DNA of 64,000 nt from Ornithinimicrobium murale (GTDB taxonomy: Bacteria; Actinomycetota; Actinomycetes; Actinomycetales; Dermatophilaceae), in assembly GCF_003352835.1 (NCBI RefSeq), contig NZ_QLVD01000015.1, forward strand, positions 62,001-126,000, given 5' to 3'. This document shows positions 1 through 64,000 of the stretch, one piece after another. Position 1 is the first letter of the stretch. Every line of letters begins with the position of its first letter. Below the pieces are notes generated by a model that ran no database searches, had not been told where the DNA came from, and was given only the letters and a program-made list of their open reading frames with translations. The position numbers and the translations under genes were made by a program.

Positions 1-473
1 CGCTTGAGCTGGGTCGACGGTTTGCTGCACGCGCCAGCGTCGGTGATGCGCCGTCGGGCGATCCCACCGAGGGGACTGGTGGCCACGTCGGTCGGCGGCT
101 CCCCGGGCCACCACGCGACGATGGGTGAGTCGGGCAGGAGGAGCGGTGTCACCACGGAGGCGCCGTGGTCGGCCATCTCCCCGTAGAGGCGCAGCACCAC
201 GATCTCACTCGCGCCAGCATCACCACCGACGCGGATCTGCGCGTCCAGCCGACTGGCGCCACGACGGTTGGCGCGCACGATCGCCAGGATGCGCGCTGGA
301 TGCTGGCGGGTGGCGTCATTGGCCACCTCGAGCGCCGCGTCGGCTCCCTCCTCGTCGGTGATCAGCAGCAGCGTGAGCACCCGCCCCATGGCCATCGCCC
401 CCACCGCGTGCCGCAGCGCGACCAGACGCTTGCTGATCTCGGTCGTGGTCGTGCTGGGCAGGTCGTCGATCAC
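1..473 (-). CDS. opcA: OpcA, glucose-6-phosphate dehydrogenase assembly protein (partial)
   Basis: OpcA is the actinobacterial and cyanobacterial partner protein needed for assembly and redox control of glucose-6-phosphate dehydrogenase. Read on the minus strand from a GTG at 473, the first 157 codons give a start like MIDDLPSTTTTEISKRL, a central LTLLIITD-like strand and a PDSPIVAWWPGEPP segment typical of the family. The GTG overlaps the zwf stop codon in a GTGA junction, so the two are translationally coupled. The C-terminal half lies beyond base 1 of the window. Identification rests on these motifs plus the position directly after zwf, as in mycobacteria and streptomycetes. Confidence 0.88.
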   Translation of the reverse strand, partial: MIDDLPSTTTTEISKRLVALRHAVGAMAMGRVLTLLLITDEEGADAALEVANDATRQHPARILAIVRANRRGASRLDAQIRVGGDAGASEIVVLRLYGEMADHGASVVTPLLLPDSPIVAWWPGEPPTDVATSPLGGIARRRITDAGACSKPSTQLK

Positions 474-2014
474 GGCAGTCTCCACTCGCGCCCGTCACGG
501 CGCATCAGGTCGTCGGCGGACTGGGGGCCCCACGTGCCGGCGGGGTAGGTGCCCGGCACCACCTGGTGCTCATCCCAGTAGTCGATGACCGGGTCGAGGA
601 TCTTCCAGGACAGCTCGACCTCCTCGTGCCGGGGGAACAGCGGGGGGTCGCCGAGCAGCACGTCCAGGATCAGGCGCTCGTAGGCCTCCGGGCTGGACTC
701 GGTGAAGGACGCGCCGTAGCCGAAGTCCATCGTCACGTCCCGCACCTCCATCTGGCTGCCGGGCACCTTGGAGCCGAAGCGCATCGTGATGCCCTCATCC
801 GGCTGGATCCGGATGACGATGGCGTTCTGCCCCAGCTCCTCGGTCGCGGTGGTGCTGAACGGCAGGTGTGGCGCGCGCTTGAACATCACCGCGATCTCGG
901 TGACCCGCTTGCCGAGCCGCTTGCCCGCCCGCAGGTAGAAGGGCACACCGGCCCAGCGTCGGGTGTCCACCTCCAGCTTGAGCGCGGCATAGGTCTCGGT
1001 GCGGGAGTCAGCGGCGACCCCGTCCTCCTGGAGATAACCCTGGGTGAGCTCGCTGCCCTGCCAGCCCTCGGCATACTGCCCCCGAGAGGTGGAGGTGCTC
1101 AGGTCCTGGGGGAGACGGGCCGAGGCCAGCACCTTGAGCTTCTCGGTGCGCACGGCGCGGGCCGTGAAGTCGATCGGCTCCTCCATGGCCGTGAGGGCCA
1201 GCAGCTGCAGCAGGTGGTTCTGGATGACGTCCTTGGCTGCCCCGACCGTGTCGTAGTAGCCGGCCCGTCCCCCGATGCCGATGTCCTCGGCCATCGTGAT
1301 CTGGACGTGGTCGACGTAGTTGCTGTTCCAGATCGGTTCGAACATCTGGTTGGCGAAGCGCAGCGCCAGCAGGTTCTGCACGGTCTCCTTGCCCAGATAG
1401 TGGTCGATCCGGAAGACCGAGTCGGGAGGGAAGACGTCCTCCACGATCTTGTTGAGCTCCTGCGCGCTGGCCAGATCGTGCCCGAACGGCTTCTCGATGA
1501 CCACCCGCCGCCAGCTGCCCGGGATCGGGTCGCTCAGCCCGGAGGCCCGAAGGTGCTCACAGACCGTGGCGAAGTAGGTCGGGGGGATCGACAGATAGAA
1601 GGCGTGGTTGCCTCCGGTCCCGCGCTCCTCGTCCAGCTCACGCACCGTGTTGGCCAGCACGTCGTAGGCGTCCGCGTCGTCAAAGTTGCCGGGAACGAAC
1701 CGGAACCCCTCGGCCAGGCTGCGCCACACGTCCTCCCGGAAGGGGGTGCGGGCATGCGCCCGGACCGCGTCGTGGACCACCTTGCCGAAGTCCTGGTGGG
1801 CCCAGTCGCGACGGGCGAAACCGACCAGGGAGAAGCCGGCGGGAAGCAGGCCCCGGTTGGCCAGGTCATAGATGGCCGGCATCAGCTTCTTGCGGGCCAG
1901 GTCCCCTGTGACGCCGAACATGACCATGCTGCACGGCCCCGCGATGCGCGGGAGCCGTTTGTCGTCCGGGTGGCGCAGCGGGTTGCGGCCAGCCGAGATC
2001 TCGACCGGGCTCAC
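470..2014 (-). CDS. zwf: Glucose-6-phosphate 1-dehydrogenase
   Basis: This cytosolic enzyme oxidises glucose 6-phosphate to 6-phosphogluconolactone with NADP, the entry step of the oxidative pentose phosphate pathway. The 514-residue product is the normal family length. It has the nucleotide-binding GVTGDLA motif at residues 34-40 and the active-site signature RIDHYLGKE at 202-210. The GTG start at 2014 overlaps the pgi stop (GTGA), and the stop overlaps the opcA start in the same way. It is the fourth cistron of the tkt-tal-pgi-zwf-opcA operon. Confidence 0.97.
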   Translation of the reverse strand: MSPVEISAGRNPLRHPDDKRLPRIAGPCSMVMFGVTGDLARKKLMPAIYDLANRGLLPAGFSLVGFARRDWAHQDFGKVVHDAVRAHARTPFREDVWRSLAEGFRFVPGNFDDADAYDVLANTVRELDEERGTGGNHAFYLSIPPTYFATVCEHLRASGLSDPIPGSWRRVVIEKPFGHDLASAQELNKIVEDVFPPDSVFRIDHYLGKETVQNLLALRFANQMFEPIWNSNYVDHVQITMAEDIGIGGRAGYYDTVGAAKDVIQNHLLQLLALTAMEEPIDFTARAVRTEKLKVLASARLPQDLSTSTSRGQYAEGWQGSELTQGYLQEDGVAADSRTETYAALKLEVDTRRWAGVPFYLRAGKRLGKRVTEIAVMFKRAPHLPFSTTATEELGQNAIVIRIQPDEGITMRFGSKVPGSQMEVRDVTMDFGYGASFTESSPEAYERLILDVLLGDPPLFPRHEEVELSWKILDPVIDYWDEHQVVPGTYPAGTWGPQSADDLMRRDGREWRLP

Positions 2015-3645
2015 CGCTGACCCAGCACCTCTCGCAACTGGGTCAGGCCGTCGGTCTGGTCGGTCAGGTGCAGCCGCAGCACCGGCCGGCCGGCGTCGGC
2101 GAGCACCTGGGCGTCACCGGCCGCCTGGGCCTTGATGAAGGTGCCCAGCGTGAAGTCCTTGCCGGGGACCGGCACGTCCTCGAAGGGCTCCCCGGTGACC
2201 TGGAGGTAGACCCCGACGGCCGGACCGCCCTTGTGGAACTGCCCGGTGGAGTGCAGGAAGCGCGGTCCCCAGCCGAAGGTGACCGGGCGTCCCGTGTGCT
2301 GCTCCAGTGCTCCCCGGACCGACTCCAGGTCCACGTGGGCCAGTCGGTCGAGGTAGACCATGACGGCGAGGTAGCCGCGCTCGGGGTCGAGCTCGGCGAG
2401 GAGTGCCTCGACCGCCGCCGGCAGGGAGTCCTCGGCACCGGCCAGGTCCAGGGCCGTCCCAGCGGTGCGGAGCTCCACCGCCCCGTCCGTGCCCAGTGCG
2501 GGCTCGGCGGTGTCCGAGGGGGTCTCCATCAGGGAACGGGCAGCGTCCTTGGCGCTCTCCACATCGGGTTGGTCGAACGGGTTGATGCCGAGCAGCCGCC
2601 CGGCGACCGCTGTGGCGACCTCCCACAGCAGCAGCTGGGCACCCAGCGTCCCGGACACGTTGATCTGGGCGGGGACCGTGTCGGTCGGGTCGGCCTCGTC
2701 ATCGTCCTCAGCGGTGAGCGCCACCACCGTGGCGTCCGCAGCCGTGGCGACCGCCTCGGCGGCGCCGTCGGTCCCGACCACCACCGGCAGCAGGCCCGTG
2801 CCCTCCTTGCCGGTGCTCTCCGCGATGAGCTGCTCGGCCCAGTCGGCGAACCCCACGATCTGGGTGCCCCGGTCGGTCAGGATGAGCTTGTCTCGCAACG
2901 GGTCGGTGCCCCCGAGCGCCGCCCCGAGCCGCAGGCCCGGGTTGGCGGCGTCGTCCTCGGCCAGCAGGTCGGCGACCTCCTCGGCCTCGTCCAGCAGAGC
3001 GCCGACATCGACCCCGGCCAGACCCGAGGGAACCAGGCCGAAAGCGGTCAGCGCCGAGTAGCGCCCACCGACATCGGGATCGGCGTTGATCACGCGATAA
3101 CCATCGGCCCGAGCCTGTGTGTCCATCGCGCTGCCCGGGTCGGTGACGATGACCACCCGCTCGGTCGGGTCGATCCCGGCGTCCTGGAAGGCCTGGATGA
3201 AGATGCGCCGCTGGGAGTCGGTCTCGACCGTCGACCCGGACTTGGAGGAGACCACCACGGCGGTCCCTGCGAGGTCCTCCTCCACGCACGCACGGACCAT
3301 GTCGGGGTCGGAGGAGTCGACCACCACGAGCTCCACGCCTGCGGTGGCGCAGATCACCTCCGGCGCGAGGGAGGAGCCTCCCATCCCGCACAGCGCAATG
3401 CGGTGCACACCCCGCTCGGTGAGCTGCTCGCGCAGGGCGGCGATCTCACCGATGAGGGGCCGGGAGGTGCGGTGCAGGCCGGTCCAGGCCAGGCGGATCG
3501 CCGACTCGGCCTCGGCAGCCGGGCCCCACAGGGTCGGGTCCTGCGCGAACAGGCGCGAGGCCACCCGGTCCTCGACCAGGGTGGGCAGGTGGGTCTCGAC
3601 GGCGTCGGCCGCGGCTCCGAGGGCCTCGACGGACAGCGAGCTCAC
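2011..3645 (-). CDS. pgi: Glucose-6-phosphate isomerase (Tal-Pgi type)
   Basis: It interconverts glucose 6-phosphate and fructose 6-phosphate. The 544-residue product has SIS-type sugar-phosphate motifs: GMGGSS at 87-92 and SSKSGST at about 133-139. A C-terminal [17 protein letters not shown] segment is shared with the isomerase half of the bifunctional Tal-Pgi proteins. I start it at the GTG at 3645, which forms a GTGA overlap with the tal stop; the open frame runs further upstream but over tal. A pgi between tal and zwf is not the M. tuberculosis order as I remember it; here it would let the same transcript recycle fructose 6-phosphate into the oxidative branch. Confidence 0.93.
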
Positions 3646-4766
3646 TTGCCCTCTCCACCCAGACGGTCGAGCTCGCCCTGGACGGAGGCCAGCAGGTCGT
3701 TCCACGACTTCACGAACTTGTCGACGCCCTCGGTCTCCAGCGTCTCGACCACCTGCGCATAGCTGACCCCCACGGTCTCGAGACGGTCCAGGACCTCCTG
3801 CGCCTCGGCATACGTCCCGGTGATCGTGTCCCCCGTGACGTTGCCGTGGTCTGCCGCGGCCTCCATGGTGGCGTGCGGCATGGTGTTGACGGTGTTGGCC
3901 GCCACCAGGCCATCGACATACATGGTGTCGGAGTAGTCCGGGTTCTTGACGCCGGTCGAGGCCCACAACGGCCGCTGGGCGTTGGCACCGTCGTCCGCGA
4001 GGTTCTGCCAGCGTGGGGTGCTGAAGACCTCCTCATAGGCCTGGTAGGCGAGTCGGGCGTTGGCCAGACCGGCCTGTCCGCGCAGGGCATGAGCCTCCTC
4101 GGTGCCGATGGCGTCCAGCTGCTGGTCAACCTCGCTGTCCACGCGGGAGACGAAGAAGGAGGCGACCGAATGGATCTGGGACAGGTCGTGCCCCGCCTCA
4201 CGCGCCTGCTCCAGACCGGTGAGGAAGGCGTTCATCACCCCGCGGTAGCGGTCCAGGGAGAAGATCAGGGTCACGTTGACACTGATGCCCTGCGCAAGGA
4301 CCTGGCTGATGGCCGGCAGACCCTCCAGGGTGGCCGGGATCTTGATCAGCAGGTTGGGCCGGTCAACCGCCTTCCAGAGTTTCTGGGCCATCTCGACGGT
4401 GCCATCGGTGTTGTCCTCCAGACGCGGGTCGACCTCGATGGAGACGCGCCCGTCGACCCCGTCGGTGGCCTCGTAGACCGGCCGCAGGACGTCACAGGCG
4501 CTGCGGACGTCCTCGGTGGTCAGCTCGAAGACCGCGGCATCGACGTCGGCGCCGGCTGCCACCAGCTCCTTGACCTGGTCGGTGTAGGCCTCTCCGTCGG
4601 AGAGGGCGTTGGCGAAGATGGTCGGGTTGGTGGTCACGCCGACCACGTGCCGGGTGTCGATGAGCTCCTGGAGCTCACCCTCGGTGATCATCGCGCGGTT
4701 GAGGTCGTCCAGCCAGATCGAGACACCGGCGTCGGACAGGGCTGCGAGAGGGGTGGCGTCAGACAT
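3642..4766 (-). CDS. tal: Transaldolase
   Basis: Transaldolase transfers dihydroxyacetone units between sedoheptulose 7-phosphate and glyceraldehyde 3-phosphate in the non-oxidative pentose phosphate pathway. The 374-residue product starts [10 protein letters not shown] and carries GVTTNPTIF at 43-51 and the Schiff-base lysine, K142, in [11 protein letters not shown]. The ATG at 4766 follows an AGGAGAAG ribosome-binding site that lies inside the end of tkt; the gap to the tkt stop is only 4 bases. It overlaps pgi downstream by GTGA. Length and motifs are normal for the actinobacterial class. Confidence 0.96.
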
Positions 4767-4770
4767 GTGA

Positions 4771-6993
<2,223 letters not shown>

Positions 6994-7041
6994 GGGGGCA
7001 CTCCTGAGGTCTCGTCGGGCGGTGCGGGAGAGCACCATCAC

Positions 7042-7053
7042 GAGTCGACCTTA
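7042..7053 (-). promoter_or_regulatory. Candidate leaderless promoter of the tkt operon (TAAGGT)
   Basis: On the minus strand TAAGGT occupies 7053-7048 and is followed by 6 bases and a GTG at 7041 that is in frame with tkt. This matches the TANNNT-N6-7-RTG spacing seen at many genes here. Transcription would begin at or near 7041, giving either a leaderless start or a 48-base leader before the Shine-Dalgarno-equipped GTG at 6993. No convincing -35 was seen. Confidence 0.5.
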
Positions 7054-7160
7054 GTCGCGTCCTTGCCAACACGCACGGCCCACCCCGGGTGTCCACGAGC
7101 CCGGGTGTGAGAGGCACCACCACCCGGCGATCCAGTGCCCGCCCGGGCAGCCTCGACCGC

Positions 7161-7166
7161 TACGAT
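7161..7166 (+). promoter_or_regulatory. Candidate -10 (TACGAT) for ctaB
   Basis: TACGAT fits the actinobacterial -10 consensus and lies in the divergent tkt/ctaB gap. Transcription would begin near 7173, upstream of both candidate ctaB starts. I could not see a good -35. Confidence 0.35.
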
Positions 7167-7231
7167 GAGGGCTGGAACGGACCTCACCCACTGGTGTGTC
7201 CGCATACGCTCGCGACAGTGACAAGGACGAC

Positions 7232-8182
7232 GTGACCACTCTCGACCGCTCGACAGGGACAACGCCTGCTGTGGACCGCGGGTGGCGCCAAGTGGTCCTG
7301 GACTACATCGCGCTGACCAAGCCGCGCATCATCGAGCTGCTGCTGGTGACCACCTTCCCGGTGATGTTCCTCGCCGAGCGCGGCATACCCGCGCTGTGGC
7401 TGGTGCTCGCCACGCTGATCGGCGGCACCCTGGCCGCGGCATCGGCCAACACGCTGAACTGCTACCTGGACCGGGACATCGACGCACAGATGCACCGGAC
7501 CGAGAAGCGTCCCCTGGTGACCGGGGTGATCACGCCTCGGGCCGCGCTGATCTTCGGTGTGGTGCTCGGCATCATCGCCACGCTCTGGCTGGGGCTCTTC
7601 GTCAACTGGCTGTCGGCGTGGCTGGGGCTGGGGGCGATCGCCCTCTACATCGGCTTCTACACGATCCTGCTCAAGCGCCGCACCAGCCAGAACATCGTCT
7701 GGGGAGGCGTGGCCGGGTGCATGCCTGTGCTGATCGGCTGGTCGGCCGTCACCAACAGCCTCGCCTGGCCCGCCCTCGTGCTGTTCATGGTGATCTTCTT
7801 CTGGACGCCGCCGCACTACTGGCCGCTGTCGATGCGGTTCAAGGAGGACTACGCGGCGGCCGGCGTGCCGATGCTGCCCGTGGTCGCCCAGGACCTGGCG
7901 GTCGCGCGCAAGGTCGTCATCTACTCGTGGGCCACGGTCCTGACCTCGCTGGCGCTGATCCCGGTGGCGCCGATGGGTTGGATCTACACCGGCGTCGCAC
8001 TGCTGTCCGGAGCCATCTTCCTCGTCGAGGCACACCGCCTGCAGACCAGGGCGCGTGCGGGGGAGACCGGCAACAAGCTGGGTGCCATGCGGCTGTTCCA
8101 CTTCTCGATCAGCTATCTGACGCTGCTGTTCATCGGGGTGGCGGTCGACCCTCTCGTGTTCCTCGCCCTCCCCGCATTCTGA
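7232..8182 (+). CDS. ctaB: Protoheme IX farnesyltransferase (heme O synthase)
   Basis: CtaB attaches a farnesyl chain to protoheme to make heme O, the precursor of heme A for cytochrome c oxidase. It is a polytopic membrane protein of the UbiA prenyltransferase superfamily. The product shows [14 protein letters not shown] at the start, the prenyl-diphosphate binding motif N-x3-D-x3-D in NCYLDRDID, and the second acidic site in [14 protein letters not shown]. The GTG at 7232 has a close AAGGA; an in-frame GTG at 7196 would add 12 residues. It converges with ctaA, which performs the next step. Confidence 0.95.
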
Positions 8183-8189
8183 GACCGGT

Positions 8190-8231
8190 CCCGCACGCGC
8201 CTCGATCACCTCGAGACGACGGCCGTGCGGG
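8190..8231. terminator. Bidirectional hairpin between ctaB and ctaA
   Basis: An 8-base perfect inverted repeat (CCCGCACG at 8190-8197 with CGTGCGGG at 8224-8231) encloses a smaller CTCGA/TCGAG stem. It lies between the converging stop codons of ctaB (8182) and ctaA (8249). There is no clear T-tract, which is usual for high-GC actinobacteria. Confidence 0.65.
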
Positions 8232-8248
8232 CGGCGCCCTGTCGGGTG

Positions 8249-9184
8249 CTAGCTGCGCAGGGCCGCGTCGTCCTCGCCCAGGGGCTCCGCTGTCGCGCTG
8301 ACCAGCGGACGTTCCCAGAGGGTGAGCAACCCACCCGTGACACCGATCGTGAGCGCGGCCGCTCCGAGCATGTGCACCAGCACCAGCGCCTCCGGCAGTC
8401 CCGTGAGGTACTGCGTGTAGCCGACGACCCCCTGCGCCAGGGAGATGAGCATGACCGCGCCCCACCACCCACGGGACCGGGCCGCTCCCGACAGCAGGCT
8501 CGTCGCGACGACCATGGCGACCACGAGCCCGACGAAGAGCATCACGGCGTCGGCGTGCAGCCACGAGATCGTTCGTGGGTCGAACCCGAACCGGGCCGGT
8601 TCATCCGCGTCACCAGAGTGAGGGCCGGAGCCGGTCACGACGGTCCCGAGCACCAGCACCACAACCAGGACGACACCGGTGGCCAGTCCCAGCTGACGCA
8701 CGATGCGCGGGACAAGGGCGACGGCGGGGGTGTCAGGTTCCCGTTCTCGCAGGAGCAGGGCCGTGCTGAGAGCGATCAGGGTCATCGACACCAGGAAGTG
8801 CGCCATCACTGTGGTCGGGTGCAGTCCGGTGAGGACGGTGACCCCGCCCAGGACGCCCTGACCGATCGTGATGCCGAGGATGCCGAGGGCCAGGCCCAGC
8901 ATCGGCCTCCGGTCACGAGCCCAGCGCCATACGGCCCAGACGGCGAGCAGGGCGACGGCACCAACCACCATGCTGAGCAGCCGGTTGCCGAACTCGATGA
9001 ACGGATGGAAGGTCAACGCATCATGGACCACCGGGGTGAAAGACCCCTCCTCGCACCGCGGCCAGGTCGGGCAGCCCAGGCCGCTGCCGGTCAGGCGCAC
9101 GAGCCCGCCGGTGACGACGATGAGCACCTGCAGGACCAGGTTGGTGAGCAGGATGCGGCGAAGCCAGGGGGAGGTCACGGGCAC
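8249..9184 (-). CDS. ctaA: Heme A synthase
   Basis: CtaA oxidises the C8 methyl of heme O to make heme A for aa3-type oxidase. The 311-residue product is a multi-helix membrane protein with the family N-terminus LTGSGLGCPTWPRC, containing the extracytoplasmic cysteine pair, and histidines in FHPFIEFGNRLL. A later HFLVSMTLIALSTALLL and a second histidine-containing helix (SWLHADAVMLF) supply heme ligands. I chose the GTG at 9184 because a TACGAT hexamer ends 6 bases upstream; a GTG two codons later (9178) is also possible. Confidence 0.95.
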   Translation of the reverse strand: MPVTSPWLRRILLTNLVLQVLIVVTGGLVRLTGSGLGCPTWPRCEEGSFTPVVHDALTFHPFIEFGNRLLSMVVGAVALLAVWAVWRWARDRRPMLGLALGILGITIGQGVLGGVTVLTGLHPTTVMAHFLVSMTLIALSTALLLREREPDTPAVALVPRIVRQLGLATGVVLVVVLVLGTVVTGSGPHSGDADEPARFGFDPRTISWLHADAVMLFVGLVVAMVVATSLLSGAARSRGWWGAVMLISLAQGVVGYTQYLTGLPEALVLVHMLGAAALTIGVTGGLLTLWERPLVSATAEPLGEDDAALRS

Positions 9185-9196
9185 TGCCTCATCGTA
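9185..9196 (-). promoter_or_regulatory. Leaderless promoter of ctaA (TACGAT-N6-GTG)
   Basis: TACGAT lies at 9196-9191 on the minus strand, exactly 6 bases before the GTG at 9184, with no Shine-Dalgarno sequence. The element overlaps a copy of the over-represented octamer GTATGCCG (9194-9201). Confidence 0.55.
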
Positions 9197-9251
9197 TGCC
9201 GCTCCCGTCACCGCTCCTGAGCCGCCCGCCCGGGGCAGGTGGCTGGCTGGC

Positions 9252-10034
9252 TCAGTCCGACCAGCGCAGGTAGCGGGCGGCCAGGGCCGAGGCGAGGATG
9301 CCCCACACCAGCAGGACCATGATCTCCAGGGCCGGGAAGCCGCCTGAGACGAGCGCGATCCGCATGCCGTCGCCCAGGGCCGCCGACGGCAACAGCCCGA
9401 CGATCGTGTCCCACGGCGCCGGGTAGCGGTCGGCCGAGATGAGCACCCCACCCAGCGCGGCAAGCAGCACCCACAGCAGGTTGGCCAGGGCCAGCACCCC
9501 CTCGGCACGCAGCGTGCCACCGATCAGCACGGCGAGGGAGGCGAAGGCCAGGACGCCGGCGCCGGCCACCAGCAGCGCAGCGGGGATCCCGGCCGGAGCA
9601 GGGCTCCACCCGAGGAACGCGGCGATGATCCCGAGCACGAGCACCTGCACGGCGAGGACCGCACACACCGACAGGGCCTTGGCCAGCAGCAGACCGCCAC
9701 GCCCCAGGGGCGTGGTGCCGAGCAGCCGCAGCACCCCGTAGCGGCGCTCGAAACCAAGCAGGATCGCCTGCCCCGTGAAGGCCGTGGAGATGACCGCCAG
9801 TGCGAGCACGCCCGCCGTTGCGACATCAATCCGCTCACCCTCGCCCAGGGACGGCGCGTCCGTCACGGCCAGCCCGATGAGTGCCATCAGCGGCAGCACG
9901 ATGCTGACGATCAGCTGCTCGCCGTGACTCAGCAGCCCACGCGCCTCGAAGCCGGCCTGCGCCAGGACCCGGCGCACTGCGGGGGCAGATCGGGAGGTCT
10001 GTGTCGATCCGTCGCTCTGGACAGGTCTGGTCAT
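9252..10034 (-). CDS. ABC-2 type transporter permease
   Basis: This 260-residue membrane subunit has about six hydrophobic segments, including LIVSIVLPLMALIGLAV, ILLGFERRYGVLRLLGTTPLG (cytoplasmic coupling region) and a C-terminal FPALEIMVLLVWGILASALAARYLRW. It resembles DrrB-like ABC-2 permeases. Its ATG overlaps the stop of the ATPase gene (ATGA), so the two form one exporter. The pair occupies the place of Rv1456c-Rv1458c-type exporter genes next to ctaA and sufR in mycobacteria. The substrate is unknown; proximity to heme A genes is only suggestive. Confidence 0.85.
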   Translation of the reverse strand: MTRPVQSDGSTQTSRSAPAVRRVLAQAGFEARGLLSHGEQLIVSIVLPLMALIGLAVTDAPSLGEGERIDVATAGVLALAVISTAFTGQAILLGFERRYGVLRLLGTTPLGRGGLLLAKALSVCAVLAVQVLVLGIIAAFLGWSPAPAGIPAALLVAGAGVLAFASLAVLIGGTLRAEGVLALANLLWVLLAALGGVLISADRYPAPWDTIVGLLPSAALGDGMRIALVSGGFPALEIMVLLVWGILASALAARYLRWSD

Positions 10035-10735
10035 GCGCTCTCCCTCCCGTCGGTGAGAGCGAAGTATGCCGACTCCAGGCTCTCCCCGCCCGCCACCTCT
10101 GCGGGCGTCCCCTCGGCGACGGTGCGGCCCCGGGCCATGATCACCAGGTGGTCCGCCAGTCGCTCGGCCTCCTCGAAGGAGTGGGTGGTGACCACGACGG
10201 TGGCGCCCTCCCTGGCGGTGCGGGCGATGAGCCCCCAGACCGTGCGGCGCACGTGAGGGTCGAGGCCGGCGGTGGGCTCATCCAGGAAGAGCACGTCGGG
10301 GCGTCCGACAAGGGCGGCGGCGAGGGCGACGCGCTGTCGCTGTCCACCGGAGAGGCGACGCACCGTGGTGCCCGCGAAGTCGTCAATCTCCAGTTCGCGC
10401 ACCAGGGTGCTCACGTCAGCCGGTGCAGCGTAGAAGCGGGCGAGGTGTCGCAGCAGCGTCACCGGTCGGACGGACTGGGGGAGCCCGCCGTCCTGCAGCA
10501 TCACGCCCACCCGCGCGCGGTGGTCAGGGCCGGCGCGCCACGGGTCGGCCCCCAGCACCTCCACCGTGCCGCTGTCGGCGTGCTGCAGACCCTCGGCGAT
10601 CTCCACGGTGGTCGTCTTGCCCGCTCCGTTCGGCCCGAGCAGGCAGGTGACCTGACCAGGTCGGGCGGTCCACTCAACACCGTCGAGGGCACGGACCCGC
10701 CCGAAGGCGCGAGTCAACTGGTGGACGCGGATCAC
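10031..10735 (-). CDS. ABC transporter ATP-binding protein
   Basis: This nucleotide-binding subunit partners the downstream permease. The 234-residue product has Walker A GPNGAGKT at 34-41, the signature RRLSGGQRQRVALAAAL and Walker B DVLFLDEPTAGLD. It belongs to the DrrA/CcmA-like exporter group. The GTG start at 10735 lies 8 bases after TAGGCT on the minus strand. It is divergent from sufR and shares the repeat-containing intergenic region with it. The substrate cannot be told from sequence. Confidence 0.9.
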   Translation of the reverse strand: MIRVHQLTRAFGRVRALDGVEWTARPGQVTCLLGPNGAGKTTTVEIAEGLQHADSGTVEVLGADPWRAGPDHRARVGVMLQDGGLPQSVRPVTLLRHLARFYAAPADVSTLVRELEIDDFAGTTVRRLSGGQRQRVALAAALVGRPDVLFLDEPTAGLDPHVRRTVWGLIARTAREGATVVVTTHSFEEAERLADHLVIMARGRTVAEGTPAEVAGGESLESAYFALTDGRESA

Positions 10736-10777
10736 GACGGGAGAGCCTATGCGACGTGGCTGGGGCCGATGACCGGC

Positions 10778-10836
10778 GGTCCGAACCTCCCCAAGAATGG
10801 GTGGAGGGTGGTCCGAACCTCCCCAAGAATGGGTGG
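10778..10836. repeat. Two 27-bp direct repeats upstream of sufR
   Basis: Identical 27-base copies at 10778-10804 and 10810-10836 begin GGTCCGAACCTCC and end AATGGGTGG, with a 32-base period (about three helical turns). Each holds a small CCCA-AGAA-TGGG hairpin. They lie between the divergent ABC ATPase and sufR genes, about 60-115 bases before sufR. Function is unproven; a regulator-binding site or a recent duplication are the main options. Confidence 0.75.
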
Positions 10837-10869
10837 GGAATGAGGTTAGGGGGTCCTTCGTTGGACTTG

Positions 10870-10899
10870 GTGTGGATATAGGTCACACTGGCATGGTGT
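10870..10899 (+). promoter_or_regulatory. Candidate sufR promoter and operator
   Basis: TATAGG at 10877-10882 is a plausible -10 just before the sufR ATG at 10893. Two overlapping inverted repeats surround it: GTGTG (10870-10874) with CACAC (10884-10888), and ACAC (10885-10888) with GTGT (10896-10899). The second resembles the ACACT/TGTGA type of site I recall for mycobacterial SufR, so autorepression is a reasonable inference. Confidence 0.45.
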
Positions 10900-11615
10900 T
10901 TATGGCTGACGGCACCGCGGAGTCCCGGACCCGGGACCGTGTCCGTCGTGCCATCGGCGAGCGCGGCCCCATCTCGGCCCGTGACCTCGCCGGCATCCTG
11001 GGCCTGACGCCCGCGGCCGTGCGCCGTCACCTGGATGCCCTCGAGGAAGCCGACCTGATCGCGGAGCACGAGGCCGCACCGGGTCGCCGCGGCCGCGGCC
11101 GGCCAGCGCGCAGCTTCGTGCTGACCGAGCACGGCCAGGCGCAGATGTCCAACACCTACGACGATGTGGCCACCGCCGCCCTGAAGTTCCTGGCCGAGCA
11201 CTCTGGTGACTCGGCCGTCGAGGAGTTCGCCGAGGAGCAGATCCACGAGTTGGAGCGGCGCCTGCGGACTGCCGTGGATGCCGCCGGGGACGACCTGGTC
11301 GCCCGCATCGAGGCACTCTCGGACGCCCTGTCCGCTGAGGGTTTTGCCGCCACGACACGCCCGGTCGGGCAGGGCACCGGAGTGGCCGGGATCCAGTTAT
11401 GCCAAGGTCATTGCCCGGTGCGCAACGTGGCCACTGAGTTCCGTCAGTTCTGTGACGCCGAGACCGAGGCCTTCTCGCGGCTCCTCGGCGTCCACGTGCA
11501 GCGCCTGGCCACCCTGGCCGGCGGCGAGCACGTCTGCACCACCTATATCCCCACCGCGGCCCTGACCGAGGGTCCGGTTGTCGTCGAGTCCCCTGAAGGA
11601 AGGTCTACGCGATGA
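10893..11615 (+). CDS. sufR: SufR-type iron-sulfur transcriptional regulator
   Basis: SufR is a winged-helix repressor of the suf operon that senses Fe-S cluster status through its own cluster. The 240-residue product has an N-terminal helix-turn-helix ([24 protein letters not shown]) and a [10 protein letters not shown] wing. Four C-terminal cysteines (about C170, C174, C187 and C215) match the cluster-binding pattern of the family. The ATG at 10893 has no ribosome-binding site and lies close to a -10-like TATAGG, so the transcript may be leaderless. Its stop overlaps the sufB start (ATGA). It heads the suf operon as in mycobacteria. Confidence 0.93.
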
Positions 11616-13033
11616 GCACCAACATCGAAGAGCTCAACCCAGGTCTGAAAGACCTAGGCACCTACGAGTACGGCTGGGCGGACAGTGATGCGGCTGGCTC
11701 GTCCGCCAAGCGTGGACTGAACGAGGACGTCGTCCGCGACATCTCCGAGCGCAAGAGCGAGCCGGCCTGGATGCTCGAGCAGCGGGTCAAGGCCCTGAAG
11801 CTGTTCGACAAGAAGCCCATGCCGACGTGGGGCAGCGACCTCACCGACATCGACTTCCAGAACATCAAGTACTTCGTCCGCTCCACCGAGAAGCAGGCGA
11901 CCACCTGGGACGAGCTGCCGGACGACATCAAGAACACCTACGACCGCCTGGGGATCCCGGAGGCCGAGAAGCAGCGGCTCATCGCTGGTGTCGCCGCCCA
12001 GTACGAGTCCGAGGTGGTCTACCACCAGATCCGTGAGGACCTGGAGGAGAAGGGCGTCCTGTTCCTGGACACCGACACCGCGCTGCGCGAGCACGAGGAC
12101 CTGTTCCGCGAGTACTTCGGTTCGGTCATCCCCTCCGGTGACAACAAGTTCGCCGCGCTCAACACCTCGGTCTGGTCCGGCGGCTCCTTCGTCTACGTCC
12201 CCCCGGGCGTGCACGTCGACATCCCGCTGCAGGCCTACTTCCGGATCAACACCGAGAACATGGGCCAGTTCGAGCGGACCCTGATCATCGCCGACGAGGG
12301 CTCCTCGGTGCACTACGTCGAGGGCTGCACCGCTCCGATCTACCAGACCGACAGCCTGCACAGCGCCGTCGTGGAGATCATCGTGAAGAAGAACGCCCGC
12401 GTGCGTTACACGACGATCCAGAACTGGTCGAACAACGTCTACAACCTGGTCACCAAGCGCGCCACCTGCGCCGAGGGTGCCACCATGGAGTGGATCGACG
12501 GCAACATCGGCTCCAAGGTCACCATGAAGTACCCGGCCGTCTTCCTGCTCGGTGAGCACTCCAAGGGCGAGACCCTGTCGGTGGCCTTCGCCGGCGAGGG
12601 GCAGCACCAGGATGCCGGCTCCAAGATGGTGCACGCTGCGCCGAACACCTCCTCGACCATCGTCTCCAAGTCGGTGGCCCGCGGTGGTGGCCGCACGTCC
12701 TACCGCGGCCTGGTCCAGGTGCTCGAGGGCGCCAAGAACAGCCGGTCCAGCGTCGTCTGCGACGCCCTGCTGGTCGACCAGATCTCCCGCTCGGACACCT
12801 ACCCCTACAACGACATCCGCGAGGACGACGTGCAGATGGCCCACGAGGCCACGGTCTCGAAGGTCTCGGAGGACCAGCTGTTCTACCTGATGTCCCGGGG
12901 TATGAGCGAGACCGAGGCCATGGCGATGATCGTCCGCGGCTTCGTCGAGCCCATCGCGCGCGAGCTCCCGATGGAGTACGCCCTCGAACTCAACCGCCTT
13001 ATCGAGCTTCAGATGGAAGGAGCCGTCGGCTGA
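11612..13033 (+). CDS. sufB: Fe-S cluster assembly scaffold SufB
   Basis: SufB forms the SufBCD scaffold with SufC and SufD on which Fe-S clusters are built. The 473-residue product has the normal length and conserved blocks such as [30 protein letters not shown] and, near the C-terminus, [18 protein letters not shown]. No intein insertion is present, unlike the M. tuberculosis SufB as I remember it. The ATG overlaps the sufR stop by ATGA and its stop overlaps the sufD start by one base, so expression is coupled. Confidence 0.98.
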
Positions 13034-14238
13034 TGACCCTGCTCACCGACAAGCCCAGAGACCACGTCGACCCGCAGAGCACCGTCGGGGCGGCACCGGA
13101 GGAGTCCCGGGCCGCGCGACTCACCTCCTTCGAGGTCAGCGACTTCCCGGTGCCCAACGGGCGCGAGGAGGAGTGGCGCTTCACCCCGGTCGACCGGTTG
13201 GGCGGGGTCTTCGCCGACGAGGGTGACGACGACCGTGAGGGCGACTACGCCGCCGACTACGACGTCTCCGGCGTGATGGACGTCATCGCGCAGACGGCAC
13301 TGGCCCCCGGCCAGGCTCCCCGCGGCACCGTCCTGGTGCCCGGCGACCGCGGCGCGGTCGTGGCCTCCAAGCACACCACCGAGGCCCTCCACCTCAAGCT
13401 CGAGGCGGAGAAGGAATATGCCGAGCCGCTCCGGGTCAACGTCCACGGCAACGGAGCGGGACGCCTGTCCAGCGCCCACTACGTGGTGGAGGCCGGGCAC
13501 CACAGCAAGGCCTTGCTGATCCTGGACCACACCGGCTCGGCGGACCACCGGGGCAACCTGGAGGTCATCGTCGGCGACGGCGCCGAACTGACCGTCGTGT
13601 CGCTGCAGCGCTGGGACGACGACGCGGTCCACCTGGGCCAGCATGATGCCCAGGTCGGTCGCGACGCGACCTACAAGCACATCGCGGTCAGCCTCGGCGG
13701 CTCGATCGTGCGGGTCAACGCCAATGTGAACTACCAGGGCCCGGGTGGCGACGCCACCCTGCTCGGGGTCTACTTCGCCGACGCCGGTCAGCACCTGGAG
13801 CACCGCTCCTTCGTGGACCACAACGAGCCCCACACCAACTCCCTGGTCACCTACAAGGGTGCGCTGCAGGGCGATGGTGCGCACACGGTCTGGGTCGGCG
13901 ACGTGCTGATCCGCAAGGAGGCCGAGGGCATCGACACCTACGAGCTCAACCGCAACCTGGTGCTGACCGACGGCGCACGCGCGGACTCGGTCCCCAACCT
14001 GGAGATCGAGACCGGAGAGATCGCCGGGGCCGGCCACGCCAGCTCCACCGGTCGGTTCGATGACGAGCAGCTCTTCTACCTGATGTCCCGCGGGATCGAC
14101 GAGACCAACGCCCGCCGACTGGTGGTGCGCGGCTTCTTCGCCGACATCATCGCCAAGATCGGCGTGCCCGAGGTCGTCGACACCCTGATGGCGGCCATCG
14201 AGGAGGAGCTCGCGGCCGACATGGGAGCGAGTGCATGA
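13033..14238 (+). CDS. sufD: Fe-S cluster assembly protein SufD
   Basis: SufD is the SufB paralogue in the SufBCD scaffold. The 401-residue product is less conserved in its N-terminal half and ends in the shared beta-helix/C-terminal region with [20 protein letters not shown], parallel to SufB. It starts in a TGATG overlap with sufB and overlaps the Rieske gene by four bases (ATGA). Order sufB-sufD-sufC is the actinobacterial arrangement. Confidence 0.96.
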   Translation: MTLLTDKPRDHVDPQSTVGAAPEESRAARLTSFEVSDFPVPNGREEEWRFTPVDRLGGVFADEGDDDREGDYAADYDVSGVMDVIAQTALAPGQAPRGTVLVPGDRGAVVASKHTTEALHLKLEAEKEYAEPLRVNVHGNGAGRLSSAHYVVEAGHHSKALLILDHTGSADHRGNLEVIVGDGAELTVVSLQRWDDDAVHLGQHDAQVGRDATYKHIAVSLGGSIVRVNANVNYQGPGGDATLLGVYFADAGQHLEHRSFVDHNEPHTNSLVTYKGALQGDGAHTVWVGDVLIRKEAEGIDTYELNRNLVLTDGARADSVPNLEIETGEIAGAGHASSTGRFDDEQLFYLMSRGIDETNARRLVVRGFFADIIAKIGVPEVVDTLMAAIEEELAADMGASA

Positions 14239-14585
14239 CCGACCCCGTCCAGACCCAGCACGCGGGACAGCAGTCCTTCGTGAAGGTCTGCACGCTGGCC
14301 GACCTGCCCGAGGTGGGCGCGGTCCAGGCCAACTTTGACGGACGCCTGGTCGCGATCGCCCGAGACTCCGGCGGCGAGGTGCACGCCTTCGACGACACGT
14401 GCACCCACGCCAACGTCTCCCTCTCCGAGGGAGACCTGGATGACGGCACCATCGAGTGCTGGCTGCACGGCTCGCGCTTCGACATGACCACCGGGGAGCC
14501 CACCGGTCTCCCGGCAACCCAGCCCATCGCCATACACACCGTGAAGATCGAGGGCGAGGACGTCCTCGTCGCCCTCACGTCCTGA
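14235..14585 (+). CDS. Rieske [2Fe-2S] ferredoxin, non-heme-type
   Basis: This 116-residue soluble protein is a single Rieske domain. The cluster ligands are visible as C56-T-H58 in DTCTHANVSL and C75-x-x-H78 in ECWLHGSRFD. It resembles the small ferredoxin subunits of dioxygenases and NirD-like proteins. Its ATG overlaps the sufD stop (ATGA) and it is followed by sufC 20 bases on. Being embedded in the suf operon suggests it is an electron donor for, or an early client of, cluster assembly; that role is inferred from position. Confidence 0.92.
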   Translation: MTDPVQTQHAGQQSFVKVCTLADLPEVGAVQANFDGRLVAIARDSGGEVHAFDDTCTHANVSLSEGDLDDGTIECWLHGSRFDMTTGEPTGLPATQPIAIHTVKIEGEDVLVALTS

Positions 14586-14605
14586 AGACTTCGCAAGGAG
14601 AAGTT

Positions 14606-16659
<2,054 letters not shown>

Positions 16660-16668
16660 GGAGGGACG

Positions 16669-17133
16669 ATGGACCTGTATGGCGAGCTGATCCTGGATCA
16701 CTCCAAGCATCCCCAGCACGTCGGGCTGCGCGAGCCGTTCGGCGCCGAGGTGCACCACATCAACCCGACCTGCGGCGACGAGGTGACCCTGCGCGTGCAG
16801 GTCACCGATGGCGTGGTCACCGACGTCTCCTACGACGCGCAGGGCTGCTCGATCTCCATCGCGAGCACCTCGGTGCTGGCGGAGGAGACGATCGGACACC
16901 CGGTGGACGAGGCGCTGGAGACCTTCCTGGCGATGCGTGGGATGCTGACCAGCAAGGGCGAGGACGCCGGAGATCCCGAGAAGATCGGCGACGGCGTGGC
17001 CTTCGCCGGGGTGTCCCGCTACCCGGCCCGGGTGAAGTGCGCGCTGCTGGGCTGGACCGCGTTCACCGACGCACTGGCGCGCAGCGGTGAGGACATCTCC
17101 GTGGTGTCCTCGACCGCTGCCAGCCGCACGTGA
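16669..17133 (+). CDS. sufU: SufU zinc-dependent sulfurtransferase
   Basis: SufU accepts persulfide sulfur from SufS and passes it to the SufBCD scaffold. The 154-residue IscU-like fold shows the zinc ligands C35 and D37 (NPTCGDE), C60 (AQGCSIS) and C124 (RVKCALLGW). An insertion between the second and third ligands (about residues 90-115) distinguishes SufU from IscU. A GAGGGACG site precedes the ATG. It pairs with sufS immediately upstream. Confidence 0.96.
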   Translation: MDLYGELILDHSKHPQHVGLREPFGAEVHHINPTCGDEVTLRVQVTDGVVTDVSYDAQGCSISIASTSVLAEETIGHPVDEALETFLAMRGMLTSKGEDAGDPEKIGDGVAFAGVSRYPARVKCALLGWTAFTDALARSGEDISVVSSTAASRT

Positions 17134-17163
17134 GACCCTGAGACCACCAACGAGGAGGACCCG

Positions 17164-17490
17164 ATGAGCACGACCACCACACCACCCAACGTCGCGGACG
17201 TCGAGGAGGCCCTGCACGACGTCGTCGACCCTGAGCTGGGCATCAACGTCGTCGACCTGGGCCTGGTCTACGGCCTCACCGTGGACGCCCAGTCCCATGT
17301 GGTCATCGACATGACCCTGACCAGCGCCGCCTGCCCGCTCACCGACGTGATCGAGGAGCAGATCAGCAGCGTCCTGGAGGGCCTGGTCGCCAGCCACCGC
17401 ATCAACTGGGTCTGGATGCCGCCGTGGGGCCCGGACAAGATCACCCCCGAGGGCCGCGAGCAGTTGCGCGCCCTCGGCTTCAACGTCTGA
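17164..17490 (+). CDS. sufT: SufT-type metal-sulfur cluster protein (MIP18/DUF59)
   Basis: SufT is a small MIP18 (DUF59) protein that helps deliver Fe-S clusters to target proteins. The 108-residue product has the family start VEEALHDVVDPELGINVVDLGLVYG and the conserved cysteine in TSAACPLTDVIEEQI. It follows sufU by 30 bases with a GAGGAGG ribosome-binding site, and closes the canonical suf operon as in mycobacteria. Confidence 0.93.
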   Translation: MSTTTTPPNVADVEEALHDVVDPELGINVVDLGLVYGLTVDAQSHVVIDMTLTSAACPLTDVIEEQISSVLEGLVASHRINWVWMPPWGPDKITPEGREQLRALGFNV

Positions 17491-17494
17491 GCCG

Positions 17495-18112
17495 GTGAGC
17501 GCCGGCCCGGGGCGGGTGGTCGAGGTCGACCCCGCACGCCTGGACCGGTGGATCGAGGGCTTCACGCAGCGGCACGGTGTGCCGGAGCGTTCCGTGGGGG
17601 ACGACCCGGAGACCGTGCCGTTCGTGCTCACTGCGCCCGACGGTGCAGTGGCCCAGGTGCTGAGCTGGGCACCCGGGGCGGTCGACCTGCCGGCCCGGCT
17701 CGGTCTGGTCCTGCTGCGCAGGGGTGGGTATGCCGTGGGGCTGGCCGACGGGGACCGGCTCACCGACCACTACTGCGGGACCCGCTATGTGCAGTCCCGG
17801 ACGGCCGCCGGTGGCTGGTCCCAGCAACGATACGCCCGCCGCCGCGGCAACCAGGCCGACGCGCTCGTGGAGCGGGTGGTCGAGCAGGCCGCCGACCGGC
17901 TGCTGACACCCCAAGGTCCGCTGGTGGACGCCCTCGTGGTGGGCGGCGACAAGGCCCTGGTGCGCCAGGTGCTCGAGGCGCCGCTGCTGGCACCACTCAC
18001 CGACCTGCCCCGCCGCGAGTTCTACAACGTGCCCGACCCGCGGCTGAAGGTCCTGCACGACACCCTGCTCCGGGGTCGGGCCACCCGCATCCGGATCGCG
18101 GAGCCACTCTGA
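17495..18112 (+). CDS. acVLRF1-family peptidyl-tRNA hydrolase
   Basis: This is an actinobacterial VLRF1-type protein, related to the Vms1/ANKZF1 release-factor-like hydrolases that free peptides from stalled ribosome complexes. The 205-residue product has the family core GGYAVGLADGDRL and the glutamine-bearing catalytic loop GGWSQQRYARRRGNQ. The GTG start lies 4 bases after the sufT stop, so it is probably co-transcribed with the suf operon. The function assignment is by family; a link to Fe-S assembly is only positional. A strong hairpin follows the gene. Confidence 0.82.
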   Translation: MSAGPGRVVEVDPARLDRWIEGFTQRHGVPERSVGDDPETVPFVLTAPDGAVAQVLSWAPGAVDLPARLGLVLLRRGGYAVGLADGDRLTDHYCGTRYVQSRTAAGGWSQQRYARRRGNQADALVERVVEQAADRLLTPQGPLVDALVVGGDKALVRQVLEAPLLAPLTDLPRREFYNVPDPRLKVLHDTLLRGRATRIRIAEPL

Positions 18113-18129
18113 ACCGTGGCCGGTACGAC

Positions 18130-18167
18130 AACGGGCTGCCCACCCTCCGTGGGGTGGACAGCCCGTT
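18130..18167. terminator. Strong bidirectional terminator hairpin
   Basis: AACGGGCTG (18130-18138) pairs with CAGCCCGTT (18159-18167), and after one C/A mismatch CCACC (18140-18144) pairs with GGTGG (18153-18157), leaving an 8-base loop. It lies between the converging acVLRF1 and symporter genes and likely ends both transcripts. Confidence 0.88.
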
Positions 18168-18185
18168 GGGCACCAGCTCAGCTGG

Positions 18186-19517
18186 TCAGGCGGTGGCGAG
18201 GGTCGTCTCCGCCTCCTCCCGCCAGGCCTGTCCCGCCCGGGGCGCGTTGTAGGCATCCTTGTCGAGGATGCCCTCGCGGGCCGCGACGATCGTGGGCACC
18301 AGAGCCTGTCCGGCGACGTTGGTGGCAGTGCGCCCCATGTCCAGGATCGGGTCGATCGCCAGCAGCAGGCCGACACCCTCCAGCGGCAGACCGATGGTGG
18401 ACAGCGTGAGGGTGAGCATGACCATCGCCCCGGTCACGCCAGCGGTGGCCGCGGAGCCGATGACCGAGACGAACGCGATGAGCAGGTAGTCGGTGATCCC
18501 CAGGTTCACTCCGAAGAACTGGGCGACGAAGATCGCGGAAATCGCCGGATAGACCGCGGCGCAGCCGTCCATCTTGGTGGTGGCGCCCAGCGGCACGGCG
18601 AAGGAACTGTAGGCCCGCGGCACCCCGAGGTTCTTCTCCGTGACCGCCTGCGTGACCGGCAGCGTGCCGATCGAGGAGCGGGAGACGAAAGCGAGCTGGA
18701 TCGCCGGCCAGGCGCCGGTGAAGAACTGCTTGACCGACAGGTTGTGCGCCCGCAGGATCACGGGGTAGAGCACGGTCAGCACAAGGGCGAGACCCACGTA
18801 GATGGCCACGGCATACCAGCCCAGGGACCCCAGGGCGTCCCAGCCGTAGGTGGCCACGGCCTTGCCGAGCAGTCCGACGGTGGCCAGGGGCGCGAGCAGG
18901 ATGACCCACCACAGCACCTTCTGGACCACTGCCAGCGCCGATCGGGTGATGTCCAGGAAGGGTTCGGCCGCCTGGCCGACCTTGAGGGCGGCGATGCCGA
19001 AGGCGATCGCTACGATCAGGATCTGGAGCACGTTGAAGGACAGGCCGACGCTGCCGTCGTCCCCGGCCGAGCCCTGCAGGCCGAGCATGTTGGCGGGGAT
19101 CAGTCCGGTCAGGAAGTCTAGCCAGGAGCCGCTCGAGCCCGGCGCCATGGCGTCCGCGCCGGTCACCGAGGTGCCCCGAGCCGGGTTGATGACCAGGCCG
19201 ACGGCCATGCCGATGGCGACCGAGGCCAGGGCTGTCACGGCAAACCAGAACAGGGTCTGCCAGGCAAGCCGGGCAGCGCCCGTCACCTCGCGCAGGTTGG
19301 CGATCGAGCTGACGATGGCCAGGAAGACCAAGGGCGGCACGATGGCACGCAGCAGGGTGACGAAGGCCGAGCCGATGATGGTGAGCGTCTCGGTGAGCCA
19401 GTTGGGGTCATCGGCGCCGCCGCCCAGCTGTCGGGCGAGCAGTCCGAGGACGACGCCGAGGACGAGGCCAATCAGGACTTGGGTGCCGAAGGTGATGCGG
19501 CGCAGGCGAGTGAGCAT
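18186..19517 (-). CDS. DAACS-family cation symporter, TcyP-like (probable L-cystine uptake)
   Basis: This is a 443-residue Na+/H+-coupled symporter of the dicarboxylate/amino acid:cation family with about eight membrane segments and two re-entrant loops. The substrate region reads SRSSIGTLP, then KMDGCAAVYPA, and later DMGRTATNVAG. By recollection these resemble B. subtilis TcyP (a cystine carrier), where GCAGIYPA replaces the DGT of glutamate carriers. A 31-codon Cys-containing leader peptide lies upstream on the same strand. I start it at the ATG at 19517; the open frame continues to 19706 but the extra region is not family-like. Cystine uptake is inferred; general dicarboxylate transport is the alternative. 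Confidence 0.85.
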   Translation of the reverse strand: MLTRLRRITFGTQVLIGLVLGVVLGLLARQLGGGADDPNWLTETLTIIGSAFVTLLRAIVPPLVFLAIVSSIANLREVTGAARLAWQTLFWFAVTALASVAIGMAVGLVINPARGTSVTGADAMAPGSSGSWLDFLTGLIPANMLGLQGSAGDDGSVGLSFNVLQILIVAIAFGIAALKVGQAAEPFLDITRSALAVVQKVLWWVILLAPLATVGLLGKAVATYGWDALGSLGWYAVAIYVGLALVLTVLYPVILRAHNLSVKQFFTGAWPAIQLAFVSRSSIGTLPVTQAVTEKNLGVPRAYSSFAVPLGATTKMDGCAAVYPAISAIFVAQFFGVNLGITDYLLIAFVSVIGSAATAGVTGAMVMLTLTLSTIGLPLEGVGLLLAIDPILDMGRTATNVAGQALVPTIVAAREGILDKDAYNAPRAGQAWREEAETTLATA

Positions 19518-19542
19518 GGGGCAGTGAGCCTTTCGGGCAGGG

Positions 19543-19561
19543 TGCACCCCGGTGGGGTGCA
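19543..19561 (-). promoter_or_regulatory. Perfect 8-bp hairpin in the symporter 5' leader
   Basis: TGCACCCC (19543-19550) and GGGGTGCA (19554-19561) form a perfect stem with a 3-base loop, ending 26 bases before the symporter start. There is no following T-tract. It could mask the ribosome-binding region or act as part of an attenuator. Confidence 0.55.
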
Positions 19562-19571
19562 TGGAGGAAAG

Positions 19572-19599
19572 ACCCTCGGGAGTCGTGCTCGACCGAGAG
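19572..19599 (-). promoter_or_regulatory. Candidate attenuator stem between leader peptide and symporter
   Basis: In the minus-strand RNA an 8-pair stem (ACUCUCGG with CCGAGGGU, one G-U pair) with a loop of about 12 bases lies between the leader-peptide stop at 19651 and the symporter start at 19517. A weaker CCGC/GCGG stem sits at 19607-19619. Alternative pairing controlled by ribosome position on the leader peptide is possible but not demonstrated. Confidence 0.4.
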
Positions 19600-19650
19600 T
19601 CAGGGGCCGCGTGGTGCGGCGGGAGGTGCAACCTCGTGGAAAGGTCGTCC

Positions 19651-19746
19651 TCAGGAGCGAGAGAGACGACAACGGCACGTGGTGTGGCGCAACAGATCGA
19701 CGTCAAGGCGTCGAGTCAGTCCCCACACGTTGTGTCGCACGATCAT
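19651..19746 (-). CDS. Cys-containing leader peptide (31 aa), probable cysteine attenuator
   Basis: A short minus-strand frame starts at an ATG (19746), or two codons later at a GTG (19740), shortly after GGAGG. It ends in TGA at 19651, 133 bases before the symporter start. The peptide contains LTRRLDVDLLRHTTCRCR, close to the pattern (Arg-rich, VDL-x-R, then Cys near the end) I recall for short actinobacterial leader peptides in front of sulfur-assimilation and cysteine genes. Two Cys codons (TGC, TGT) lie 9 and 7 codons before the stop. Ribosome stalling at these when Cys-tRNA is scarce would regulate the symporter. Confidence 0.65.
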   Translation of the reverse strand: MIVRHNVWGLTRRLDVDLLRHTTCRCRLSRS

Positions 19747-19848
19747 CGAACCTCCGTGGCGGCCACCCCTATTCCCGACTGCCCCATCCATTCTGTGATG
19801 TGGCTCATAATGACGGCCGCTGCGGCACGAAGCCGAAACGGCCTGTCA

Positions 19849-20766
19849 TCAGCCCAGGTCCCCGCTGAAGGTGTTGCACTGGTTGGGGTCACCGGACTCA
19901 TAGCCGGTCATGAACCACTTCTGGCGCTGCTCGGAGGAGCCATGGGTCCAGTTCTCCGGGGTGACCCGCCCTTGCATCTGCTCCTGGATGCGGTCGTCCC
20001 CGACCGCCTCCGCCGCAGAGAGGGCCGAGTCGATCTGACCCTGGGTGACCGGCTCCAGGATCGCCTGGTCCTCCTGTCCCAGGCGCGTGCCGTCCGCGTG
20101 GGCCACCCAGACACCCGCGTAGCAGTCGGCCTGCAGCTCCACGCGGACGGCTCCTGACTCCGGGCCCTGCGGGTCCTGCTGGGCCCGGCCGAGGACGCCG
20201 TTGAGGTTCTGGACGTGGTGACCGTACTCGTGCCCGACGACATACATCTGGGAGAGGGAGCCGCCGTCGCCGCCCAGCTGCTCCAACTGGTCGAAGAAGC
20301 TGACGTCGATATAGACCTGCTGGTCCAGCGGGCAGTAGAACGGCCCGACCTGGCTGTTGGCGGTTCCGCACCCGGTCTCGACCACGCCGGAGAAGATCAC
20401 GGTCTGGGCCGGCTGGTAGTCCGACCAGGCGCTGGTCCAGAAGGCCTGGACGCTGTTCACGGTGCCGATCACCAGGCAGTCCCGGTGCTCGTTGGCGTCC
20501 GCGCCGGTCTGGCAGTGGGAGAAGTCGTCGGAGACACCCTCACCTCCGGCGGTCACCTCGTTGCCGCTGAAGTTCCAGCTCTGACCGCCTGCGGCGCCGC
20601 CGCCAGCGCCGCCCAGACCACCGCCGAAGATCAGGTAGAGCACGAGCAGGATGATGCCGCCGACCCCTCCGCCGGCCACCATGCCGCCGCCGCCCCGGCG
20701 ACCGCCTCCGCCACCGCCGCTACGGACCTGGCTGGTGTCGAGCCGGGCGTTCTCCTTGAAGGTCAT
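19849..20766 (-). CDS. Neutral zinc metallopeptidase (YpfJ family)
   Basis: This is a membrane-anchored zinc peptidase of the PF04228 family. The 305-residue product has a glycine/arginine-rich N-terminus, one transmembrane segment at about residues 35-50 (VGGIILLVLYLIFGGG), then an extracytoplasmic domain with the zinc motif HEYGHH (H179, E180, H183). Cysteines at about 85, 97, 133 and 145 could form disulfides. The ATG at 20766 has a GGAGAG site. It is transcribed alone; substrates are unknown. A weak TAGACT -10 in the gap to 20880 could serve the opposite gene. Confidence 0.93.
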   Translation of the reverse strand: MTFKENARLDTSQVRSGGGGGGRRGGGGMVAGGGVGGIILLVLYLIFGGGLGGAGGGAAGGQSWNFSGNEVTAGGEGVSDDFSHCQTGADANEHRDCLVIGTVNSVQAFWTSAWSDYQPAQTVIFSGVVETGCGTANSQVGPFYCPLDQQVYIDVSFFDQLEQLGGDGGSLSQMYVVGHEYGHHVQNLNGVLGRAQQDPQGPESGAVRVELQADCYAGVWVAHADGTRLGQEDQAILEPVTQGQIDSALSAAEAVGDDRIQEQMQGRVTPENWTHGSSEQRQKWFMTGYESGDPNQCNTFSGDLG

Positions 20767-20879
20767 GCTCTCTCCGCTCTATCTCATTCGCGGGACGGTG
20801 CGCCGCGATCGTAGACTAGCCACCGCACGCCCACTTAGCACCTCTTGCGCAAGCATGCCGTCCCCAAGGAGTCCTGTTC

Positions 20880-22478
20880 GTGATCACTGTCTCGGGCGTC
20901 GAGTTGCGTGCGGGCTCCCGGCTCCTGATGGACGAGGTCGCCTTCCAGGTCGCTCCCGGGGACCGGGTCGGTCTGGTCGGGCGCAACGGCGCTGGCAAGA
21001 CCACCCTGACCAAGGTGCTGGCCGGCGAGGCCGAGCCCGCTGCCGGAGCCGTGACCCGCCGCGGCGATGTGGGGTACCTTCCCCAGGACCCCCGCACCGG
21101 GGACCTGCACGTGCTGGGGCGCGACCGCATCCTGGCCGCTCGCGGCCTGGACACCGTGATCCGGGACCTGCGGACGGCCGAGGAGGGCATGGCCAGCGAC
21201 GACGCCGCGGTGCAGGAGCGGGCCATGGGCCGCTATACCCGCCTCGACGCCGAGTTCACCGCGCGCGGCGGCTACGCCGCCGAGTCCGAGGCCGCGTCCA
21301 TTGCCACCAGCCTGGGACTACCGACACGGGTGCTCGACCAGCCGCTGGCCACGCTCTCCGGCGGTCAGCGCCGCCGCATCGAACTGGCCCGGATCCTGTT
21401 CAGCGGGGCATCGACCCTGCTGCTGGACGAACCGACCAACCACCTCGACGCCGACTCGATCGTGTGGCTGCGGGACTACCTGAAGAACTACCCAGGTGGA
21501 CTCCTGGTGATCTCCCACGACGTCGAACTCATCGAGCAGGTCGTCAACCGGGTCTTCCACCTGGACGCCAACCGCGGTGAGATCGACGAGTACAACATGG
21601 GCTGGAAGACCTATCTGCAGCAGCGGGAGACCGACGAGCGTCGCCGCAAGCGGGAGCGGGCCAACGCCGAGAAGAAGGCCGCGGTCCTGATGGCCCAGGC
21701 AGACAAGATGCGGGCCAAGGCCACCAAGGCGGTCGCGGCACAGAACATGGCACGCCGCGCACAGAAGCTGCTGGCCGGGCTCGACGCGGAGCGGGCCACC
21801 GACAAGGTCGCCAAGCTGCGCTTCCCCAGCCCGGCACCGTGCGGCAAGACACCGTTGTCGGCCACCGGTCTGTCCCGATCCTACGGGTCCCTGGAGATCT
21901 TCACCGACGTGGACCTCAACATCGACCGCGGGTCCCGGGTGGTCGTGCTCGGTCTCAACGGCGCGGGCAAGACGACCCTGCTGCGGCTGCTCGCCGGGCT
22001 CGACGAGCCGGACACCGGCCAGGTGGAGCCGGGCCACGGCCTGAAGCTCGGCTACTACGCCCAGGAGCACGAGACGCTCGATGTGTCCCGGTCGGTCCTG
22101 GAGAACATGCGCACCTCCGCCCCCGACCTGGACGACACCGAGACGCGCAAGGTGCTGGGGTCCTTCCTGTTCAGCGGTGACGACGTGGACAAACCGGCCG
22201 GCGTGCTCTCCGGTGGTGAGAAGACCCGGCTGGCCCTGGCCATGCTCGTGGTCTCCGCCGCCAACGTGCTGCTCCTGGACGAGCCCACCAACAACCTGGA
22301 CCCCGCCTCCCGTGAGGAGGTCCTCGCGGCGCTGCGCACCTATGAGGGCGCGGTCGTCCTGGTCAGCCACGACGAGGGCGCGGTGGCGGCCCTGGAGCCG
22401 GAGCGGGTGCTGCTGCTGCCCGACGGGGTGGAGGACCTGTGGAACCAGGACTACCAGGACCTCATCTCCCTGGCATGA
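20880..22478 (+). CDS. ABC-F family ribosome-associated ATPase
   Basis: ABC-F proteins are soluble tandem ATPases that act on the ribosome in translation control or antibiotic protection. The 532-residue product has two Walker A motifs (GRNGAGKTT near residue 35; GLNGAGKTT near 360), two signatures (LSGGQRRRIELARIL, LSGGEKTRLALAML) and two DEPTN Walker B regions. A charged arm/linker lies between the domains (ETDERRRKRERANAEKKAA). There are no membrane segments. The GTG at 20880 follows AAGGAG. It resembles the ABC-F gene downstream of suf in mycobacteria (Rv1473-like). Whether it protects against drugs cannot be told. Confidence 0.93.
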   Translation: MITVSGVELRAGSRLLMDEVAFQVAPGDRVGLVGRNGAGKTTLTKVLAGEAEPAAGAVTRRGDVGYLPQDPRTGDLHVLGRDRILAARGLDTVIRDLRTAEEGMASDDAAVQERAMGRYTRLDAEFTARGGYAAESEAASIATSLGLPTRVLDQPLATLSGGQRRRIELARILFSGASTLLLDEPTNHLDADSIVWLRDYLKNYPGGLLVISHDVELIEQVVNRVFHLDANRGEIDEYNMGWKTYLQQRETDERRRKRERANAEKKAAVLMAQADKMRAKATKAVAAQNMARRAQKLLAGLDAERATDKVAKLRFPSPAPCGKTPLSATGLSRSYGSLEIFTDVDLNIDRGSRVVVLGLNGAGKTTLLRLLAGLDEPDTGQVEPGHGLKLGYYAQEHETLDVSRSVLENMRTSAPDLDDTETRKVLGSFLFSGDDVDKPAGVLSGGEKTRLALAMLVVSAANVLLLDEPTNNLDPASREEVLAALRTYEGAVVLVSHDEGAVAALEPERVLLLPDGVEDLWNQDYQDLISLA

Positions 22479-22490
22479 GCGTGACCTGAG

Positions 22491-24464
22491 ATGAGCATGG
22501 GCATGGGGAACGGCCCCGGCGCCACGATGCGCGGCTTCACCCGGGACCGCTCGGTCCGCGACCGACGACTGCAGGAAGGCACGGGACGGCGCGTCCTGGG
22601 CTACGGTCGCCCGTTCCGTTCCGATATCACCCTGTTCCTGATCCTGACCATCATCGTCGCGGCCCTCGGGGTGGCCACGCCGCTCCTGCTCGGCCGGATC
22701 ATCGATCACGGCGTCATTCCCCAGGACCGCGGCGTGGTGATCACCCTCGGGTTGGTTGTCGCGGGTCTGGCCGTCGTCGAGGCGGGGCTCACCGTCGTCA
22801 CCCGGTTCTATGGTTCGCGCATCGGTGAAGGCCTGATTCTCAACCTGCGCACGCAGGTCTTCTCCCACGTGCTGCGACAGCCGATCGCCTTCTTCACCCG
22901 GGCCCAGACCGGTGCCCTGGTCAACCGACTCAACACCGACGTCATCGGCGCCCAGACGGCGTTCACCAGCATCCTGTCGGGACTGGTCAGCAACGTGGTC
23001 TCGTTGGCCCTGATTCTCGGTGCCCTGGTCACGATGTCCTGGGTGATCACACTCCTGGCGCTCCTGCTGCTGCCGATCTTCCTCATCCCGGCGCACCGGA
23101 TGGGCCAACGCCTCTCACAGCTGACCCGTCGGCAGATGACTCTCAACGCCGACCTGGCCACCCGGATGACCGAGCGGTTCAACGTCGGGGGAGCGCTCTT
23201 GGTGCGGCTGTTCGGTCGGCCGGCCCAGGAGGACGCCGAGTATGCCGATCGCGCCCGGGGGGTGCGCGACGCCGGGGTCCAGATCTCGGTCAACCGGGTG
23301 ATCTTCATGGCCGGTCTCGGCCTGGTGGCCGCGCTGGCCACCGCCCTGGTCTATGGGCTGGGCGGGCTGATGGCCGTGGCCGGCGACCTGTCGGTCGGCA
23401 CCCTGGTCGCCATGGCCGCCCTGCTCGGCAGGATGTACGGGCCGTTGACCGCCCTGTCCAACGTCCGCGTCGACATCATGACGGCCCTGGTCTCCTTCGA
23501 GCGGATCTTCGAGGTCCTGGACCTCGAGCCTCTCGTGCAGGAGGACGAGGCGGCGATCGCCCTGCCGGACGGTCCCGTGGACGTCGAGCTCGACGGGGTC
23601 AGCTTCGCCTATCCCGGGGCAGCCGAGGTCTCGATCGCCTCCCTGGAGAGCCGCACGGGTTCGGCGGCCCCGAGACCGGACCCTTCGAGGAGCGAGGCCG
23701 GGAAGCAGGACACTCCTGACCCGGACACTGCGGTCGGCGACGGCGCCCGGGTGCTGCAGGACATCACGACCCACATCAGAGCCGGGGAGCTGGTGGCGCT
23801 GGTGGGTCCCAGCGGGGCGGGCAAGTCGACGTTCACGACCCTGGTGTCGCGGCTCTACGACCCGACCGAGGGCAGCGTCCGCATCGGGGGAGTGGATCTG
23901 CGCGAGACCACCTTCGCGAGCCTGTCGCGCACCATCGGGGTGGTGACGCAGGAGGCCCACATGTTCAACGACACCATCCGGGCCAACCTGCTCTATGCCG
24001 CGCCCGGTGCCACGACCGACCAACTGGAGGCGGCCCTGCGCTCAGCGCAGGTGTGGGACCTGGTCGAGCGGCTGCCCGAGGGAGTCGACACTGTGGTGGG
24101 CGACCGGGGGCACCGCCTCTCCGGTGGCGAGAAGCAGCGCCTGGCCATCGCCCGCCTCCTGCTGAAGTCACCGGCGGTCGTGCTGCTGGACGAGGCGACC
24201 GCTCACCTCGACAGTGAGTCCGAGGTGGCCGTGCAGCGGGCCCTGGACGAGGCCCTGACCGGGCGCACCTCGATCGTGATCGCGCACCGGCTGAGCACGA
24301 TCCGTGGGGCCGACCAGATCCTGGTGATGGACCAGGGCCGGATCATCCAACGCGGCACGCACGAGGAGCTGCTGGCCCGGGGTGGGCTCTACCGGACCCT
24401 GCACGACACGCAGTTCCGCACGGACCGCCACCCGGCTGCTCCCGGCGCCGCGGGCGCGGACTGA
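22491..24464 (+). CDS. ABC transporter, fused permease and ATPase (MsbA/LmrA type)
   Basis: This is a half-transporter exporter of 657 residues acting as a dimer in the membrane. Six membrane segments (about residues 40-330) are followed by an ATPase domain with Walker A GPSGAGKST, signature LSGGEKQRLAIARLL, Walker B VVLLDEATAHLD and H-loop IAHRLSTI. An unusual Ser/Pro/Asp-rich insert of about 35 residues (about 380-415) splits the beginning of the ATPase domain, between YPGAAEVS and VLQDITTHI. It starts 12 bases after the ABC-F gene, so the two are co-transcribed. The substrate is unknown. Confidence 0.93.
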   Translation: MSMGMGNGPGATMRGFTRDRSVRDRRLQEGTGRRVLGYGRPFRSDITLFLILTIIVAALGVATPLLLGRIIDHGVIPQDRGVVITLGLVVAGLAVVEAGLTVVTRFYGSRIGEGLILNLRTQVFSHVLRQPIAFFTRAQTGALVNRLNTDVIGAQTAFTSILSGLVSNVVSLALILGALVTMSWVITLLALLLLPIFLIPAHRMGQRLSQLTRRQMTLNADLATRMTERFNVGGALLVRLFGRPAQEDAEYADRARGVRDAGVQISVNRVIFMAGLGLVAALATALVYGLGGLMAVAGDLSVGTLVAMAALLGRMYGPLTALSNVRVDIMTALVSFERIFEVLDLEPLVQEDEAAIALPDGPVDVELDGVSFAYPGAAEVSIASLESRTGSAAPRPDPSRSEAGKQDTPDPDTAVGDGARVLQDITTHIRAGELVALVGPSGAGKSTFTTLVSRLYDPTEGSVRIGGVDLRETTFASLSRTIGVVTQEAHMFNDTIRANLLYAAPGATTDQLEAALRSAQVWDLVERLPEGVDTVVGDRGHRLSGGEKQRLAIARLLLKSPAVVLLDEATAHLDSESEVAVQRALDEALTGRTSIVIAHRLSTIRGADQILVMDQGRIIQRGTHEELLARGGLYRTLHDTQFRTDRHPAAPGAAGAD

Positions 24465-24487
24465 GGGTGTCGCCGGGCCGACGGTCC

Positions 24488-25345
24488 TCAGGTCAGCCGA
24501 CGTCCCTGCTGAGCTCGGCGCCCGAGCACCGTGTCCAGGAAGGTGTCAACGGTGCGCTCCCACTGCGCTGGTTGCTCCAGGTTGGGGTAGTGCCCCGCTC
24601 CCGGGATCGTGACCACGCCACGTCCGTCCACGACTGAGCTGACCGCGCGCTCTGTCATCCGGTGGTGGTCGACATAGTCCAGCTCGCCCACGATCCCGAG
24701 GACCGGCACCGTGATCTCGGTGAGCCGCGCCCAGGACCCGGTGACGTGCTCCGGGGGCACCAGGTCCGGCCTGATGTGGGTGCTGACGAAGTGCTCGTGC
24801 ATGCGGTTCACCAGCTCCAGCACGGTCGGGTCAACCTCCTCGAGACTGCGCTGCGGTCCCGCGACCCACTCCAGGGTTGCCGCCAACCAGGCATGGGCGT
24901 CCATCGCCGCGGCCGCTTCCTGCACCCGTCGGTTCTGCTCGATGGCCACCGGATCAGCGAACGTCGGCTCGTTGGTGCCCGCGCCGCTGAGCACCAGCGC
25001 CAGCACCAGGTCGGGGTGCTCCAGTGCGGTGTCGACGGCGGTCCCGGCCCCCATGCTGGTGCCGATCAGCACGGCGGGCCCGAGGTCCAGGTGCCGGATC
25101 AGGGCCGCCAGGTCGTCGCACTGGCGGAACGGCGCGGTGCCCGAGGAGGACCAGCCGTGCGTGCGGGCGTCGGGGACCACCGTGGTGGTCCGTTGCGCCA
25201 GGTGGGCGAGCTCACGGGCATACATCCGGTGGTCGACGTAGCCTGCGTGAAGGAGGACGACCGGTGGCGTGCCGCTGCCTTTCCGGGCATAACTGAGGTG
25301 ACCCGATGGCAGGTCGAGCCGCTGGAGGTTCTGGGTGGTGGTCAT
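24488..25345 (-). CDS. Alpha/beta hydrolase
   Basis: This 285-residue alpha/beta-fold hydrolase has the nucleophile elbow GTSMGAG (S97), an acid candidate in GELDYVDHHRM and the C-terminal histidine in IPGAGHYPNLEQP. The oxyanion region is VVLLHAGYVDHRMY. The ATG at 25345 overlaps the marR stop (ATGA), so the hydrolase is the second gene of a MarR-controlled operon and is probably the regulator's target. Substrate class (ester, lactone or haloalkane) is not evident. Confidence 0.88.
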   Translation of the reverse strand: MTTTQNLQRLDLPSGHLSYARKGSGTPPVVLLHAGYVDHRMYARELAHLAQRTTTVVPDARTHGWSSSGTAPFRQCDDLAALIRHLDLGPAVLIGTSMGAGTAVDTALEHPDLVLALVLSGAGTNEPTFADPVAIEQNRRVQEAAAAMDAHAWLAATLEWVAGPQRSLEEVDPTVLELVNRMHEHFVSTHIRPDLVPPEHVTGSWARLTEITVPVLGIVGELDYVDHHRMTERAVSSVVDGRGVVTIPGAGHYPNLEQPAQWERTVDTFLDTVLGRRAQQGRRLT

Positions 25346-25800
25346 GCGTGGTTCCTTTCGGTCGCGGTGAGGCGGGTCAGACCGCCGATCACGTGGTCCA
25401 GGACCCGGACGCACGCGGCGATGTCCTCGCTGTTCAGGCCCTCGGCCAGGGGACCGAGGCGATCGAGCTCGGCGGCGTGCAGAGCCGTGAACTCCCGCTC
25501 ACCGGCGGTGGTCAGCGCCACCAGGTGCGAACGGCGGTGCTCCGGGTTCGGCCGGGTCTGCGCCAGGCCCAGCTCCTTGGCCCGGTCCACCAGCGCCTGG
25601 ACTCCCTGTCGAGTGACATACAGGCTCCGGGCGATGGACGGGACCGTCTGGGGTCCCTCGACGTGCAGACGCTCAAGCACCGCGCGCAGGGGGACGGTCA
25701 GGCTGCTGCCCTCCAGCCCCGCGCCGACGGCACGAGCAGACAGCTCGTGGACCGGGCGGATCCGTTGGAGGACGGCATAGAGCTCACGATCGGCTGACAT
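25342..25800 (-). CDS. MarR-family transcriptional regulator
   Basis: This 152-residue winged-helix regulator reads RAVLERLHVEGPQTVPSIARSLYVTRQGVQALVDR, followed by a wing with NPEHRRSHLVALT. MarR proteins usually repress their own operon until a small phenolic or hydrophobic ligand binds. Two 17-base palindromes overlap the predicted promoter and start, so autorepression of the marR-hydrolase operon is a strong inference. The ATG at 25800 has almost no leader. Confidence 0.93.
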   Translation of the reverse strand: MSADRELYAVLQRIRPVHELSARAVGAGLEGSSLTVPLRAVLERLHVEGPQTVPSIARSLYVTRQGVQALVDRAKELGLAQTRPNPEHRRSHLVALTTAGEREFTALHAAELDRLGPLAEGLNSEDIAACVRVLDHVIGGLTRLTATERNHA

Positions 25801-25841
25801 GACAAAGATCCTGTCATAATGACAAGCGTCTTGTCAATCAA
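25800..25841 (-). promoter_or_regulatory. marR promoter with two palindromic operators
   Basis: On the minus strand TTGATT (25841-25836), a 17-base spacer and TATGAC (25818-25813) form a promoter. Two palindromes of the form TGACA-N7-TGTCA lie at 25800-25816 and 25820-25836, their centres 20 bases apart (two helical turns). The upstream one is TGACAAG-CGT-CTTGTCA, a perfect 7-base arm. The upstream operator also contains the stop codon of the universal stress protein gene. Confidence 0.85.
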
Positions 25842-26301
25842 CTGTTGCTCGCGCGGCCACGACGAAAGGGCGCGACAGGGCCTCAGGACCCTTCACGACG
25901 AGCACCGGGATCGGGCTGTCCAGCAGGATCCGCTGGGTCGTGCCGCCCAGGAAGAACTTGCCGACCTCGGAGCGCCGGCGGGACCCGATCACCAGGACCT
26001 CGGCGTCGTGTTCGGCACACAGCCGCAGCAGGGCAGACGGCACCTCGCTCGCGGACGTGGTGGACACCACCTTCCACTGCGGGGCAGTCGGGCCGCCACG
26101 CTCGCCGATCACGTCCTCGACATCCTTGGCCACAGCCGTCACCTCGGCTGCGTCGGCCGGTGTGCCGCTGGCCCCGTCGCGTCCCGTGTCCTGCACATGC
26201 AGGACCAGCAGGGTCGTGTCGTGGACCTGCGCCCAGTCCAGGGCAGCGGCCACGGCCGCGCGACCCTCGGCATCAGCATTGTGGGCAACAGCGACGGGCA
26301 T
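25834..26301 (-). CDS. Universal stress protein, UspA family
   Basis: This 155-residue single-domain Usp protein shows the ATP-binding signature GSRRRSEVGKFFLGGTTQRI and a following SPIPVLVVK strand. Such proteins bind ATP and support survival under stress. The ATG at 26301 has a GAGGAG site. The gene ends inside the marR operator. It is transcribed in the same direction as marR but the marR promoter lies between the two start points. Confidence 0.92.
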   Translation of the reverse strand: MPVAVAHNADAEGRAAVAAALDWAQVHDTTLLVLHVQDTGRDGASGTPADAAEVTAVAKDVEDVIGERGGPTAPQWKVVSTTSASEVPSALLRLCAEHDAEVLVIGSRRRSEVGKFFLGGTTQRILLDSPIPVLVVKGPEALSRPFVVAARATVD

Positions 26302-26365
26302 GCCGGCTCCTCTGATCGACAGTGGTGGGCGGTCCGCGCCCGGTCAGACCTTATCCGTCACCACG

Positions 26366-27163
26366 TCACAGGGCCTGGGTCTGCCCGCCATCGACGGTCG
26401 TGAGGGAGCCGGTCATGAAAGAGGCGATCGGCGAGGTCACAAAAGCCGCCACCGCCCCGAACTCCTCGGGCTGTCCGAGCCGCCCGAGCGGGACCGTCCT
26501 GGCGTGCGCCGCCCGGTGTCCGGCGGGGTCGTCAGTGGCCTTCTCCAGCTCCCGCACGCGGTCGGTGTCGAACCGTCCGGGCAGGACACAGTTGATGCGG
26601 TGGCCACTGGCGCCGTACTCCTGCGCCATCGTCTTGGCGGCCATGGCCAGCCCCGGACGGAGCCCGTTGGAGATGGCCAGGTCGGGCAGCGGTGTGCGCA
26701 CCGAGGTCGAGAGCACGAAGGTGATCGCCAACGGCCGGGTGGCCGACTCCAGGAGGGTCCTGGCCAGGCGCAACGGGCCGAGGTGGACCTGCTCGAAGGC
26801 AGCGCGCCACTCCTGGTCGGTCGTCTCCCGGAGCGGACCCGCGGGCGGCCCGCCGACGCTCAGAACGGCGCCGTCGATGCTGTCCAGGTGTCTCTGGGCC
26901 GCCTCGAGGATGGCTGCTGCGGCACCGGCGTCGGCCAGGTCAGCCGAGAGGCCGTAGGCCATGCCCTCGCGGCGTTCGGTCAGCTCACCGCCGGCCAGCG
27001 CACCGTCGCTCAACTCCTGGGCCGTGCGCTCGGCCTGCGCCGCGTCTCGCCCGACGACCAGCACCTGGGCACCGTCCGCGACCAGGTGCTCAGCGGTGGC
27101 CCGACCCAGGCCCCGGGAGCCGCCGGTGACGATATAGCCGCGTCCAGCCAGTCCGAGATCCAT
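26366..27163 (-). CDS. Short-chain dehydrogenase/reductase with atypical active site
   Basis: This 265-residue Rossmann protein has the dinucleotide motif TGGSRGLGRA near residue 14 and ends VDGGQTQAL like FabG-type reductases. Where classical SDRs have Tyr-x3-Lys, the sequence reads LAISNGLRPGLAMAAKT: the lysine is present but the tyrosine position is not Tyr. The serine in VLSTSVR is kept. It may be a divergent SDR subgroup with another catalytic residue, or a non-catalytic member. Its substrate is unknown. Confidence 0.88.
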   Translation of the reverse strand: MDLGLAGRGYIVTGGSRGLGRATAEHLVADGAQVLVVGRDAAQAERTAQELSDGALAGGELTERREGMAYGLSADLADAGAAAAILEAAQRHLDSIDGAVLSVGGPPAGPLRETTDQEWRAAFEQVHLGPLRLARTLLESATRPLAITFVLSTSVRTPLPDLAISNGLRPGLAMAAKTMAQEYGASGHRINCVLPGRFDTDRVRELEKATDDPAGHRAAHARTVPLGRLGQPEEFGAVAAFVTSPIASFMTGSLTTVDGGQTQAL

Positions 27164-27191
27164 GCGCTCATCGTGGCACGGAGCGATGGGT

Positions 27192-27269
27192 AGCCAGTTA
27201 CCAGTCCTCGTCGTCCCAGCCAGTTACCAGTCGTCCTCGTCCCAGCCAGTTACCAGTCCTCCTCGTCCC
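27192..27269. repeat. Three tandem 26-bp repeats covering the SURF1 stop codon
   Basis: Units at 27192-27217, 27218-27243 and 27244-27269 each contain AGCCAGTTACCAGTC and differ by one or two bases. On the minus strand the first unit met encodes the SURF1 C-terminal EEDW and stop; the other two repeat the same coding end and stop after the gene. The gene's end has thus been tandemly copied. Confidence 0.9.
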
Positions 27270-28083
27270 AGATGCGCACCTTCTTGGGCTTGACGGGTGT
27301 GGCCGGCTTCCCCTGTCGTGCCGCCTGCTCCGCCCTCCTGACGCCACCCTCGCCCTCGAGCCACTCCCGGCGGGCCATCACCAGAACCAGGATCAGGAGC
27401 ACCGGAGAGGTCAGCCACCACTGCAGGGAGTAGGCGAAGTGTGACCCGAGGTCGGTTCGCGGCTCAGCCAGCGGCGTCGGGCGAGGGATCTGCTCGGCCG
27501 ACCCGTCGGCATACTGCTCCTCCTCCAGGACCAGGTAGGCGCCCAGCACACGACGCTCCCACCGCTGCTCGGCGGCCGCGAGGTTGATCGAGGCCAGTTG
27601 CTCCGGCGGCATGTCCCGCTCGAGGTCCACCTCACCGGGGCGCAACCATCCCAGCACCTCAACCTCACCCTCAGGTGCAGGTGGCACCTCAGGGAGGGTG
27701 GCAGCGTTCTCCGCGTTGGGCGCCCAGCCCCGGTCCACTGCCAAGGTGCCGGTCGGCGTGTCCAACGGGACCACGATCTCGTAGCCATAGGTCTTGTGCA
27801 GGGGGCGGTTCCGGACATAGAGCTGCTGGTCCACGGCATACTCACCGCTGACCCGGACCCGCGTCCACTCCGCGCGCTCCGGGAGAGGGGTGCCGTCCTC
27901 GGCGAGGACGTCCTCGAGGGGGACCGGCTCGGCGTCGTAGTGGGCCTCGACCCGGTCGCTGGCGGCCACCTTTTCCTCGTGCCGGGAGAACTGCCAGTTG
28001 CCGAGCAGCACGGTGACGACCGCGAAGACCACGCCCAGAGCGAGGTATCCCAGCCACCGGGGGGCGAGAAGGCTGCGCAGCAA
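27250..28083 (-). CDS. SURF1 family cytochrome oxidase assembly protein
   Basis: SURF1 proteins assist heme a insertion during cytochrome c oxidase assembly. The product has a first membrane helix (WLGYLALGVVFAVVTVLLGNW), a large extracytoplasmic domain with VDRGWAPNAEN, and a second helix WWLTSPVLLILVLVMARREW, then a Lys-rich cytoplasmic tail ending RIWDEEDW. I chose a TTG at 28083, just after the stop of the upstream small gene (28086); the open frame continues upstream without an ATG that avoids overlap, so the start is uncertain. It belongs functionally with ctaA/ctaB about 20 kb away. Confidence 0.88.
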   Translation of the reverse strand: MLRSLLAPRWLGYLALGVVFAVVTVLLGNWQFSRHEEKVAASDRVEAHYDAEPVPLEDVLAEDGTPLPERAEWTRVRVSGEYAVDQQLYVRNRPLHKTYGYEIVVPLDTPTGTLAVDRGWAPNAENAATLPEVPPAPEGEVEVLGWLRPGEVDLERDMPPEQLASINLAAAEQRWERRVLGAYLVLEEEQYADGSAEQIPRPTPLAEPRTDLGSHFAYSLQWWLTSPVLLILVLVMARREWLEGEGGVRRAEQAARQGKPATPVKPKKVRIWDEEDW

Positions 28084-28085
28084 TG

Positions 28086-28289
28086 TCAGCCGTCCCGCTC
28101 GCCGAGCTGGTCGACGGGCAGGACCTCGATGAGGAACCCACGCACCGAGAGGAAGGCGCTCAGGGACTCCCGGTGATCGAGGCAGGCCAGCCACACCTTG
28201 CGGCGCTCCGGCTGGTGGACCTTGGGGTTGTTCCAGACCACTCCGTGGGTCGCCGTGGCGCGGCAGCCCTTGGCGCTACAGGTCAGCAT
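28086..28289 (-). CDS. Small conserved actinobacterial protein with Cys/His motifs
   Basis: This protein of about 67 residues has C-x4-C (CSAKGCRA) near the N-terminus and C-x2-H (ACLDHRE) in the middle, a pattern suggesting a zinc site. WNNPKVHQPERRKVWLACLDH is well conserved in actinobacterial homologues I remember, which are of unknown function. It overlaps the DUF3099 gene by 14 bases and ends just before SURF1, so the three form one operon. A GTG one codon upstream (28292) is an equal start. Confidence 0.75.
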   Translation of the reverse strand: MLTCSAKGCRATATHGVVWNNPKVHQPERRKVWLACLDHRESLSAFLSVRGFLIEVLPVDQLGERDG

Positions 28290-28602
28290 CACGGCCGGAC
28301 TCTTGGTCCGGGCGGTCGGCGGGCGGGAGCGACAGGGTCGGGGAGGTCAGGCTGCCTGCCGGAGCCGTCCGGTGATCGACCGCATTGGCGATCATGACCG
28401 CCACCTGGGGGAGGAAGGTGGCTGCGAGCGCGAGCAGCACGCCGACCACGATCCACCCGCTGAGCAGTGCCCAGACCGCCAGCGGGAAGGAGAGCGTGCG
28501 GATCGCCATGGCGATCAGGTAGCTGCGCATGCGCTGGTCCCGGTCCTCCTTGGGTGACCGGCCGACCGTCGTCACCCCCTGGGTGACCTTCTTCCTACGC
28601 AC
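28276..28602 (-). CDS. DUF3099 domain membrane protein
   Basis: This 108-residue protein has an N-terminal VTTVGRSPKEDRDQRMRSY block, then two hydrophobic helices (TLSFPLAVWALLSGWIVVGVL and LALAATFLPQVAVMIANA), the layout of DUF3099 proteins. The start is set at the GTG at 28602, which lies 6 bases after TATCGT and so looks leaderless; the longer open frame to 28719 has no support. It is the first gene of the DUF3099 / small protein / SURF1 operon. The function is unknown. Confidence 0.8.
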   Translation of the reverse strand: MRRKKVTQGVTTVGRSPKEDRDQRMRSYLIAMAIRTLSFPLAVWALLSGWIVVGVLLALAATFLPQVAVMIANAVDHRTAPAGSLTSPTLSLPPADRPDQESGRDADL

Positions 28603-28614
28603 CCCTCCACGATA
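28603..28614 (-). promoter_or_regulatory. Leaderless promoter TATCGT-N6-GTG (DUF3099 operon)
   Basis: TATCGT lies at 28614-28609 on the minus strand, 6 bases before the GTG at 28602. It is back to back with the fabG promoter region. Confidence 0.5.
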
Positions 28615-28628
28615 CGTCGCTCGGCTGA

Positions 28629-29423
<795 letters not shown>

Positions 29424-29502
29424 CGGGCTGCATCAGCCGGCTCCAGGCGTCGCGGTCACGACACCGGTCGTCGGGCTCGTCGGCGTGACGCCTGCGGGAC
29501 GC

Positions 29503-29515
29503 TAGTCTGCTCACC
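29503..29515 (+). promoter_or_regulatory. Leaderless promoter TAGTCT-N7-ATG (inhA)
   Basis: TAGTCT at 29503-29508 precedes the ATG at 29516 by 7 bases. This gives enoyl reductase a promoter separate from fabG. Confidence 0.5.
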
Positions 29516-30271
29516 ATGCTGCTCGAAGGAAAGAAGCTCCTCGTCACCGGAGTCCTCATGGACTCATCCATCGCCTTCCACGTCGCTCGACTGGCACAGG
29601 AGCAGGGGGCCGAGGTGATCCTCACGTCCTTCGGGCGCACCTTCCGGATCACCCAGTCGATCGCCAAGCGGCTGCCTACGACCCCTGAGGTCATCGAGCT
29701 GGACGTGTCCGACCAGGAGCACCTGGACACCCTGGCCGAGCGGTTGAGGGAGCACACCGACCACCTGGACGGGGTGGTGCACTCCATCGGGTTCGCTCCG
29801 GCGGGCGCGTTCAACTTCCTGGAGGCAGACTGGGAGGACGTGGCCACAGCAGTGCAGGTGTCGGCCTACTCGCTGAAGTCCCTGACGGTGGCCTCGTTGC
29901 CGCTGATGGGCGAGGGGGGCAGCGTGGTCGGGCTGACCCTCGATGCGACCAAGGCGTGGCCGGTCTATGACTGGATGGGGGTGGCGAAGGCGGCATTCGA
30001 GTCGACCAACCGCTATCTGGCCCGTGATCTAGGGCCCAAGGGGATCCGGTCCAACCTGGTCTCGGCCGGTCCGATCGCCACCACCGCTGCGCGATCTATC
30101 CCGATGTTCGAGCAGTTCGAGAAGTGGGGTGAGCGCTCACCGCTGGGGTGGGACCTGCGCGACGCCGAGCCGGCGGCCAAGGCGTGCGTGGCGCTGCTGT
30201 CCGACTGGTTCCCGGCGACCACCGGCGAGATCGTGCACGTGGACGGCGGCTTCCACGCGATGGGCTTCTGA
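29516..30271 (+). CDS. inhA: Enoyl-ACP reductase (InhA/FabI type)
   Basis: This NADH-dependent enoyl-ACP reductase completes each elongation cycle of fatty acid synthesis. The 251-residue product shows the FabI-type glycine-poor nucleotide motif (VTGVLMDSSIAFHVA), HSIGFAP, and the Y-x6-K active site as Y151 and K158 in YDWMGVAK. Length and motifs fit mycobacterial InhA closely. The Mur-ligase gene starts 36 bases downstream and is probably on the same transcript. Confidence 0.95.
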   Translation: MLLEGKKLLVTGVLMDSSIAFHVARLAQEQGAEVILTSFGRTFRITQSIAKRLPTTPEVIELDVSDQEHLDTLAERLREHTDHLDGVVHSIGFAPAGAFNFLEADWEDVATAVQVSAYSLKSLTVASLPLMGEGGSVVGLTLDATKAWPVYDWMGVAKAAFESTNRYLARDLGPKGIRSNLVSAGPIATTAARSIPMFEQFEKWGERSPLGWDLRDAEPAAKACVALLSDWFPATTGEIVHVDGGFHAMGF

Positions 30272-30307
30272 CCACGATGACGCCCTCCCGACCGGCCAGC
30301 CACGACG

Positions 30308-32506
30308 ATGACTGAGGCCCCCACGGTCCAGGTGACCGAGGTGCGCCTGCTCGAGGGGCCGAACCTGTACTTCGCCCGTCCGGCGGTCAAGGTGAGCCTC
30401 TCGCTGGAGGGCTATCAGGCCCTGGACGCAGAGAGTGCGACCGCGATAGCAGCGGTGGTGGGCCTGCGCCGCGCGGTGCCCGGCAAACCCGGCACGGAGC
30501 AGCGCCAGCGCTTCCTCAGCCGACTGGCCGGCACGGTGCTGCGGCGGATCTCGGACGCGGTGCCCAGCCGGGTGGGCGTGCGTGGCCGCGTCGGCACTGA
30601 CCTCAACTCGGTCGTCGTTGCCTTCCCCTGGCGACACCGGGGCCGTGCCATCGCGCTGGGCGAGGCCCTGGGCCCCGTCCTGCAGGGACTCCTGGCGGGT
30701 GGCTCGGCCGAGGAGCTCCTGGCCGACGCTGCGGCCGGGGTGCGCTCGGCCGAGGACTCCTCCCGCCCGAACCAGATCCGGCCCCGGATCCCGGTCGCCT
30801 CCATCACCGGCACCAACGGCAAGACCTCGACGACGAGACTGCTCGCGCACATGGGCATGACGGCCGGCCTGCGCTGTGGCTGGAGCTCGACAGAGGGCGT
30901 CTTCATCCAGGGCGAGATCAAGGTCGCCGGGGACTACTCCGGCCCCTCAGGTGGCCGAAATGTCCTGGAGGACAGGTCGGTCCAGCTCGGTCTGCTCGAA
31001 ACCGCCCGTGGCGGGCTGCTGCTCAAGGGGATGGGGGTCTCCCACAACGACGTGAGCATTGTCACCAATGTCACCGCGGACCACCTGGGGGTGCAGGGGA
31101 TCGACACCGTCGACCAGCTCGCGGAGGTCAAGTCGATCATCACCCGGGTCACCCGCAAGGAGGGGTGGGTGGTCCTCAACGGTGACGACCCCCGCGTGCG
31201 GGCGATGGCGACAGAGGCCAGCGGGCGGATCTGGATGTTCAGCCTCGACCCGGACTCGCCGGCACTCCGGGAGACCGTGGAGCGCGGGGGCCGTGGCATG
31301 ACCGTGCTTCAGGGCGACATCGTCATCCTGCGTCGGGGCGCCGACCCCGACCGACTCATCCGCATCCTGGACGTCCCGATGACCCTGTCGGGCCTGTCCG
31401 AGCACAACCTCGCCAACGCCCTGGCGGCGACGGCGGGAGGCCTGGGGCTTGGGCTGCCGCGCGAGGCGGTCATCGAGGGCCTGCGCACCTTTGCGCCCGA
31501 CCTGGAGCACAACCCGGGCCGGATGAACGTCTGGACTCTGCCACTGCCCGCGGGTGGCACCGCGACGATGATCATCGACCTGGCGCACAACGAGGCCGGC
31601 CTCGAGGCTCTGCTCAACGTCGCCGAGGGGCTGCGGCCACCTGGGGACCGGGTCCATCTCGGGCTCGGTGGGGTCGGGGACCGGACCGATGAGATCCTCA
31701 TCGGGCTGGGGGAGCTCGCCGGGCGCCGCGCAGACCGGGTGCACATCGTGCACAAGGGGCACTACCTGCGAGGCCGCACCACCGAGGATCTGGAGGCGCA
31801 GTTCGTCCAGGGCCTGGCCAACGTCGGCGCGGTGTCCTCCGGCTCCTCCGAGGACGAGGTCGCCGGTCTGGCTGCTCTGTCGGAACACCTCGCCGACGGT
31901 GATGTCGCGGCCCTCATGGTGCACCGCGACCGTCCGGGGGTCGTCCAGTGGCTCACCGAGCACGGAGCACACCAGGACACGGCGCGCCAGATCCGCCGGA
32001 AGGTGGTCGCTGCACGCGGCGAGCACGAGCTCGAGGCGGTGCTGGCTGCCATCCAGGACCAGCCGGCCACAGAGCGCCTGGAGGCGGCGCGCACCCTGCT
32101 CGAGCAGGCGCCTGAGGACCCCCGGCTGGTCTTTGAGCTAGCGGCAGCCCTTGAGGAGGCCGGACAACAGACCCAGGCCATCAGCCGCTACCGGGAGGCC
32201 CTGAACGCCCGGCTGCGTGAGCCGCACCGGTTCCGCGCGCAGCTGGCCATGGCGTCGGCGCTGCGCCAGTTGGCGCGGCCCGAGGAGGCGGCGGCCGTGC
32301 TCGGCCAGGTGGCGGTGCAGCGCAGTGACAGCGCCGCGCTCGTGGCTCTGCAGTCGATCCTGGATGTGGACTCCGGCCGCGCAGGGGACGGCGTTGCCCG
32401 ACTCATCGACTACGTGATGACACACGCGACCGGCACCGACGATGCGCCCCAGCGGGAGAACCTGCTCGCGCTGGCGCAAGACCTGCGAAGCACCGCCCAG
32501 CCGTAA
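30308..32506 (+). CDS. Mur-ligase/cyanophycin-synthetase-like protein fused to TPR domain
   Basis: This 732-residue protein has three parts. Residues 1-150 begin TEVRLLEGPNLYFARPAVKV, similar to the cyanophycin synthetase N-terminus. Residues 160-550 form a Mur-ligase domain with P-loop TGTNGKT at 167-173, NLANALAATAGG and DLAHNEAGLEAL. The last 140 residues look like tetratricopeptide repeats (FELAAALEEAGQQTQAISRYREAL). The ATP-grasp domain of CphA is missing. It converges with the true cyanophycin synthetase. It may ligate dipeptides or another amino acid-derived substrate; the reaction is unknown. The end of the gene is copied in tandem repeats. Confidence 0.85.
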   Translation: MTEAPTVQVTEVRLLEGPNLYFARPAVKVSLSLEGYQALDAESATAIAAVVGLRRAVPGKPGTEQRQRFLSRLAGTVLRRISDAVPSRVGVRGRVGTDLNSVVVAFPWRHRGRAIALGEALGPVLQGLLAGGSAEELLADAAAGVRSAEDSSRPNQIRPRIPVASITGTNGKTSTTRLLAHMGMTAGLRCGWSSTEGVFIQGEIKVAGDYSGPSGGRNVLEDRSVQLGLLETARGGLLLKGMGVSHNDVSIVTNVTADHLGVQGIDTVDQLAEVKSIITRVTRKEGWVVLNGDDPRVRAMATEASGRIWMFSLDPDSPALRETVERGGRGMTVLQGDIVILRRGADPDRLIRILDVPMTLSGLSEHNLANALAATAGGLGLGLPREAVIEGLRTFAPDLEHNPGRMNVWTLPLPAGGTATMIIDLAHNEAGLEALLNVAEGLRPPGDRVHLGLGGVGDRTDEILIGLGELAGRRADRVHIVHKGHYLRGRTTEDLEAQFVQGLANVGAVSSGSSEDEVAGLAALSEHLADGDVAALMVHRDRPGVVQWLTEHGAHQDTARQIRRKVVAARGEHELEAVLAAIQDQPATERLEAARTLLEQAPEDPRLVFELAAALEEAGQQTQAISRYREALNARLREPHRFRAQLAMASALRQLARPEEAAAVLGQVAVQRSDSAALVALQSILDVDSGRAGDGVARLIDYVMTHATGTDDAPQRENLLALAQDLRSTAQP

Positions 32507-32659
32507 CCGGGTCAACGTCCCGGGCCGAGGACCTGTCAAGCGCCACCCAGCCGTCACCGGGTCAACGTCCGGGTGGAGGACCTGCCAAGCACGACCCAGT
32601 CGTCACCGGGTCAACGTCCGGGTGGAGGACCTGCCAAGCACCACCCAGCCGTGACCGGG
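32480..32659. repeat. Tandem 49-50 bp repeats (3.6 copies) at the Mur-ligase gene end
   Basis: Units start with GACCTG at 32480, 32530, 32579 and 32628, with a partial fourth to about 32659. The first unit encodes the last codons and stop (TAA, 32504-32506) of the Mur-ligase gene; the others follow in the convergent gap before cphA. No strong terminator hairpin was seen inside the unit, so these may replace one or be neutral duplications. Confidence 0.88.
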
Positions 32660-32696
32660 CCTCCAGCGGGGCCGGAGAGCCTCCGGACCTCGCTGC

Positions 32697-35570
32697 TCAG
32701 GCTCGCTCGCTGGTCTCCGCGTCGGCGACGTCCAGCTCGGTGTAGTCGCTGCGGGCCTCCTCGCCGGAGGCCTCGGCCGCCTCATGCAGCTCGGCCGGGT
32801 CCAGATCGGGGTCGCCCACCCGCTCCTCGTCAGTGCGCGATCCTGCGTAGGCAGAGTTGCTCAGGTCCTCCAGCTCGGCCAGGACGCGGGCGTGCTTGTC
32901 CACACAGGCCACGAGGAGGTCGCCAGGGTTGCTGAGCACCATGGCATGACGCACCGCCTCGACCTCGGGCAGCACCGTGTCGACCTTGCGGACCCTCGCC
33001 TCGCCCGCCTCGATGCTCTCGTTGATGCCGCGCACCACGTGCTGGGCGCTCTCACCCGGGGCCCGTCCACGGGGGTTGTCGTCCTCGCGGACCACCAGCA
33101 CGTCGAAGTGCCGGGCGGCGACTGCCCCCAGCTCGGCCAGGTCGTCGTCGCGCCGGTCGCCGGTGCCACCGATGACACCGATCCGGCTGATCCGGGCGTT
33201 GTCGAGCGCGGCCTCCTTCTGCTCGGACAGGTTGTCCACAAACTCGCCGAGGGCCCGCATGCCGGCGGGGTTGTGGCAGTAGTCGACGACGACGCTGACG
33301 CCCTTGACGTCGAGCATGTTGAGGCGCCCCGGCGACAGGTAGTAGCTGGTGGTGAACGTGCGCAGGCCCTGCCGGATGTCGTGGAGGGGCACGTCGCAGG
33401 CGAAGGCGGCACCGGCGGCAGCCATCGCGTTGGCGACGTTGAAGCGAGCGGCGCCACCGAAGGTGCTGGGCAACAGGTGGGTCCAGGCGAGCTGCATGGA
33501 ACGACGACCGTGCCGAATGACGATCATCTCCCCGCGGTCGGTGGGTTCCAGGACCACGGCGCGACCGCCGCGACGCAGGCGGGTCTCGATGAACTCACGC
33601 TCGGGACTGCCTGGCGGCTGCATCGAGAAGTAGACGATGCTGCCGCTGCAGCTGCGCCGCATCTCCCGGACGTTGGGGTCGTCTGCATTGAGCACGGCGA
33701 ACCCGTTGCGGGGCACGGCCTCGACGACGACCCGCTTGACGGCGGCCAGTTGCTCGACCGTGTCGATGCCCCGCAGGCCGAGGTGGTCCGCCGAGACGTT
33801 GGTGACCACCGCGACGTCGTTGCGGTCATAGCCCAGGCCCTCGCGCAGGATGCCGCCTCGTGCGACCTCCATGACGGCGAAGTCCACCCTGGGGTTCTGC
33901 AGCACCATCCGTGCCGACTTGGGTCCCGAGGCGTCGGCGCGCTTGACGAGTCGCTCGTCGATCACGATGCCGTCCGTCGAGGTCATGCCGACCTGCTTGC
34001 CCAACCCCTTCATGATGTGGGCGATCATCCGGGACGTGGTCGTCTTGCCGTTGGTGCCGGTCACCGCCACGATCGGCACACGGGCCGCGGTGCCCGGAGG
34101 AAAGAGCAGGTCGACCACAGGCTTGGCGATGTACTGCGGCTCGCCGACCGTCGGGTGGGTGTGCATCCGGAAGCCGGGTGCCGCATTGACCTCGCAGATG
34201 GCTCCGCCCGTCTCCCGCACGGGGGCGGAGATGTCCGGGCAGATGAAGTCGATGCCCGCCACGTCCAGGCCGATCAGCCGGGCGGCCTCCTCGGCGATCT
34301 CCACGTTCTCGGGATGAGCATCGAAGGTGCGGTCCACCGCGATGCCACCGGTCGACATGTTGCCGGTCAGAGCAAGCTTGACCATCGTGCCCTCCGGAGG
34401 CACGCCGTCCATCTCAAAACCCTGGTTGCGGACCAGCGCCTCCGCGCCCTCGGTGATCGTGATCCTGGTCAGGACCTTCTCGTGACCGACACCGCGCCGG
34501 GGGTCGGCATTGGTGATCTCGACCAGCTCGTTGATGGTGTGGGTGCCGTCGCCGACCACGTGGGCCGGCACCCGTTCGGCGATGGCCTGCATCTTGCCGC
34601 CGACGATCAGGCAGCGGTAGTCGTTGCCGGTGATGAAGGACTCGACCACCATGACCCCCCGCCGGGATTGCTCCGCGGCGAGCGGGAAGTGGGCCCGCAC
34701 CTCCGCCTCGCTGCGCAGGTTGATGCCGACCCCGCGGCCGTGGTTGCCGTCCAGGGGCTTGACGACAACGGGGTAGCCGATGCGCTGGGCCACCTGCACT
34801 GCTCCGTCCTCGGTGCGGACCGTGTCACTGAGCGGGACCGGCAGCCCGGCCGAGGACAGCAGCGTGTTGGTCAACGACTTGTCGCCGGCGATGTCCACCG
34901 CGAGGGCGGAGGTCTTGGATGTCATCGTCGCCCGGATCCGTTGCTGGTGCACTCCCTGGCCGAGCTGCACCAGAGAGGCGGTGTTGAGCCGGATGAACGG
35001 GATGTCGCGCGCGACGGCCTCTTCCAGGATCGCGTTGGTCGACGGCCCGAAGGCGGTGCGCTGGGCCAGACGCAGGAAGTCATCGAGCTCACTGGTGAAG
35101 TCGAACTCGGGATCGCGGGCCACCGCGGCGTTGACCATGCGGACCGCGAGCTCGCCGGCCGCCAGGCCGACCCGCTCGTCGATATAGGAGTAGATGACGT
35201 TGTAGTGGCCGGGTTGGCCCTTCACCGCACGAGTCTTGCCGCGTCGCAGGTCGTGACCGGCCTCGCCCTGCAGCTGGAGGGCGAGGTGCTCGCTGATGTG
35301 TCCCACCCAGGTGCCCTCGTGCAGACGCTCCACGAAGCCGCCGGCCTTGCCGCGCGAGCACACGTGGTTGTGCAGGCCCGGTAGCCACTCCAGAAGCTGC
35401 TCGGTGAAGCCCGGGATCAGGTTCGAGGGGTACTGCTCCAGCACGCCGAGGTCCACCACCAGGTGGATGGCCTGCTCGTAGTTCCAGATGTTCGGGCCGC
35501 GGTAGACCCGCTGCTCCACGATCCGCAGGTCGGGTGCGACCGGAGCGGTGGGGGACTGGGACTGGGTCAT
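32697..35570 (-). CDS. cphA: Cyanophycin synthetase
   Basis: CphA polymerises aspartate and arginine into cyanophycin, an insoluble nitrogen store. The 957-residue product has an N-terminal domain (VYRGPNIWNYEQAIH), an ATP-grasp domain with VVVKPLDGNHGRGVG near 271-280 and EVNAAPGFRMHTHP near 460, then a Mur-ligase domain with P-loop TGTNGKT at 504-510 and DYCHNPAGM. A 60-residue acidic tail rich in Asp and Glu follows. The ATG has AGGAGG 5 bases upstream and lies 19 bases after cphB, so the two are co-transcribed. Length and all three domains indicate a functional CphA1-type enzyme. Confidence 0.95.
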   Translation of the reverse strand: MTQSQSPTAPVAPDLRIVEQRVYRGPNIWNYEQAIHLVVDLGVLEQYPSNLIPGFTEQLLEWLPGLHNHVCSRGKAGGFVERLHEGTWVGHISEHLALQLQGEAGHDLRRGKTRAVKGQPGHYNVIYSYIDERVGLAAGELAVRMVNAAVARDPEFDFTSELDDFLRLAQRTAFGPSTNAILEEAVARDIPFIRLNTASLVQLGQGVHQQRIRATMTSKTSALAVDIAGDKSLTNTLLSSAGLPVPLSDTVRTEDGAVQVAQRIGYPVVVKPLDGNHGRGVGINLRSEAEVRAHFPLAAEQSRRGVMVVESFITGNDYRCLIVGGKMQAIAERVPAHVVGDGTHTINELVEITNADPRRGVGHEKVLTRITITEGAEALVRNQGFEMDGVPPEGTMVKLALTGNMSTGGIAVDRTFDAHPENVEIAEEAARLIGLDVAGIDFICPDISAPVRETGGAICEVNAAPGFRMHTHPTVGEPQYIAKPVVDLLFPPGTAARVPIVAVTGTNGKTTTSRMIAHIMKGLGKQVGMTSTDGIVIDERLVKRADASGPKSARMVLQNPRVDFAVMEVARGGILREGLGYDRNDVAVVTNVSADHLGLRGIDTVEQLAAVKRVVVEAVPRNGFAVLNADDPNVREMRRSCSGSIVYFSMQPPGSPEREFIETRLRRGGRAVVLEPTDRGEMIVIRHGRRSMQLAWTHLLPSTFGGAARFNVANAMAAAGAAFACDVPLHDIRQGLRTFTTSYYLSPGRLNMLDVKGVSVVVDYCHNPAGMRALGEFVDNLSEQKEAALDNARISRIGVIGGTGDRRDDDLAELGAVAARHFDVLVVREDDNPRGRAPGESAQHVVRGINESIEAGEARVRKVDTVLPEVEAVRHAMVLSNPGDLLVACVDKHARVLAELEDLSNSAYAGSRTDEERVGDPDLDPAELHEAAEASGEEARSDYTELDVADAETSERA

Positions 35571-35589
35571 GAGGGCCTCCTGGGTCCGG

Positions 35590-36519
35590 TCAGCGGCGCA
35601 GCGCGGCTGCTGCGTTGGCGGTGTCGTGGACGTCGGCGGGCGAGGTGACCACGGCCACCTCCGAGTGCATCTCGACGAAGTCGGTGAGTTGAGCGGCCTG
35701 CAGATCGAAGGTCGCGCCGAAGGGCAGGGAGTGGACCACGGCCCCGGAGACCATCAGGGGCGCGTCGCGGCGTGCCTCGTGGGCGTCGCTGACCGCGGCC
35801 CGGGCGTCCACCACGTAGACGGCGCCCGACCCCACCACCGACATCGCCCGCTCGTTGATGATCTCTGCCGCGGTGTCCTCGTCGATGCCGACACCGAGCA
35901 GGCTGGGGGAGGCGGCGATCAGGGACAGCAGCCGGGCATAGCGCGTCCGTTGGCCGAAGTGTTGATCCAGGATGACTCCTGGGAGCAATCCCATGCCCGC
36001 GCTCACCTGCGAGACCCGCTGCCGGGGGACCACGCCCTCCTCACCCATCGAGATCATGAACTGGCTCAGGACCGAAGCGCCCGCCGACGTGCCGGAGATG
36101 ACGGCCCCGCGGTGGTAGGCACGGGTGATCGCCTCGTGCACCGGCGTGCCCACGATCAGCTGGCCCAGTTTGAGCTGGTTGCCGCCGGTCACGAAAACAC
36201 CGGTCGCATTGTCGATGGCCTCGATGAGGTCGGGATCAGAGGCCTCCTGCCTGCTCTGCGGATTGACCAGCGAGATATCGCTGACGTGCTGCCGACCGAA
36301 GACCGACTGGTAGACCTCGAAGGCCTCCTCCGCCATCGAGGACGCGGTCGGGATGACGACGACCCGCGCGTCCTTGCCGCCGGCGAGACGCACGAAGCGC
36401 TTGAGCACCACCACGCGCCGACGCTTGTCCTCGGCGCCCCCGATCACCAGGAGGGTGCGCTGCACCTCCTCACCGGAGGGGACGGCCGAGTCTGTCACGG
36501 GAGTCATGTCCGACGGCAT
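35590..36519 (-). CDS. cphB: Cyanophycinase
   Basis: CphB is a serine exopeptidase (family S51) that releases beta-Asp-Arg dipeptides from cyanophycin. The 309-residue product has LLVIGGAEDK at the start, FVTGGNQLKLGQL, and the nucleophile in ISGTSAGASV (S145). The ATG at 36519 is 6 bases after TAGGGT, suggesting a leaderless mRNA. It is upstream of cphA, so synthesis and breakdown enzymes share a transcript. Confidence 0.95.
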   Translation of the reverse strand: MPSDMTPVTDSAVPSGEEVQRTLLVIGGAEDKRRRVVVLKRFVRLAGGKDARVVVIPTASSMAEEAFEVYQSVFGRQHVSDISLVNPQSRQEASDPDLIEAIDNATGVFVTGGNQLKLGQLIVGTPVHEAITRAYHRGAVISGTSAGASVLSQFMISMGEEGVVPRQRVSQVSAGMGLLPGVILDQHFGQRTRYARLLSLIAASPSLLGVGIDEDTAAEIINERAMSVVGSGAVYVVDARAAVSDAHEARRDAPLMVSGAVVHSLPFGATFDLQAAQLTDFVEMHSEVAVVTSPADVHDTANAAAALRR

Positions 36520-36531
36520 GGGTGCACCCTA
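36520..36531 (-). promoter_or_regulatory. Leaderless promoter TAGGGT-N6-ATG (cphB-cphA)
   Basis: TAGGGT at 36531-36526 on the minus strand precedes the cphB ATG by 6 bases. It lies in the 35-base gap after glgC, so the cyanophycin operon has its own start. Confidence 0.5.
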
Positions 36532-36554
36532 ATCGCACTCACCGCCTGGTCGGC

Positions 36555-37808
36555 TCACCCGTCGATGACCGTGCCCTTGCCCACGACCACGAGACCGCTC
36601 TCGGTCACCGTGAACCCACGAGCACGGTCCTGGTCGTGGTCCACCCCGACGCTGACACCCGGCGGCACGATGACCGCCTTGTCGATGATGGCGCGGTGGA
36701 TCTGGGCGCTGCGTCCGATCTCCGCGCCGTCCAGGACCACCGACTGCGAGACGTTGCTGAAGCTGTGCATGTGCACATTCGGTGAGATCACCGAGTCGGT
36801 GACTGTGGCGCCGGAGATGACGACGCCCGCCGACACCATCGACCCCATCGCGTGCCCCACCCGATCCTGCGAGCCGTGCACGAACTTCGCCGGCGGGTGG
36901 TTGCCCGGATTGGTGTAGATGGGCCACCGGTCGTTGTAGAGGTTGAAGACGGGGTGCACAGAGACGAGGTCCATGTGCGCGTCGTAGTAGGAGTCCAGGT
37001 TCCCCACATCACGCCAGTAGGCCGTATCCCGCTCGGTCGCGCCGGGGATGTCGTTGTCCTTGAAGTCGTAGACGTAGCCCTCGCCACGGTTGACGAAGGC
37101 AGGCACGATGTCGCCGCCCATGTCGTGCTTGGAGTCCTCGAGTTCCGCGTCGTCGCGCACGGCCTGCTCCAGGACATCGGCATCGAAGACATAGTTGCCC
37201 ATGGAGGCGAGCACCTCGTCGGGCGAGTCGGGCAGCGGTTTGGGGTTCTGCGGCTTCTCCAGGAAGTCACCGATCCGCCGCGGGTCAGCATCGTCGACCT
37301 CGATCACTCCGAACTGGTCGGCCAGACCGAGCGGCTGGCGGATCGCGGCCACCGTGACCCCGGCACCGGTCTCGACGTGCTGGTCGATCATCTGGGAGAA
37401 GTCCATGCGGTACACGTGGTCGGCACCCACCACCACGATGATGTCCGGCTTTTCGTCGTGCACCAGGTTCAGGCTCTGGTAGATGGCGTCGGCACTGCCG
37501 GAGAACCAGTGCTTGCCCATCCGCTGCTGCGCCGGGACGGGAGCCACGTAGTTGCCGAGGAGGGTGGACATGCGCCAGGTCCGGGTGACGTGGGCATCCA
37601 GGCTGTGCGACTTGTACTGGGTGAGGACGACGATCTTCAGACACCCGGAGTTCACCAGGTTGGACAGGGCGAAGTCGATCAGCCGGTAGCTGCCGCCGAA
37701 CGGCACGGCCGGCTTGGCACGGTCGGCAGTCAACGGCATGAGCCGCTTGCCCTCACCTCCCGCGAGCACGATCGCGAGGACCTTCAGCCTTCCCATTCGT
37801 GCAACCAT
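36555..37808 (-). CDS. glgC: Glucose-1-phosphate adenylyltransferase
   Basis: GlgC makes ADP-glucose from ATP and glucose 1-phosphate for glycogen or alpha-maltose-1-phosphate synthesis. The 417-residue product has the nucleotidyltransferase motif [41 protein letters not shown] and FLEKPQNPK, then a left-handed beta-helix C-terminus. The ATG at 37808 is 6 bases after TAGGTT. It is divergent from glgA across 54 bases, as in mycobacteria. Confidence 0.97.
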
Positions 37809-37820
37809 GTGGCCAACCTA
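37809..37820 (-). promoter_or_regulatory. Leaderless promoter TAGGTT-N6-ATG (glgC)
   Basis: TAGGTT at 37820-37815 on the minus strand is 6 bases before the glgC ATG. A possible -35 (TCGACC) lies 17 bases further upstream. Confidence 0.55.
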
Positions 37821-37850
37821 TTGCCCCGAGCGCGTTTGGTCGACAGGGGA

Positions 37851-37862
37851 TAGCGTGCGGGT
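37851..37862 (+). promoter_or_regulatory. Leaderless promoter TAGCGT-N6-GTG (glgA)
   Basis: TAGCGT at 37851-37856 is 6 bases before the glgA GTG at 37863. It is arranged back to back with the glgC promoter. Confidence 0.55.
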
Positions 37863-39080
37863 GTGCGCATCGACATCCTGACCCGTGAGTACCCCCCGAA
37901 TATCTACGGTGGCGCCGGCGTCCACGTTGCCGAACTGAGCCGTGCCCTGCGGGGATTCTCCGATCTGACCGTGTCGGTGCGGGCCTTCGACCAGCCCGTG
38001 GACGAGCCGGACACCACGGGGTACCCGACCCCGGCGAACCTGCTCTCCGCCAACGCCGCCCTGCGCACCCTGGGGGTCGATGTGGCGATGGCCTCCGACG
38101 TGGTCTCCAGCGGCGCGGACGTGGTCCACTCCCACACCTGGTACGCCAACATGGGCGGCCACCTGGCCAGTCTGCTCGGCGGCATGCCGCACGTGATCTC
38201 GGCCCACAGCCTGGAGCCGATGCGCCCGTGGAAGGCCGAGCAGCTCGGCGGCGGCTACCGGGTGTCCTCCTGGGCCGAGAAGACCGCCTACGAGGCTGCT
38301 GCGGGGGTCATCGCCGTCTCGGCCGGCATGCGCACGGACATCCTGGCCAGCTATCCGGACATCGACCCCCACCGGGTCCATGTGGTGCACAACGGCATCG
38401 ACTCCCAACTGTGGCAGCGGAACACGTCCGAGGAGGCCAGGGCCGCCGTGCGTGCGCTGGGCATGGACCCGGACCGTCCCGCGGTGGTGTTCGTCGGGCG
38501 GATCACCCGCCAGAAGGGGCTGCCCTACCTGCTGCGGGCCCTGGCTGAGCTGCCCGAGGACGTGCAGGTCGTGCTGCTCGCCGGCGCTCCGGACACCGAG
38601 GAGATCAAGGCCGAGGTGATCGGGCTGGTCGATGTCCTGCGCCAGGGCCGGTCCGAGGGCGACAGCGTGATCTGGATCGGGGACATGCTGCCCCGCGACC
38701 AGGTCATCGCGGTGCTGTCTCACGCCACGGTCTTCCTGTGCCCGTCGGTCTACGAGCCACTGGGCATCGTCAACCTCGAGGCGATGGCGTGTGGTGCGGC
38801 GGTCGTGGCCACCGCGACCGGCGGCATCCCGGAGGTCGTGGTGGACGGAGAGACCGGCTGGCTGGTCCCGATCGAACAGGTCACCGACGGCACGGGCACC
38901 CCGACCGATCCTGACGCCTTCGTCGCCGACCTGGCCAGGACCATCAACGACGCGGTCTCCGACCCTGACCGGGCTCGTCGGATGGGCGAGGCCGGACGGA
39001 GCCGGGCGGTGGAGCACTTCAGCTGGGCCACGATCGCCGAGCGCACCGTCGAGGTCTACCGTGCGGTGCAGGCCGTCTGA
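37863..39080 (+). CDS. glgA: Glycogen synthase / alpha-maltose-1-phosphate synthase (GT4)
   Basis: This 405-residue GT4 glycosyltransferase uses ADP-glucose. It shows REYPPNIYGGAGVHVAELSR at the N-terminus, HSHTWYANMGG, the donor-site VGRITRQKGLPYLL and the acid motif PSVYEPLGIVNLEAMACG. It is the short actinobacterial type, like M. tuberculosis GlgM (Rv1212c), which makes maltose 1-phosphate; glycogen elongation is the other possibility. Its divergent partner glgC supplies the substrate. Confidence 0.93.
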   Translation: MRIDILTREYPPNIYGGAGVHVAELSRALRGFSDLTVSVRAFDQPVDEPDTTGYPTPANLLSANAALRTLGVDVAMASDVVSSGADVVHSHTWYANMGGHLASLLGGMPHVISAHSLEPMRPWKAEQLGGGYRVSSWAEKTAYEAAAGVIAVSAGMRTDILASYPDIDPHRVHVVHNGIDSQLWQRNTSEEARAAVRALGMDPDRPAVVFVGRITRQKGLPYLLRALAELPEDVQVVLLAGAPDTEEIKAEVIGLVDVLRQGRSEGDSVIWIGDMLPRDQVIAVLSHATVFLCPSVYEPLGIVNLEAMACGAAVVATATGGIPEVVVDGETGWLVPIEQVTDGTGTPTDPDAFVADLARTINDAVSDPDRARRMGEAGRSRAVEHFSWATIAERTVEVYRAVQAV

Positions 39081-39082
39081 GC

Positions 39083-39103
39083 GGCATCAGCCGGTGAGAT
39101 GCC
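39083..39103. terminator. Small hairpin between glgA and the following convergent gene
   Basis: GGCATC (39083-39088) pairs with GATGCC (39098-39103) across a 9-base loop, directly after the glgA stop. The stem is short, so this is a weak terminator candidate. Confidence 0.4.
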
Positions 39104-39124
39104 TGCGTCCAGGGGCTCGGGCGG

Positions 39125-39874
39125 TCAGCGCCACCCGGCCAGGTGCAGCACACCGACGTTGGTGGCCGCCACCAGGGACCGTGCCGCGACATCGTGCAGC
39201 TGTCGCAGGATGTGCTCTCGCTGCAGGGTCGAGCTGGAGTCCACGCTGTGCAACCGATGGTCGAGCCCCGCGGCAGCGAGGCCGGTGATCGCCCCGGCCA
39301 GCTCGATGACCCGGATGGCGCGGGGCGGGAGGCCTTCAGGCAACCCCCAGGCCTCGTCCACGCTGTCCCGCACGACCGACTCCAGGCCGTGGCCACTGAG
39401 TGGCTGGCCTGAGGCACCGGCGAGCTGCTCGGTCAGGGTGGCGATTTCGCGACGCAGCTCCAGCTCGACGTCCGGCAGGGACAGCTGCTGCACCACGTGC
39501 TGGGGCACCGGGTCGGAGTCGAAGGTGACCCACCGGGCCTCCCAGCCCTGGTCGCCCTCGGGACCGAACGCCTCGATCCGTGGGACCAGGGCACCACCGA
39601 GCCCGGTGACGTAGACCAACTCCTCCGCCTCGGTGGCCGCAGCGACCAGGTCGGCCGGGCCCCTCGGCATACTGCGCAGGTCACCGGCCCGGGGGAGGGC
39701 CACCAGCACCACGCGCTCACCCAGGTCGCGCCACAGGCCCAGCTGGGGGACCAGGCCGTCCACGTGATCGAGGTCAGGCATGGCGCGCCGGGGCACCTCG
39801 CTCAGGTCGAGGTGGCCACCCAGCGCCGCCGTGGACCACAGCGCGACGCGCACACTTGCCGGCAGGTCTGCCAT
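39125..39874 (-). CDS. Conserved actinobacterial protein of unknown function
   Basis: This 249-residue soluble protein begins MADLPASVRVALWSTAALGG and has a GLWRDLGERVVLVALPRAGD block. It has no signal peptide, membrane helix or known catalytic motif. I recall similar proteins next to glgA in related genomes but no function. I start at the ATG at 39874 because TACCAT ends 6 bases upstream; the frame is open much further upstream through the ABC and TSUP genes on the opposite strand, which is an antisense artefact. Confidence 0.8.
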   Translation of the reverse strand: MADLPASVRVALWSTAALGGHLDLSEVPRRAMPDLDHVDGLVPQLGLWRDLGERVVLVALPRAGDLRSMPRGPADLVAAATEAEELVYVTGLGGALVPRIEAFGPEGDQGWEARWVTFDSDPVPQHVVQQLSLPDVELELRREIATLTEQLAGASGQPLSGHGLESVVRDSVDEAWGLPEGLPPRAIRVIELAGAITGLAAAGLDHRLHSVDSSSTLQREHILRQLHDVAARSLVAATNVGVLHLAGWR

Positions 39875-39886
39875 GCGGTGATGGTA
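39875..39886 (-). promoter_or_regulatory. Leaderless promoter TACCAT-N6-ATG
   Basis: TACCAT at 39886-39881 on the minus strand lies 6 bases before the ATG at 39874 and decides the start of that gene. Confidence 0.55.
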
Positions 39887-39903
39887 AGCATCGGCGGGCG
39901 AAC

Positions 39904-39917
39904 TAACCTTACTCGAC
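39904..39917 (+). promoter_or_regulatory. Candidate -10 TAACCT (ABC ATPase operon)
   Basis: TAACCT at 39904-39909 is 8 bases before the ATG at 39918. It faces away from the TACCAT promoter on the other strand. Confidence 0.4.
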
Positions 39918-40700
39918 ATGAGCGACGTCCTGGAATTTGCCGGTGTCGGCGTGCGCCGTGGCGGCAACACGCTGCTGGACGACATCGACTGGTCGGTCGA
40001 GGAGGGTGAGCGCTGGGTCGTCATCGGCCCCAACGGCGCGGGCAAGACCACCCTCCTGCAGATCGCAGCGGCCCGCATCCACCCGACCACGGGAGTCGCC
40101 GGGATCCTCGGTGAGGTGCTGGGGACCGTCGACGTCTTTGACCTGCGCCCACGCATCGGGCTGGCCAGCGCTGCTCTCGCAGACCGGATCCCGGCCGAGG
40201 AGATGGTGCGCGACGTCGTGGTGACCGCCTCCTGGGGCGTGACTGGTCGCTGGCGCGAGGAGTATGACGCGATGGACACCGGCCGGGCCGATGAGCTCCT
40301 GGTGGCCCTCGGCGTCGACCACCTGGCCACGCGTCGCTTCTCCACGCTGAGCGAGGGGGAGCGCAAGCGGGTGCAGATCGCCCGAGCGCTGATGACCGAC
40401 CCCGAGCTGATGCTGCTCGACGAGCCGGCCGCGGGCCTGGACCTGCGCGGCCGGGAGGACCTTGTCGGCCGCCTGCAGGTGCTGGCCGAGGACCTCGAGT
40501 CGCCGGCGATGGTGCTGGTCACCCACCACGTGGAGGAGATCCCGCCGGGGTTCACCGACATCCTGATGCTGCGGGACGGCCGGGTCGAGGCCGCGGGGCC
40601 CCTGGAGACCACGCTGACCGACGAGAACCTCTCGCGGACGTTCGGACTGCCGCTGGTGGTGGAGAAGCACGGCGCGCGCTGGGCCGCCCGCGCCGCATGA
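39918..40700 (+). CDS. ABC transporter ATP-binding protein (ModF/YlmA-like)
   Basis: This 260-residue ATPase has Walker A GPNGAGKTT near 38-46, signature STLSEGERKRVQIARAL, Walker B ELMLLDEPAAGLD and the H-loop THHVEEIPPGFTDIL. The HHVEEIP wording is typical of the stand-alone YlmA/ModF-like group rather than of importers with a defined permease. It overlaps the TSUP gene by ATGA; whether they work together is unknown because TSUP permeases normally need no ATPase. Confidence 0.9.
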   Translation: MSDVLEFAGVGVRRGGNTLLDDIDWSVEEGERWVVIGPNGAGKTTLLQIAAARIHPTTGVAGILGEVLGTVDVFDLRPRIGLASAALADRIPAEEMVRDVVVTASWGVTGRWREEYDAMDTGRADELLVALGVDHLATRRFSTLSEGERKRVQIARALMTDPELMLLDEPAAGLDLRGREDLVGRLQVLAEDLESPAMVLVTHHVEEIPPGFTDILMLRDGRVEAAGPLETTLTDENLSRTFGLPLVVEKHGARWAARAA

Positions 40701-41458
40701 GCGCCTTCGAGGTCTCGGCGATCATCCTCGCCGGCATGTGGGCCGGTGCCATCAACACCGTCGTGGGCTCCGGCACCCTGGTCACCTTCCCGACGTTGCT
40801 CTTCTTCGGCTACCCGCCGGTCTCGGCCAACATCTCCAACAGCCTCGGGCTGGTGGCGGGGGGCGTGACCGGAGCCTGGGGCTATCGTCGCGAGATCGCG
40901 CCGCTGCGTCAGGTGCTGGTCAAGCTCGCGCCCGCGTCGTTCCTGGGGGCCATCATCGGCGCGCTCTTGCTGCTGGTCCTGCCGGAGGCGGCCTTCGAGG
41001 CCATCGTCCCCGCGCTGATCGCCCTGGCGCTGGTGCTGGTGGTGCTCGGGCCGCGGATCAACGCCTGGGCGGCCCGGCACCACGCGGACCAGCTCACCGG
41101 TGGGCGCCTGGTCGTGCTCCTCGTCGGCGTCCTGGTCGCCGGCATGTATGGCGGATACTTCGGCGCGGCGCAGGGTGTCCTGCTGATCGGCATGATGAGC
41201 GTGCTGCTGCCCAACGGGCTCCAGGAGCTCAACGGGGCCAAGAACGTGCTCGGGCTGATCGTGAACTTCACCGCCGCCCTGGTCTTCCTGGTCGTCGACC
41301 CGACCCAGGTGAACTGGGTCATCGTCGGCTTGGTCGCCCTCGGTGCCTTCTTCGGCGGGCTGATCGGCGCGCGGGTGGGGCGCCTCATGCCGCCCTGGCT
41401 GTTGCGGGCCACCATCGTGATCATCGGTGTCGTCGCGATCGTGGTGCTGCTCGTATGA
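40697..41458 (+). CDS. TSUP (TauE/SafE) family anion permease
   Basis: This 253-residue membrane protein has about seven helices arranged as an internal repeat. The first half reads MWAGAINTVVGSGTLVTFPTLL and the second VLVAGMYGGYFGAAQGVLL, the two family signatures. Members export or import sulfite, sulfonates or related small anions. It overlaps both neighbours by ATGA and so sits in a three-gene operon. The substrate is not deducible. Confidence 0.92.
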   Translation: MSAFEVSAIILAGMWAGAINTVVGSGTLVTFPTLLFFGYPPVSANISNSLGLVAGGVTGAWGYRREIAPLRQVLVKLAPASFLGAIIGALLLLVLPEAAFEAIVPALIALALVLVVLGPRINAWAARHHADQLTGGRLVVLLVGVLVAGMYGGYFGAAQGVLLIGMMSVLLPNGLQELNGAKNVLGLIVNFTAALVFLVVDPTQVNWVIVGLVALGAFFGGLIGARVGRLMPPWLLRATIVIIGVVAIVVLLV

Positions 41459-42294
41459 CGAGTGCCGGGTTGCCCGACGGAGTCACCTGGATCGATGACC
41501 CGGCTGATGAGCGGGTCAGGGACTATGTCGGCCTGACCGACGTGGCCCTGCGCCGGGTCCTGGAGCCCGAGCAGGGGCTGTACCTCGCCGAGTCGGCCAA
41601 GGTCATCCACCGGGCCCTGGGTGCGGGCCACCGGTTCCGGTCGCTCCTACTCACGCCGCGCTGGCTCAGCGACCTCTCCGATCTGGTGCAGCGTGCGGTG
41701 TCCGAGGGGGCACCGGTCTTTGTCATGGACCCGACCGTGGCGGAGGCGATGACCGGCTTCCACCTGCACCGGGGCGCGCTCGCCGCGATGCACCGCCCCG
41801 TCCTGCCTCCCGTGGCCGAGATCCTCGACGGCGCACGCCGGGTGGCCGTGCTGGAGGACATCGTCGACCACACCAACGTCGGAGCCGTCTTCCGGTCTGC
41901 GGCCGCTCTCGGTGTCGACGCGGTGCTGGTCACGCCACGCTGTGCCGACCCCCTCTACCGCCGGTCGGTGCGGGTCTCGATGGGCACGGTCTTCCAGGTC
42001 CCGTGGACGCGCGTCGACCCGTGGCCGGGTGCGATCACCACCCTGCGCGAGATGGGCTTCACGGTGGCCGCCTTCGCCCTGCGCGATGACGGCCTGGACC
42101 TCGGTGAGCTGGCGGCCGACCCGCCGGAACGGCTGGCCCTCGTCCTGGGCACCGAGGGTGACGGTCTTGGTGCGCGGACGATCGCCGACGCCGACGTGGC
42201 TGTCCGCATCCCGATGTCGGGCGGGGTCGACTCGCTCAACGTCGCGGCCGCGAGCGCGGTGGCCTTCTGGGCCCTGCAGCCGCCCACCGCCTGA
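41455..42294 (+). CDS. TrmH/SpoU family RNA 2'-O-methyltransferase
   Basis: This 279-residue SPOUT methyltransferase has an N-terminal substrate-binding region (GLYLAESAKVIHRAL) and the knotted SAM-binding motifs DHTNVGAVFRSAAALG, LVLGTEGDGLG and IPMSGGVDSLNVAAASAVAFW. It modifies rRNA or tRNA ribose; which one is not clear. It begins in an ATGA overlap with the TSUP gene. Confidence 0.93.
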   Translation: MTSAGLPDGVTWIDDPADERVRDYVGLTDVALRRVLEPEQGLYLAESAKVIHRALGAGHRFRSLLLTPRWLSDLSDLVQRAVSEGAPVFVMDPTVAEAMTGFHLHRGALAAMHRPVLPPVAEILDGARRVAVLEDIVDHTNVGAVFRSAAALGVDAVLVTPRCADPLYRRSVRVSMGTVFQVPWTRVDPWPGAITTLREMGFTVAAFALRDDGLDLGELAADPPERLALVLGTEGDGLGARTIADADVAVRIPMSGGVDSLNVAAASAVAFWALQPPTA

Positions 42295-42374
42295 GCCCAG
42301 CACGCTCCGGCCGGGGCAACCTCAGCGGGGATCCACCGTCATCCCACGGGCAGCCGACCAGTGCGGCGAGACCC

Positions 42375-42968
42375 TCACCCCAGCAGCAGCCGGACGGCCA
42401 GCACCACCATCACGAGCGCGACGAGCAGGTCGACGACCCGCCAGGTCGTGGGCGAGGACAGCGGACGGGACAGGGCATGTGCTCCGAGTCCGAGGGCGCT
42501 GAACCACACCAGGCTGCCGACGCACGCTCCCAGGGCGAACCACCACCGGGCCTCGCCGTGAGAGGCGGCGAGCGTCCCGAGGAGCAGGACCGTGTCGAGA
42601 TAGACGTGCGGGTTCAGGAAGGTCAGGGCCAGGGCGGTGGTGAGCACGGAGCCTCGAGAGGCGGGACGACTGGCCACCAGTCCGGCCGGACGGGCGGCCG
42701 AGCGCAGGGAACCCCAGGCGAACCACAGCAGGTAACCAGCGCCCAGCCAGCGAATCACGGTCAGCACGGTCGGCTGGGAGCTGACGAGGGCGCCGACCCC
42801 GGCGGTGCCGACGGAGATGAGCAGGATGTCCGCCACGGCACAGATGAGGATGACCGAGCCGATGTGCTCGCGGCGGATGCCCTGGCGCAGCACGAAGGCG
42901 TTCTGGGCGCCGATGGCGATGATCAGGCCCAGGCCGGACACCAGGCCCGCAAGGATGACGGGGAGCAT
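42375..42968 (-). CDS. LysE/ArgO family amino acid exporter
   Basis: This 197-residue protein with six hydrophobic helices begins MLPVILAGLVSGLGLIIAIGAQNAFVLRQGI, the hallmark of LysE/ArgO exporters of lysine and arginine. The FLNPHVYLDTVLLLG motif is also present. The ATG at 42968 follows TAGGTT by 7 bases. It is divergent from a LysG/ArgP regulator, the classic arrangement. With cyanophycin (an Arg store) in the same region, arginine export control is of interest. Confidence 0.94.
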   Translation of the reverse strand: MLPVILAGLVSGLGLIIAIGAQNAFVLRQGIRREHIGSVILICAVADILLISVGTAGVGALVSSQPTVLTVIRWLGAGYLLWFAWGSLRSAARPAGLVASRPASRGSVLTTALALTFLNPHVYLDTVLLLGTLAASHGEARWWFALGACVGSLVWFSALGLGAHALSRPLSSPTTWRVVDLLVALVMVVLAVRLLLG

Positions 42969-42981
42969 GCGTCTCAACCTA
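42969..42981 (-). promoter_or_regulatory. Leaderless promoter TAGGTT-N7-ATG (exporter)
   Basis: TAGGTT at 42981-42976 on the minus strand precedes the exporter ATG by 7 bases. The lysG operator should lie in the remaining 45 bases to the lysG promoter. Confidence 0.5.
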
Positions 42982-43026
42982 GGAAGAGCCACTGCTGAAG
43001 CAAAACGCATCAGCCTTCAGGTGCCT

Positions 43027-43038
43027 TAGCATTGCTTC
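43027..43038 (+). promoter_or_regulatory. Leaderless promoter TAGCAT-N6-ATG (lysG)
   Basis: TAGCAT at 43027-43032 is 6 bases before the regulator ATG at 43039. Confidence 0.5.
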
Positions 43039-43980
43039 ATGCAGTTGGAACAGCTCCGCGCCCTGGTGGCGGTGGTGGACGAGGGCACCTTCGAGGCCGC
43101 CGCGAGCAGGCTCCGCATCAGCCCGTCCGCCGTCAGCCAGCGGATCCGCGCCCTGGAGTCGAGCACCGGACGGGTCCTGGTGCGACGGGGCTCTCCCTGC
43201 GCCGCGACCGAGGCCGGGGCTCTGGTGCTCCGCTCAGCACGTCAGGTGGAGCTGGTCATGGGGGAGGCGGCCGAGGCCCTCGGGACGGGTGCCACGGCCG
43301 GCACCGCGGAGGAGCACGAGGTCCAGGACACGCTGGCCCGGACCGAGCTGCGGGTTGCGGTCAACGCCGACTCCCTGGCCACCTGGTTCCCCGCGGTGCT
43401 CCGGGAGGCGGCCGCGTGGTCCGACGCCGTGCTGCGGCTGCGCGTCGACGACCAGGAGCACACCCAGGCCATGCTGTCCGCGGGGGAGGTGCTGGGGGCG
43501 GTCACGACGGCGGGTCGTGCCGTCGTCGGGTGCACGGTGCGTCAGCTGGGGGTGATGCGCTATCTCCCGGTCGTGGCGCCGGGCCTGCTGGCGGCCCACC
43601 AGGACGGCGGGCACGTGGACCTGGCCCGGATGCCGGTCGTGCAGTTCAATGCCAAGGACATGCTCCAGGACGCCGTGCGCTCGCCCGAGCAGATCAGCGC
43701 AGCCCCCTGGCACGAGGTGCCCTCCTCGGAGGCCTTCGCCCGGGCGGTGCGCGCCGGGCTCGGCTGGGGCATGCTGCCCGAGCACCAGATCGGGGCGTCC
43801 CTGGACGCCGGTCGGCTGGTGCGGGTGCCGGGGCTGCAGCATCAGAACGTGCCGTTGCACTGGCAGGTGTGGCACCTGGAGTCCCGTCACCTGAGCCGCC
43901 TGACCGCCACGGTCGTCGAGGCGGCGCGGGCCCTGCGTCCGGGTCAGCCGCCCGCTTCGGCCGGGGTCACCGGCGGCTGA
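43039..43980 (+). CDS. lysG: LysG/ArgP-type LysR-family regulator
   Basis: This 313-residue regulator has an N-terminal winged helix (FEAAASRLRISPSAVSQRIRALESSTGRVLVRR) and a periplasmic-binding-protein-like effector domain. ArgP/LysG activates the adjacent LysE/ArgO exporter when lysine or arginine accumulates. The divergent position fits this. Its 3' end overlaps the convergent phosphoribosyltransferase gene by 37 bases. Confidence 0.92.
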   Translation: MQLEQLRALVAVVDEGTFEAAASRLRISPSAVSQRIRALESSTGRVLVRRGSPCAATEAGALVLRSARQVELVMGEAAEALGTGATAGTAEEHEVQDTLARTELRVAVNADSLATWFPAVLREAAAWSDAVLRLRVDDQEHTQAMLSAGEVLGAVTTAGRAVVGCTVRQLGVMRYLPVVAPGLLAAHQDGGHVDLARMPVVQFNAKDMLQDAVRSPEQISAAPWHEVPSSEAFARAVRAGLGWGMLPEHQIGASLDAGRLVRVPGLQHQNVPLHWQVWHLESRHLSRLTATVVEAARALRPGQPPASAGVTGG

Positions 43981-44459
43981 TCGGACCAGGGGAAGACGAT
44001 CCACTCAGCGGTGTGCCGCCAGACGAAGTCGGGCTGCACGATGGTGCTCGGCTTCGCATAGAGCACGGCGCTGCGGGTGTCGGCACCGTGTGAGCTCAAC
44101 AGGTCCAGCACGAGCGCCAGGGTGCGCCCGGAGTCGGCGACGTCGTCCACCACGAGCAGGCGCCGGTCCCGGATCGACTCGGTGTCCAGCAGCGGCGCCA
44201 GCAGCACGGGGTCCGGGAGCGTCTCGTGCACATCGGTGTAGAACTCGACGTTGATCGCGTCGGACAGCTTGATCCCGAGGGCATAGGAAAGGGCTCCGCC
44301 GGGCAGCAGCCCGCCGCGGGCGACCGCGATGATGATCTCGGGGTCGAAGCCGGAGTCGGCCACGACCTGGGCCAGCTCGCGACTTGCCCTCCCGAACAGG
44401 TCCCAGGTGAGGACCTCCTTGTCGGGCAGGTCGGAGGAGTCTGCGTGGTATGCCGTCAC
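43944..44459 (-). CDS. Purine phosphoribosyltransferase
   Basis: This 171-residue type I phosphoribosyltransferase has the PRPP loop RRLLVVDDVADSGRTLALVLDLL and an N-terminal AVARGGLLPGGALSYALG. These suit xanthine/hypoxanthine/guanine salvage enzymes. The GTG at 44459 is 7 bases after TAACCT and has no ribosome-binding site. It converges on and overlaps lysG. Confidence 0.88.
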   Translation of the reverse strand: MTAYHADSSDLPDKEVLTWDLFGRASRELAQVVADSGFDPEIIIAVARGGLLPGGALSYALGIKLSDAINVEFYTDVHETLPDPVLLAPLLDTESIRDRRLLVVDDVADSGRTLALVLDLLSSHGADTRSAVLYAKPSTIVQPDFVWRHTAEWIVFPWSDQPPVTPAEAGG

Positions 44460-44472
44460 CCGGCCGAGGTTA
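44460..44472 (-). promoter_or_regulatory. Leaderless promoter TAACCT-N7-GTG
   Basis: TAACCT at 44472-44467 on the minus strand is 7 bases before the GTG of the phosphoribosyltransferase. Confidence 0.5.
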
Positions 44473-44512
44473 CTCCCCGCCGCCGGACAGGGGGCATGGT
44501 TGGGAGGCAAGC

Positions 44513-45043
44513 TCAGCGGGCCAGGCCCTCGACGACCTCGACGCCCGGCAGGTCCGCGACGAGCGCACCGGGCAGCCGCAGCTTGGAGCGGCGCAGTCCG
44601 GACCCGATCACCACCCGCGGGGAGTCGATCACCCGGGAGTCGACCAGCACGGGCCACTGGTCCGGCAACCCGACGGGGGTGATCCCGCCATACTCCATCC
44701 CCGTGTCGGCCACCGCTCGATCCATCGGCATGAAGCTGGCCTTGCGCACGTCCAGGCGCTTGCGCACGGTGCTGTTGACGTCGGCGCGGGTCGTGGCCAG
44801 CACCAGCCCGGCGGCGACCCGCTCGTCCTCACCGCGCCGGCCCAGGACCACGATGCAGTTGGCGCTCTCCTCGAGGAGCACGTCGGTGGAGTCGACCAGC
44901 GCCTGCGTGTCCGCCAGGTCGGGGTCGATCTCGGTGACCTCGACCGAGGCCGCCAGCGGCGTGCCCTCCAGGGCTTCCCGCACGGGGGCGGCCACCAGGT
45001 CGGGACGGTCGGTGAACGGGTGCCAGGTCAGTGCGCGCGTCAT
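44513..45043 (-). CDS. YbaK/EbsC family aminoacyl-tRNA deacylase-like protein
   Basis: This 176-residue protein has the YbaK fold features: NCIVVLGRRGEDERVAAGLVLATTRADVNS, then RKRLDVRKASFMPMDRAV and MEYGGITPVGLPDQWPVLVD. Family members hydrolyse mischarged tRNAs (Cys-tRNAPro, Ala-tRNAPro). It starts in an ATGA overlap with the DUF3037 gene. It is the third gene of the HipA-like/DUF3037/YbaK operon. Confidence 0.88.
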   Translation of the reverse strand: MTRALTWHPFTDRPDLVAAPVREALEGTPLAASVEVTEIDPDLADTQALVDSTDVLLEESANCIVVLGRRGEDERVAAGLVLATTRADVNSTVRKRLDVRKASFMPMDRAVADTGMEYGGITPVGLPDQWPVLVDSRVIDSPRVVIGSGLRRSKLRLPGALVADLPGVEVVEGLAR

Positions 45044-45417
45044 GACACCAGGATGCGCACCAGGTGCTGGAGCGTGCCAGCCGGGTCCTGCGTCGTGCCG
45101 CCGTGGATCGGCCCGGGCTGCACGATGGTGCTGCGCGGTGCACTCAGCCAGCCGAAGCGTGGCCCGAGCCGGTCCAGCCGCGGTGTAGTGGGCGAGTGCT
45201 CACCGGCGGCCACCCGGCATACGGCCTCCAGTGCAGCTCGCACAGCCTCCAGGTCCAGGTCGGGTGCCAGGGCACGGGCGCGGTCCTCGTGCAGCTCGTG
45301 GGCACCCTGGAGGAACTCGGCCTCCTGGCTGTAGAGCACCACACCCACGTTGATGAACTCCTCGCGCTCCACCCGGGGCACCAGCCGCAGCGTGACGTAC
45401 TGGTAGTCGTAGCTCAT
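45040..45417 (-). CDS. DUF3037 domain protein
   Basis: This 125-residue protein begins MSYDYQYVTLRLVPRVEREEFINVGVVLYS, the DUF3037 core. The function is unknown. The family is often found next to a HipA-like kinase, as here. It overlaps both neighbours by ATGA, so the three proteins are made together. It may be a partner or substrate of the kinase. Confidence 0.85.
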   Translation of the reverse strand: MSYDYQYVTLRLVPRVEREEFINVGVVLYSQEAEFLQGAHELHEDRARALAPDLDLEAVRAALEAVCRVAAGEHSPTTPRLDRLGPRFGWLSAPRSTIVQPGPIHGGTTQDPAGTLQHLVRILVS

Positions 45418-46181
45418 GCCGCACCACCCGGCAGCCAGACCTGTGGGCTCGCCAGCCGGGCCAACAGATGATCGCGGTATGCCGAGTGCACCGCCTGTGC
45501 GTCCGGCAGGTGAGTGGTGGTCTCCAGCCACTCCTCGGGCACCTGGTCGAGCACGTCACCGATCAGGTCGGCGGTGACTTGATCGGACAGCTCCTGATGG
45601 GTCCCCGGCAGATCGGTGGCCAGCGCGCCGAGCACGTGCTCCTCGGCGCGGAACGGCTGGGCGGCAAACCGCTGCGGGTTGGGCTCCTTGCTGGGCCAGG
45701 AGTGATGGAAGTAGAGCGCGGCCCCGTGGTCGATCAGCCAGGTGCGCCGGTGCCAGGTCAGCAGGTTGGGGTTGGACCAGGTGCGGTCGATGTTGGCGGT
45801 GAACGCGTCCAGCCACAGGATCCGGGACGCCAGCTCGGCGTCCGGGGGCCGGGAGCCGTCGTAGCCGAGTGACCCGGGCAGCAGATCCACACCCAGATTG
45901 GTGCCGGGGGAGGCGTTGAGCAGGTCCTGCACCTCCTCGTCAGCCTCATAGCGGGCGATCGCCGGTGGCAGAGTGATGGTCACCATCCGCGGCACGGGCA
46001 GCCCCAGCCGGCGGGCGAGCTCCCCGACGATGATCTCGGTGACCAGGACCTTCACCCCCTGCCCTGCGCCGTGGAACTTCACGACATAGGTCCCCAGGTC
46101 GTCGGCCTCGACGATGCCAGGCATCGAGCCACCCTCGCGGAGCGGGGTGACATAGCGAACTGCGGTGACGTGGTCGAGCAC
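45414..46181 (-). CDS. HipA-like kinase
   Basis: This 255-residue protein has a compact HipA/PI-kinase-like fold. VVKFHGAGQGVKVLVTEIIVG suggests the ATP lysine and Gly loop. DAFTANIDRTWSNPN and LIDHGAALYFHH correspond to the catalytic N-x-D-R and metal D-x-G motifs. There is no HipB-like antitoxin gene nearby. The GTG at 46181 is 6 bases after TAGGGT. It could phosphorylate a tRNA synthetase, as HipA does, or another target; the YbaK neighbour makes a tRNA link attractive but unproven. Confidence 0.85.
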   Translation of the reverse strand: MLDHVTAVRYVTPLREGGSMPGIVEADDLGTYVVKFHGAGQGVKVLVTEIIVGELARRLGLPVPRMVTITLPPAIARYEADEEVQDLLNASPGTNLGVDLLPGSLGYDGSRPPDAELASRILWLDAFTANIDRTWSNPNLLTWHRRTWLIDHGAALYFHHSWPSKEPNPQRFAAQPFRAEEHVLGALATDLPGTHQELSDQVTADLIGDVLDQVPEEWLETTTHLPDAQAVHSAYRDHLLARLASPQVWLPGGAA

Positions 46182-46193
46182 GTGCCGACCCTA
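46182..46193 (-). promoter_or_regulatory. Leaderless promoter TAGGGT-N6-GTG (HipA-like operon)
   Basis: TAGGGT at 46193-46188 on the minus strand is 6 bases before the GTG at 46181. It shares a 40-base gap with the divergent dinB. Confidence 0.5.
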
Positions 46194-46220
46194 CCCAGGT
46201 CCTGTGTCACAGTGGGCGCC

Positions 46221-47603
46221 ATGCCCGCCGTCCGCCGCGAGTCCAGCATCCTGCACCTGGATCTGGACGCATTCTTCGCCGCCGTCGAGCAGCGGGACAA
46301 GCCCTCGTTGCGGGGCAAGCCGGTGGTCGTCGGTGGGATCGGCCCGCGTGGGGTGGTGTCCACGGCGTCCTACGAGGCCCGCAAGTTCGGGGCCCGTTCG
46401 GCCATGCCGACCTCCGAGGCGCGGCGCCGCTGCCCCTCGGGCACGGCCTTTCTGGGCGGACGCTTTGACGCCTACCGGCTGACCTCGGGTGTGGTGATGG
46501 GTCTCCTGCGGGAGGTCTCCCCGGTGGTCGAGCAGGTCTCGGTCGACGAGGCCTATGTCGACCTCGCGGCCGGGGAGGGGCGGGACCTCTCACCTGACGC
46601 CCTGCGCGTCCTGGGGCACGATCTGCTGGCGCGGATCCGGGAGGGCACCGGTGGCCTGACCGCCTCGGTCGGGATCGCGCCGTCGAAGATGATGGCCAAG
46701 ATCGGCAGCGAGCTGAACAAGCCCGCCGGACTGACCCTCGTCGAGGCCGGCACCGAGCAGGAGGTCCTCGGCCCGATGTCGGTGCGGGCCATCGCCGGTG
46801 TGGGGCCGGCGACCGCGGCCCGCCTGCACGCCTTCGGCGTCGAGACCGTCCACGATCTGGCGAGGGTGAGCGAGGGCGACCTGGTCGCGATCTTCGGCCA
46901 GGCGCACGGCGGCAGTCTGGTGCGGCTGGCACGCGGCGAGGACGACCGGCCCGTGGAGACGCAGCGAGAGACCAAGAGCGTCTCGGTCGAGGAGACCTTC
47001 GAGACCGACATCGCCGATCCCGCGGTGCTGGAGCGCGAGCTCGACCTGATGGTGGCCCGTCTGGCCGGCCGGTTGGGGAAGTCGGCCTTCTTCGGCCGCA
47101 CCACCACGGTGAAGGTGCGCCAGCACGACTTCAGCCAGCTGACCCGATCGGGCACCCTGCCGTACGCGACAGGGGACCCGGCGGTCATCGGCCGCCAGGC
47201 CAAGCGCCTGTTGGCCGGAATCGATGTCACCTCTGGCATCCGGCTGCTGGGGGTGGGCGTGTCGGGCCTGACCACCCACGCCCAAGAGGAGCTCGAGCTG
47301 GGCGAGGGACTCTTCGCCAGCCCCGCGCCCGGCCAGCTCGAGGTGCCCGACAGCCTGGGTGAGGTGCAGGAGGAGGTGAGCACTCGGCATACCCCAGAAG
47401 TCCCCCACGGCCCGCAGTGGCGACCGGGCGCCGATGTCCGCCACGAGGAGCACGGGCCGGGCTGGGTGTGGGGGAGCGGGCTCGGCCGGGTGACCATCCG
47501 GTTCGAAGGCCCGCTGACCTCCCCGGGCCCGGTGAAGACCTTCGCCGCGGACGACCCGGCCCTGGCTCCGGCCGACCCGCCCGACTGGCGCCCGGCCTCC
47601 TGA
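46221..47603 (+). CDS. dinB: DNA polymerase IV (Y-family)
   Basis: DinB is an error-prone translesion polymerase. The 460-residue product has the catalytic LHLDLDAFFAAVEQ at 11-24, SVDEAYVDL, and the little-finger region. Residues from about 395 form an extra tail (DVRHEEHGPGWVWGSGLGRVTIRFEG) like the small beta domain that follows actinobacterial DinB and UvrD proteins. I use the ATG at 46221; a GTG three codons earlier (46212) is possible. No LexA-type box was seen in the short upstream gap. Confidence 0.95.
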   Translation: MPAVRRESSILHLDLDAFFAAVEQRDKPSLRGKPVVVGGIGPRGVVSTASYEARKFGARSAMPTSEARRRCPSGTAFLGGRFDAYRLTSGVVMGLLREVSPVVEQVSVDEAYVDLAAGEGRDLSPDALRVLGHDLLARIREGTGGLTASVGIAPSKMMAKIGSELNKPAGLTLVEAGTEQEVLGPMSVRAIAGVGPATAARLHAFGVETVHDLARVSEGDLVAIFGQAHGGSLVRLARGEDDRPVETQRETKSVSVEETFETDIADPAVLERELDLMVARLAGRLGKSAFFGRTTTVKVRQHDFSQLTRSGTLPYATGDPAVIGRQAKRLLAGIDVTSGIRLLGVGVSGLTTHAQEELELGEGLFASPAPGQLEVPDSLGEVQEEVSTRHTPEVPHGPQWRPGADVRHEEHGPGWVWGSGLGRVTIRFEGPLTSPGPVKTFAADDPALAPADPPDWRPAS

Positions 47604-47685
47604 GCTGTCCGAGGACTGGCGAAGCGGGCGGCCGTGCCCGGCGCCTTGCCCGAGGCAGGAATCGGGGTCGATGCGTGCTAATCTT

Positions 47686-47694
47686 TTGCGTCGT
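47686..47694 (+). promoter_or_regulatory. Extended -10 (TGCTAATCT) for tRNA-Leu
   Basis: TG-N-TAATCT lies 34 bases before the tRNA 5' end. No clear -35 was found. Confidence 0.45.
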
Positions 47695-47727
47695 TGCCCA
47701 CCGTGCAGAACGGTGCGGTGCACCCTC

Positions 47728-47814
47728 GTCCGGGTGGCGGAATGGCAGACGCGCTAGCTTGAGGTGCTAGTGCCCTTAACGGGCGTGGGGGTTCAAGTCC
47801 CCCTCCGGACACCA
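47728..47814 (+). tRNA. tRNA-Leu (anticodon GAG)
   Basis: The 87-base class II tRNA has a GTCCGGG acceptor strand paired with the 3' CTCCGGAC, an anticodon stem CTAGC/GCTAG with loop TTGAGGT (GAG at 47761-47763), a long variable arm (TGCCCTTAACGGGCG), a GGTTCAAGTCC T-arm and an encoded CCA end. It reads CUC and CUU leucine codons. Confidence 0.95.
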
Positions 47815-47817
47815 AGT

Positions 47818-47857
47818 GCCCCTCGGGTGTGTGAGAACCACAGACCCGAGGGGCTTT
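47818..47857. terminator. Rho-independent terminator after tRNA-Leu
   Basis: GCCCCTCGGGT (47818-47828) pairs perfectly over 11 bases with ACCCGAGGGGC (47844-47854), followed by TTT. It serves the tRNA and probably also the convergent MFS gene. Confidence 0.92.
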
Positions 47858-47903
47858 GTCATTGCGCCGCGCGGTCCCGGTCCGGGGCGTGGCCGTTGTC
47901 CGC

Positions 47904-49487
47904 TCAGCGCTTGCTGGAGACGACCAGCTGCCCCTCGGCGAGCGACTCGGCCGGGACGTCATCCTCGACACTGGTGGACAGGGCCTTCTCCTTGACGAAG
48001 ATCAGGACGATCGCGGCGCAGATCGCCAGCGGGGTCATGTAGAGGAAGATCGGGATCAGGGCCTCGTTGTAGGACCGGATGATGAGCTCGCGCAGGGCAT
48101 CGGGCATCTGGTTGACCAACTCCGGGGTCAGCGAGTGCGCCCCGTCCTGCGGTCCCGTGCCGGTGGGCACCTTGTCGGCGACCAGCGAGACGAGCCGGCT
48201 CGTGAAGATGCTGCCGACGAGCGCCGTGCCCAGGGTGGCGCCCACCTGACGGAAGTAGTTGGTCGATGCGGTCGCGGTGCCCACCTGACGCACGGGGAAG
48301 GAGTTCTGCACGATCAGGGTGAGGATCTGCATACTCATCCCCAGGCCGATGCCCATGATCGCCATGTAGACGCAGACCAGCCACGTGGGGGAGTCCCACT
48401 CCAGGGTCGAGAGCAGGAGCAGGGCGAGCGCCAACAGGCTGGATCCCATGATCGGGTAGCGCTTGTAGCGGCCCGTGCGGGTGACCAACTGGCCCGAGAC
48501 CGTTGAGCTGACCAGCATCGACCCCATCATCGGCACCATCAACAGACCCACCACGGTGGCGGACAGCCCCGTGGACATCTGCAGGTAGGTCGGCAGGTAG
48601 CTGATCGCGCCGAACATCGCCACACCCGTGAACAGCGCCGCGATCGTCGTCAGGTTGAAGTTGCGGTCCCGGAACAGGTGCAGGGGGATGATCGGGGCCT
48701 CGGCCCGGGACTCGGCCAGGACGAACAGGCTTCCGGTGACCAGCGCTGTGGCGCCCAGGCCGAGGATCATCGGAGAGTCCCAGGAGTACTCGCTGCCGCC
48801 CCAGGTGCCGACGAGGACCAGGGAGGCGGTGGCCACGGCCATCAGGGCCATCCCGAGGTAGTCCATGCGAGGGCGCTTCTCGCCGGTCGCGCGACGGGCG
48901 GGCAGGAACGCGATCGTGGCCGCGGCGGCGAGGACACCGAGCGGGACGGCGATCCAGAAGACCCAGCGCCAGCCGGGGCCCTCGGTGAACCAACCACCCA
49001 GGAGTGGGCCGGCGACAGAGGAGAAGGCGAAGACGCCGCCCATGATGCCCATGTACTTGCCACGCTCCCGCGCGGGGATGACATCGGCGATCGCGGCCTG
49101 GGACAGGATCATCAGGCCACCGCCTCCGACACCCTGGACGACACGGGCCACGATCAGGGCGGTCATGTCACCTGCCAACGCACCCAGGACGGAGCCGGCC
49201 ACGAAGACGGTGATGGCGAAGAGCAGCAACGGCTTGCGACCGAAGATGTCGCTCACCTTGCCGTAGATCGGCATCATGATCGTCGAGGCGAGGATGAAGC
49301 CGGTGATGACCCAGAGCATCTGGTCGACTCCGTGCAGCTCGCCCACGATGGTGGGCAGCGCGGTGGAGAGCACCGTCTGGTTGAGCGAGGCCAGCAGCAT
49401 GGTCACCATGAGGCCCGCGAACAGCAGCTGGATGTCGCGCTTCTCGTGGCCGGGGTTCACCGTGGTGGGGGATTCAGTGTTCGTCAT
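47904..49487 (-). CDS. MFS multidrug efflux transporter, DHA2 (EmrB/QacA) family
   Basis: This 527-residue proton-coupled exporter has about 14 membrane helices. It starts with FAGLMVTMLLASLNQTVLSTALPTI and has the motif A-like loop GKVSDIFGRKPLL and motif C-like GIMGGVFAFSSVAGPLLGGWF. It overlaps the upstream tetR gene by ATGA, so the regulator and pump are one operon. Substrates are likely amphipathic drugs or dyes. Confidence 0.93.
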   Translation of the reverse strand: MTNTESPTTVNPGHEKRDIQLLFAGLMVTMLLASLNQTVLSTALPTIVGELHGVDQMLWVITGFILASTIMMPIYGKVSDIFGRKPLLLFAITVFVAGSVLGALAGDMTALIVARVVQGVGGGGLMILSQAAIADVIPARERGKYMGIMGGVFAFSSVAGPLLGGWFTEGPGWRWVFWIAVPLGVLAAAATIAFLPARRATGEKRPRMDYLGMALMAVATASLVLVGTWGGSEYSWDSPMILGLGATALVTGSLFVLAESRAEAPIIPLHLFRDRNFNLTTIAALFTGVAMFGAISYLPTYLQMSTGLSATVVGLLMVPMMGSMLVSSTVSGQLVTRTGRYKRYPIMGSSLLALALLLLSTLEWDSPTWLVCVYMAIMGIGLGMSMQILTLIVQNSFPVRQVGTATASTNYFRQVGATLGTALVGSIFTSRLVSLVADKVPTGTGPQDGAHSLTPELVNQMPDALRELIIRSYNEALIPIFLYMTPLAICAAIVLIFVKEKALSTSVEDDVPAESLAEGQLVVSSKR

Positions 49488-50083
49488 AGTGCGTTACGTA
49501 GGACCTCTCGGAAGGTTTCGATGCCGTGGTGCAGCGTCGCCTGGTCGTCTGCGGTGACCGACCCCGGCTGGGACTGGTAGCTGAAGCGGATGACGGCCCC
49601 GGCCAGCGCGATGAGCACCCGGGCGGCCTCGTCGGTGTTCGGGAGGGACTCGGGCTGGTCCTCGATGACCTGCAGCGCGAGTCGCTCGGCGTCGGCGATG
49701 CGCAGCATGAAGCGCTTGCGCAGCTCGGGATACTCAGCGGTGAGCTCCTTGCGCCGCACCGGGTCGTCCCCAGGGACCAGCGCCGTGCGGATGACTGCTG
49801 CCAGCAGCTCGACCGCGCTGCTGAGCAGGTCGCTGCCCACGTGGGCGCGGAAGGACTGCAACATCTCGTCGGTGAGCTCCGGCGCGCGGAGGCCGACGAC
49901 GGCGTCTTCCTTGGTGGGGAAGTAGTTGAAGAAGGTGCGCTGGGACACACCGGCACGCTCGACGATCTCGTCCACGGTGACGTTCATCAGACCTCGGTCC
50001 AGCACCAGCTCTGCGGCGGCCTCGTGGATCGAGCGGAAGGTGTCGGTGCGCTTGCGCTCTCGTAGGGAGAGTGAAGTTTGCAC
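49484..50083 (-). CDS. TetR-family regulator of the MFS pump
   Basis: This 199-residue regulator has the TetR helix-turn-helix NVTVDEIVERAGVSQRTFFNYFPTKEDAV and a ligand-binding C-terminal domain. The GTG start at 50083 lies 6 bases after TAAAGT, and a 31-base symmetric operator covers the promoter and start. It should repress itself and the pump until a substrate binds. Confidence 0.93.
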   Translation of the reverse strand: MQTSLSLRERKRTDTFRSIHEAAAELVLDRGLMNVTVDEIVERAGVSQRTFFNYFPTKEDAVVGLRAPELTDEMLQSFRAHVGSDLLSSAVELLAAVIRTALVPGDDPVRRKELTAEYPELRKRFMLRIADAERLALQVIEDQPESLPNTDEAARVLIALAGAVIRFSYQSQPGSVTADDQATLHHGIETFREVLRNAL

Positions 50084-50108
50084 TCCTGCACTTTATGCAG
50101 TTCTGCAA
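50078..50108 (-). promoter_or_regulatory. TetR operator overlapping leaderless promoter
   Basis: The 31-base region has the symmetric pattern TTGCA-N4-TGCA-N5-TGCA-N4-TGCAA. On the minus strand TAAAGT (50095-50090) sits at its centre, 6 bases before the GTG at 50083. Binding of the regulator here would block both promoter and start codon. Confidence 0.8.
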
Positions 50109-50218
50109 TCTTTTGCAAGTCGGCGGTGCCGGACCAGGGGGACTGGCACCTCGGCATACGGGGGGATGGTGGGCCCACGACGGGCCCGGCCGGCCTGACG
50201 AGCGCCCGCTCCGCGCGA

Positions 50219-50230
50219 TAGCGTCAGTGC
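50219..50230 (+). promoter_or_regulatory. Leaderless promoter TAGCGT-N6-ATG (M20 peptidase)
   Basis: TAGCGT at 50219-50224 is 6 bases before the ATG at 50231. Confidence 0.55.
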
Positions 50231-51571
50231 ATGACCACCTCAGACGCGAGCACTGTCCCGTCGGCCCAGGACGAGGTCGTCCAGCTGTGCAAGGACCTGA
50301 TCCGGATCGACACCAGCAACTACGGCGACGGGAGCGGCCCCGGAGAGCGAGTGGCCGCTGAATACATCATGGAGAAGCTGACGGAGGTCGGCCTCGACCC
50401 TCAGCTCACCGAGTCCGACCCGGGGCGGGCCAGCGTGGTGGTGCGCACCCCCGGGCGCGACTCCAGCCGCCCCGGGCTGGTCCTGCACGGGCACACCGAT
50501 GTGGTGCCGGCCGCGGCCGAGGACTGGCAGGTGGACCCGTTCGCCGCGGAGGAGAAGGACGGCTGCATCTGGGGGCGCGGTGCGGTCGACATGAAGGACA
50601 TGGACGCGATGCTGCTCGCGAACATTCGACACATGGCGCGCACCGGTCAGCAGCCGCCACGTGACATCGTGTGGGCCTTCTTCGCTGACGAGGAGGCTGG
50701 TGGGGTCAAGGGTGCCGGTCACGTCGTCGAGCAGCACCCGGAGTGGTACGAGGGGTGCACCGAGGCGATCTCCGAGGTCGGGGGCTTCTCTATCACCCTG
50801 GACGGCAAGGCGACTGGGGCTCCCGAGCGCGCCTATATGTTGCAGACGGCAGAGAAGGGCATCGCCTGGCTGCGCCTCCACGCGCACGGTCGCGCCGGGC
50901 ACGGGTCGGTGCCGAACCAGGAGAACGCTCTGGTGCGCCTCGCCGGCGCCATCAACCGGATCAGTGCGCACCCGTGGCCCCGGACCTATATCGCCTCCGT
51001 CCGGGAGCTCTTCGACGGGATCGCGGGCATCACCGGTGCCACCTGGGACGAGGAGGACGCAGAGTCGATCCTGGCCCGCCTCGGTGGCGCGCGAGGCTTC
51101 GTCGAGGGGACGCTGCGAGACACCTCGAACTTCACCATGCTCGACTCGGGCTACAAGCACAACGTGATCCCCCAGACGGCCTCCGCCTCGCTGGACTGCC
51201 GCTTCCTGCCAGGGCACGAGGACGAGTTGATGGACACGATCCGTGAGTTGGCGGGAGAGTTTGTCGAGGTGGAGATCCTGCACAAGGATGTCGCACTCGA
51301 GGCATCCACCAGCGGAGAGCTGGTCGAGTCGATGAAGCGCGCACTGCTTAAGGAGGATCCTGGTGCGCACGTCCTGCCCTACTGCCTGTCCGGCGGCACG
51401 GACAACAAGCACCTCTCCCGGTTGGGGATCGAGGGCTATGGCTTCGCGCCGCTCATGCTGCCCCCGGACCTGGACTTCGTGGGAATGTTCCACGGCATCG
51501 ACGAGCGCGTGCCGGTGGATGCACTGAGCTTCGGCACCCGCGTGCTGCAGCGGTTGATCGAGGACTGCTAG
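50231..51571 (+). CDS. M20 family metallopeptidase
   Basis: This 446-residue zinc peptidase/deacylase has the metal motifs LHGHTDVVPA, GRGAVDMKDMDA and FFADEEAGG, and a dimerisation domain with GRAGHGSVPNQENAL. It is of the ArgE/DapE/CPG2 type; the homologue I recall in M. tuberculosis is Rv2141c. The substrate (a dipeptide or N-acyl amino acid) is not clear. It lies at the edge of the conserved mshC neighbourhood. Confidence 0.93.
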   Translation: MTTSDASTVPSAQDEVVQLCKDLIRIDTSNYGDGSGPGERVAAEYIMEKLTEVGLDPQLTESDPGRASVVVRTPGRDSSRPGLVLHGHTDVVPAAAEDWQVDPFAAEEKDGCIWGRGAVDMKDMDAMLLANIRHMARTGQQPPRDIVWAFFADEEAGGVKGAGHVVEQHPEWYEGCTEAISEVGGFSITLDGKATGAPERAYMLQTAEKGIAWLRLHAHGRAGHGSVPNQENALVRLAGAINRISAHPWPRTYIASVRELFDGIAGITGATWDEEDAESILARLGGARGFVEGTLRDTSNFTMLDSGYKHNVIPQTASASLDCRFLPGHEDELMDTIRELAGEFVEVEILHKDVALEASTSGELVESMKRALLKEDPGAHVLPYCLSGGTDNKHLSRLGIEGYGFAPLMLPPDLDFVGMFHGIDERVPVDALSFGTRVLQRLIEDC

Positions 51572-51713
51572 GGCTTGCTGGTCCGCGCGCCTCACGTCGC
51601 GGGCCACGGTCAGTGTCGGTGCCCTGTGTCAGATTTGGGGTATGCCGAATGGTCGCCTCCCGGCACTGGTTCGCCAATTCCTCGGCTGGCTCATCCACAT
51701 CCAGCAATAACTC

Positions 51714-51742
51714 TTGCGGATGTCGTACATATGTGCTAATGT
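51714..51742 (+). promoter_or_regulatory. Promoter of the DUF222 gene with LexA-like box
   Basis: TTGCGG (51714-51719), a 17-base spacer and TAATGT (51737-51742, with an upstream TGC) form a good promoter. Inside the spacer, TCGTACATATGTGCTA (51723-51738) matches 12 of 16 positions of the actinobacterial SOS box TCGAACATATGTTCGA. DNA-damage control is inferred. Confidence 0.6.
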
Positions 51743-51783
51743 GAGGTCACGAAGCGATCCACGATGGGGTAGGCGCAGAGGGG

Positions 51784-54480
51784 GTGTTGGTTGTGCGAGG
51801 ACGTGAGGTGCTGGGGACACGCCTGGAGGATCTGCTGGGGCGGGAGCTGGCCAAGCAGGCCCTCGAGGGCACCCTGGGCCGCCACGCATCTGATCGCCGC
51901 TCGGCGGGTCGCGATTCTGCGGATGGCTCGGCGATGGATTGCAATGTGAGTCTGGCCACGGGGGTGGAGCCGTGGTTCGAGCTGGACCCGTCGCTGTTCG
52001 AGGATCTCCCGATCGATGGCTACCTGCCGCGAGTCTCGGTCTACATGGACTCGTCCACGACACGGCCCCGGACAGATTCCTGGTCTCAGGCCAAGTGGTC
52101 GCCGGCACAGGGGTCGCCGGCCCGGTGGTCGCCGGAGTCAGCCGACGAGGTGGTCCTGGACGAGAGCATCCTCGACACCGCCGGTGATCACCATGGCTTC
52201 GCCCACTCCGACTCCCTCGCGGGTGAGGCCGCCGCAATGGGCGCCGGGACCGACGCGGGTGGCCTGACCGCCGACACCACCGCCGACGGCACTAATGCCA
52301 CTGGCCAGTCCAGTCCCGGCAGCGGGGACCACGCCGAACGCGAGGACCAGGCTCCGGTGGATCGGTTGCGGTCGGTGTTGGACGAGTTCGGGGTGGGCGA
52401 GGGCATGGTGGAGAACCTCACCGATCTGGTGCAGGCGTGCGCGACGGTGGGCACCGCTTCTGGTGGTGGGTTGGCCGCGCCCTCGGTCGTGGCCCAGGGC
52501 CAGGCCCTCCTCGGGTCGATTGAGACCCTCACCACGGCCACGGCCCAGCTCGAAGGGTTGGTCCTGGTCGCGGCCCGGGAGCTGACCGCGACCCACGGCC
52601 ACCTCCTCCTGGCCGATAAGGGCGCGGCCTGCCCGGAAGACCTCACGCGTGGTCAACGGGAGAAGTGGCGGGCCCGCGCCAAGCGCGTGACCCGCGCCGA
52701 ACTCGCCGCCGCGATCGGGTGGGTCCCCGGCGAGATCGCCGACCTGGTGGCCCTGGCCAACACCCCCACGGCCGTGTTGTCCCCGGTGCTGGGCTCCCTG
52801 GCCCGCGGGGAAAGCACCTGGCGGCTAGCCCGCCGCTACCACCGCCAAGCCGGACCCCTGACCACCCAGGACGCCGCCGCCCTCGCAACCGGGCTCTTCG
52901 GTGACGACCCAACCCTGGCCGTGACCGAGCGGGTTGACTCGACCGGGGACTGGACCAGCGGCCCCTGGTACCACCAGGAGTTCTACCGGGCACTAGACCG
53001 AGAAGTCCGCAAAATCACCGACCGCGACCCCGAGACCACCAAACGCACCAGAGAAGCCAACCTCGCCGCCAACGACCTCCGGTTGACCCTGGACGAACAC
53101 GGCACCGGGGCCCTGATGATCGGATGCACCGCCACCCAGGGCGCCGCGATCACCGACCGCATCGAACACGCCGCCCGCACCGCCCGCGCCGCCGGCGACC
53201 CCAGGACCCTGCGCGAACTCCGCGTCGCCACCGCCCTGACCCTGCTGCTCCACGGCACCGCCGACCTCACCGACCTGCCCCAGGACCCCGCCCTGATCAC
53301 CACCGAACAGACCGGGCAACTCACCAAGATCCTGCACGCCCTGCCCACCGCCGAACTCAACGTCATCATCCCCCTCACCACCCTCCTAGGCACCACCCCC
53401 ACCGGCCTGACACCCCTCGACGCCGAAGGCAAACCCATCCCCGCCGCCTTCGCTCCCCAGCCCACGACCGAGGACGCCACCCGTGAGGCCTCGTGCACGT
53501 GCGCCTGCACCTGCGGCGCCACCACCAGGCCTGCTCCCGCAGGCCGGGCAGGTGAAGACTGCCTGCCACCGGGAGAAGACCGTCCGCCGCGAGGACTGGA
53601 CTGTCCCGGTCCGGGTGGTGAGGTGGGGGTCGGTGAGGTCATCGGCAAACATTCGCTGTTCCTGGCTGCTGATGAGGTCCGGACGTTGGCGTTGACACCG
53701 GGCTCGACGATGTACCGACTGCTGACCGACCCGGCCACCGGGGCCCTGATCGAACGCTCCACCACCGCCTACCGGTTCGACACGACCATGCGCGCCCACA
53801 TCATCGCCGCCGACGTCTTCTGCCGCGCCCCCGGCTGCCTACGCCCCGCCACCCTGGCCCAACTCGACCACGTCCAAGAACACGGCACCCCCGGCGGACA
53901 CACCTGCATCCGCAACGGCCAACCCCTGGACGCCCCGCACCACGACCTGAAAACCAAGAAACACTGGGACGCGATCCTGCACGCCAACCGCGACGTCACC
54001 TGGACATCCCTGCTCGGGCGGATCTACACCACCAAGACCCACGACTACAACCAGTACACCCGGCTGCTGACCGCGGCCACCGACCAGATCAACAACGCGG
54101 TCGCTGCCGGTGTCGACCCGGGCGCGGCGATCGACGCCGCGATCTACCAGGCCCTGTCCTACCGGCCACCCACCGCGACCCTGGAAACCGACGACGACCA
54201 CGACTGGGACGACACCTTCACCGGCTGGGACCAAGTCACCCTCACCCACACCCCAGAAACCGGCCGACGCACCTACCACCCCCACCCCGACACCACCCGC
54301 GCCGAAGCCGACCGGATCCGTCACAGCACCGACACCGCCGCCGAAGAGGCCGACGAGCCAGCGACCAACACCACCAGCGACGCCGACACCAGCAACAACA
54401 ACTCCAGCCACGGTGACAACGACGACGACCGACCCACCACCCTCTGGACCCACGACCCCGACGCCCCACCACCCTTCTAG
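51784..54480 (+). CDS. DUF222/13E12 HNH endonuclease-like protein
   Basis: This 898-residue protein is of the 13E12-repeat/DUF222 family common in actinobacteria. A long Ser/Thr/Asp-rich N-terminus (to about 200) precedes the DUF222 core (about 225-560). A Cys-rich linker CTCACTCGATT follows near 575. The HNH domain lies at about 679-730 (CRAPGCLRPATLAQLDHVQ, then HHDLKTKKHW). The tail is acidic and Asn/Asp-rich. The GTG at 51784 or the one at 51793 may start it. Such genes are often repeated in a genome and may be DNA-damage induced, which fits the LexA-like box. The biological role is unknown. Confidence 0.88.
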   Translation: MLVVRGREVLGTRLEDLLGRELAKQALEGTLGRHASDRRSAGRDSADGSAMDCNVSLATGVEPWFELDPSLFEDLPIDGYLPRVSVYMDSSTTRPRTDSWSQAKWSPAQGSPARWSPESADEVVLDESILDTAGDHHGFAHSDSLAGEAAAMGAGTDAGGLTADTTADGTNATGQSSPGSGDHAEREDQAPVDRLRSVLDEFGVGEGMVENLTDLVQACATVGTASGGGLAAPSVVAQGQALLGSIETLTTATAQLEGLVLVAARELTATHGHLLLADKGAACPEDLTRGQREKWRARAKRVTRAELAAAIGWVPGEIADLVALANTPTAVLSPVLGSLARGESTWRLARRYHRQAGPLTTQDAAALATGLFGDDPTLAVTERVDSTGDWTSGPWYHQEFYRALDREVRKITDRDPETTKRTREANLAANDLRLTLDEHGTGALMIGCTATQGAAITDRIEHAARTARAAGDPRTLRELRVATALTLLLHGTADLTDLPQDPALITTEQTGQLTKILHALPTAELNVIIPLTTLLGTTPTGLTPLDAEGKPIPAAFAPQPTTEDATREASCTCACTCGATTRPAPAGRAGEDCLPPGEDRPPRGLDCPGPGGEVGVGEVIGKHSLFLAADEVRTLALTPGSTMYRLLTDPATGALIERSTTAYRFDTTMRAHIIAADVFCRAPGCLRPATLAQLDHVQEHGTPGGHTCIRNGQPLDAPHHDLKTKKHWDAILHANRDVTWTSLLGRIYTTKTHDYNQYTRLLTAATDQINNAVAAGVDPGAAIDAAIYQALSYRPPTATLETDDDHDWDDTFTGWDQVTLTHTPETGRRTYHPHPDTTRAEADRIRHSTDTAAEEADEPATNTTSDADTSNNNSSHGDNDDDRPTTLWTHDPDAPPPF

Positions 54481-54585
54481 GGACGACTCCTCAAGCCAGC
54501 CATCCGGCATACGGCCCACGGCACCCGAAAGCGCTCGGGAGAGGAGACTGCTTCCCGCTGCAGGAGTACCGCAGGGCGTGAGCTG

Positions 54586-54771
54586 TCAGGCGGTGCGCTG
54601 CACGCGGATGATGCGGCGGCGCAGGATCGCCTTCCGGACCCCACCGAGGTAGAGGCTGACTCGCCACAGCTCCCAGTGGCCGTACTCAGCCTGGTCGGCT
54701 AGGGCCTGCCGGACAGCAGCGCGGGACTCATCACGACCGAAGGTCAGCATCTGGTACTCGTACTCAGCCAT
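54586..54771 (-). CDS. DUF5703 family protein
   Basis: This 61-residue basic protein begins MAEYEYQMLTFGRDESRAAVR and ends GGVRKAILRRRIIRVQRT, the DUF5703 pattern. The function is unknown; it is a regular neighbour of the M20 peptidase and mshC region in related genomes. The ATG at 54771 follows TATCTG by 5 bases. Confidence 0.82.
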   Translation of the reverse strand: MAEYEYQMLTFGRDESRAAVRQALADQAEYGHWELWRVSLYLGGVRKAILRRRIIRVQRTA

Positions 54772-54782
54772 CGAGACAGATA
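54772..54782 (-). promoter_or_regulatory. Candidate leaderless promoter TATCTG-N5-ATG (DUF5703)
   Basis: TATCTG at 54782-54777 on the minus strand lies 5 bases before the ATG. Confidence 0.4.
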
Positions 54783-54892
54783 CTGCGCAGCACGGCTGCA
54801 GAAATCAACTCTTTGCGCGGCGAGCCCATCGGGCGGAACGGATCGGGCGCGAACATGCACCGAATCCCAGGGCGGCGCACCGCGAAGTTCGC

Positions 54893-54904
54893 TACCGTCG
54901 TGCC
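54893..54904 (+). promoter_or_regulatory. Leaderless promoter TACCGT-N6-ATG
   Basis: TACCGT at 54893-54898 is 6 bases before the ATG at 54905. Confidence 0.55.
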
Positions 54905-55306
54905 ATGACATCAGACCCGCGGGCCGCGCTGTCCACCTTTGTCGCTGCACTGGAGACCCACCTGGAACTGTCTGCTGTGCGTCGGGGTGAGAACGACCCT
55001 GCTGTCGTGACCGCCTACAACAAGGTTGCCGACGCGTTCGTCGCCTACGACGACGCCCTGCTGGACGCCTACGGTGAGGTCACTCCGCTCGATGTCTACT
55101 CCGACGAGGACGACGACCTCGACGATGAGTCGGTCCTTGACGAGGATGACGACTTCGACGACCCTGCCGGCGCCCCTCGCGGTTACGTGGGGTTGGATGA
55201 CGAGGAGTACGACGTAGACGACGATGACGGGGACGCGGACGACGATGAGGACGATGCAGATGGCGACGACTTTGACGAAGACGACCGCGGAGATGGGCGG
55301 GCCTGA
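54905..55306 (+). CDS. Conserved small protein with long acidic tail
   Basis: This 133-residue protein has a helical N-terminal half (RAALSTFVAALETHLELSAVRRGENDPAV, then YNKVADAFVAYDDALLDAYGEVTPLDVY). A C-terminal 65 residues consist mostly of Asp and Glu with a few Tyr and Gly. Similar proteins in related genomes are sometimes labelled primosomal, without proof. The tail could bind basic proteins or mimic DNA. It stands 3 bases before the F420 oxidoreductase gene and is probably in its operon. Confidence 0.78.
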   Translation: MTSDPRAALSTFVAALETHLELSAVRRGENDPAVVTAYNKVADAFVAYDDALLDAYGEVTPLDVYSDEDDDLDDESVLDEDDDFDDPAGAPRGYVGLDDEEYDVDDDDGDADDDEDDADGDDFDEDDRGDGRA

Positions 55307-55309
55307 GGC

Positions 55310-56359
55310 GTGAAACTCGGAATCAGCGCTGGTTGGTGGGGGACCGGCCGCGACGAGGAGAACCTTGCCCTGGTGCAGCGAGCCGAGGAGCTCGGTGTGC
55401 ATGTCGTCTGGGCAGCAGAGGCCTATGGCGTCGATGCGGTCACCGTCCTGTCCTGGATCGGGGCACGCACCACGCGGATTCGCCTCGGAGCCGGCGTGCT
55501 GCAGATCCCCGGCCGAACCCCGGCCATGACTGCGATGACCGCCGCAGGGCTCCGTTCACTGTCTGGTGGCCGGTTCAACCTCGGACTCGGCGTCAGCGGC
55601 CCGCAGGTCTCCGAAGGGTGGCACGGTGTGCCCTTCGCCAAGCCCCTAGCGCGCACCCGCGAGTACATCGAGATCGTGCGGATGGCGCTCGACCGCCAGA
55701 AGGTTGAGTTCCACGGAGACCACTTCGACCTCCCGCTGCCCGGAGGTGCCGGCAAACCACTGCGCAGCACGGCGGCCCCCTCAGAGCACTCGGTGCCGAT
55801 CTACCTGGCCGCCGTGGGGCCCAAGAACCTCGAGCTGGCCGGCGAGATTGCCGACGGCTGGCTGGGCATCTTCCTCAGTCCGGAGTTCACCGGTGAACAG
55901 GTGGCCTCGATCCGCACGGGCCTGGCCCGGTCCACTGACCCCGACCGGGACTTCGCGCTGGACGCGGCCGTCCCACTCAGTGTCCATGAGGACGTCTCGG
56001 TCGCGGCAGACACCGTGCGTCCCTATGCGGCCCTCTATGTCGGAGGGATGGGGTCGCGCAACCAGAACTTCTACAACGCCCTGGCCATCCGGATGGGCTA
56101 CGAGGAGGCTGCCGGAACCGTCCAGGACCTCTACCTGGGCGGTCAGTACCGCGAGGCGGCCGCGGCCGTCCCCGAGCAGTTCATCGACGACACCAGCCTG
56201 CTGGGCCCCAAGGACCGGATCGCCGAGCGCCTCACTCGCTATGCGGAAGCCGGTATGTCGACAGTCACCTTGTCGCCGAGCGGCAAGACTGTGGAGGAAC
56301 GGATCTCGGCACTGGAGACCGGCGTCGCCGCCGCCGAGCAGGCAGGCATCCTCGACTGA
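55310..56359 (+). CDS. LLM-class F420-dependent oxidoreductase
   Basis: This 349-residue luciferase-like TIM-barrel enzyme begins MKLGISAGWWGTGRDEENLALVQRAEELG and contains RLGAGVLQIPGRTPAMTAMTA and a GRFNLGLGVSGPQVSEGWHG phosphate-binding stretch. The family uses coenzyme F420 (some members FMN). The GTG start follows the acidic protein gene by 3 bases, and the stop overlaps the histidine phosphatase ATG (TGATG). The substrate is unknown. Confidence 0.92.
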   Translation: MKLGISAGWWGTGRDEENLALVQRAEELGVHVVWAAEAYGVDAVTVLSWIGARTTRIRLGAGVLQIPGRTPAMTAMTAAGLRSLSGGRFNLGLGVSGPQVSEGWHGVPFAKPLARTREYIEIVRMALDRQKVEFHGDHFDLPLPGGAGKPLRSTAAPSEHSVPIYLAAVGPKNLELAGEIADGWLGIFLSPEFTGEQVASIRTGLARSTDPDRDFALDAAVPLSVHEDVSVAADTVRPYAALYVGGMGSRNQNFYNALAIRMGYEEAAGTVQDLYLGGQYREAAAAVPEQFIDDTSLLGPKDRIAERLTRYAEAGMSTVTLSPSGKTVEERISALETGVAAAEQAGILD

Positions 56360-57105
56360 TGGCCATTGTGATCCTGGTGCGGCACGGCCGCACCACGGCC
56401 AATGCCGACGGCATTCTCGCTGGCCGTATGCCCGGGATCCTGTTGGACGACAGGGGAACTGAGCAGGTGGCCCGGGTCGGGCAGCGACTCGCTGCCACAC
56501 CACTGGCCACCGTGGTCACCAGCCCCCTGGAACGTTGCCAGCAAACAGCTGAGGCCATCGTCAGCGCCCAACGGCACAGCCCAGCCGGCTCAACGTTCCT
56601 CACGGACGAGGGGTTGGGGGAGTGCCGCTACGGGGCCTGGACCGGTCGCCCCATCAAGGAGCTGGCGCAGGAGCCGCTCTGGCGGGACATCCAGGATCAC
56701 CCGAGCACGGTGACCTTCCCGCCGCACGACGACTATGAGTCAGAGTCCATGGTGGGCATGCAGCAGCGTGCGGTCGCGGCCATCGAGGCCCGGGATGCGC
56801 GCATCGAGGCGGAGCACGGGCCGGGCGCCGTCTGGGTCGCGGTGAGCCACGGAGATGTGATCAAGAGCCTCGTTGCGGACGCCTTCGCCAGCCCGCTGGA
56901 TCGTTTCCAGCGCATCGTGATCGACCCTGCCTCGGTCACCATCGTGCACCGTGCCGCCGATCGCCCGTTCGTGTTGCGGGTCAACGACACCGGCTCGGAC
57001 CCCGTCGACCTCACGGGACTGTCCAAGGCACTCACCGACGCCGCGAGCGGGCCGGAGAATGGATCCGGCGACGCGGCTGTCGGTGGTGGCGCCGGCAGCG
57101 ATTAG
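56359..57105 (+). CDS. Histidine phosphatase family protein
   Basis: This 248-residue phosphoglycerate-mutase-like phosphatase has the catalytic RHGRTTANADG near residue 8, the acid ECRYGAWTGRP and the second histidine in VSHGDVIKS. Neighbours in M. tuberculosis include a similar protein (Rv2135c). MSMEG-type homologues are described as acid phosphatases; the real substrate is unknown. It is coupled to the oxidoreductase upstream. Confidence 0.9.
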   Translation: MAIVILVRHGRTTANADGILAGRMPGILLDDRGTEQVARVGQRLAATPLATVVTSPLERCQQTAEAIVSAQRHSPAGSTFLTDEGLGECRYGAWTGRPIKELAQEPLWRDIQDHPSTVTFPPHDDYESESMVGMQQRAVAAIEARDARIEAEHGPGAVWVAVSHGDVIKSLVADAFASPLDRFQRIVIDPASVTIVHRAADRPFVLRVNDTGSDPVDLTGLSKALTDAASGPENGSGDAAVGGGAGSD

Positions 57106-57115
57106 GGTCAAAGAC
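57103..57115 (+). promoter_or_regulatory. Leaderless promoter TAGGGT-N7-ATG (DUF3090)
   Basis: TAGGGT at 57103-57108 includes part of the histidine phosphatase stop codon and is 7 bases before the ATG at 57116, so DUF3090 has its own start besides read-through. Confidence 0.5.
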
Positions 57116-57658
57116 ATGCCTCAGCACGAGTTCGATCCTCCGGAGCGGTTCATCGCCGCGTCGGTCGGGCCCCCCGGCCAGCGAACCTTCTTCCTGCAGG
57201 TCTCCGGCTCAGGTCGCCGGATGACCGTCTCGCTGGAGAAGGAGCAGGTGAAGGTTCTGGGGGAGCGGTTGGCCGACCTTCTCGACCAGGTGGCAGGGTT
57301 CGACGGTGCCCCGGAGGCTGCGGCCGGCATGACGGATAACGCACCGCTGGACACGCCCATCGAGGACGACTTCAGGGTGCAGAGCCTCAGCCTGGCCTGG
57401 GAGCCTGCCCGTCGGCGCGTCGTGGTGGAGGCTCACGAGGCGGCCGACCCCGAGGAGCTCGAGGATGAGGTCAGCGACCAGGCCGAGGTCGCGCTCCTGG
57501 CGAGCATCCGCGTGGTCCTCACGCCACCCATGGCCCGCGCGTTCGCGCAACGGTGTGCCACGGCTGTCGAGGGCGGTCGGCCCAACTGTCCCTTCTGCGG
57601 ACAACCACTGGACCCGGGTGGACACATTTGCCCCCGTGCGAATGGCTACCGGCGTTAG
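57116..57658 (+). CDS. DUF3090 family protein
   Basis: This 180-residue protein begins MPQHEFDPPERFIAASVGPPGQR and ends in a zinc-ribbon-like CPFCGQPLDPGGHICPR (two C-x2-C/H-x-C pairs). DUF3090 proteins are restricted to actinobacteria, of unknown function, and constantly sit next to the SCO1664-family and mshC genes. I start at the ATG 7 bases after TAGGGT; a longer frame overlaps the phosphatase gene. Confidence 0.9.
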   Translation: MPQHEFDPPERFIAASVGPPGQRTFFLQVSGSGRRMTVSLEKEQVKVLGERLADLLDQVAGFDGAPEAAAGMTDNAPLDTPIEDDFRVQSLSLAWEPARRRVVVEAHEAADPEELEDEVSDQAEVALLASIRVVLTPPMARAFAQRCATAVEGGRPNCPFCGQPLDPGGHICPRANGYRR

Positions 57659-57670
57659 CGGGCACCGCTC

Positions 57671-58483
57671 TTGAGCACGGAGCCAGGATCCCCGGAAGTG
57701 TTCGAGGTGGAGGGAGTGCTCACGGACGCCTCCAACCTGACGGCGCGGGTGATCTTTCGATCACCTGACGGACACCCCACCGGCACGCGTGGTCTCTACA
57801 AGCCGATCCGGGGCGAGGCACCCTTGCGGGACTTCCCGGCCGGCACGCTCGGGCGGCGCGAGGTGGCCGCCTATCTGGTCAGCGTCGTGGGCGGGTGGGA
57901 CCTGATCCCCCACACATTCATGAGCGAAGGACCGTTTGGACGCGGGTCAGTGCAGCGCTGGATCGACTGGGAGGCCACCGGCAGGCAGCCCGGGGATGGC
58001 CTGCTGGAGGTCTTTCGAGCGACCGAGGTGCCTGCCGGTTGGTTGCCCGTCGTGCACGGCGAGGACACCGACGGCCAACCGGTGGTGGTCGCCCATCAGG
58101 ATGCGCCTGACCTGGCGTCGATGGCCGTGCTCGACGTGGTCCTCAACAATGCCGACCGCAAGGGAGCGCATCTGGTGCGCGACGCTGACGGGCACCTGTG
58201 GGGTTTCGACCACGGGCTGACGCTCCACGCTGACGAGAAGTTGCGCACCATCCTGTGGGGATGGGCCGGCGCGTCCCTGCCAGATGCTGACGTCGAGCGG
58301 TTACAGCACCTGCGTGAGGCGCTCGGGGGAGGGCACGCCAACCAGTCGGTGGCGACGATCAGCGAGTTGATCAGCCCCGAGGAGCTGGACGCGCTGAAGT
58401 ACCGGGTGGAGAGCCTGCTGACCACACTGGTGTTCCCGGAACTGCCGGTCGACCGCTACCCACTGCCCTCGCCCTTGTGGTGA
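57671..58483 (+). CDS. SCO1664-family kinase-like protein
   Basis: This 270-residue protein belongs to a PI3/4-kinase-like or HipA-like fold group. VIFRSPDGHPTGTRGLYKPIRGEAPLRDFP resembles the ATP-binding strands, and LDVVLNNADRKGAHLV followed by WGFDHGLTLH gives the N-x-D-R and D-x-G catalytic motifs. It is expected to transfer phosphate, but to what is unknown. The TTG at 57671 or a GTG at 57698 may start it. It precedes the hairpin array and mshC. Confidence 0.85.
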   Translation: MSTEPGSPEVFEVEGVLTDASNLTARVIFRSPDGHPTGTRGLYKPIRGEAPLRDFPAGTLGRREVAAYLVSVVGGWDLIPHTFMSEGPFGRGSVQRWIDWEATGRQPGDGLLEVFRATEVPAGWLPVVHGEDTDGQPVVVAHQDAPDLASMAVLDVVLNNADRKGAHLVRDADGHLWGFDHGLTLHADEKLRTILWGWAGASLPDADVERLQHLREALGGGHANQSVATISELISPEELDALKYRVESLLTTLVFPELPVDRYPLPSPLW

Positions 58484-58486
58484 GGC

Positions 58487-58640
58487 GGTGGACTCGGGTG
58501 AGGCGCTCTTCGTGCGGGGTGGACACCTCGGGTGAGGTGCTCTTCGTGCGGGGTGGACACCTCGGGTGAGGTGCTCTTCGTGCGGGGTGGACACCTCGGG
58601 TGAGGTGCTCCTCGTCAGTGAGCGCACCTCTGATGAGGTG
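58487..58640. repeat. Array of 34-bp repeats with CACCTC-N4-GAGGTG palindromes
   Basis: A degenerate unit at 58487-58517 is followed by near-identical 34-base units at 58518-58551 and 58552-58585 and a diverging one from 58586. Each contains CACCTC-GGGT-GAGGTG. A last palindrome, CACCTC-TGAT-GAGGTG, lies at 58625-58640. Palindromes start at 58524, 58558, 58592 and 58625. The array ends 17 bases before the mshC -10. Confidence 0.88.
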
Positions 58641-58657
58641 ACGCCACCGTCACGCAT

Positions 58658-58670
58658 TAGGCTCCCAGAC
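58658..58670 (+). promoter_or_regulatory. Leaderless promoter TAGGCT-N7-GTG (mshC)
   Basis: TAGGCT at 58658-58663 lies 7 bases before the GTG at 58671. The -35 position falls inside the last palindrome of the array. Confidence 0.55.
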
Positions 58671-59918
58671 GTGAAGACGTGGAACAGCGCCCCCGTGCCA
58701 GATATCGCCGGCCACGGAGGCCCGCTCCGGATCCAGGACACCGCGACGGGCACCAAGCAGGTGGTGCATCCCGAGAACGGCGAAGCGGGTCTCTACGTCT
58801 GCGGCATCACCCCCTACGACGCGACCCACATGGGCCACGCCGCGACCTATGTCACCTTCGACCTCGTCGTCCGGGTGTGGCGGGATGCCGGCCTGGAGGT
58901 CACCTACGTCCAGAACGTCACCGACGTGGATGAACCCCTGCTCGAGCGTGCCGAGCGTGACGGGGTCCCCTGGCAGGACCTCGCCGAGGAGCAGATCGAC
59001 CTCTTCCGTGAGGACATGGAGGCGCTGCACGTCATTGCGCCGCAGCACTATGTCGGCGCCGTCGAGGGCATTCCGGATGACGTCACGGCCGTCCGACAGC
59101 TGCTGGCGACTGACACGGCATACACGGTGCCCGTCTCGAACGAGGAGGCGGACCTGCAGGACGTGTACCTCGACCTGGCCACCCAGCCGAGTTTCGGGAG
59201 CGTCTCCGGCTGGAGCCGGGACCAGATGTTCGAGGTCTTCGCCGAGCGCGGCGGAGACCCCGACCGGGAGGGCAAGCGCGACCCTCTCGACCCCCTGCTG
59301 TGGCGCGCCCACCGGGAGGGTGAACCCCACTGGCACGGAGCGGAACTGGGGGACGGACGCCCGGGCTGGCACATCGAGTGCACAACGATCGCGCTGCGCT
59401 ACCTGGGCGAGAGCTTCACCATGCAGGGTGGCGGAACCGACCTGATCTTCCCGCACCACGAGATGAGCGCGGTCCAGTCGCAGGCACTGACCGGCCAGCC
59501 GTTCGCCCGGACCTATGTCCACCAGGCCATGGTCGGTCTGGACGGCGAGAAGATGAGCAAGTCCAAGGGCAACCTGGTGCTGGTCTCGGCGCTGCGTCGC
59601 TCCGGGGTCGACCCGATGGCGATCCGTCTGGCCCTGCTCGGTCAGCACTACCGCGAGCCGTGGGAGTGGACCGACCAGATCCTCGAGCAGGCTGTGGACC
59701 GGCTGGCTTCCTGGCGTGCTGCCGTGGCTGCGGACCAACCGGACGGCGACGCCGGTGAGGTGCCCTCCGTCGTGGCGGAGATCAGGGCCGCCCTGGCGCA
59801 GGACCTGAATGCGCCGGCGGCGATCCGTGCGGTCGACGAGTGGGTGCGCAGCGGTGCGCCGGGCCACCGGCCCACGGTCGTCGCGGCGATCGATGCCCTG
59901 CTGGGCGTCAGTCTGTGA
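58671..59918 (+). CDS. mshC: Cysteine:1D-myo-inosityl 2-amino-2-deoxy-glucopyranoside ligase
   Basis: MshC adds cysteine to GlcN-Ins with ATP in mycothiol synthesis. It is a relative of cysteinyl-tRNA synthetase. The 415-residue product is the short MshC length, with the N-terminal [10 protein letters not shown] characteristic of MshC, C44 in [15 protein letters not shown] (HIGH-like 53-56), a zinc cysteine at 237 (HIECTTI) and KMSKS at 294-298. It lacks the tRNA anticodon-binding C-terminus of CysS. The GTG start is leaderless-like. Its neighbours (SCO1664 family, DUF3090, PAC2) are standard for mshC. Confidence 0.95.
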
Positions 59919-59922
59919 TGCC

Positions 59923-61074
59923 GTGCGCCGCACCCTGTTAGTGACCAATGACTTTCCCCCCCGCCACGGTGGCATCCAGAGCTATCTGCACAACTTCGCG
60001 GCGACCTTGCCGCCGGAGGACCTGACGGTCTTCACGTCCAGCTACCCACGGGCCGACACGGCCGCCTTCGACGCCGAACAGCCCTATGAGGTGATCCGTT
60101 CTCGTCACACGATGATGACGCCGACCCCCGACGTGGTCCGGGAGGCGGCCGACCTCGTGCGGACGCACCAGATCGAGACCGTCTGGTTCGGAGCCGCCGC
60201 GCCCCTTGGGCTGATGGCCCCGAGGCTGCGTCAGGCAGGCGCCCAGCGGGTGATCGCCTCCACGCACGGTCACGAGGTCGGCTGGTGGATGTCACCCGGG
60301 ACGCGCCAGCTGCTGGGCCGGATCGCTGCCGGAGCCGACGTGATGACCTACGTCAGTGACTACACCCGGGGCCGTCTGGCGGGCGCCTTCAACCGTGCCG
60401 GCACCACTGCGCCGCTGCCGTCAGGCGTGGAGAGTGATGTCTTCCGACCGGACCCCAGCGCCCGGGCTGCGCTGCGGGCACGCTATGGCCTGGGCGAGCG
60501 ACCGGTGGTGCTGTGTCTGTCCCGGCTGGTCCCGCGCAAGGGCGCGGACAGCCTGATCCGGGCCATGCCCACCATCCGTGCGCAGGTCCCGGGCGCTGTC
60601 CTCGTGATCGCCGGGGAGGGCCGCTACGAGAAGCGGCTGCGGGCGCTCGTGGACCAGGACGGTGTCGGCGATGACGTCCTGTTCACCGGTCGGGTCGCCC
60701 CGGAGGAGATCGCGGGGCACTACGCCATGCCCGACCTGTTCGCGATGCCGTGCCGCACACGCGGCGGTGGCCTCGACGTCGAGGGGTTGGGCGTGGTCTA
60801 CCTGGAGGCCGCAGCCGCCGGCGTCCCGGTCATCGCGGGGACCTCGGGCGGGGCCCCGGAGACCGTGCTCCAGGGCGAGACCGGGCTGGTGGTCAACGGC
60901 CGGCAGATCGGGGAGCTGGTGGAGGCCGTCGTGACGATCCTGTCCGACCGCGACCTGGCAGCACGGATGGGTGCAGCGGGCCGCGAGTGGGTGCGGACCA
61001 GCTGGAACTGGGACCTCCTGGGGGCCCGGCTGCGGAGTCTGCTCGACGGAGAGGCCGATCAGCCGGCTTCGTGA
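59923..61074 (+). CDS. pimB: Phosphatidyl-myo-inositol mannosyltransferase PimB-type (GT4)
   Basis: PimB adds the second mannose to phosphatidylinositol monomannoside using GDP-mannose at the cytoplasmic membrane face. The 383-residue product matches the corynebacterial PimB' sequence as I recall it: RRTLLVTNDFPPRHGGIQSYL, WFGAAAPLGLMA, ASTHGHEVGWWM, SRLVPRKGADSLIRAMP and RTRGGGLDVEGLGVVYLEA. The GTG at 59923 lies 4 bases after the mshC stop, so it is co-transcribed with mshC. Its 3' end overlaps the PAC2 gene by 16 bases. Confidence 0.9.
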   Translation: MRRTLLVTNDFPPRHGGIQSYLHNFAATLPPEDLTVFTSSYPRADTAAFDAEQPYEVIRSRHTMMTPTPDVVREAADLVRTHQIETVWFGAAAPLGLMAPRLRQAGAQRVIASTHGHEVGWWMSPGTRQLLGRIAAGADVMTYVSDYTRGRLAGAFNRAGTTAPLPSGVESDVFRPDPSARAALRARYGLGERPVVLCLSRLVPRKGADSLIRAMPTIRAQVPGAVLVIAGEGRYEKRLRALVDQDGVGDDVLFTGRVAPEEIAGHYAMPDLFAMPCRTRGGGLDVEGLGVVYLEAAAAGVPVIAGTSGGAPETVLQGETGLVVNGRQIGELVEAVVTILSDRDLAARMGAAGREWVRTSWNWDLLGARLRSLLDGEADQPAS

Positions 61075-61910
61075 CCGCCCCGGCGCCGCAGGTACTTCTC
61101 GAACTCCCTCGCGATGGCGTCCCCGCTGGCCTCGGGCAGGTCTGCGGTGTCCTGCGCCTCCTCCAGGGACTCGACGTACTCTGCGACCTCCTCATCAGAG
61201 GACGCGAGCTCGTCCACGCCGTGTTCCCAGGCCCGGGACTCCTCCGTCAGGTCACCCTCGTCGATCACGCACCCGAGGAGCTCCTCCAACCGGCTGACCA
61301 GGGCCAGGGTGGCCTTGGGCGAGGGCGGGCCGCCCGCGTAGTGGGGGACGGCCGCCCACACCGACAGGCCAGGCAGCTCGGACTGGCGAGCCTGGTCCAT
61401 CAGCACGCCCACAATGCCACTCGGCCCCTCGTAGGTGCTGCGCTCGACGTCGTGCGCCTCACGCAGGTCCGGGTCCTCCGAGGTGACCGAGACCGGGATC
61501 GGCCGGCTGTGCGGGACGTCGGCGAGCAGGGCACCGAGGGTGATCAACAGGGTCACCTCGTGATCCACGGCCAACGACAGGATCTCGGCGACGTAACTGC
61601 GCCAGCGGATGGACGGCTCGATGCCGAGCACCAGGATCACGTCCCGACCCAGCGGGGTGTCGCGCGCCAGAAACACCCGGGTGGTCGGCCAGGTCAGTTG
61701 GCGCCGACCGTCGACCATGCTGACGCGCGGGCGGTTCACCTGGAAGTCGTAGTAGTCCTCGGGATCCATGACGGCCATCACCTCGGCGTCCCAGACGCGC
61801 ACCAGGTGCTCCACCGCCTGCGTGGCGCTCTCGCCGGCGTCGTTCCAGCCCTCAAAGGCCGCGATGACGATTGGGTCGTTCAGTTCCGGCACGTCGCGCA
61901 CATCGATCAT
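61059..61910 (-). CDS. PAC2 family protein
   Basis: This 283-residue protein has the PAC2 (proteasome assembly chaperone 2) fold: IVIAAFEGWNDAGESATQAVEHL, LVLGIEPSIRWRSYVAEIL and GLSVWAAVPHYAGGPPSPKATLALV. The C-terminus is acidic. The role in bacteria is unsettled; it is a fixed neighbour of mshC. I choose the ATG at 61910, which follows CGGAGG by 6 bases, rather than the TTG at 61928. It converges with pimB. Confidence 0.92.
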   Translation of the reverse strand: MIDVRDVPELNDPIVIAAFEGWNDAGESATQAVEHLVRVWDAEVMAVMDPEDYYDFQVNRPRVSMVDGRRQLTWPTTRVFLARDTPLGRDVILVLGIEPSIRWRSYVAEILSLAVDHEVTLLITLGALLADVPHSRPIPVSVTSEDPDLREAHDVERSTYEGPSGIVGVLMDQARQSELPGLSVWAAVPHYAGGPPSPKATLALVSRLEELLGCVIDEGDLTEESRAWEHGVDELASSDEEVAEYVESLEEAQDTADLPEASGDAIAREFEKYLRRRGGHEAG

Positions 61911-62031
61911 GATCAGCCTCCGCTTCAACAGGTCTGAGTCAGACTACGAGGCCCGGGCCGAAAACCCGCGCACGTGGTCCTCACCGAGCATGGGCGCCAC
62001 CCCGGAGGCTGGTCGTGGCCGGCCAGATGAC

Positions 62032-62044
62032 TAGCATCGAGCGC
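62032..62044 (+). promoter_or_regulatory. Leaderless promoter TAGCAT-N7-GTG (HAD)
   Basis: TAGCAT at 62032-62037 is 7 bases before the GTG at 62045 and fixes that start against an in-frame GTG at 62015. Confidence 0.5.
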
Positions 62045-62752
62045 GTGACCCGTGAGCCGTCGACCCGCGTGACCAGTGAGCCGACCCTGCCCGCCGCCGT
62101 GCTCTGGGATATGGACGGCACCCTCATCGACACCGAGCCGTACTGGATGGCCGAGGAGCGCGAGCTGATCGCGCGGGCAGGCGGCACCTGGACCCACGAG
62201 GACGCCCTGGATCTGGTCGGCAACAGTCTGCTGCGGTCAGCAGAGATCATCCTGGCCCGCACCCCGGTCACCGGCTCACCAGAGGAGATCGTGGAGATCC
62301 TCCTCGGCGGGGTGGTCGCCAGGACCCGGGAGAGTATGCCGTGGCGCCCGGGAGCGCGCGAGCTCCTCGAGGAGTGTGCTCGCCTGGGCGTGCCCAATGC
62401 GTTGGTCACGATGTCGTGGGCACCACTGGCGGATGTGCTGCTGGAGAACCTCCCCGGCGGGATCTTCGCGGCGGTGGTGACCGGCGACCAGGTCACGCAC
62501 GGCAAGCCCTCGCCCGATCCCTACCTCCTGGCCGCCGAGTTGCTGGGCGTGGACCCTGCGAACTGTATCGCCGTGGAGGACTCACCGACCGGGGTGCGTT
62601 CGGCGACCGCTGCAGGAGTTCCCACCATCGCGGTGCCGCACGTGGTGCCCATCCCGGAGATGCCGGGCATGGTGACCGTGCCGGGCCTGGACCAGCGACG
62701 GCTGGAGGACCTGATCGCCCTGACCCAGCCGTTGCGCGAGCACACCGGATAG
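62045..62752 (+). CDS. HAD-superfamily hydrolase (beta-phosphoglucomutase-like)
   Basis: This 235-residue HAD phosphatase has the nucleophile motif LWDMDGTLIDTEPYW, motif II ALVTMSW, the lysine in THGKPSPDPYLLAAELL and the acidic motif IAVEDSPTGVRSA. A helical cap lies at about 30-90. It removes phosphate from a small sugar or nucleotide; substrate unknown. Start chosen at the GTG 7 bases after TAGCAT. Confidence 0.92.
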   Translation: MTREPSTRVTSEPTLPAAVLWDMDGTLIDTEPYWMAEERELIARAGGTWTHEDALDLVGNSLLRSAEIILARTPVTGSPEEIVEILLGGVVARTRESMPWRPGARELLEECARLGVPNALVTMSWAPLADVLLENLPGGIFAAVVTGDQVTHGKPSPDPYLLAAELLGVDPANCIAVEDSPTGVRSATAAGVPTIAVPHVVPIPEMPGMVTVPGLDQRRLEDLIALTQPLREHTG

Positions 62753-62802
62753 GCGGCAGGGCTAGCCCCTGCCGATGATCAGGCCCCGGTCAGCCCGTCG
62801 CG

Positions 62803-63789
62803 TCACTCTGCAGCATCATCGGCCGGGTCTGCCTGACCCGTCGCTCGCGGGTCCACGGCACGCTGCTCAGCATCGGCCGGCAACGGCGGTGGTGTGCCGC
62901 CCCAGGCTGGGCAGATCGGCTTGTGGTGGCACCAGTCGCACAGCCGGTTGCGCCTCGGGCGCCAGTCGCCGGTGTCGGCGGCCCTCTCAATGGCCGTCCA
63001 CAGCGCCCTGATCTTGCGCTCCGTCGCCAGCAGCTCCTGCTCGTCGGGGGAGTACCGCAGGATCTGGCCGTCCCGCAGATAGACCAGCTGGAGCAGGGTC
63101 GGGATCACCCCACGGGTGCGCCACAGCACCAGGGCGTAGAACTTCATCTGGAAGAGGGCCTTGCCCTCCCACAGCTCGGACGGCGACCGACCGGTCTTGT
63201 AGTCGACCACGCGGAGCCGCCCGTCCGGAGCCACGTCGAGTCGGTCGACATAGCCGCGCATCGTGAGGCCGTCCACCTCGGCCTCGACATAGAGCTCGCG
63301 CTCGGCGGGCTCCAGCCGCGTGGGGTCCTCCAGGGTGAACCAGGTGCGCACAAAGCCAGCCGCCTCAGCGAACCAGGCGGCCTCGTCCGGGAGGGGTGGC
63401 TCGGCGTCGGCACCCTGGGCGGGCGCCGTCGGGTCGGGGACCGGCACGCCCGCGGCGACGTCGGAGACCGGCACGCCCTCGGCGACGTCGGGGACCGGCA
63501 CGCCCGCGGCGACGTCGGGGACCGGCACGCCCGCGGCGACCAGGGACGCCAACTCGGGCTCCTCCTCGACGAGGCGCGCCCACTGCTCCGGCAGGAGCGC
63601 GATCGTCGCCTCCGGGGTGCGCTCCGCCGCGGGGAGGTCGAAGACCCGCTCCAGGGCGGCATGGACCAGGGTGCCCCGGGCAGCAGCGGCACTCGGGGGC
63701 TCCGGCAGGCGGTCCACCACGCGGAAGCGATAGAGCAGGGGGCACTGCATGAAGTCCGATGCCCGGCTGGGCGACAGTGCTGGCGTCAT
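62803..63789 (-). CDS. RecB-family (PD-(D/E)XK) exonuclease
   Basis: This 328-residue nuclease has the N-terminal LSPSRASDFMQCPLLYRFRVVD, the catalytic core VDGLTMRGYVDRLDVAPDGRLRVVDYKTGR, and a C-terminal cysteine cluster (LCDWCHHKPICPAW) which with the first cysteine suggests an AddB-like Fe-S domain. An insert of four 9-residue repeats (AGVPVPDVA-like) lies at about residues 84-119. The ATG at 63789 is 7 bases after TAGGGT. The M. tuberculosis counterpart I recall is Rv2119, next to trmI. Confidence 0.9.
   Translation of the reverse strand: MTPALSPSRASDFMQCPLLYRFRVVDRLPEPPSAAAARGTLVHAALERVFDLPAAERTPEATIALLPEQWARLVEEEPELASLVAAGVPVPDVAAGVPVPDVAEGVPVSDVAAGVPVPDPTAPAQGADAEPPLPDEAAWFAEAAGFVRTWFTLEDPTRLEPAERELYVEAEVDGLTMRGYVDRLDVAPDGRLRVVDYKTGRSPSELWEGKALFQMKFYALVLWRTRGVIPTLLQLVYLRDGQILRYSPDEQELLATERKIRALWTAIERAADTGDWRPRRNRLCDWCHHKPICPAWGGTPPPLPADAEQRAVDPRATGQADPADDAAE
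63433..63540. repeat. Four in-frame 27-bp repeats inside the RecB-like gene
   Basis: Units at 63433-63459, 63460-63486, 63487-63513 and 63514-63540 encode a 9-residue Ala/Gly/Val/Pro/Asp repeat (AAGVPVPDV). They differ by only one or two bases, so the expansion is recent. They insert a flexible Pro-rich loop between the N-terminal helix region and the nuclease core. Confidence 0.92.
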
Positions 63790-63802
63790 GTCACGAACCC
63801 TA
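63790..63802 (-). promoter_or_regulatory. Leaderless promoter TAGGGT-N7-ATG (RecB-like)
   Basis: TAGGGT at 63802-63797 on the minus strand is 7 bases before the ATG at 63789. Confidence 0.5.
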
Positions 63803-63896
63803 GGCAATGCCTCTGACAGGTGCCTGCTGCCGTCCACAACCTCCCGCTCGACCACGTCGTGTGCACTGGGCAACTGGCACGTCGTCGGGTCCGCCA

Positions 63897-63938
63897 CTCC
63901 GCACCGGTCCGGAGCAGGCACGGCGGACCGGTGCGGAG
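63897..63938. promoter_or_regulatory. Perfect 15-bp inverted repeat upstream of trmI
   Basis: CTCCGCACCGGTCCG (63897-63911) and its exact complement (63924-63938) flank a 12-base loop. The right arm covers the expected -35 position of the trmI promoter (-10 at 63956). Options are an operator or a transcription-blocking hairpin between the divergent RecB-like and trmI genes. Confidence 0.75.
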
Positions 63939-63955
63939 CGGGGCGCCGTCGCAGA

Positions 63956-63967
63956 TAGTGTTGCCGC
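63956..63967 (+). promoter_or_regulatory. Leaderless promoter TAGTGT-N6-ATG (trmI)
   Basis: TAGTGT at 63956-63961 is 6 bases before the ATG at 63968. Confidence 0.5.
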
Positions 63968-64000
63968 ATGACAGCGCCCTCGACCAAGGCGCCCGGGTGG
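63968..64000 (+). CDS. Probable tRNA (adenine-N1)-methyltransferase TrmI (first 11 codons)
   Basis: Only MTAPSTKAPGW is in the window. The assignment rests on the leaderless-type promoter and the known order RecB-like exonuclease then trmI (Rv2119/Rv2118c type) in actinobacteria. The sequence alone cannot prove it. Confidence 0.45.
   Translation, partial: MTAPSTKAPGW

Follow-up and report, generated by a model that had tools for sequence, protein, structure and literature searches.

On the minus strand of the window (the whole stretch of DNA analysed, 64,000 nucleotides), a gene for an SDF/DAACS symporter of 443 amino acids lies at 18186..19517 (Pfam PF00375, E 4.3e-97). A probable ribosome binding site, GAAAGG, precedes it at 19528..19533 (-), and the same GAAAGG stands before the symporter of the nearest relative, G008, whose protein is 92% identical to that of the window. 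Upstream of the gene, a short frame at 19746-19651 (-) comprises 31 codons and a stop and has the translation MIVRHNVWGLTRRLDVDLLRHTTCRCRLSRS*; 133 nt separate its stop from the symporter start. The frame and the gap were found exactly as claimed in an earlier note on this DNA. Two Cys codons are present in the frame, TGC at 19681-19683 (-) and TGT at 19675..19677 (-). Counted from an invariant Asp (D0) of the leader motif described below, they occupy D+7 and D+9, and the latter is the conserved, putative control position.

The opposite strand carries a SUF-type Fe-S assembly operon (13033-17490, +; assigned by Pfam) that points towards the symporter. It contains the SufBD core, a SufC-type ABC ATPase, a class-V aminotransferase of the cysteine-desulfurase type, and NifU-like and FeS_assembly_P genes. 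SufS-type enzymes use up cysteine. An acVLRF1 release-factor-like gene at 17495-18112 (+) (PF18859, E 1.1e-43) adjoins the symporter; 16 of the 17 other loci of the genus retain it, and the FeS_assembly_P gene likewise adjoins the symporter in 16/17 of them (1500-nt flanks). The acVLRF1 family is related to ribosome-rescue factors.

A probable promoter of the ECF sigma (SigH/SigR) type was recognized at 19749..19775 (-), where GGAAT-N19-GTT fits the consensus GGAAT-N18-19-GTT. This is the SigH consensus of Corynebacterium glutamicum, which drives mshC, mca, sufR and trxB1 according to the accessible text of PMC10012870, and it is in this consensus that the window element resembles the SigH/SigR regulon promoters of actinobacteria. 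The element precedes all 18 symporter genes of the same genus whether the leader is present or absent, and is still in place at the 16 loci without a leader. In the form GGAAY-N17-19-GTT it was found before 53 of 163 leader-bearing loci (about one third); a near-identical scan gave 54/163 at leader loci, as against 2/163 on the reverse complement and 0/160 far upstream. The first in-frame start lies 9-12 nt past the GTT in 41 of the 53 motif-bearing loci. In the window only 8 nt remain between the GTT and GTG 19740, and ATG 19746, the start assumed earlier, is thus probably located 5' of the transcription start. We therefore replace it with GTG 19740, from which the leader ORF (19651..19740, -) would probably be translated leaderless into 29 amino acids, (M)RHNVWGLTRRLDVDLLRHTTCRCRLSRS, followed by the stop. 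None of the papers searched reports a SigH/SigR-type promoter combined with a leader peptide in front of a symporter.

An ATGA-N6-TCAC palindrome can be read in the sequence at 19795..19808 (-) and resembles a CRP/GlxR-type site. The form [GA]TGA-N6-TCA[CTG] occurs in 16/18 same-genus loci, with or without a leader, at most 260 nt from the start of the match; the window's own copy falls just beyond the stretch scanned.

The symporter and its probable substrate

Identity of the window symporter to TcyP (YdjN), the cystine/sulfocysteine symporter of E. coli, is about 30% (29% by BLAST; 31% over the alignment), and identity to the E. coli family members GltP, DctA and SstT is 28%, 26% and 25%, respectively. 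In a tree with these four proteins the branches were long, and TcyP and SstT were joined at a support of 58/53. Since the placement was not settled by the tree, pocket motifs were compared in its place. SRSS, GCAxxYPA with a one-residue insertion in TM7, and P-[IL]-x-DMGRTAxNV in TM8 are common to the window symporter and TcyP and do not occur together in GltP, DctA or SstT, in a comparison that covers a single TcyP (that of E. coli) and motifs chosen by the analyst. The substrate region had been read as TcyP-like on the basis of SRSS, GCAAVYPA and DMGRTATNV, and the shared pocket motifs bear this reading out. Our best guess from the motifs is that the symporter carries cystine, and this guess is strengthened by the cysteine-type leader in front of the gene.

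Conservation of the leader peptide

The leader motif L-x-x-R-x-x-V-D-x-x-R ... C is conserved before orthologous symporters. Its occurrence with the symporter across actinobacterial genomes, a check proposed in the earlier note, was examined in a class-wide sample of 296 genomes, 82 of which have a symporter orthologue at E 1e-120 or better. The motif was found at 66 of these 82 orthologues (600 nt upstream examined; 79 as one set and three in addition), and the pattern matched 0/261 loci on the reverse strand. The class-wide recurrence of the peptide motif before symporter orthologues, in the absence of reverse-strand matches, makes the frame more than a chance occurrence, which is ruled out. 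Judged by this conservation, the frame at 19746-19651 (-) is a genuine leader peptide of the symporter gene. The window leader has R-4, D0, R+3 and Cys at D+9, and the core residues and this Cys are kept in both the window genome (G000) and G008.

Among named loci (the best 80 of a longer list), 29 have the leader by pattern, and within these 80 it is absent from all 22 Alphaproteobacteria and from Arthrobacter-type loci. Seven of 30 close relatives carry it. In the genus itself it is present at 2 of 18 loci, those of the window genome and G008. Lack of the short frame in close relatives had been named beforehand as a sign against the leader; this lack is real for 16/18 same-genus orthologues, but the leader is widespread in the class. 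In the Geodermatophilaceae, a family identified by matches to named Klenkia, Modestobacter, Blastococcus and Geodermatophilus loci, the symporter is present in 70 of 112 genomes and the leader at all 70 loci (61 by pattern, 9 by eye). A narrow form of the pattern passed over leaders in which D+1 is Tyr, His or Asn, and the wider form recovered seven further leaders from the same 189 loci (class sample from 63 to 64, named set from 23 to 29). An order-wide search for leader DNA was kept out of all counts, being noisy: many of its matches across 149 genomes resemble coding sequence, and a reversed-pattern control also matched in several genomes. The 22 alphaproteobacterial loci (L087-L145; Devosia, Rhizobium, Agrobacterium, Ensifer and others) encode symporters 66-70% identical to the actinobacterial one, which, from the sequences, suggests that the gene passed between phyla while the switch did not.

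The columns of 83 distinct symporter leaders were compared; the search pattern demanded R-4, D0 and R+3 and left the other columns unconditioned. In the latter, Leu occupies -7 in 81 leaders, Thr or Val -6 in 82 and Ser or Thr +6 in 73, and Cys stands at D+9, nine residues past the invariant Asp, in 76. When all 70 Geodermatophilaceae leaders were read by eye, D0 was present in 70, R+3 in 68 and R-4 in 67. The conserved Arg codons vary in their third positions (entropy 1.68 and 1.45, compared with 1.17 at fourfold sites of the symporter), and the constraint is thus on the peptide rather than on the RNA. In the same 70 leaders, pN/pS was 0.44-0.52 for all codons and 0.57-0.60 for the search-independent codons; as controls, the +1 frame of these loci gave 0.99-1.01 and the sequence past the stop 0.97-1.04.

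At D+9, Cys was found in 64/64 pattern-detected leaders of the class sample. Of the 70 Geodermatophilaceae leaders, 36 have Cys there, 32 a stop and 2 Trp, and no other residue was seen (31, 28 and 2, respectively, by pattern; 5, 4 and 0 by eye). Thirty pattern-detected leaders lack Cys at +9, and 27 of them contain no Cys codon anywhere from W-9 to the stop; the Cys-less leaders remain under amino-acid-level selection. With a stop at D+9 in 32/70 and Cys codons mostly absent, starvation for Cys-tRNA at D+9 cannot be the signal in these leaders. A tree of 44 symporter genes (42 from Geodermatophilaceae, one from Kineococcus and one from Nocardioides) requires at least five changes between Cys and stop, the Cys types being nested among the stop types. 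A stop at +9 is also seen in one Kineococcus leader (L086) and in that of G064 (L021), the two family relatives of G064 having Cys.

The orthologous leaders were compared with the NCBIfam model NF042934 ('putative leader peptide', cis_reg_atten; cut-off 27 bits). Of five such leaders, that of L020 scored 32.7 bits, three others scored 20-26 bits and that of G008 gave no match. The window peptide, in both its 31-aa and its 22-aa form, gave no match at E up to 10 and is therefore not filed as a member by score; the only match in the window's genome is weak (E 0.067). Matches above the cut-off occur in 67 of 98 class genomes, and in three class genomes (G248, G231 and G264) such a match lies just upstream of the symporter. 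The window leader thus occupies the place where members of the family stand in other genomes. Frames downstream of the 30 best hits were examined and 10 downstream proteins were taken for identification. Nine of the 10 match sulfur/cysteine NCBIfam models, four above the cut-off (sulfonate and sulfate binding proteins, adenylyl-sulfate kinase and cysteine synthase) and the rest below it (two of sulfurtransferase, two of sulfite/nitrite reductase and one of sirohydrochlorin chelatase type), in agreement with the statement of the earlier note that known leaders of this kind mostly precede sulfur-assimilation genes.

The likeness to NF042934 lies in the core R-x-x-V-D-x-x-R, in Cys at D+9 and in the place before sulfur/cysteine genes. 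The difference, apart from the missing match of the window peptide, is the stop that replaces Cys in part of the Geodermatophilaceae symporter leaders. Other NF042934 loci have Cys at D+9 in 60/60, a count biased by a profile that ends near the Cys, and Geodermatophilaceae NF042934 leaders before other genes have it in 30/30 examined, where again the profile favours Cys. Two of the five leader peptides also match NF042936 ('Ms4527A family Cys-rich leader peptide'), below its cut-off. In mycobacteria, short ORFs that respond to cysteine are known (Canestrari 2020, as cited in the available portions of PMC13236596 and PMC9094748) and such leaders have been modelled by NCBI. The window leader resembles these mycobacterial polycysteine leaders as a probable leaderless short ORF with Cys codons before a cysteine-pathway gene, but it has two Cys codons without a run and would control a symporter.

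The spacer and alternative explanations

The stretch from the leader stop to the ribosome binding site (19534..19650, -) is rich in C and poor in G (45% and 25%; MFE z -3.38) and is a candidate Rho-loading region. Spacers were analysed at 89 of 93 loci, four being dropped as short or negative. Their mean composition is 51% C and 25% G, C exceeds G in 89/89, and no such skew is seen before the leader. For the upstream stretch the C skew is +0.35 at leader loci and +0.14 at leaderless orthologues; the C-rich spacer is partly also a property of these upstream regions. Structure in the spacers is mildly above chance (mean MFE z -1.36). The leader RNA of the window (247 nt) folds better than 200/200 shuffles (z -3.50), and a hairpin GCCGC-ACCAC-GCGGC with a loop of five nucleotides (19606..19620, -) is common to the window and G008.

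An attenuator with an intrinsic terminator had been implied earlier, in which two stems would serve as terminator and antiterminator. Both stems are present in the window, GACUCUCGG ... CCGAGGGUC at 19571..19601 (-) and UGCACCCC-ACC-GGGGUGCA at 19543..19561 (-), and the strong local structure there, along with spacer z values below -2 in 26/89 loci, would suit such a device. However, neither stem forms in G008 in spite of the 92% identity, no T-run lies behind the first, and the leader region of the window has no terminator-like site. The GC stem and T-run of a Trp-type intrinsic attenuator were not found in the window, and a T-run (at least 6 T in 8 bases) occurs in only 3/89 spacers. Mutually exclusive stems had been suggested as a check; no conserved alternative stems were found, and a search of 17000-21000 against Rfam was without a match at E up to 1. 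We regard this explanation as very improbable. Masking of the ribosome binding site, in which a ribosome stalled on the leader would free the symporter site from pairing with the leader, is described for mycobacterial cysteine leaders in the text available of PMC13236596, and in the window CCTTTCC just past the leader stop could, by eye, pair with GAAAGG. At 92 of 93 leader loci (L242 was dropped, no start being found behind its leader), however, mean accessibility of the site was 0.35 in the free RNA, 0.35 with the leader occluded and 0.33 with shuffled leaders. The free value lay below the shuffled one in only 33/92 loci, and occlusion raised accessibility by more than 0.1 in 11 loci and lowered it by more than 0.1 in 15. 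These values make masking quite unlikely.

Plain Cys-tRNA attenuation would ascribe stalling solely to missing charged Cys-tRNA, the peptide sequence being irrelevant. Such a mechanism agrees with the prevalence of Cys at D+9 (76/83) and with the further Cys codons often found at +2, +7 and +10; mycobacterial polycysteine leaders are described as translation attenuation in the same partial source (PMC13236596) and as cysteine-responsive in the title of Canestrari 2020. It fails to explain the amino-acid-level conservation 6 to 16 residues before the Cys, or the stop that stands for the Cys codon in about half of one family (32/70 genomes) with the peptide still selected, and the conserved alternative stems or T-run were not found. 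Pure Cys-tRNA sensing thus seems rather unlikely. Of the Cys-tRNA-sensing attenuator proposed in the earlier note, the leader, its sulfur/cysteine leader class and the TcyP-like motifs stand, and unmasking of the ribosome binding site by a stalled ribosome does not. The symporter might instead carry dicarboxylates or acidic amino acids, with the leader a leftover that has no present role in this genome. The nearest NCBIfam models, DctA (183 bits against a cut-off of 513) and GltP, are both far below cut-off, the nearest solved structures are aspartate transporters, and the symporter keeps the Arg of DMGRT, which binds the substrate carboxylate in the archaeal aspartate transporter; the 16/18 same-genus orthologues without a leader would fit a leftover. 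This explanation is nevertheless improbable, given the TM7 insertion and pocket motifs that match TcyP and not GltP, DctA and SstT together, and the retention of Cys at D+9 and the core residues in G000 and G008.

Proposed mechanism of leader control

From the sequence comparisons, the leader is most likely a translation-based on/off switch, and control of the symporter by a cysteine-linked, ribosome-mediated leader is the explanation we favour and consider likely. The arrest peptide TnaC of E. coli offers a comparison. Its key residues are W12, D16, I19 and P24, and it arrests with the stop codon in the A site, shielding a Rho site directly behind (PMC10941005, from an excerpt). In the present leaders R-4, D0 and R+3, which were set by the search pattern, lie 12, 8 and 5 residues back from residue +8, which would occupy the P site when codon D+9 is in the A site. 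The spacing equals that of the TnaC key residues, an Asp is conserved, a stop would again occupy the A site in 32/70 leaders of one family, and a spacer that would suit Rho follows directly after the stop. Trp12 and Ile19 of TnaC are Arg in these leaders; the likeness is one of spacing and not of sequence homology, and the match could be a coincidence. Taken together, the fixed pattern, the stop at the place of the Cys and the TnaC-like spacing suggest that the growing peptide helps to halt the ribosome.

With this spacing, the C-rich spacer and no support for unmasking of the ribosome binding site, stalling at +8/+9 that is helped by the nascent chain and acts on transcription is favoured. 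In such a mechanism, RNA would be started by a SigH/SigR-type (thiol-stress) promoter at or beside GTG 19740, and the ribosome would begin on the leaderless frame. It would then slow or stop with peptidyl-tRNA at D+8 and the Cys codon D+9 in the A site, and conserved residues of the nascent chain within the exit tunnel (L-7, R-4, D0, R+3) would aid this stalling. With little cysteine at hand, the stalled ribosome would remain and cover the first part of the C-rich spacer, and expression of the importer would continue. When cysteine is plentiful, the ribosome would finish and leave, and the bare C-rich RNA would permit premature termination, most likely by Rho. The direction of this response is assumed from biology. 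Since the controlled gene is a probable cystine symporter, uptake would rise under cysteine shortage or thiol oxidation. The contribution of the nascent chain is put at a little under an even chance, and that of Rho is held more tentatively still.

A broader version of the favoured mechanism can be drawn, in which NF042934-type leaders would be arrest peptides built like TnaC. R-4, D0 and R+3 would lie in the tunnel, and peptidyl-tRNA at +8 would react poorly with the incoming partner at A-site codon +9, either Cys-tRNA or a release factor, the latter in Geodermatophilaceae symporter leaders. The arrested ribosome would guard the C-rich Rho-loading stretch right behind it, and cysteine or another signal of thiol status would act on this ribosome. 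Regulation would then survive the change from Cys to stop, and one class-wide family, linked here to a thiol-stress sigma factor, would stand over cysteine genes. We consider this version unlikely in its entirety and offer it as speculation.

The open-access literature searched yielded no paper that names NF042934 or the leader motif, none on a leader in front of a TcyP-like actinobacterial symporter, and nothing on the fixed geometry or the switch from Cys to stop. Nor does the motif occur in any of the eight S. lividans leader peptides listed in the part of PMC8079986 available. If the favoured mechanism is true, cystine import and sulfate assimilation would share one mode of control throughout a bacterial class, with a thiol-stress promoter added for the importer, and sister species that differ by a Cys codon or a stop at one fixed place would provide a natural experiment.

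A second SDF-family symporter gene is present in the genome of the window (G000:C33:97304-98428, L064; 219 bits). Three Geodermatophilus-type leaders (L090, L323 and L324) have Trp (TGG) at D+9 with a stop as the very next codon, and from their sequence may represent an intermediate between Cys and stop.
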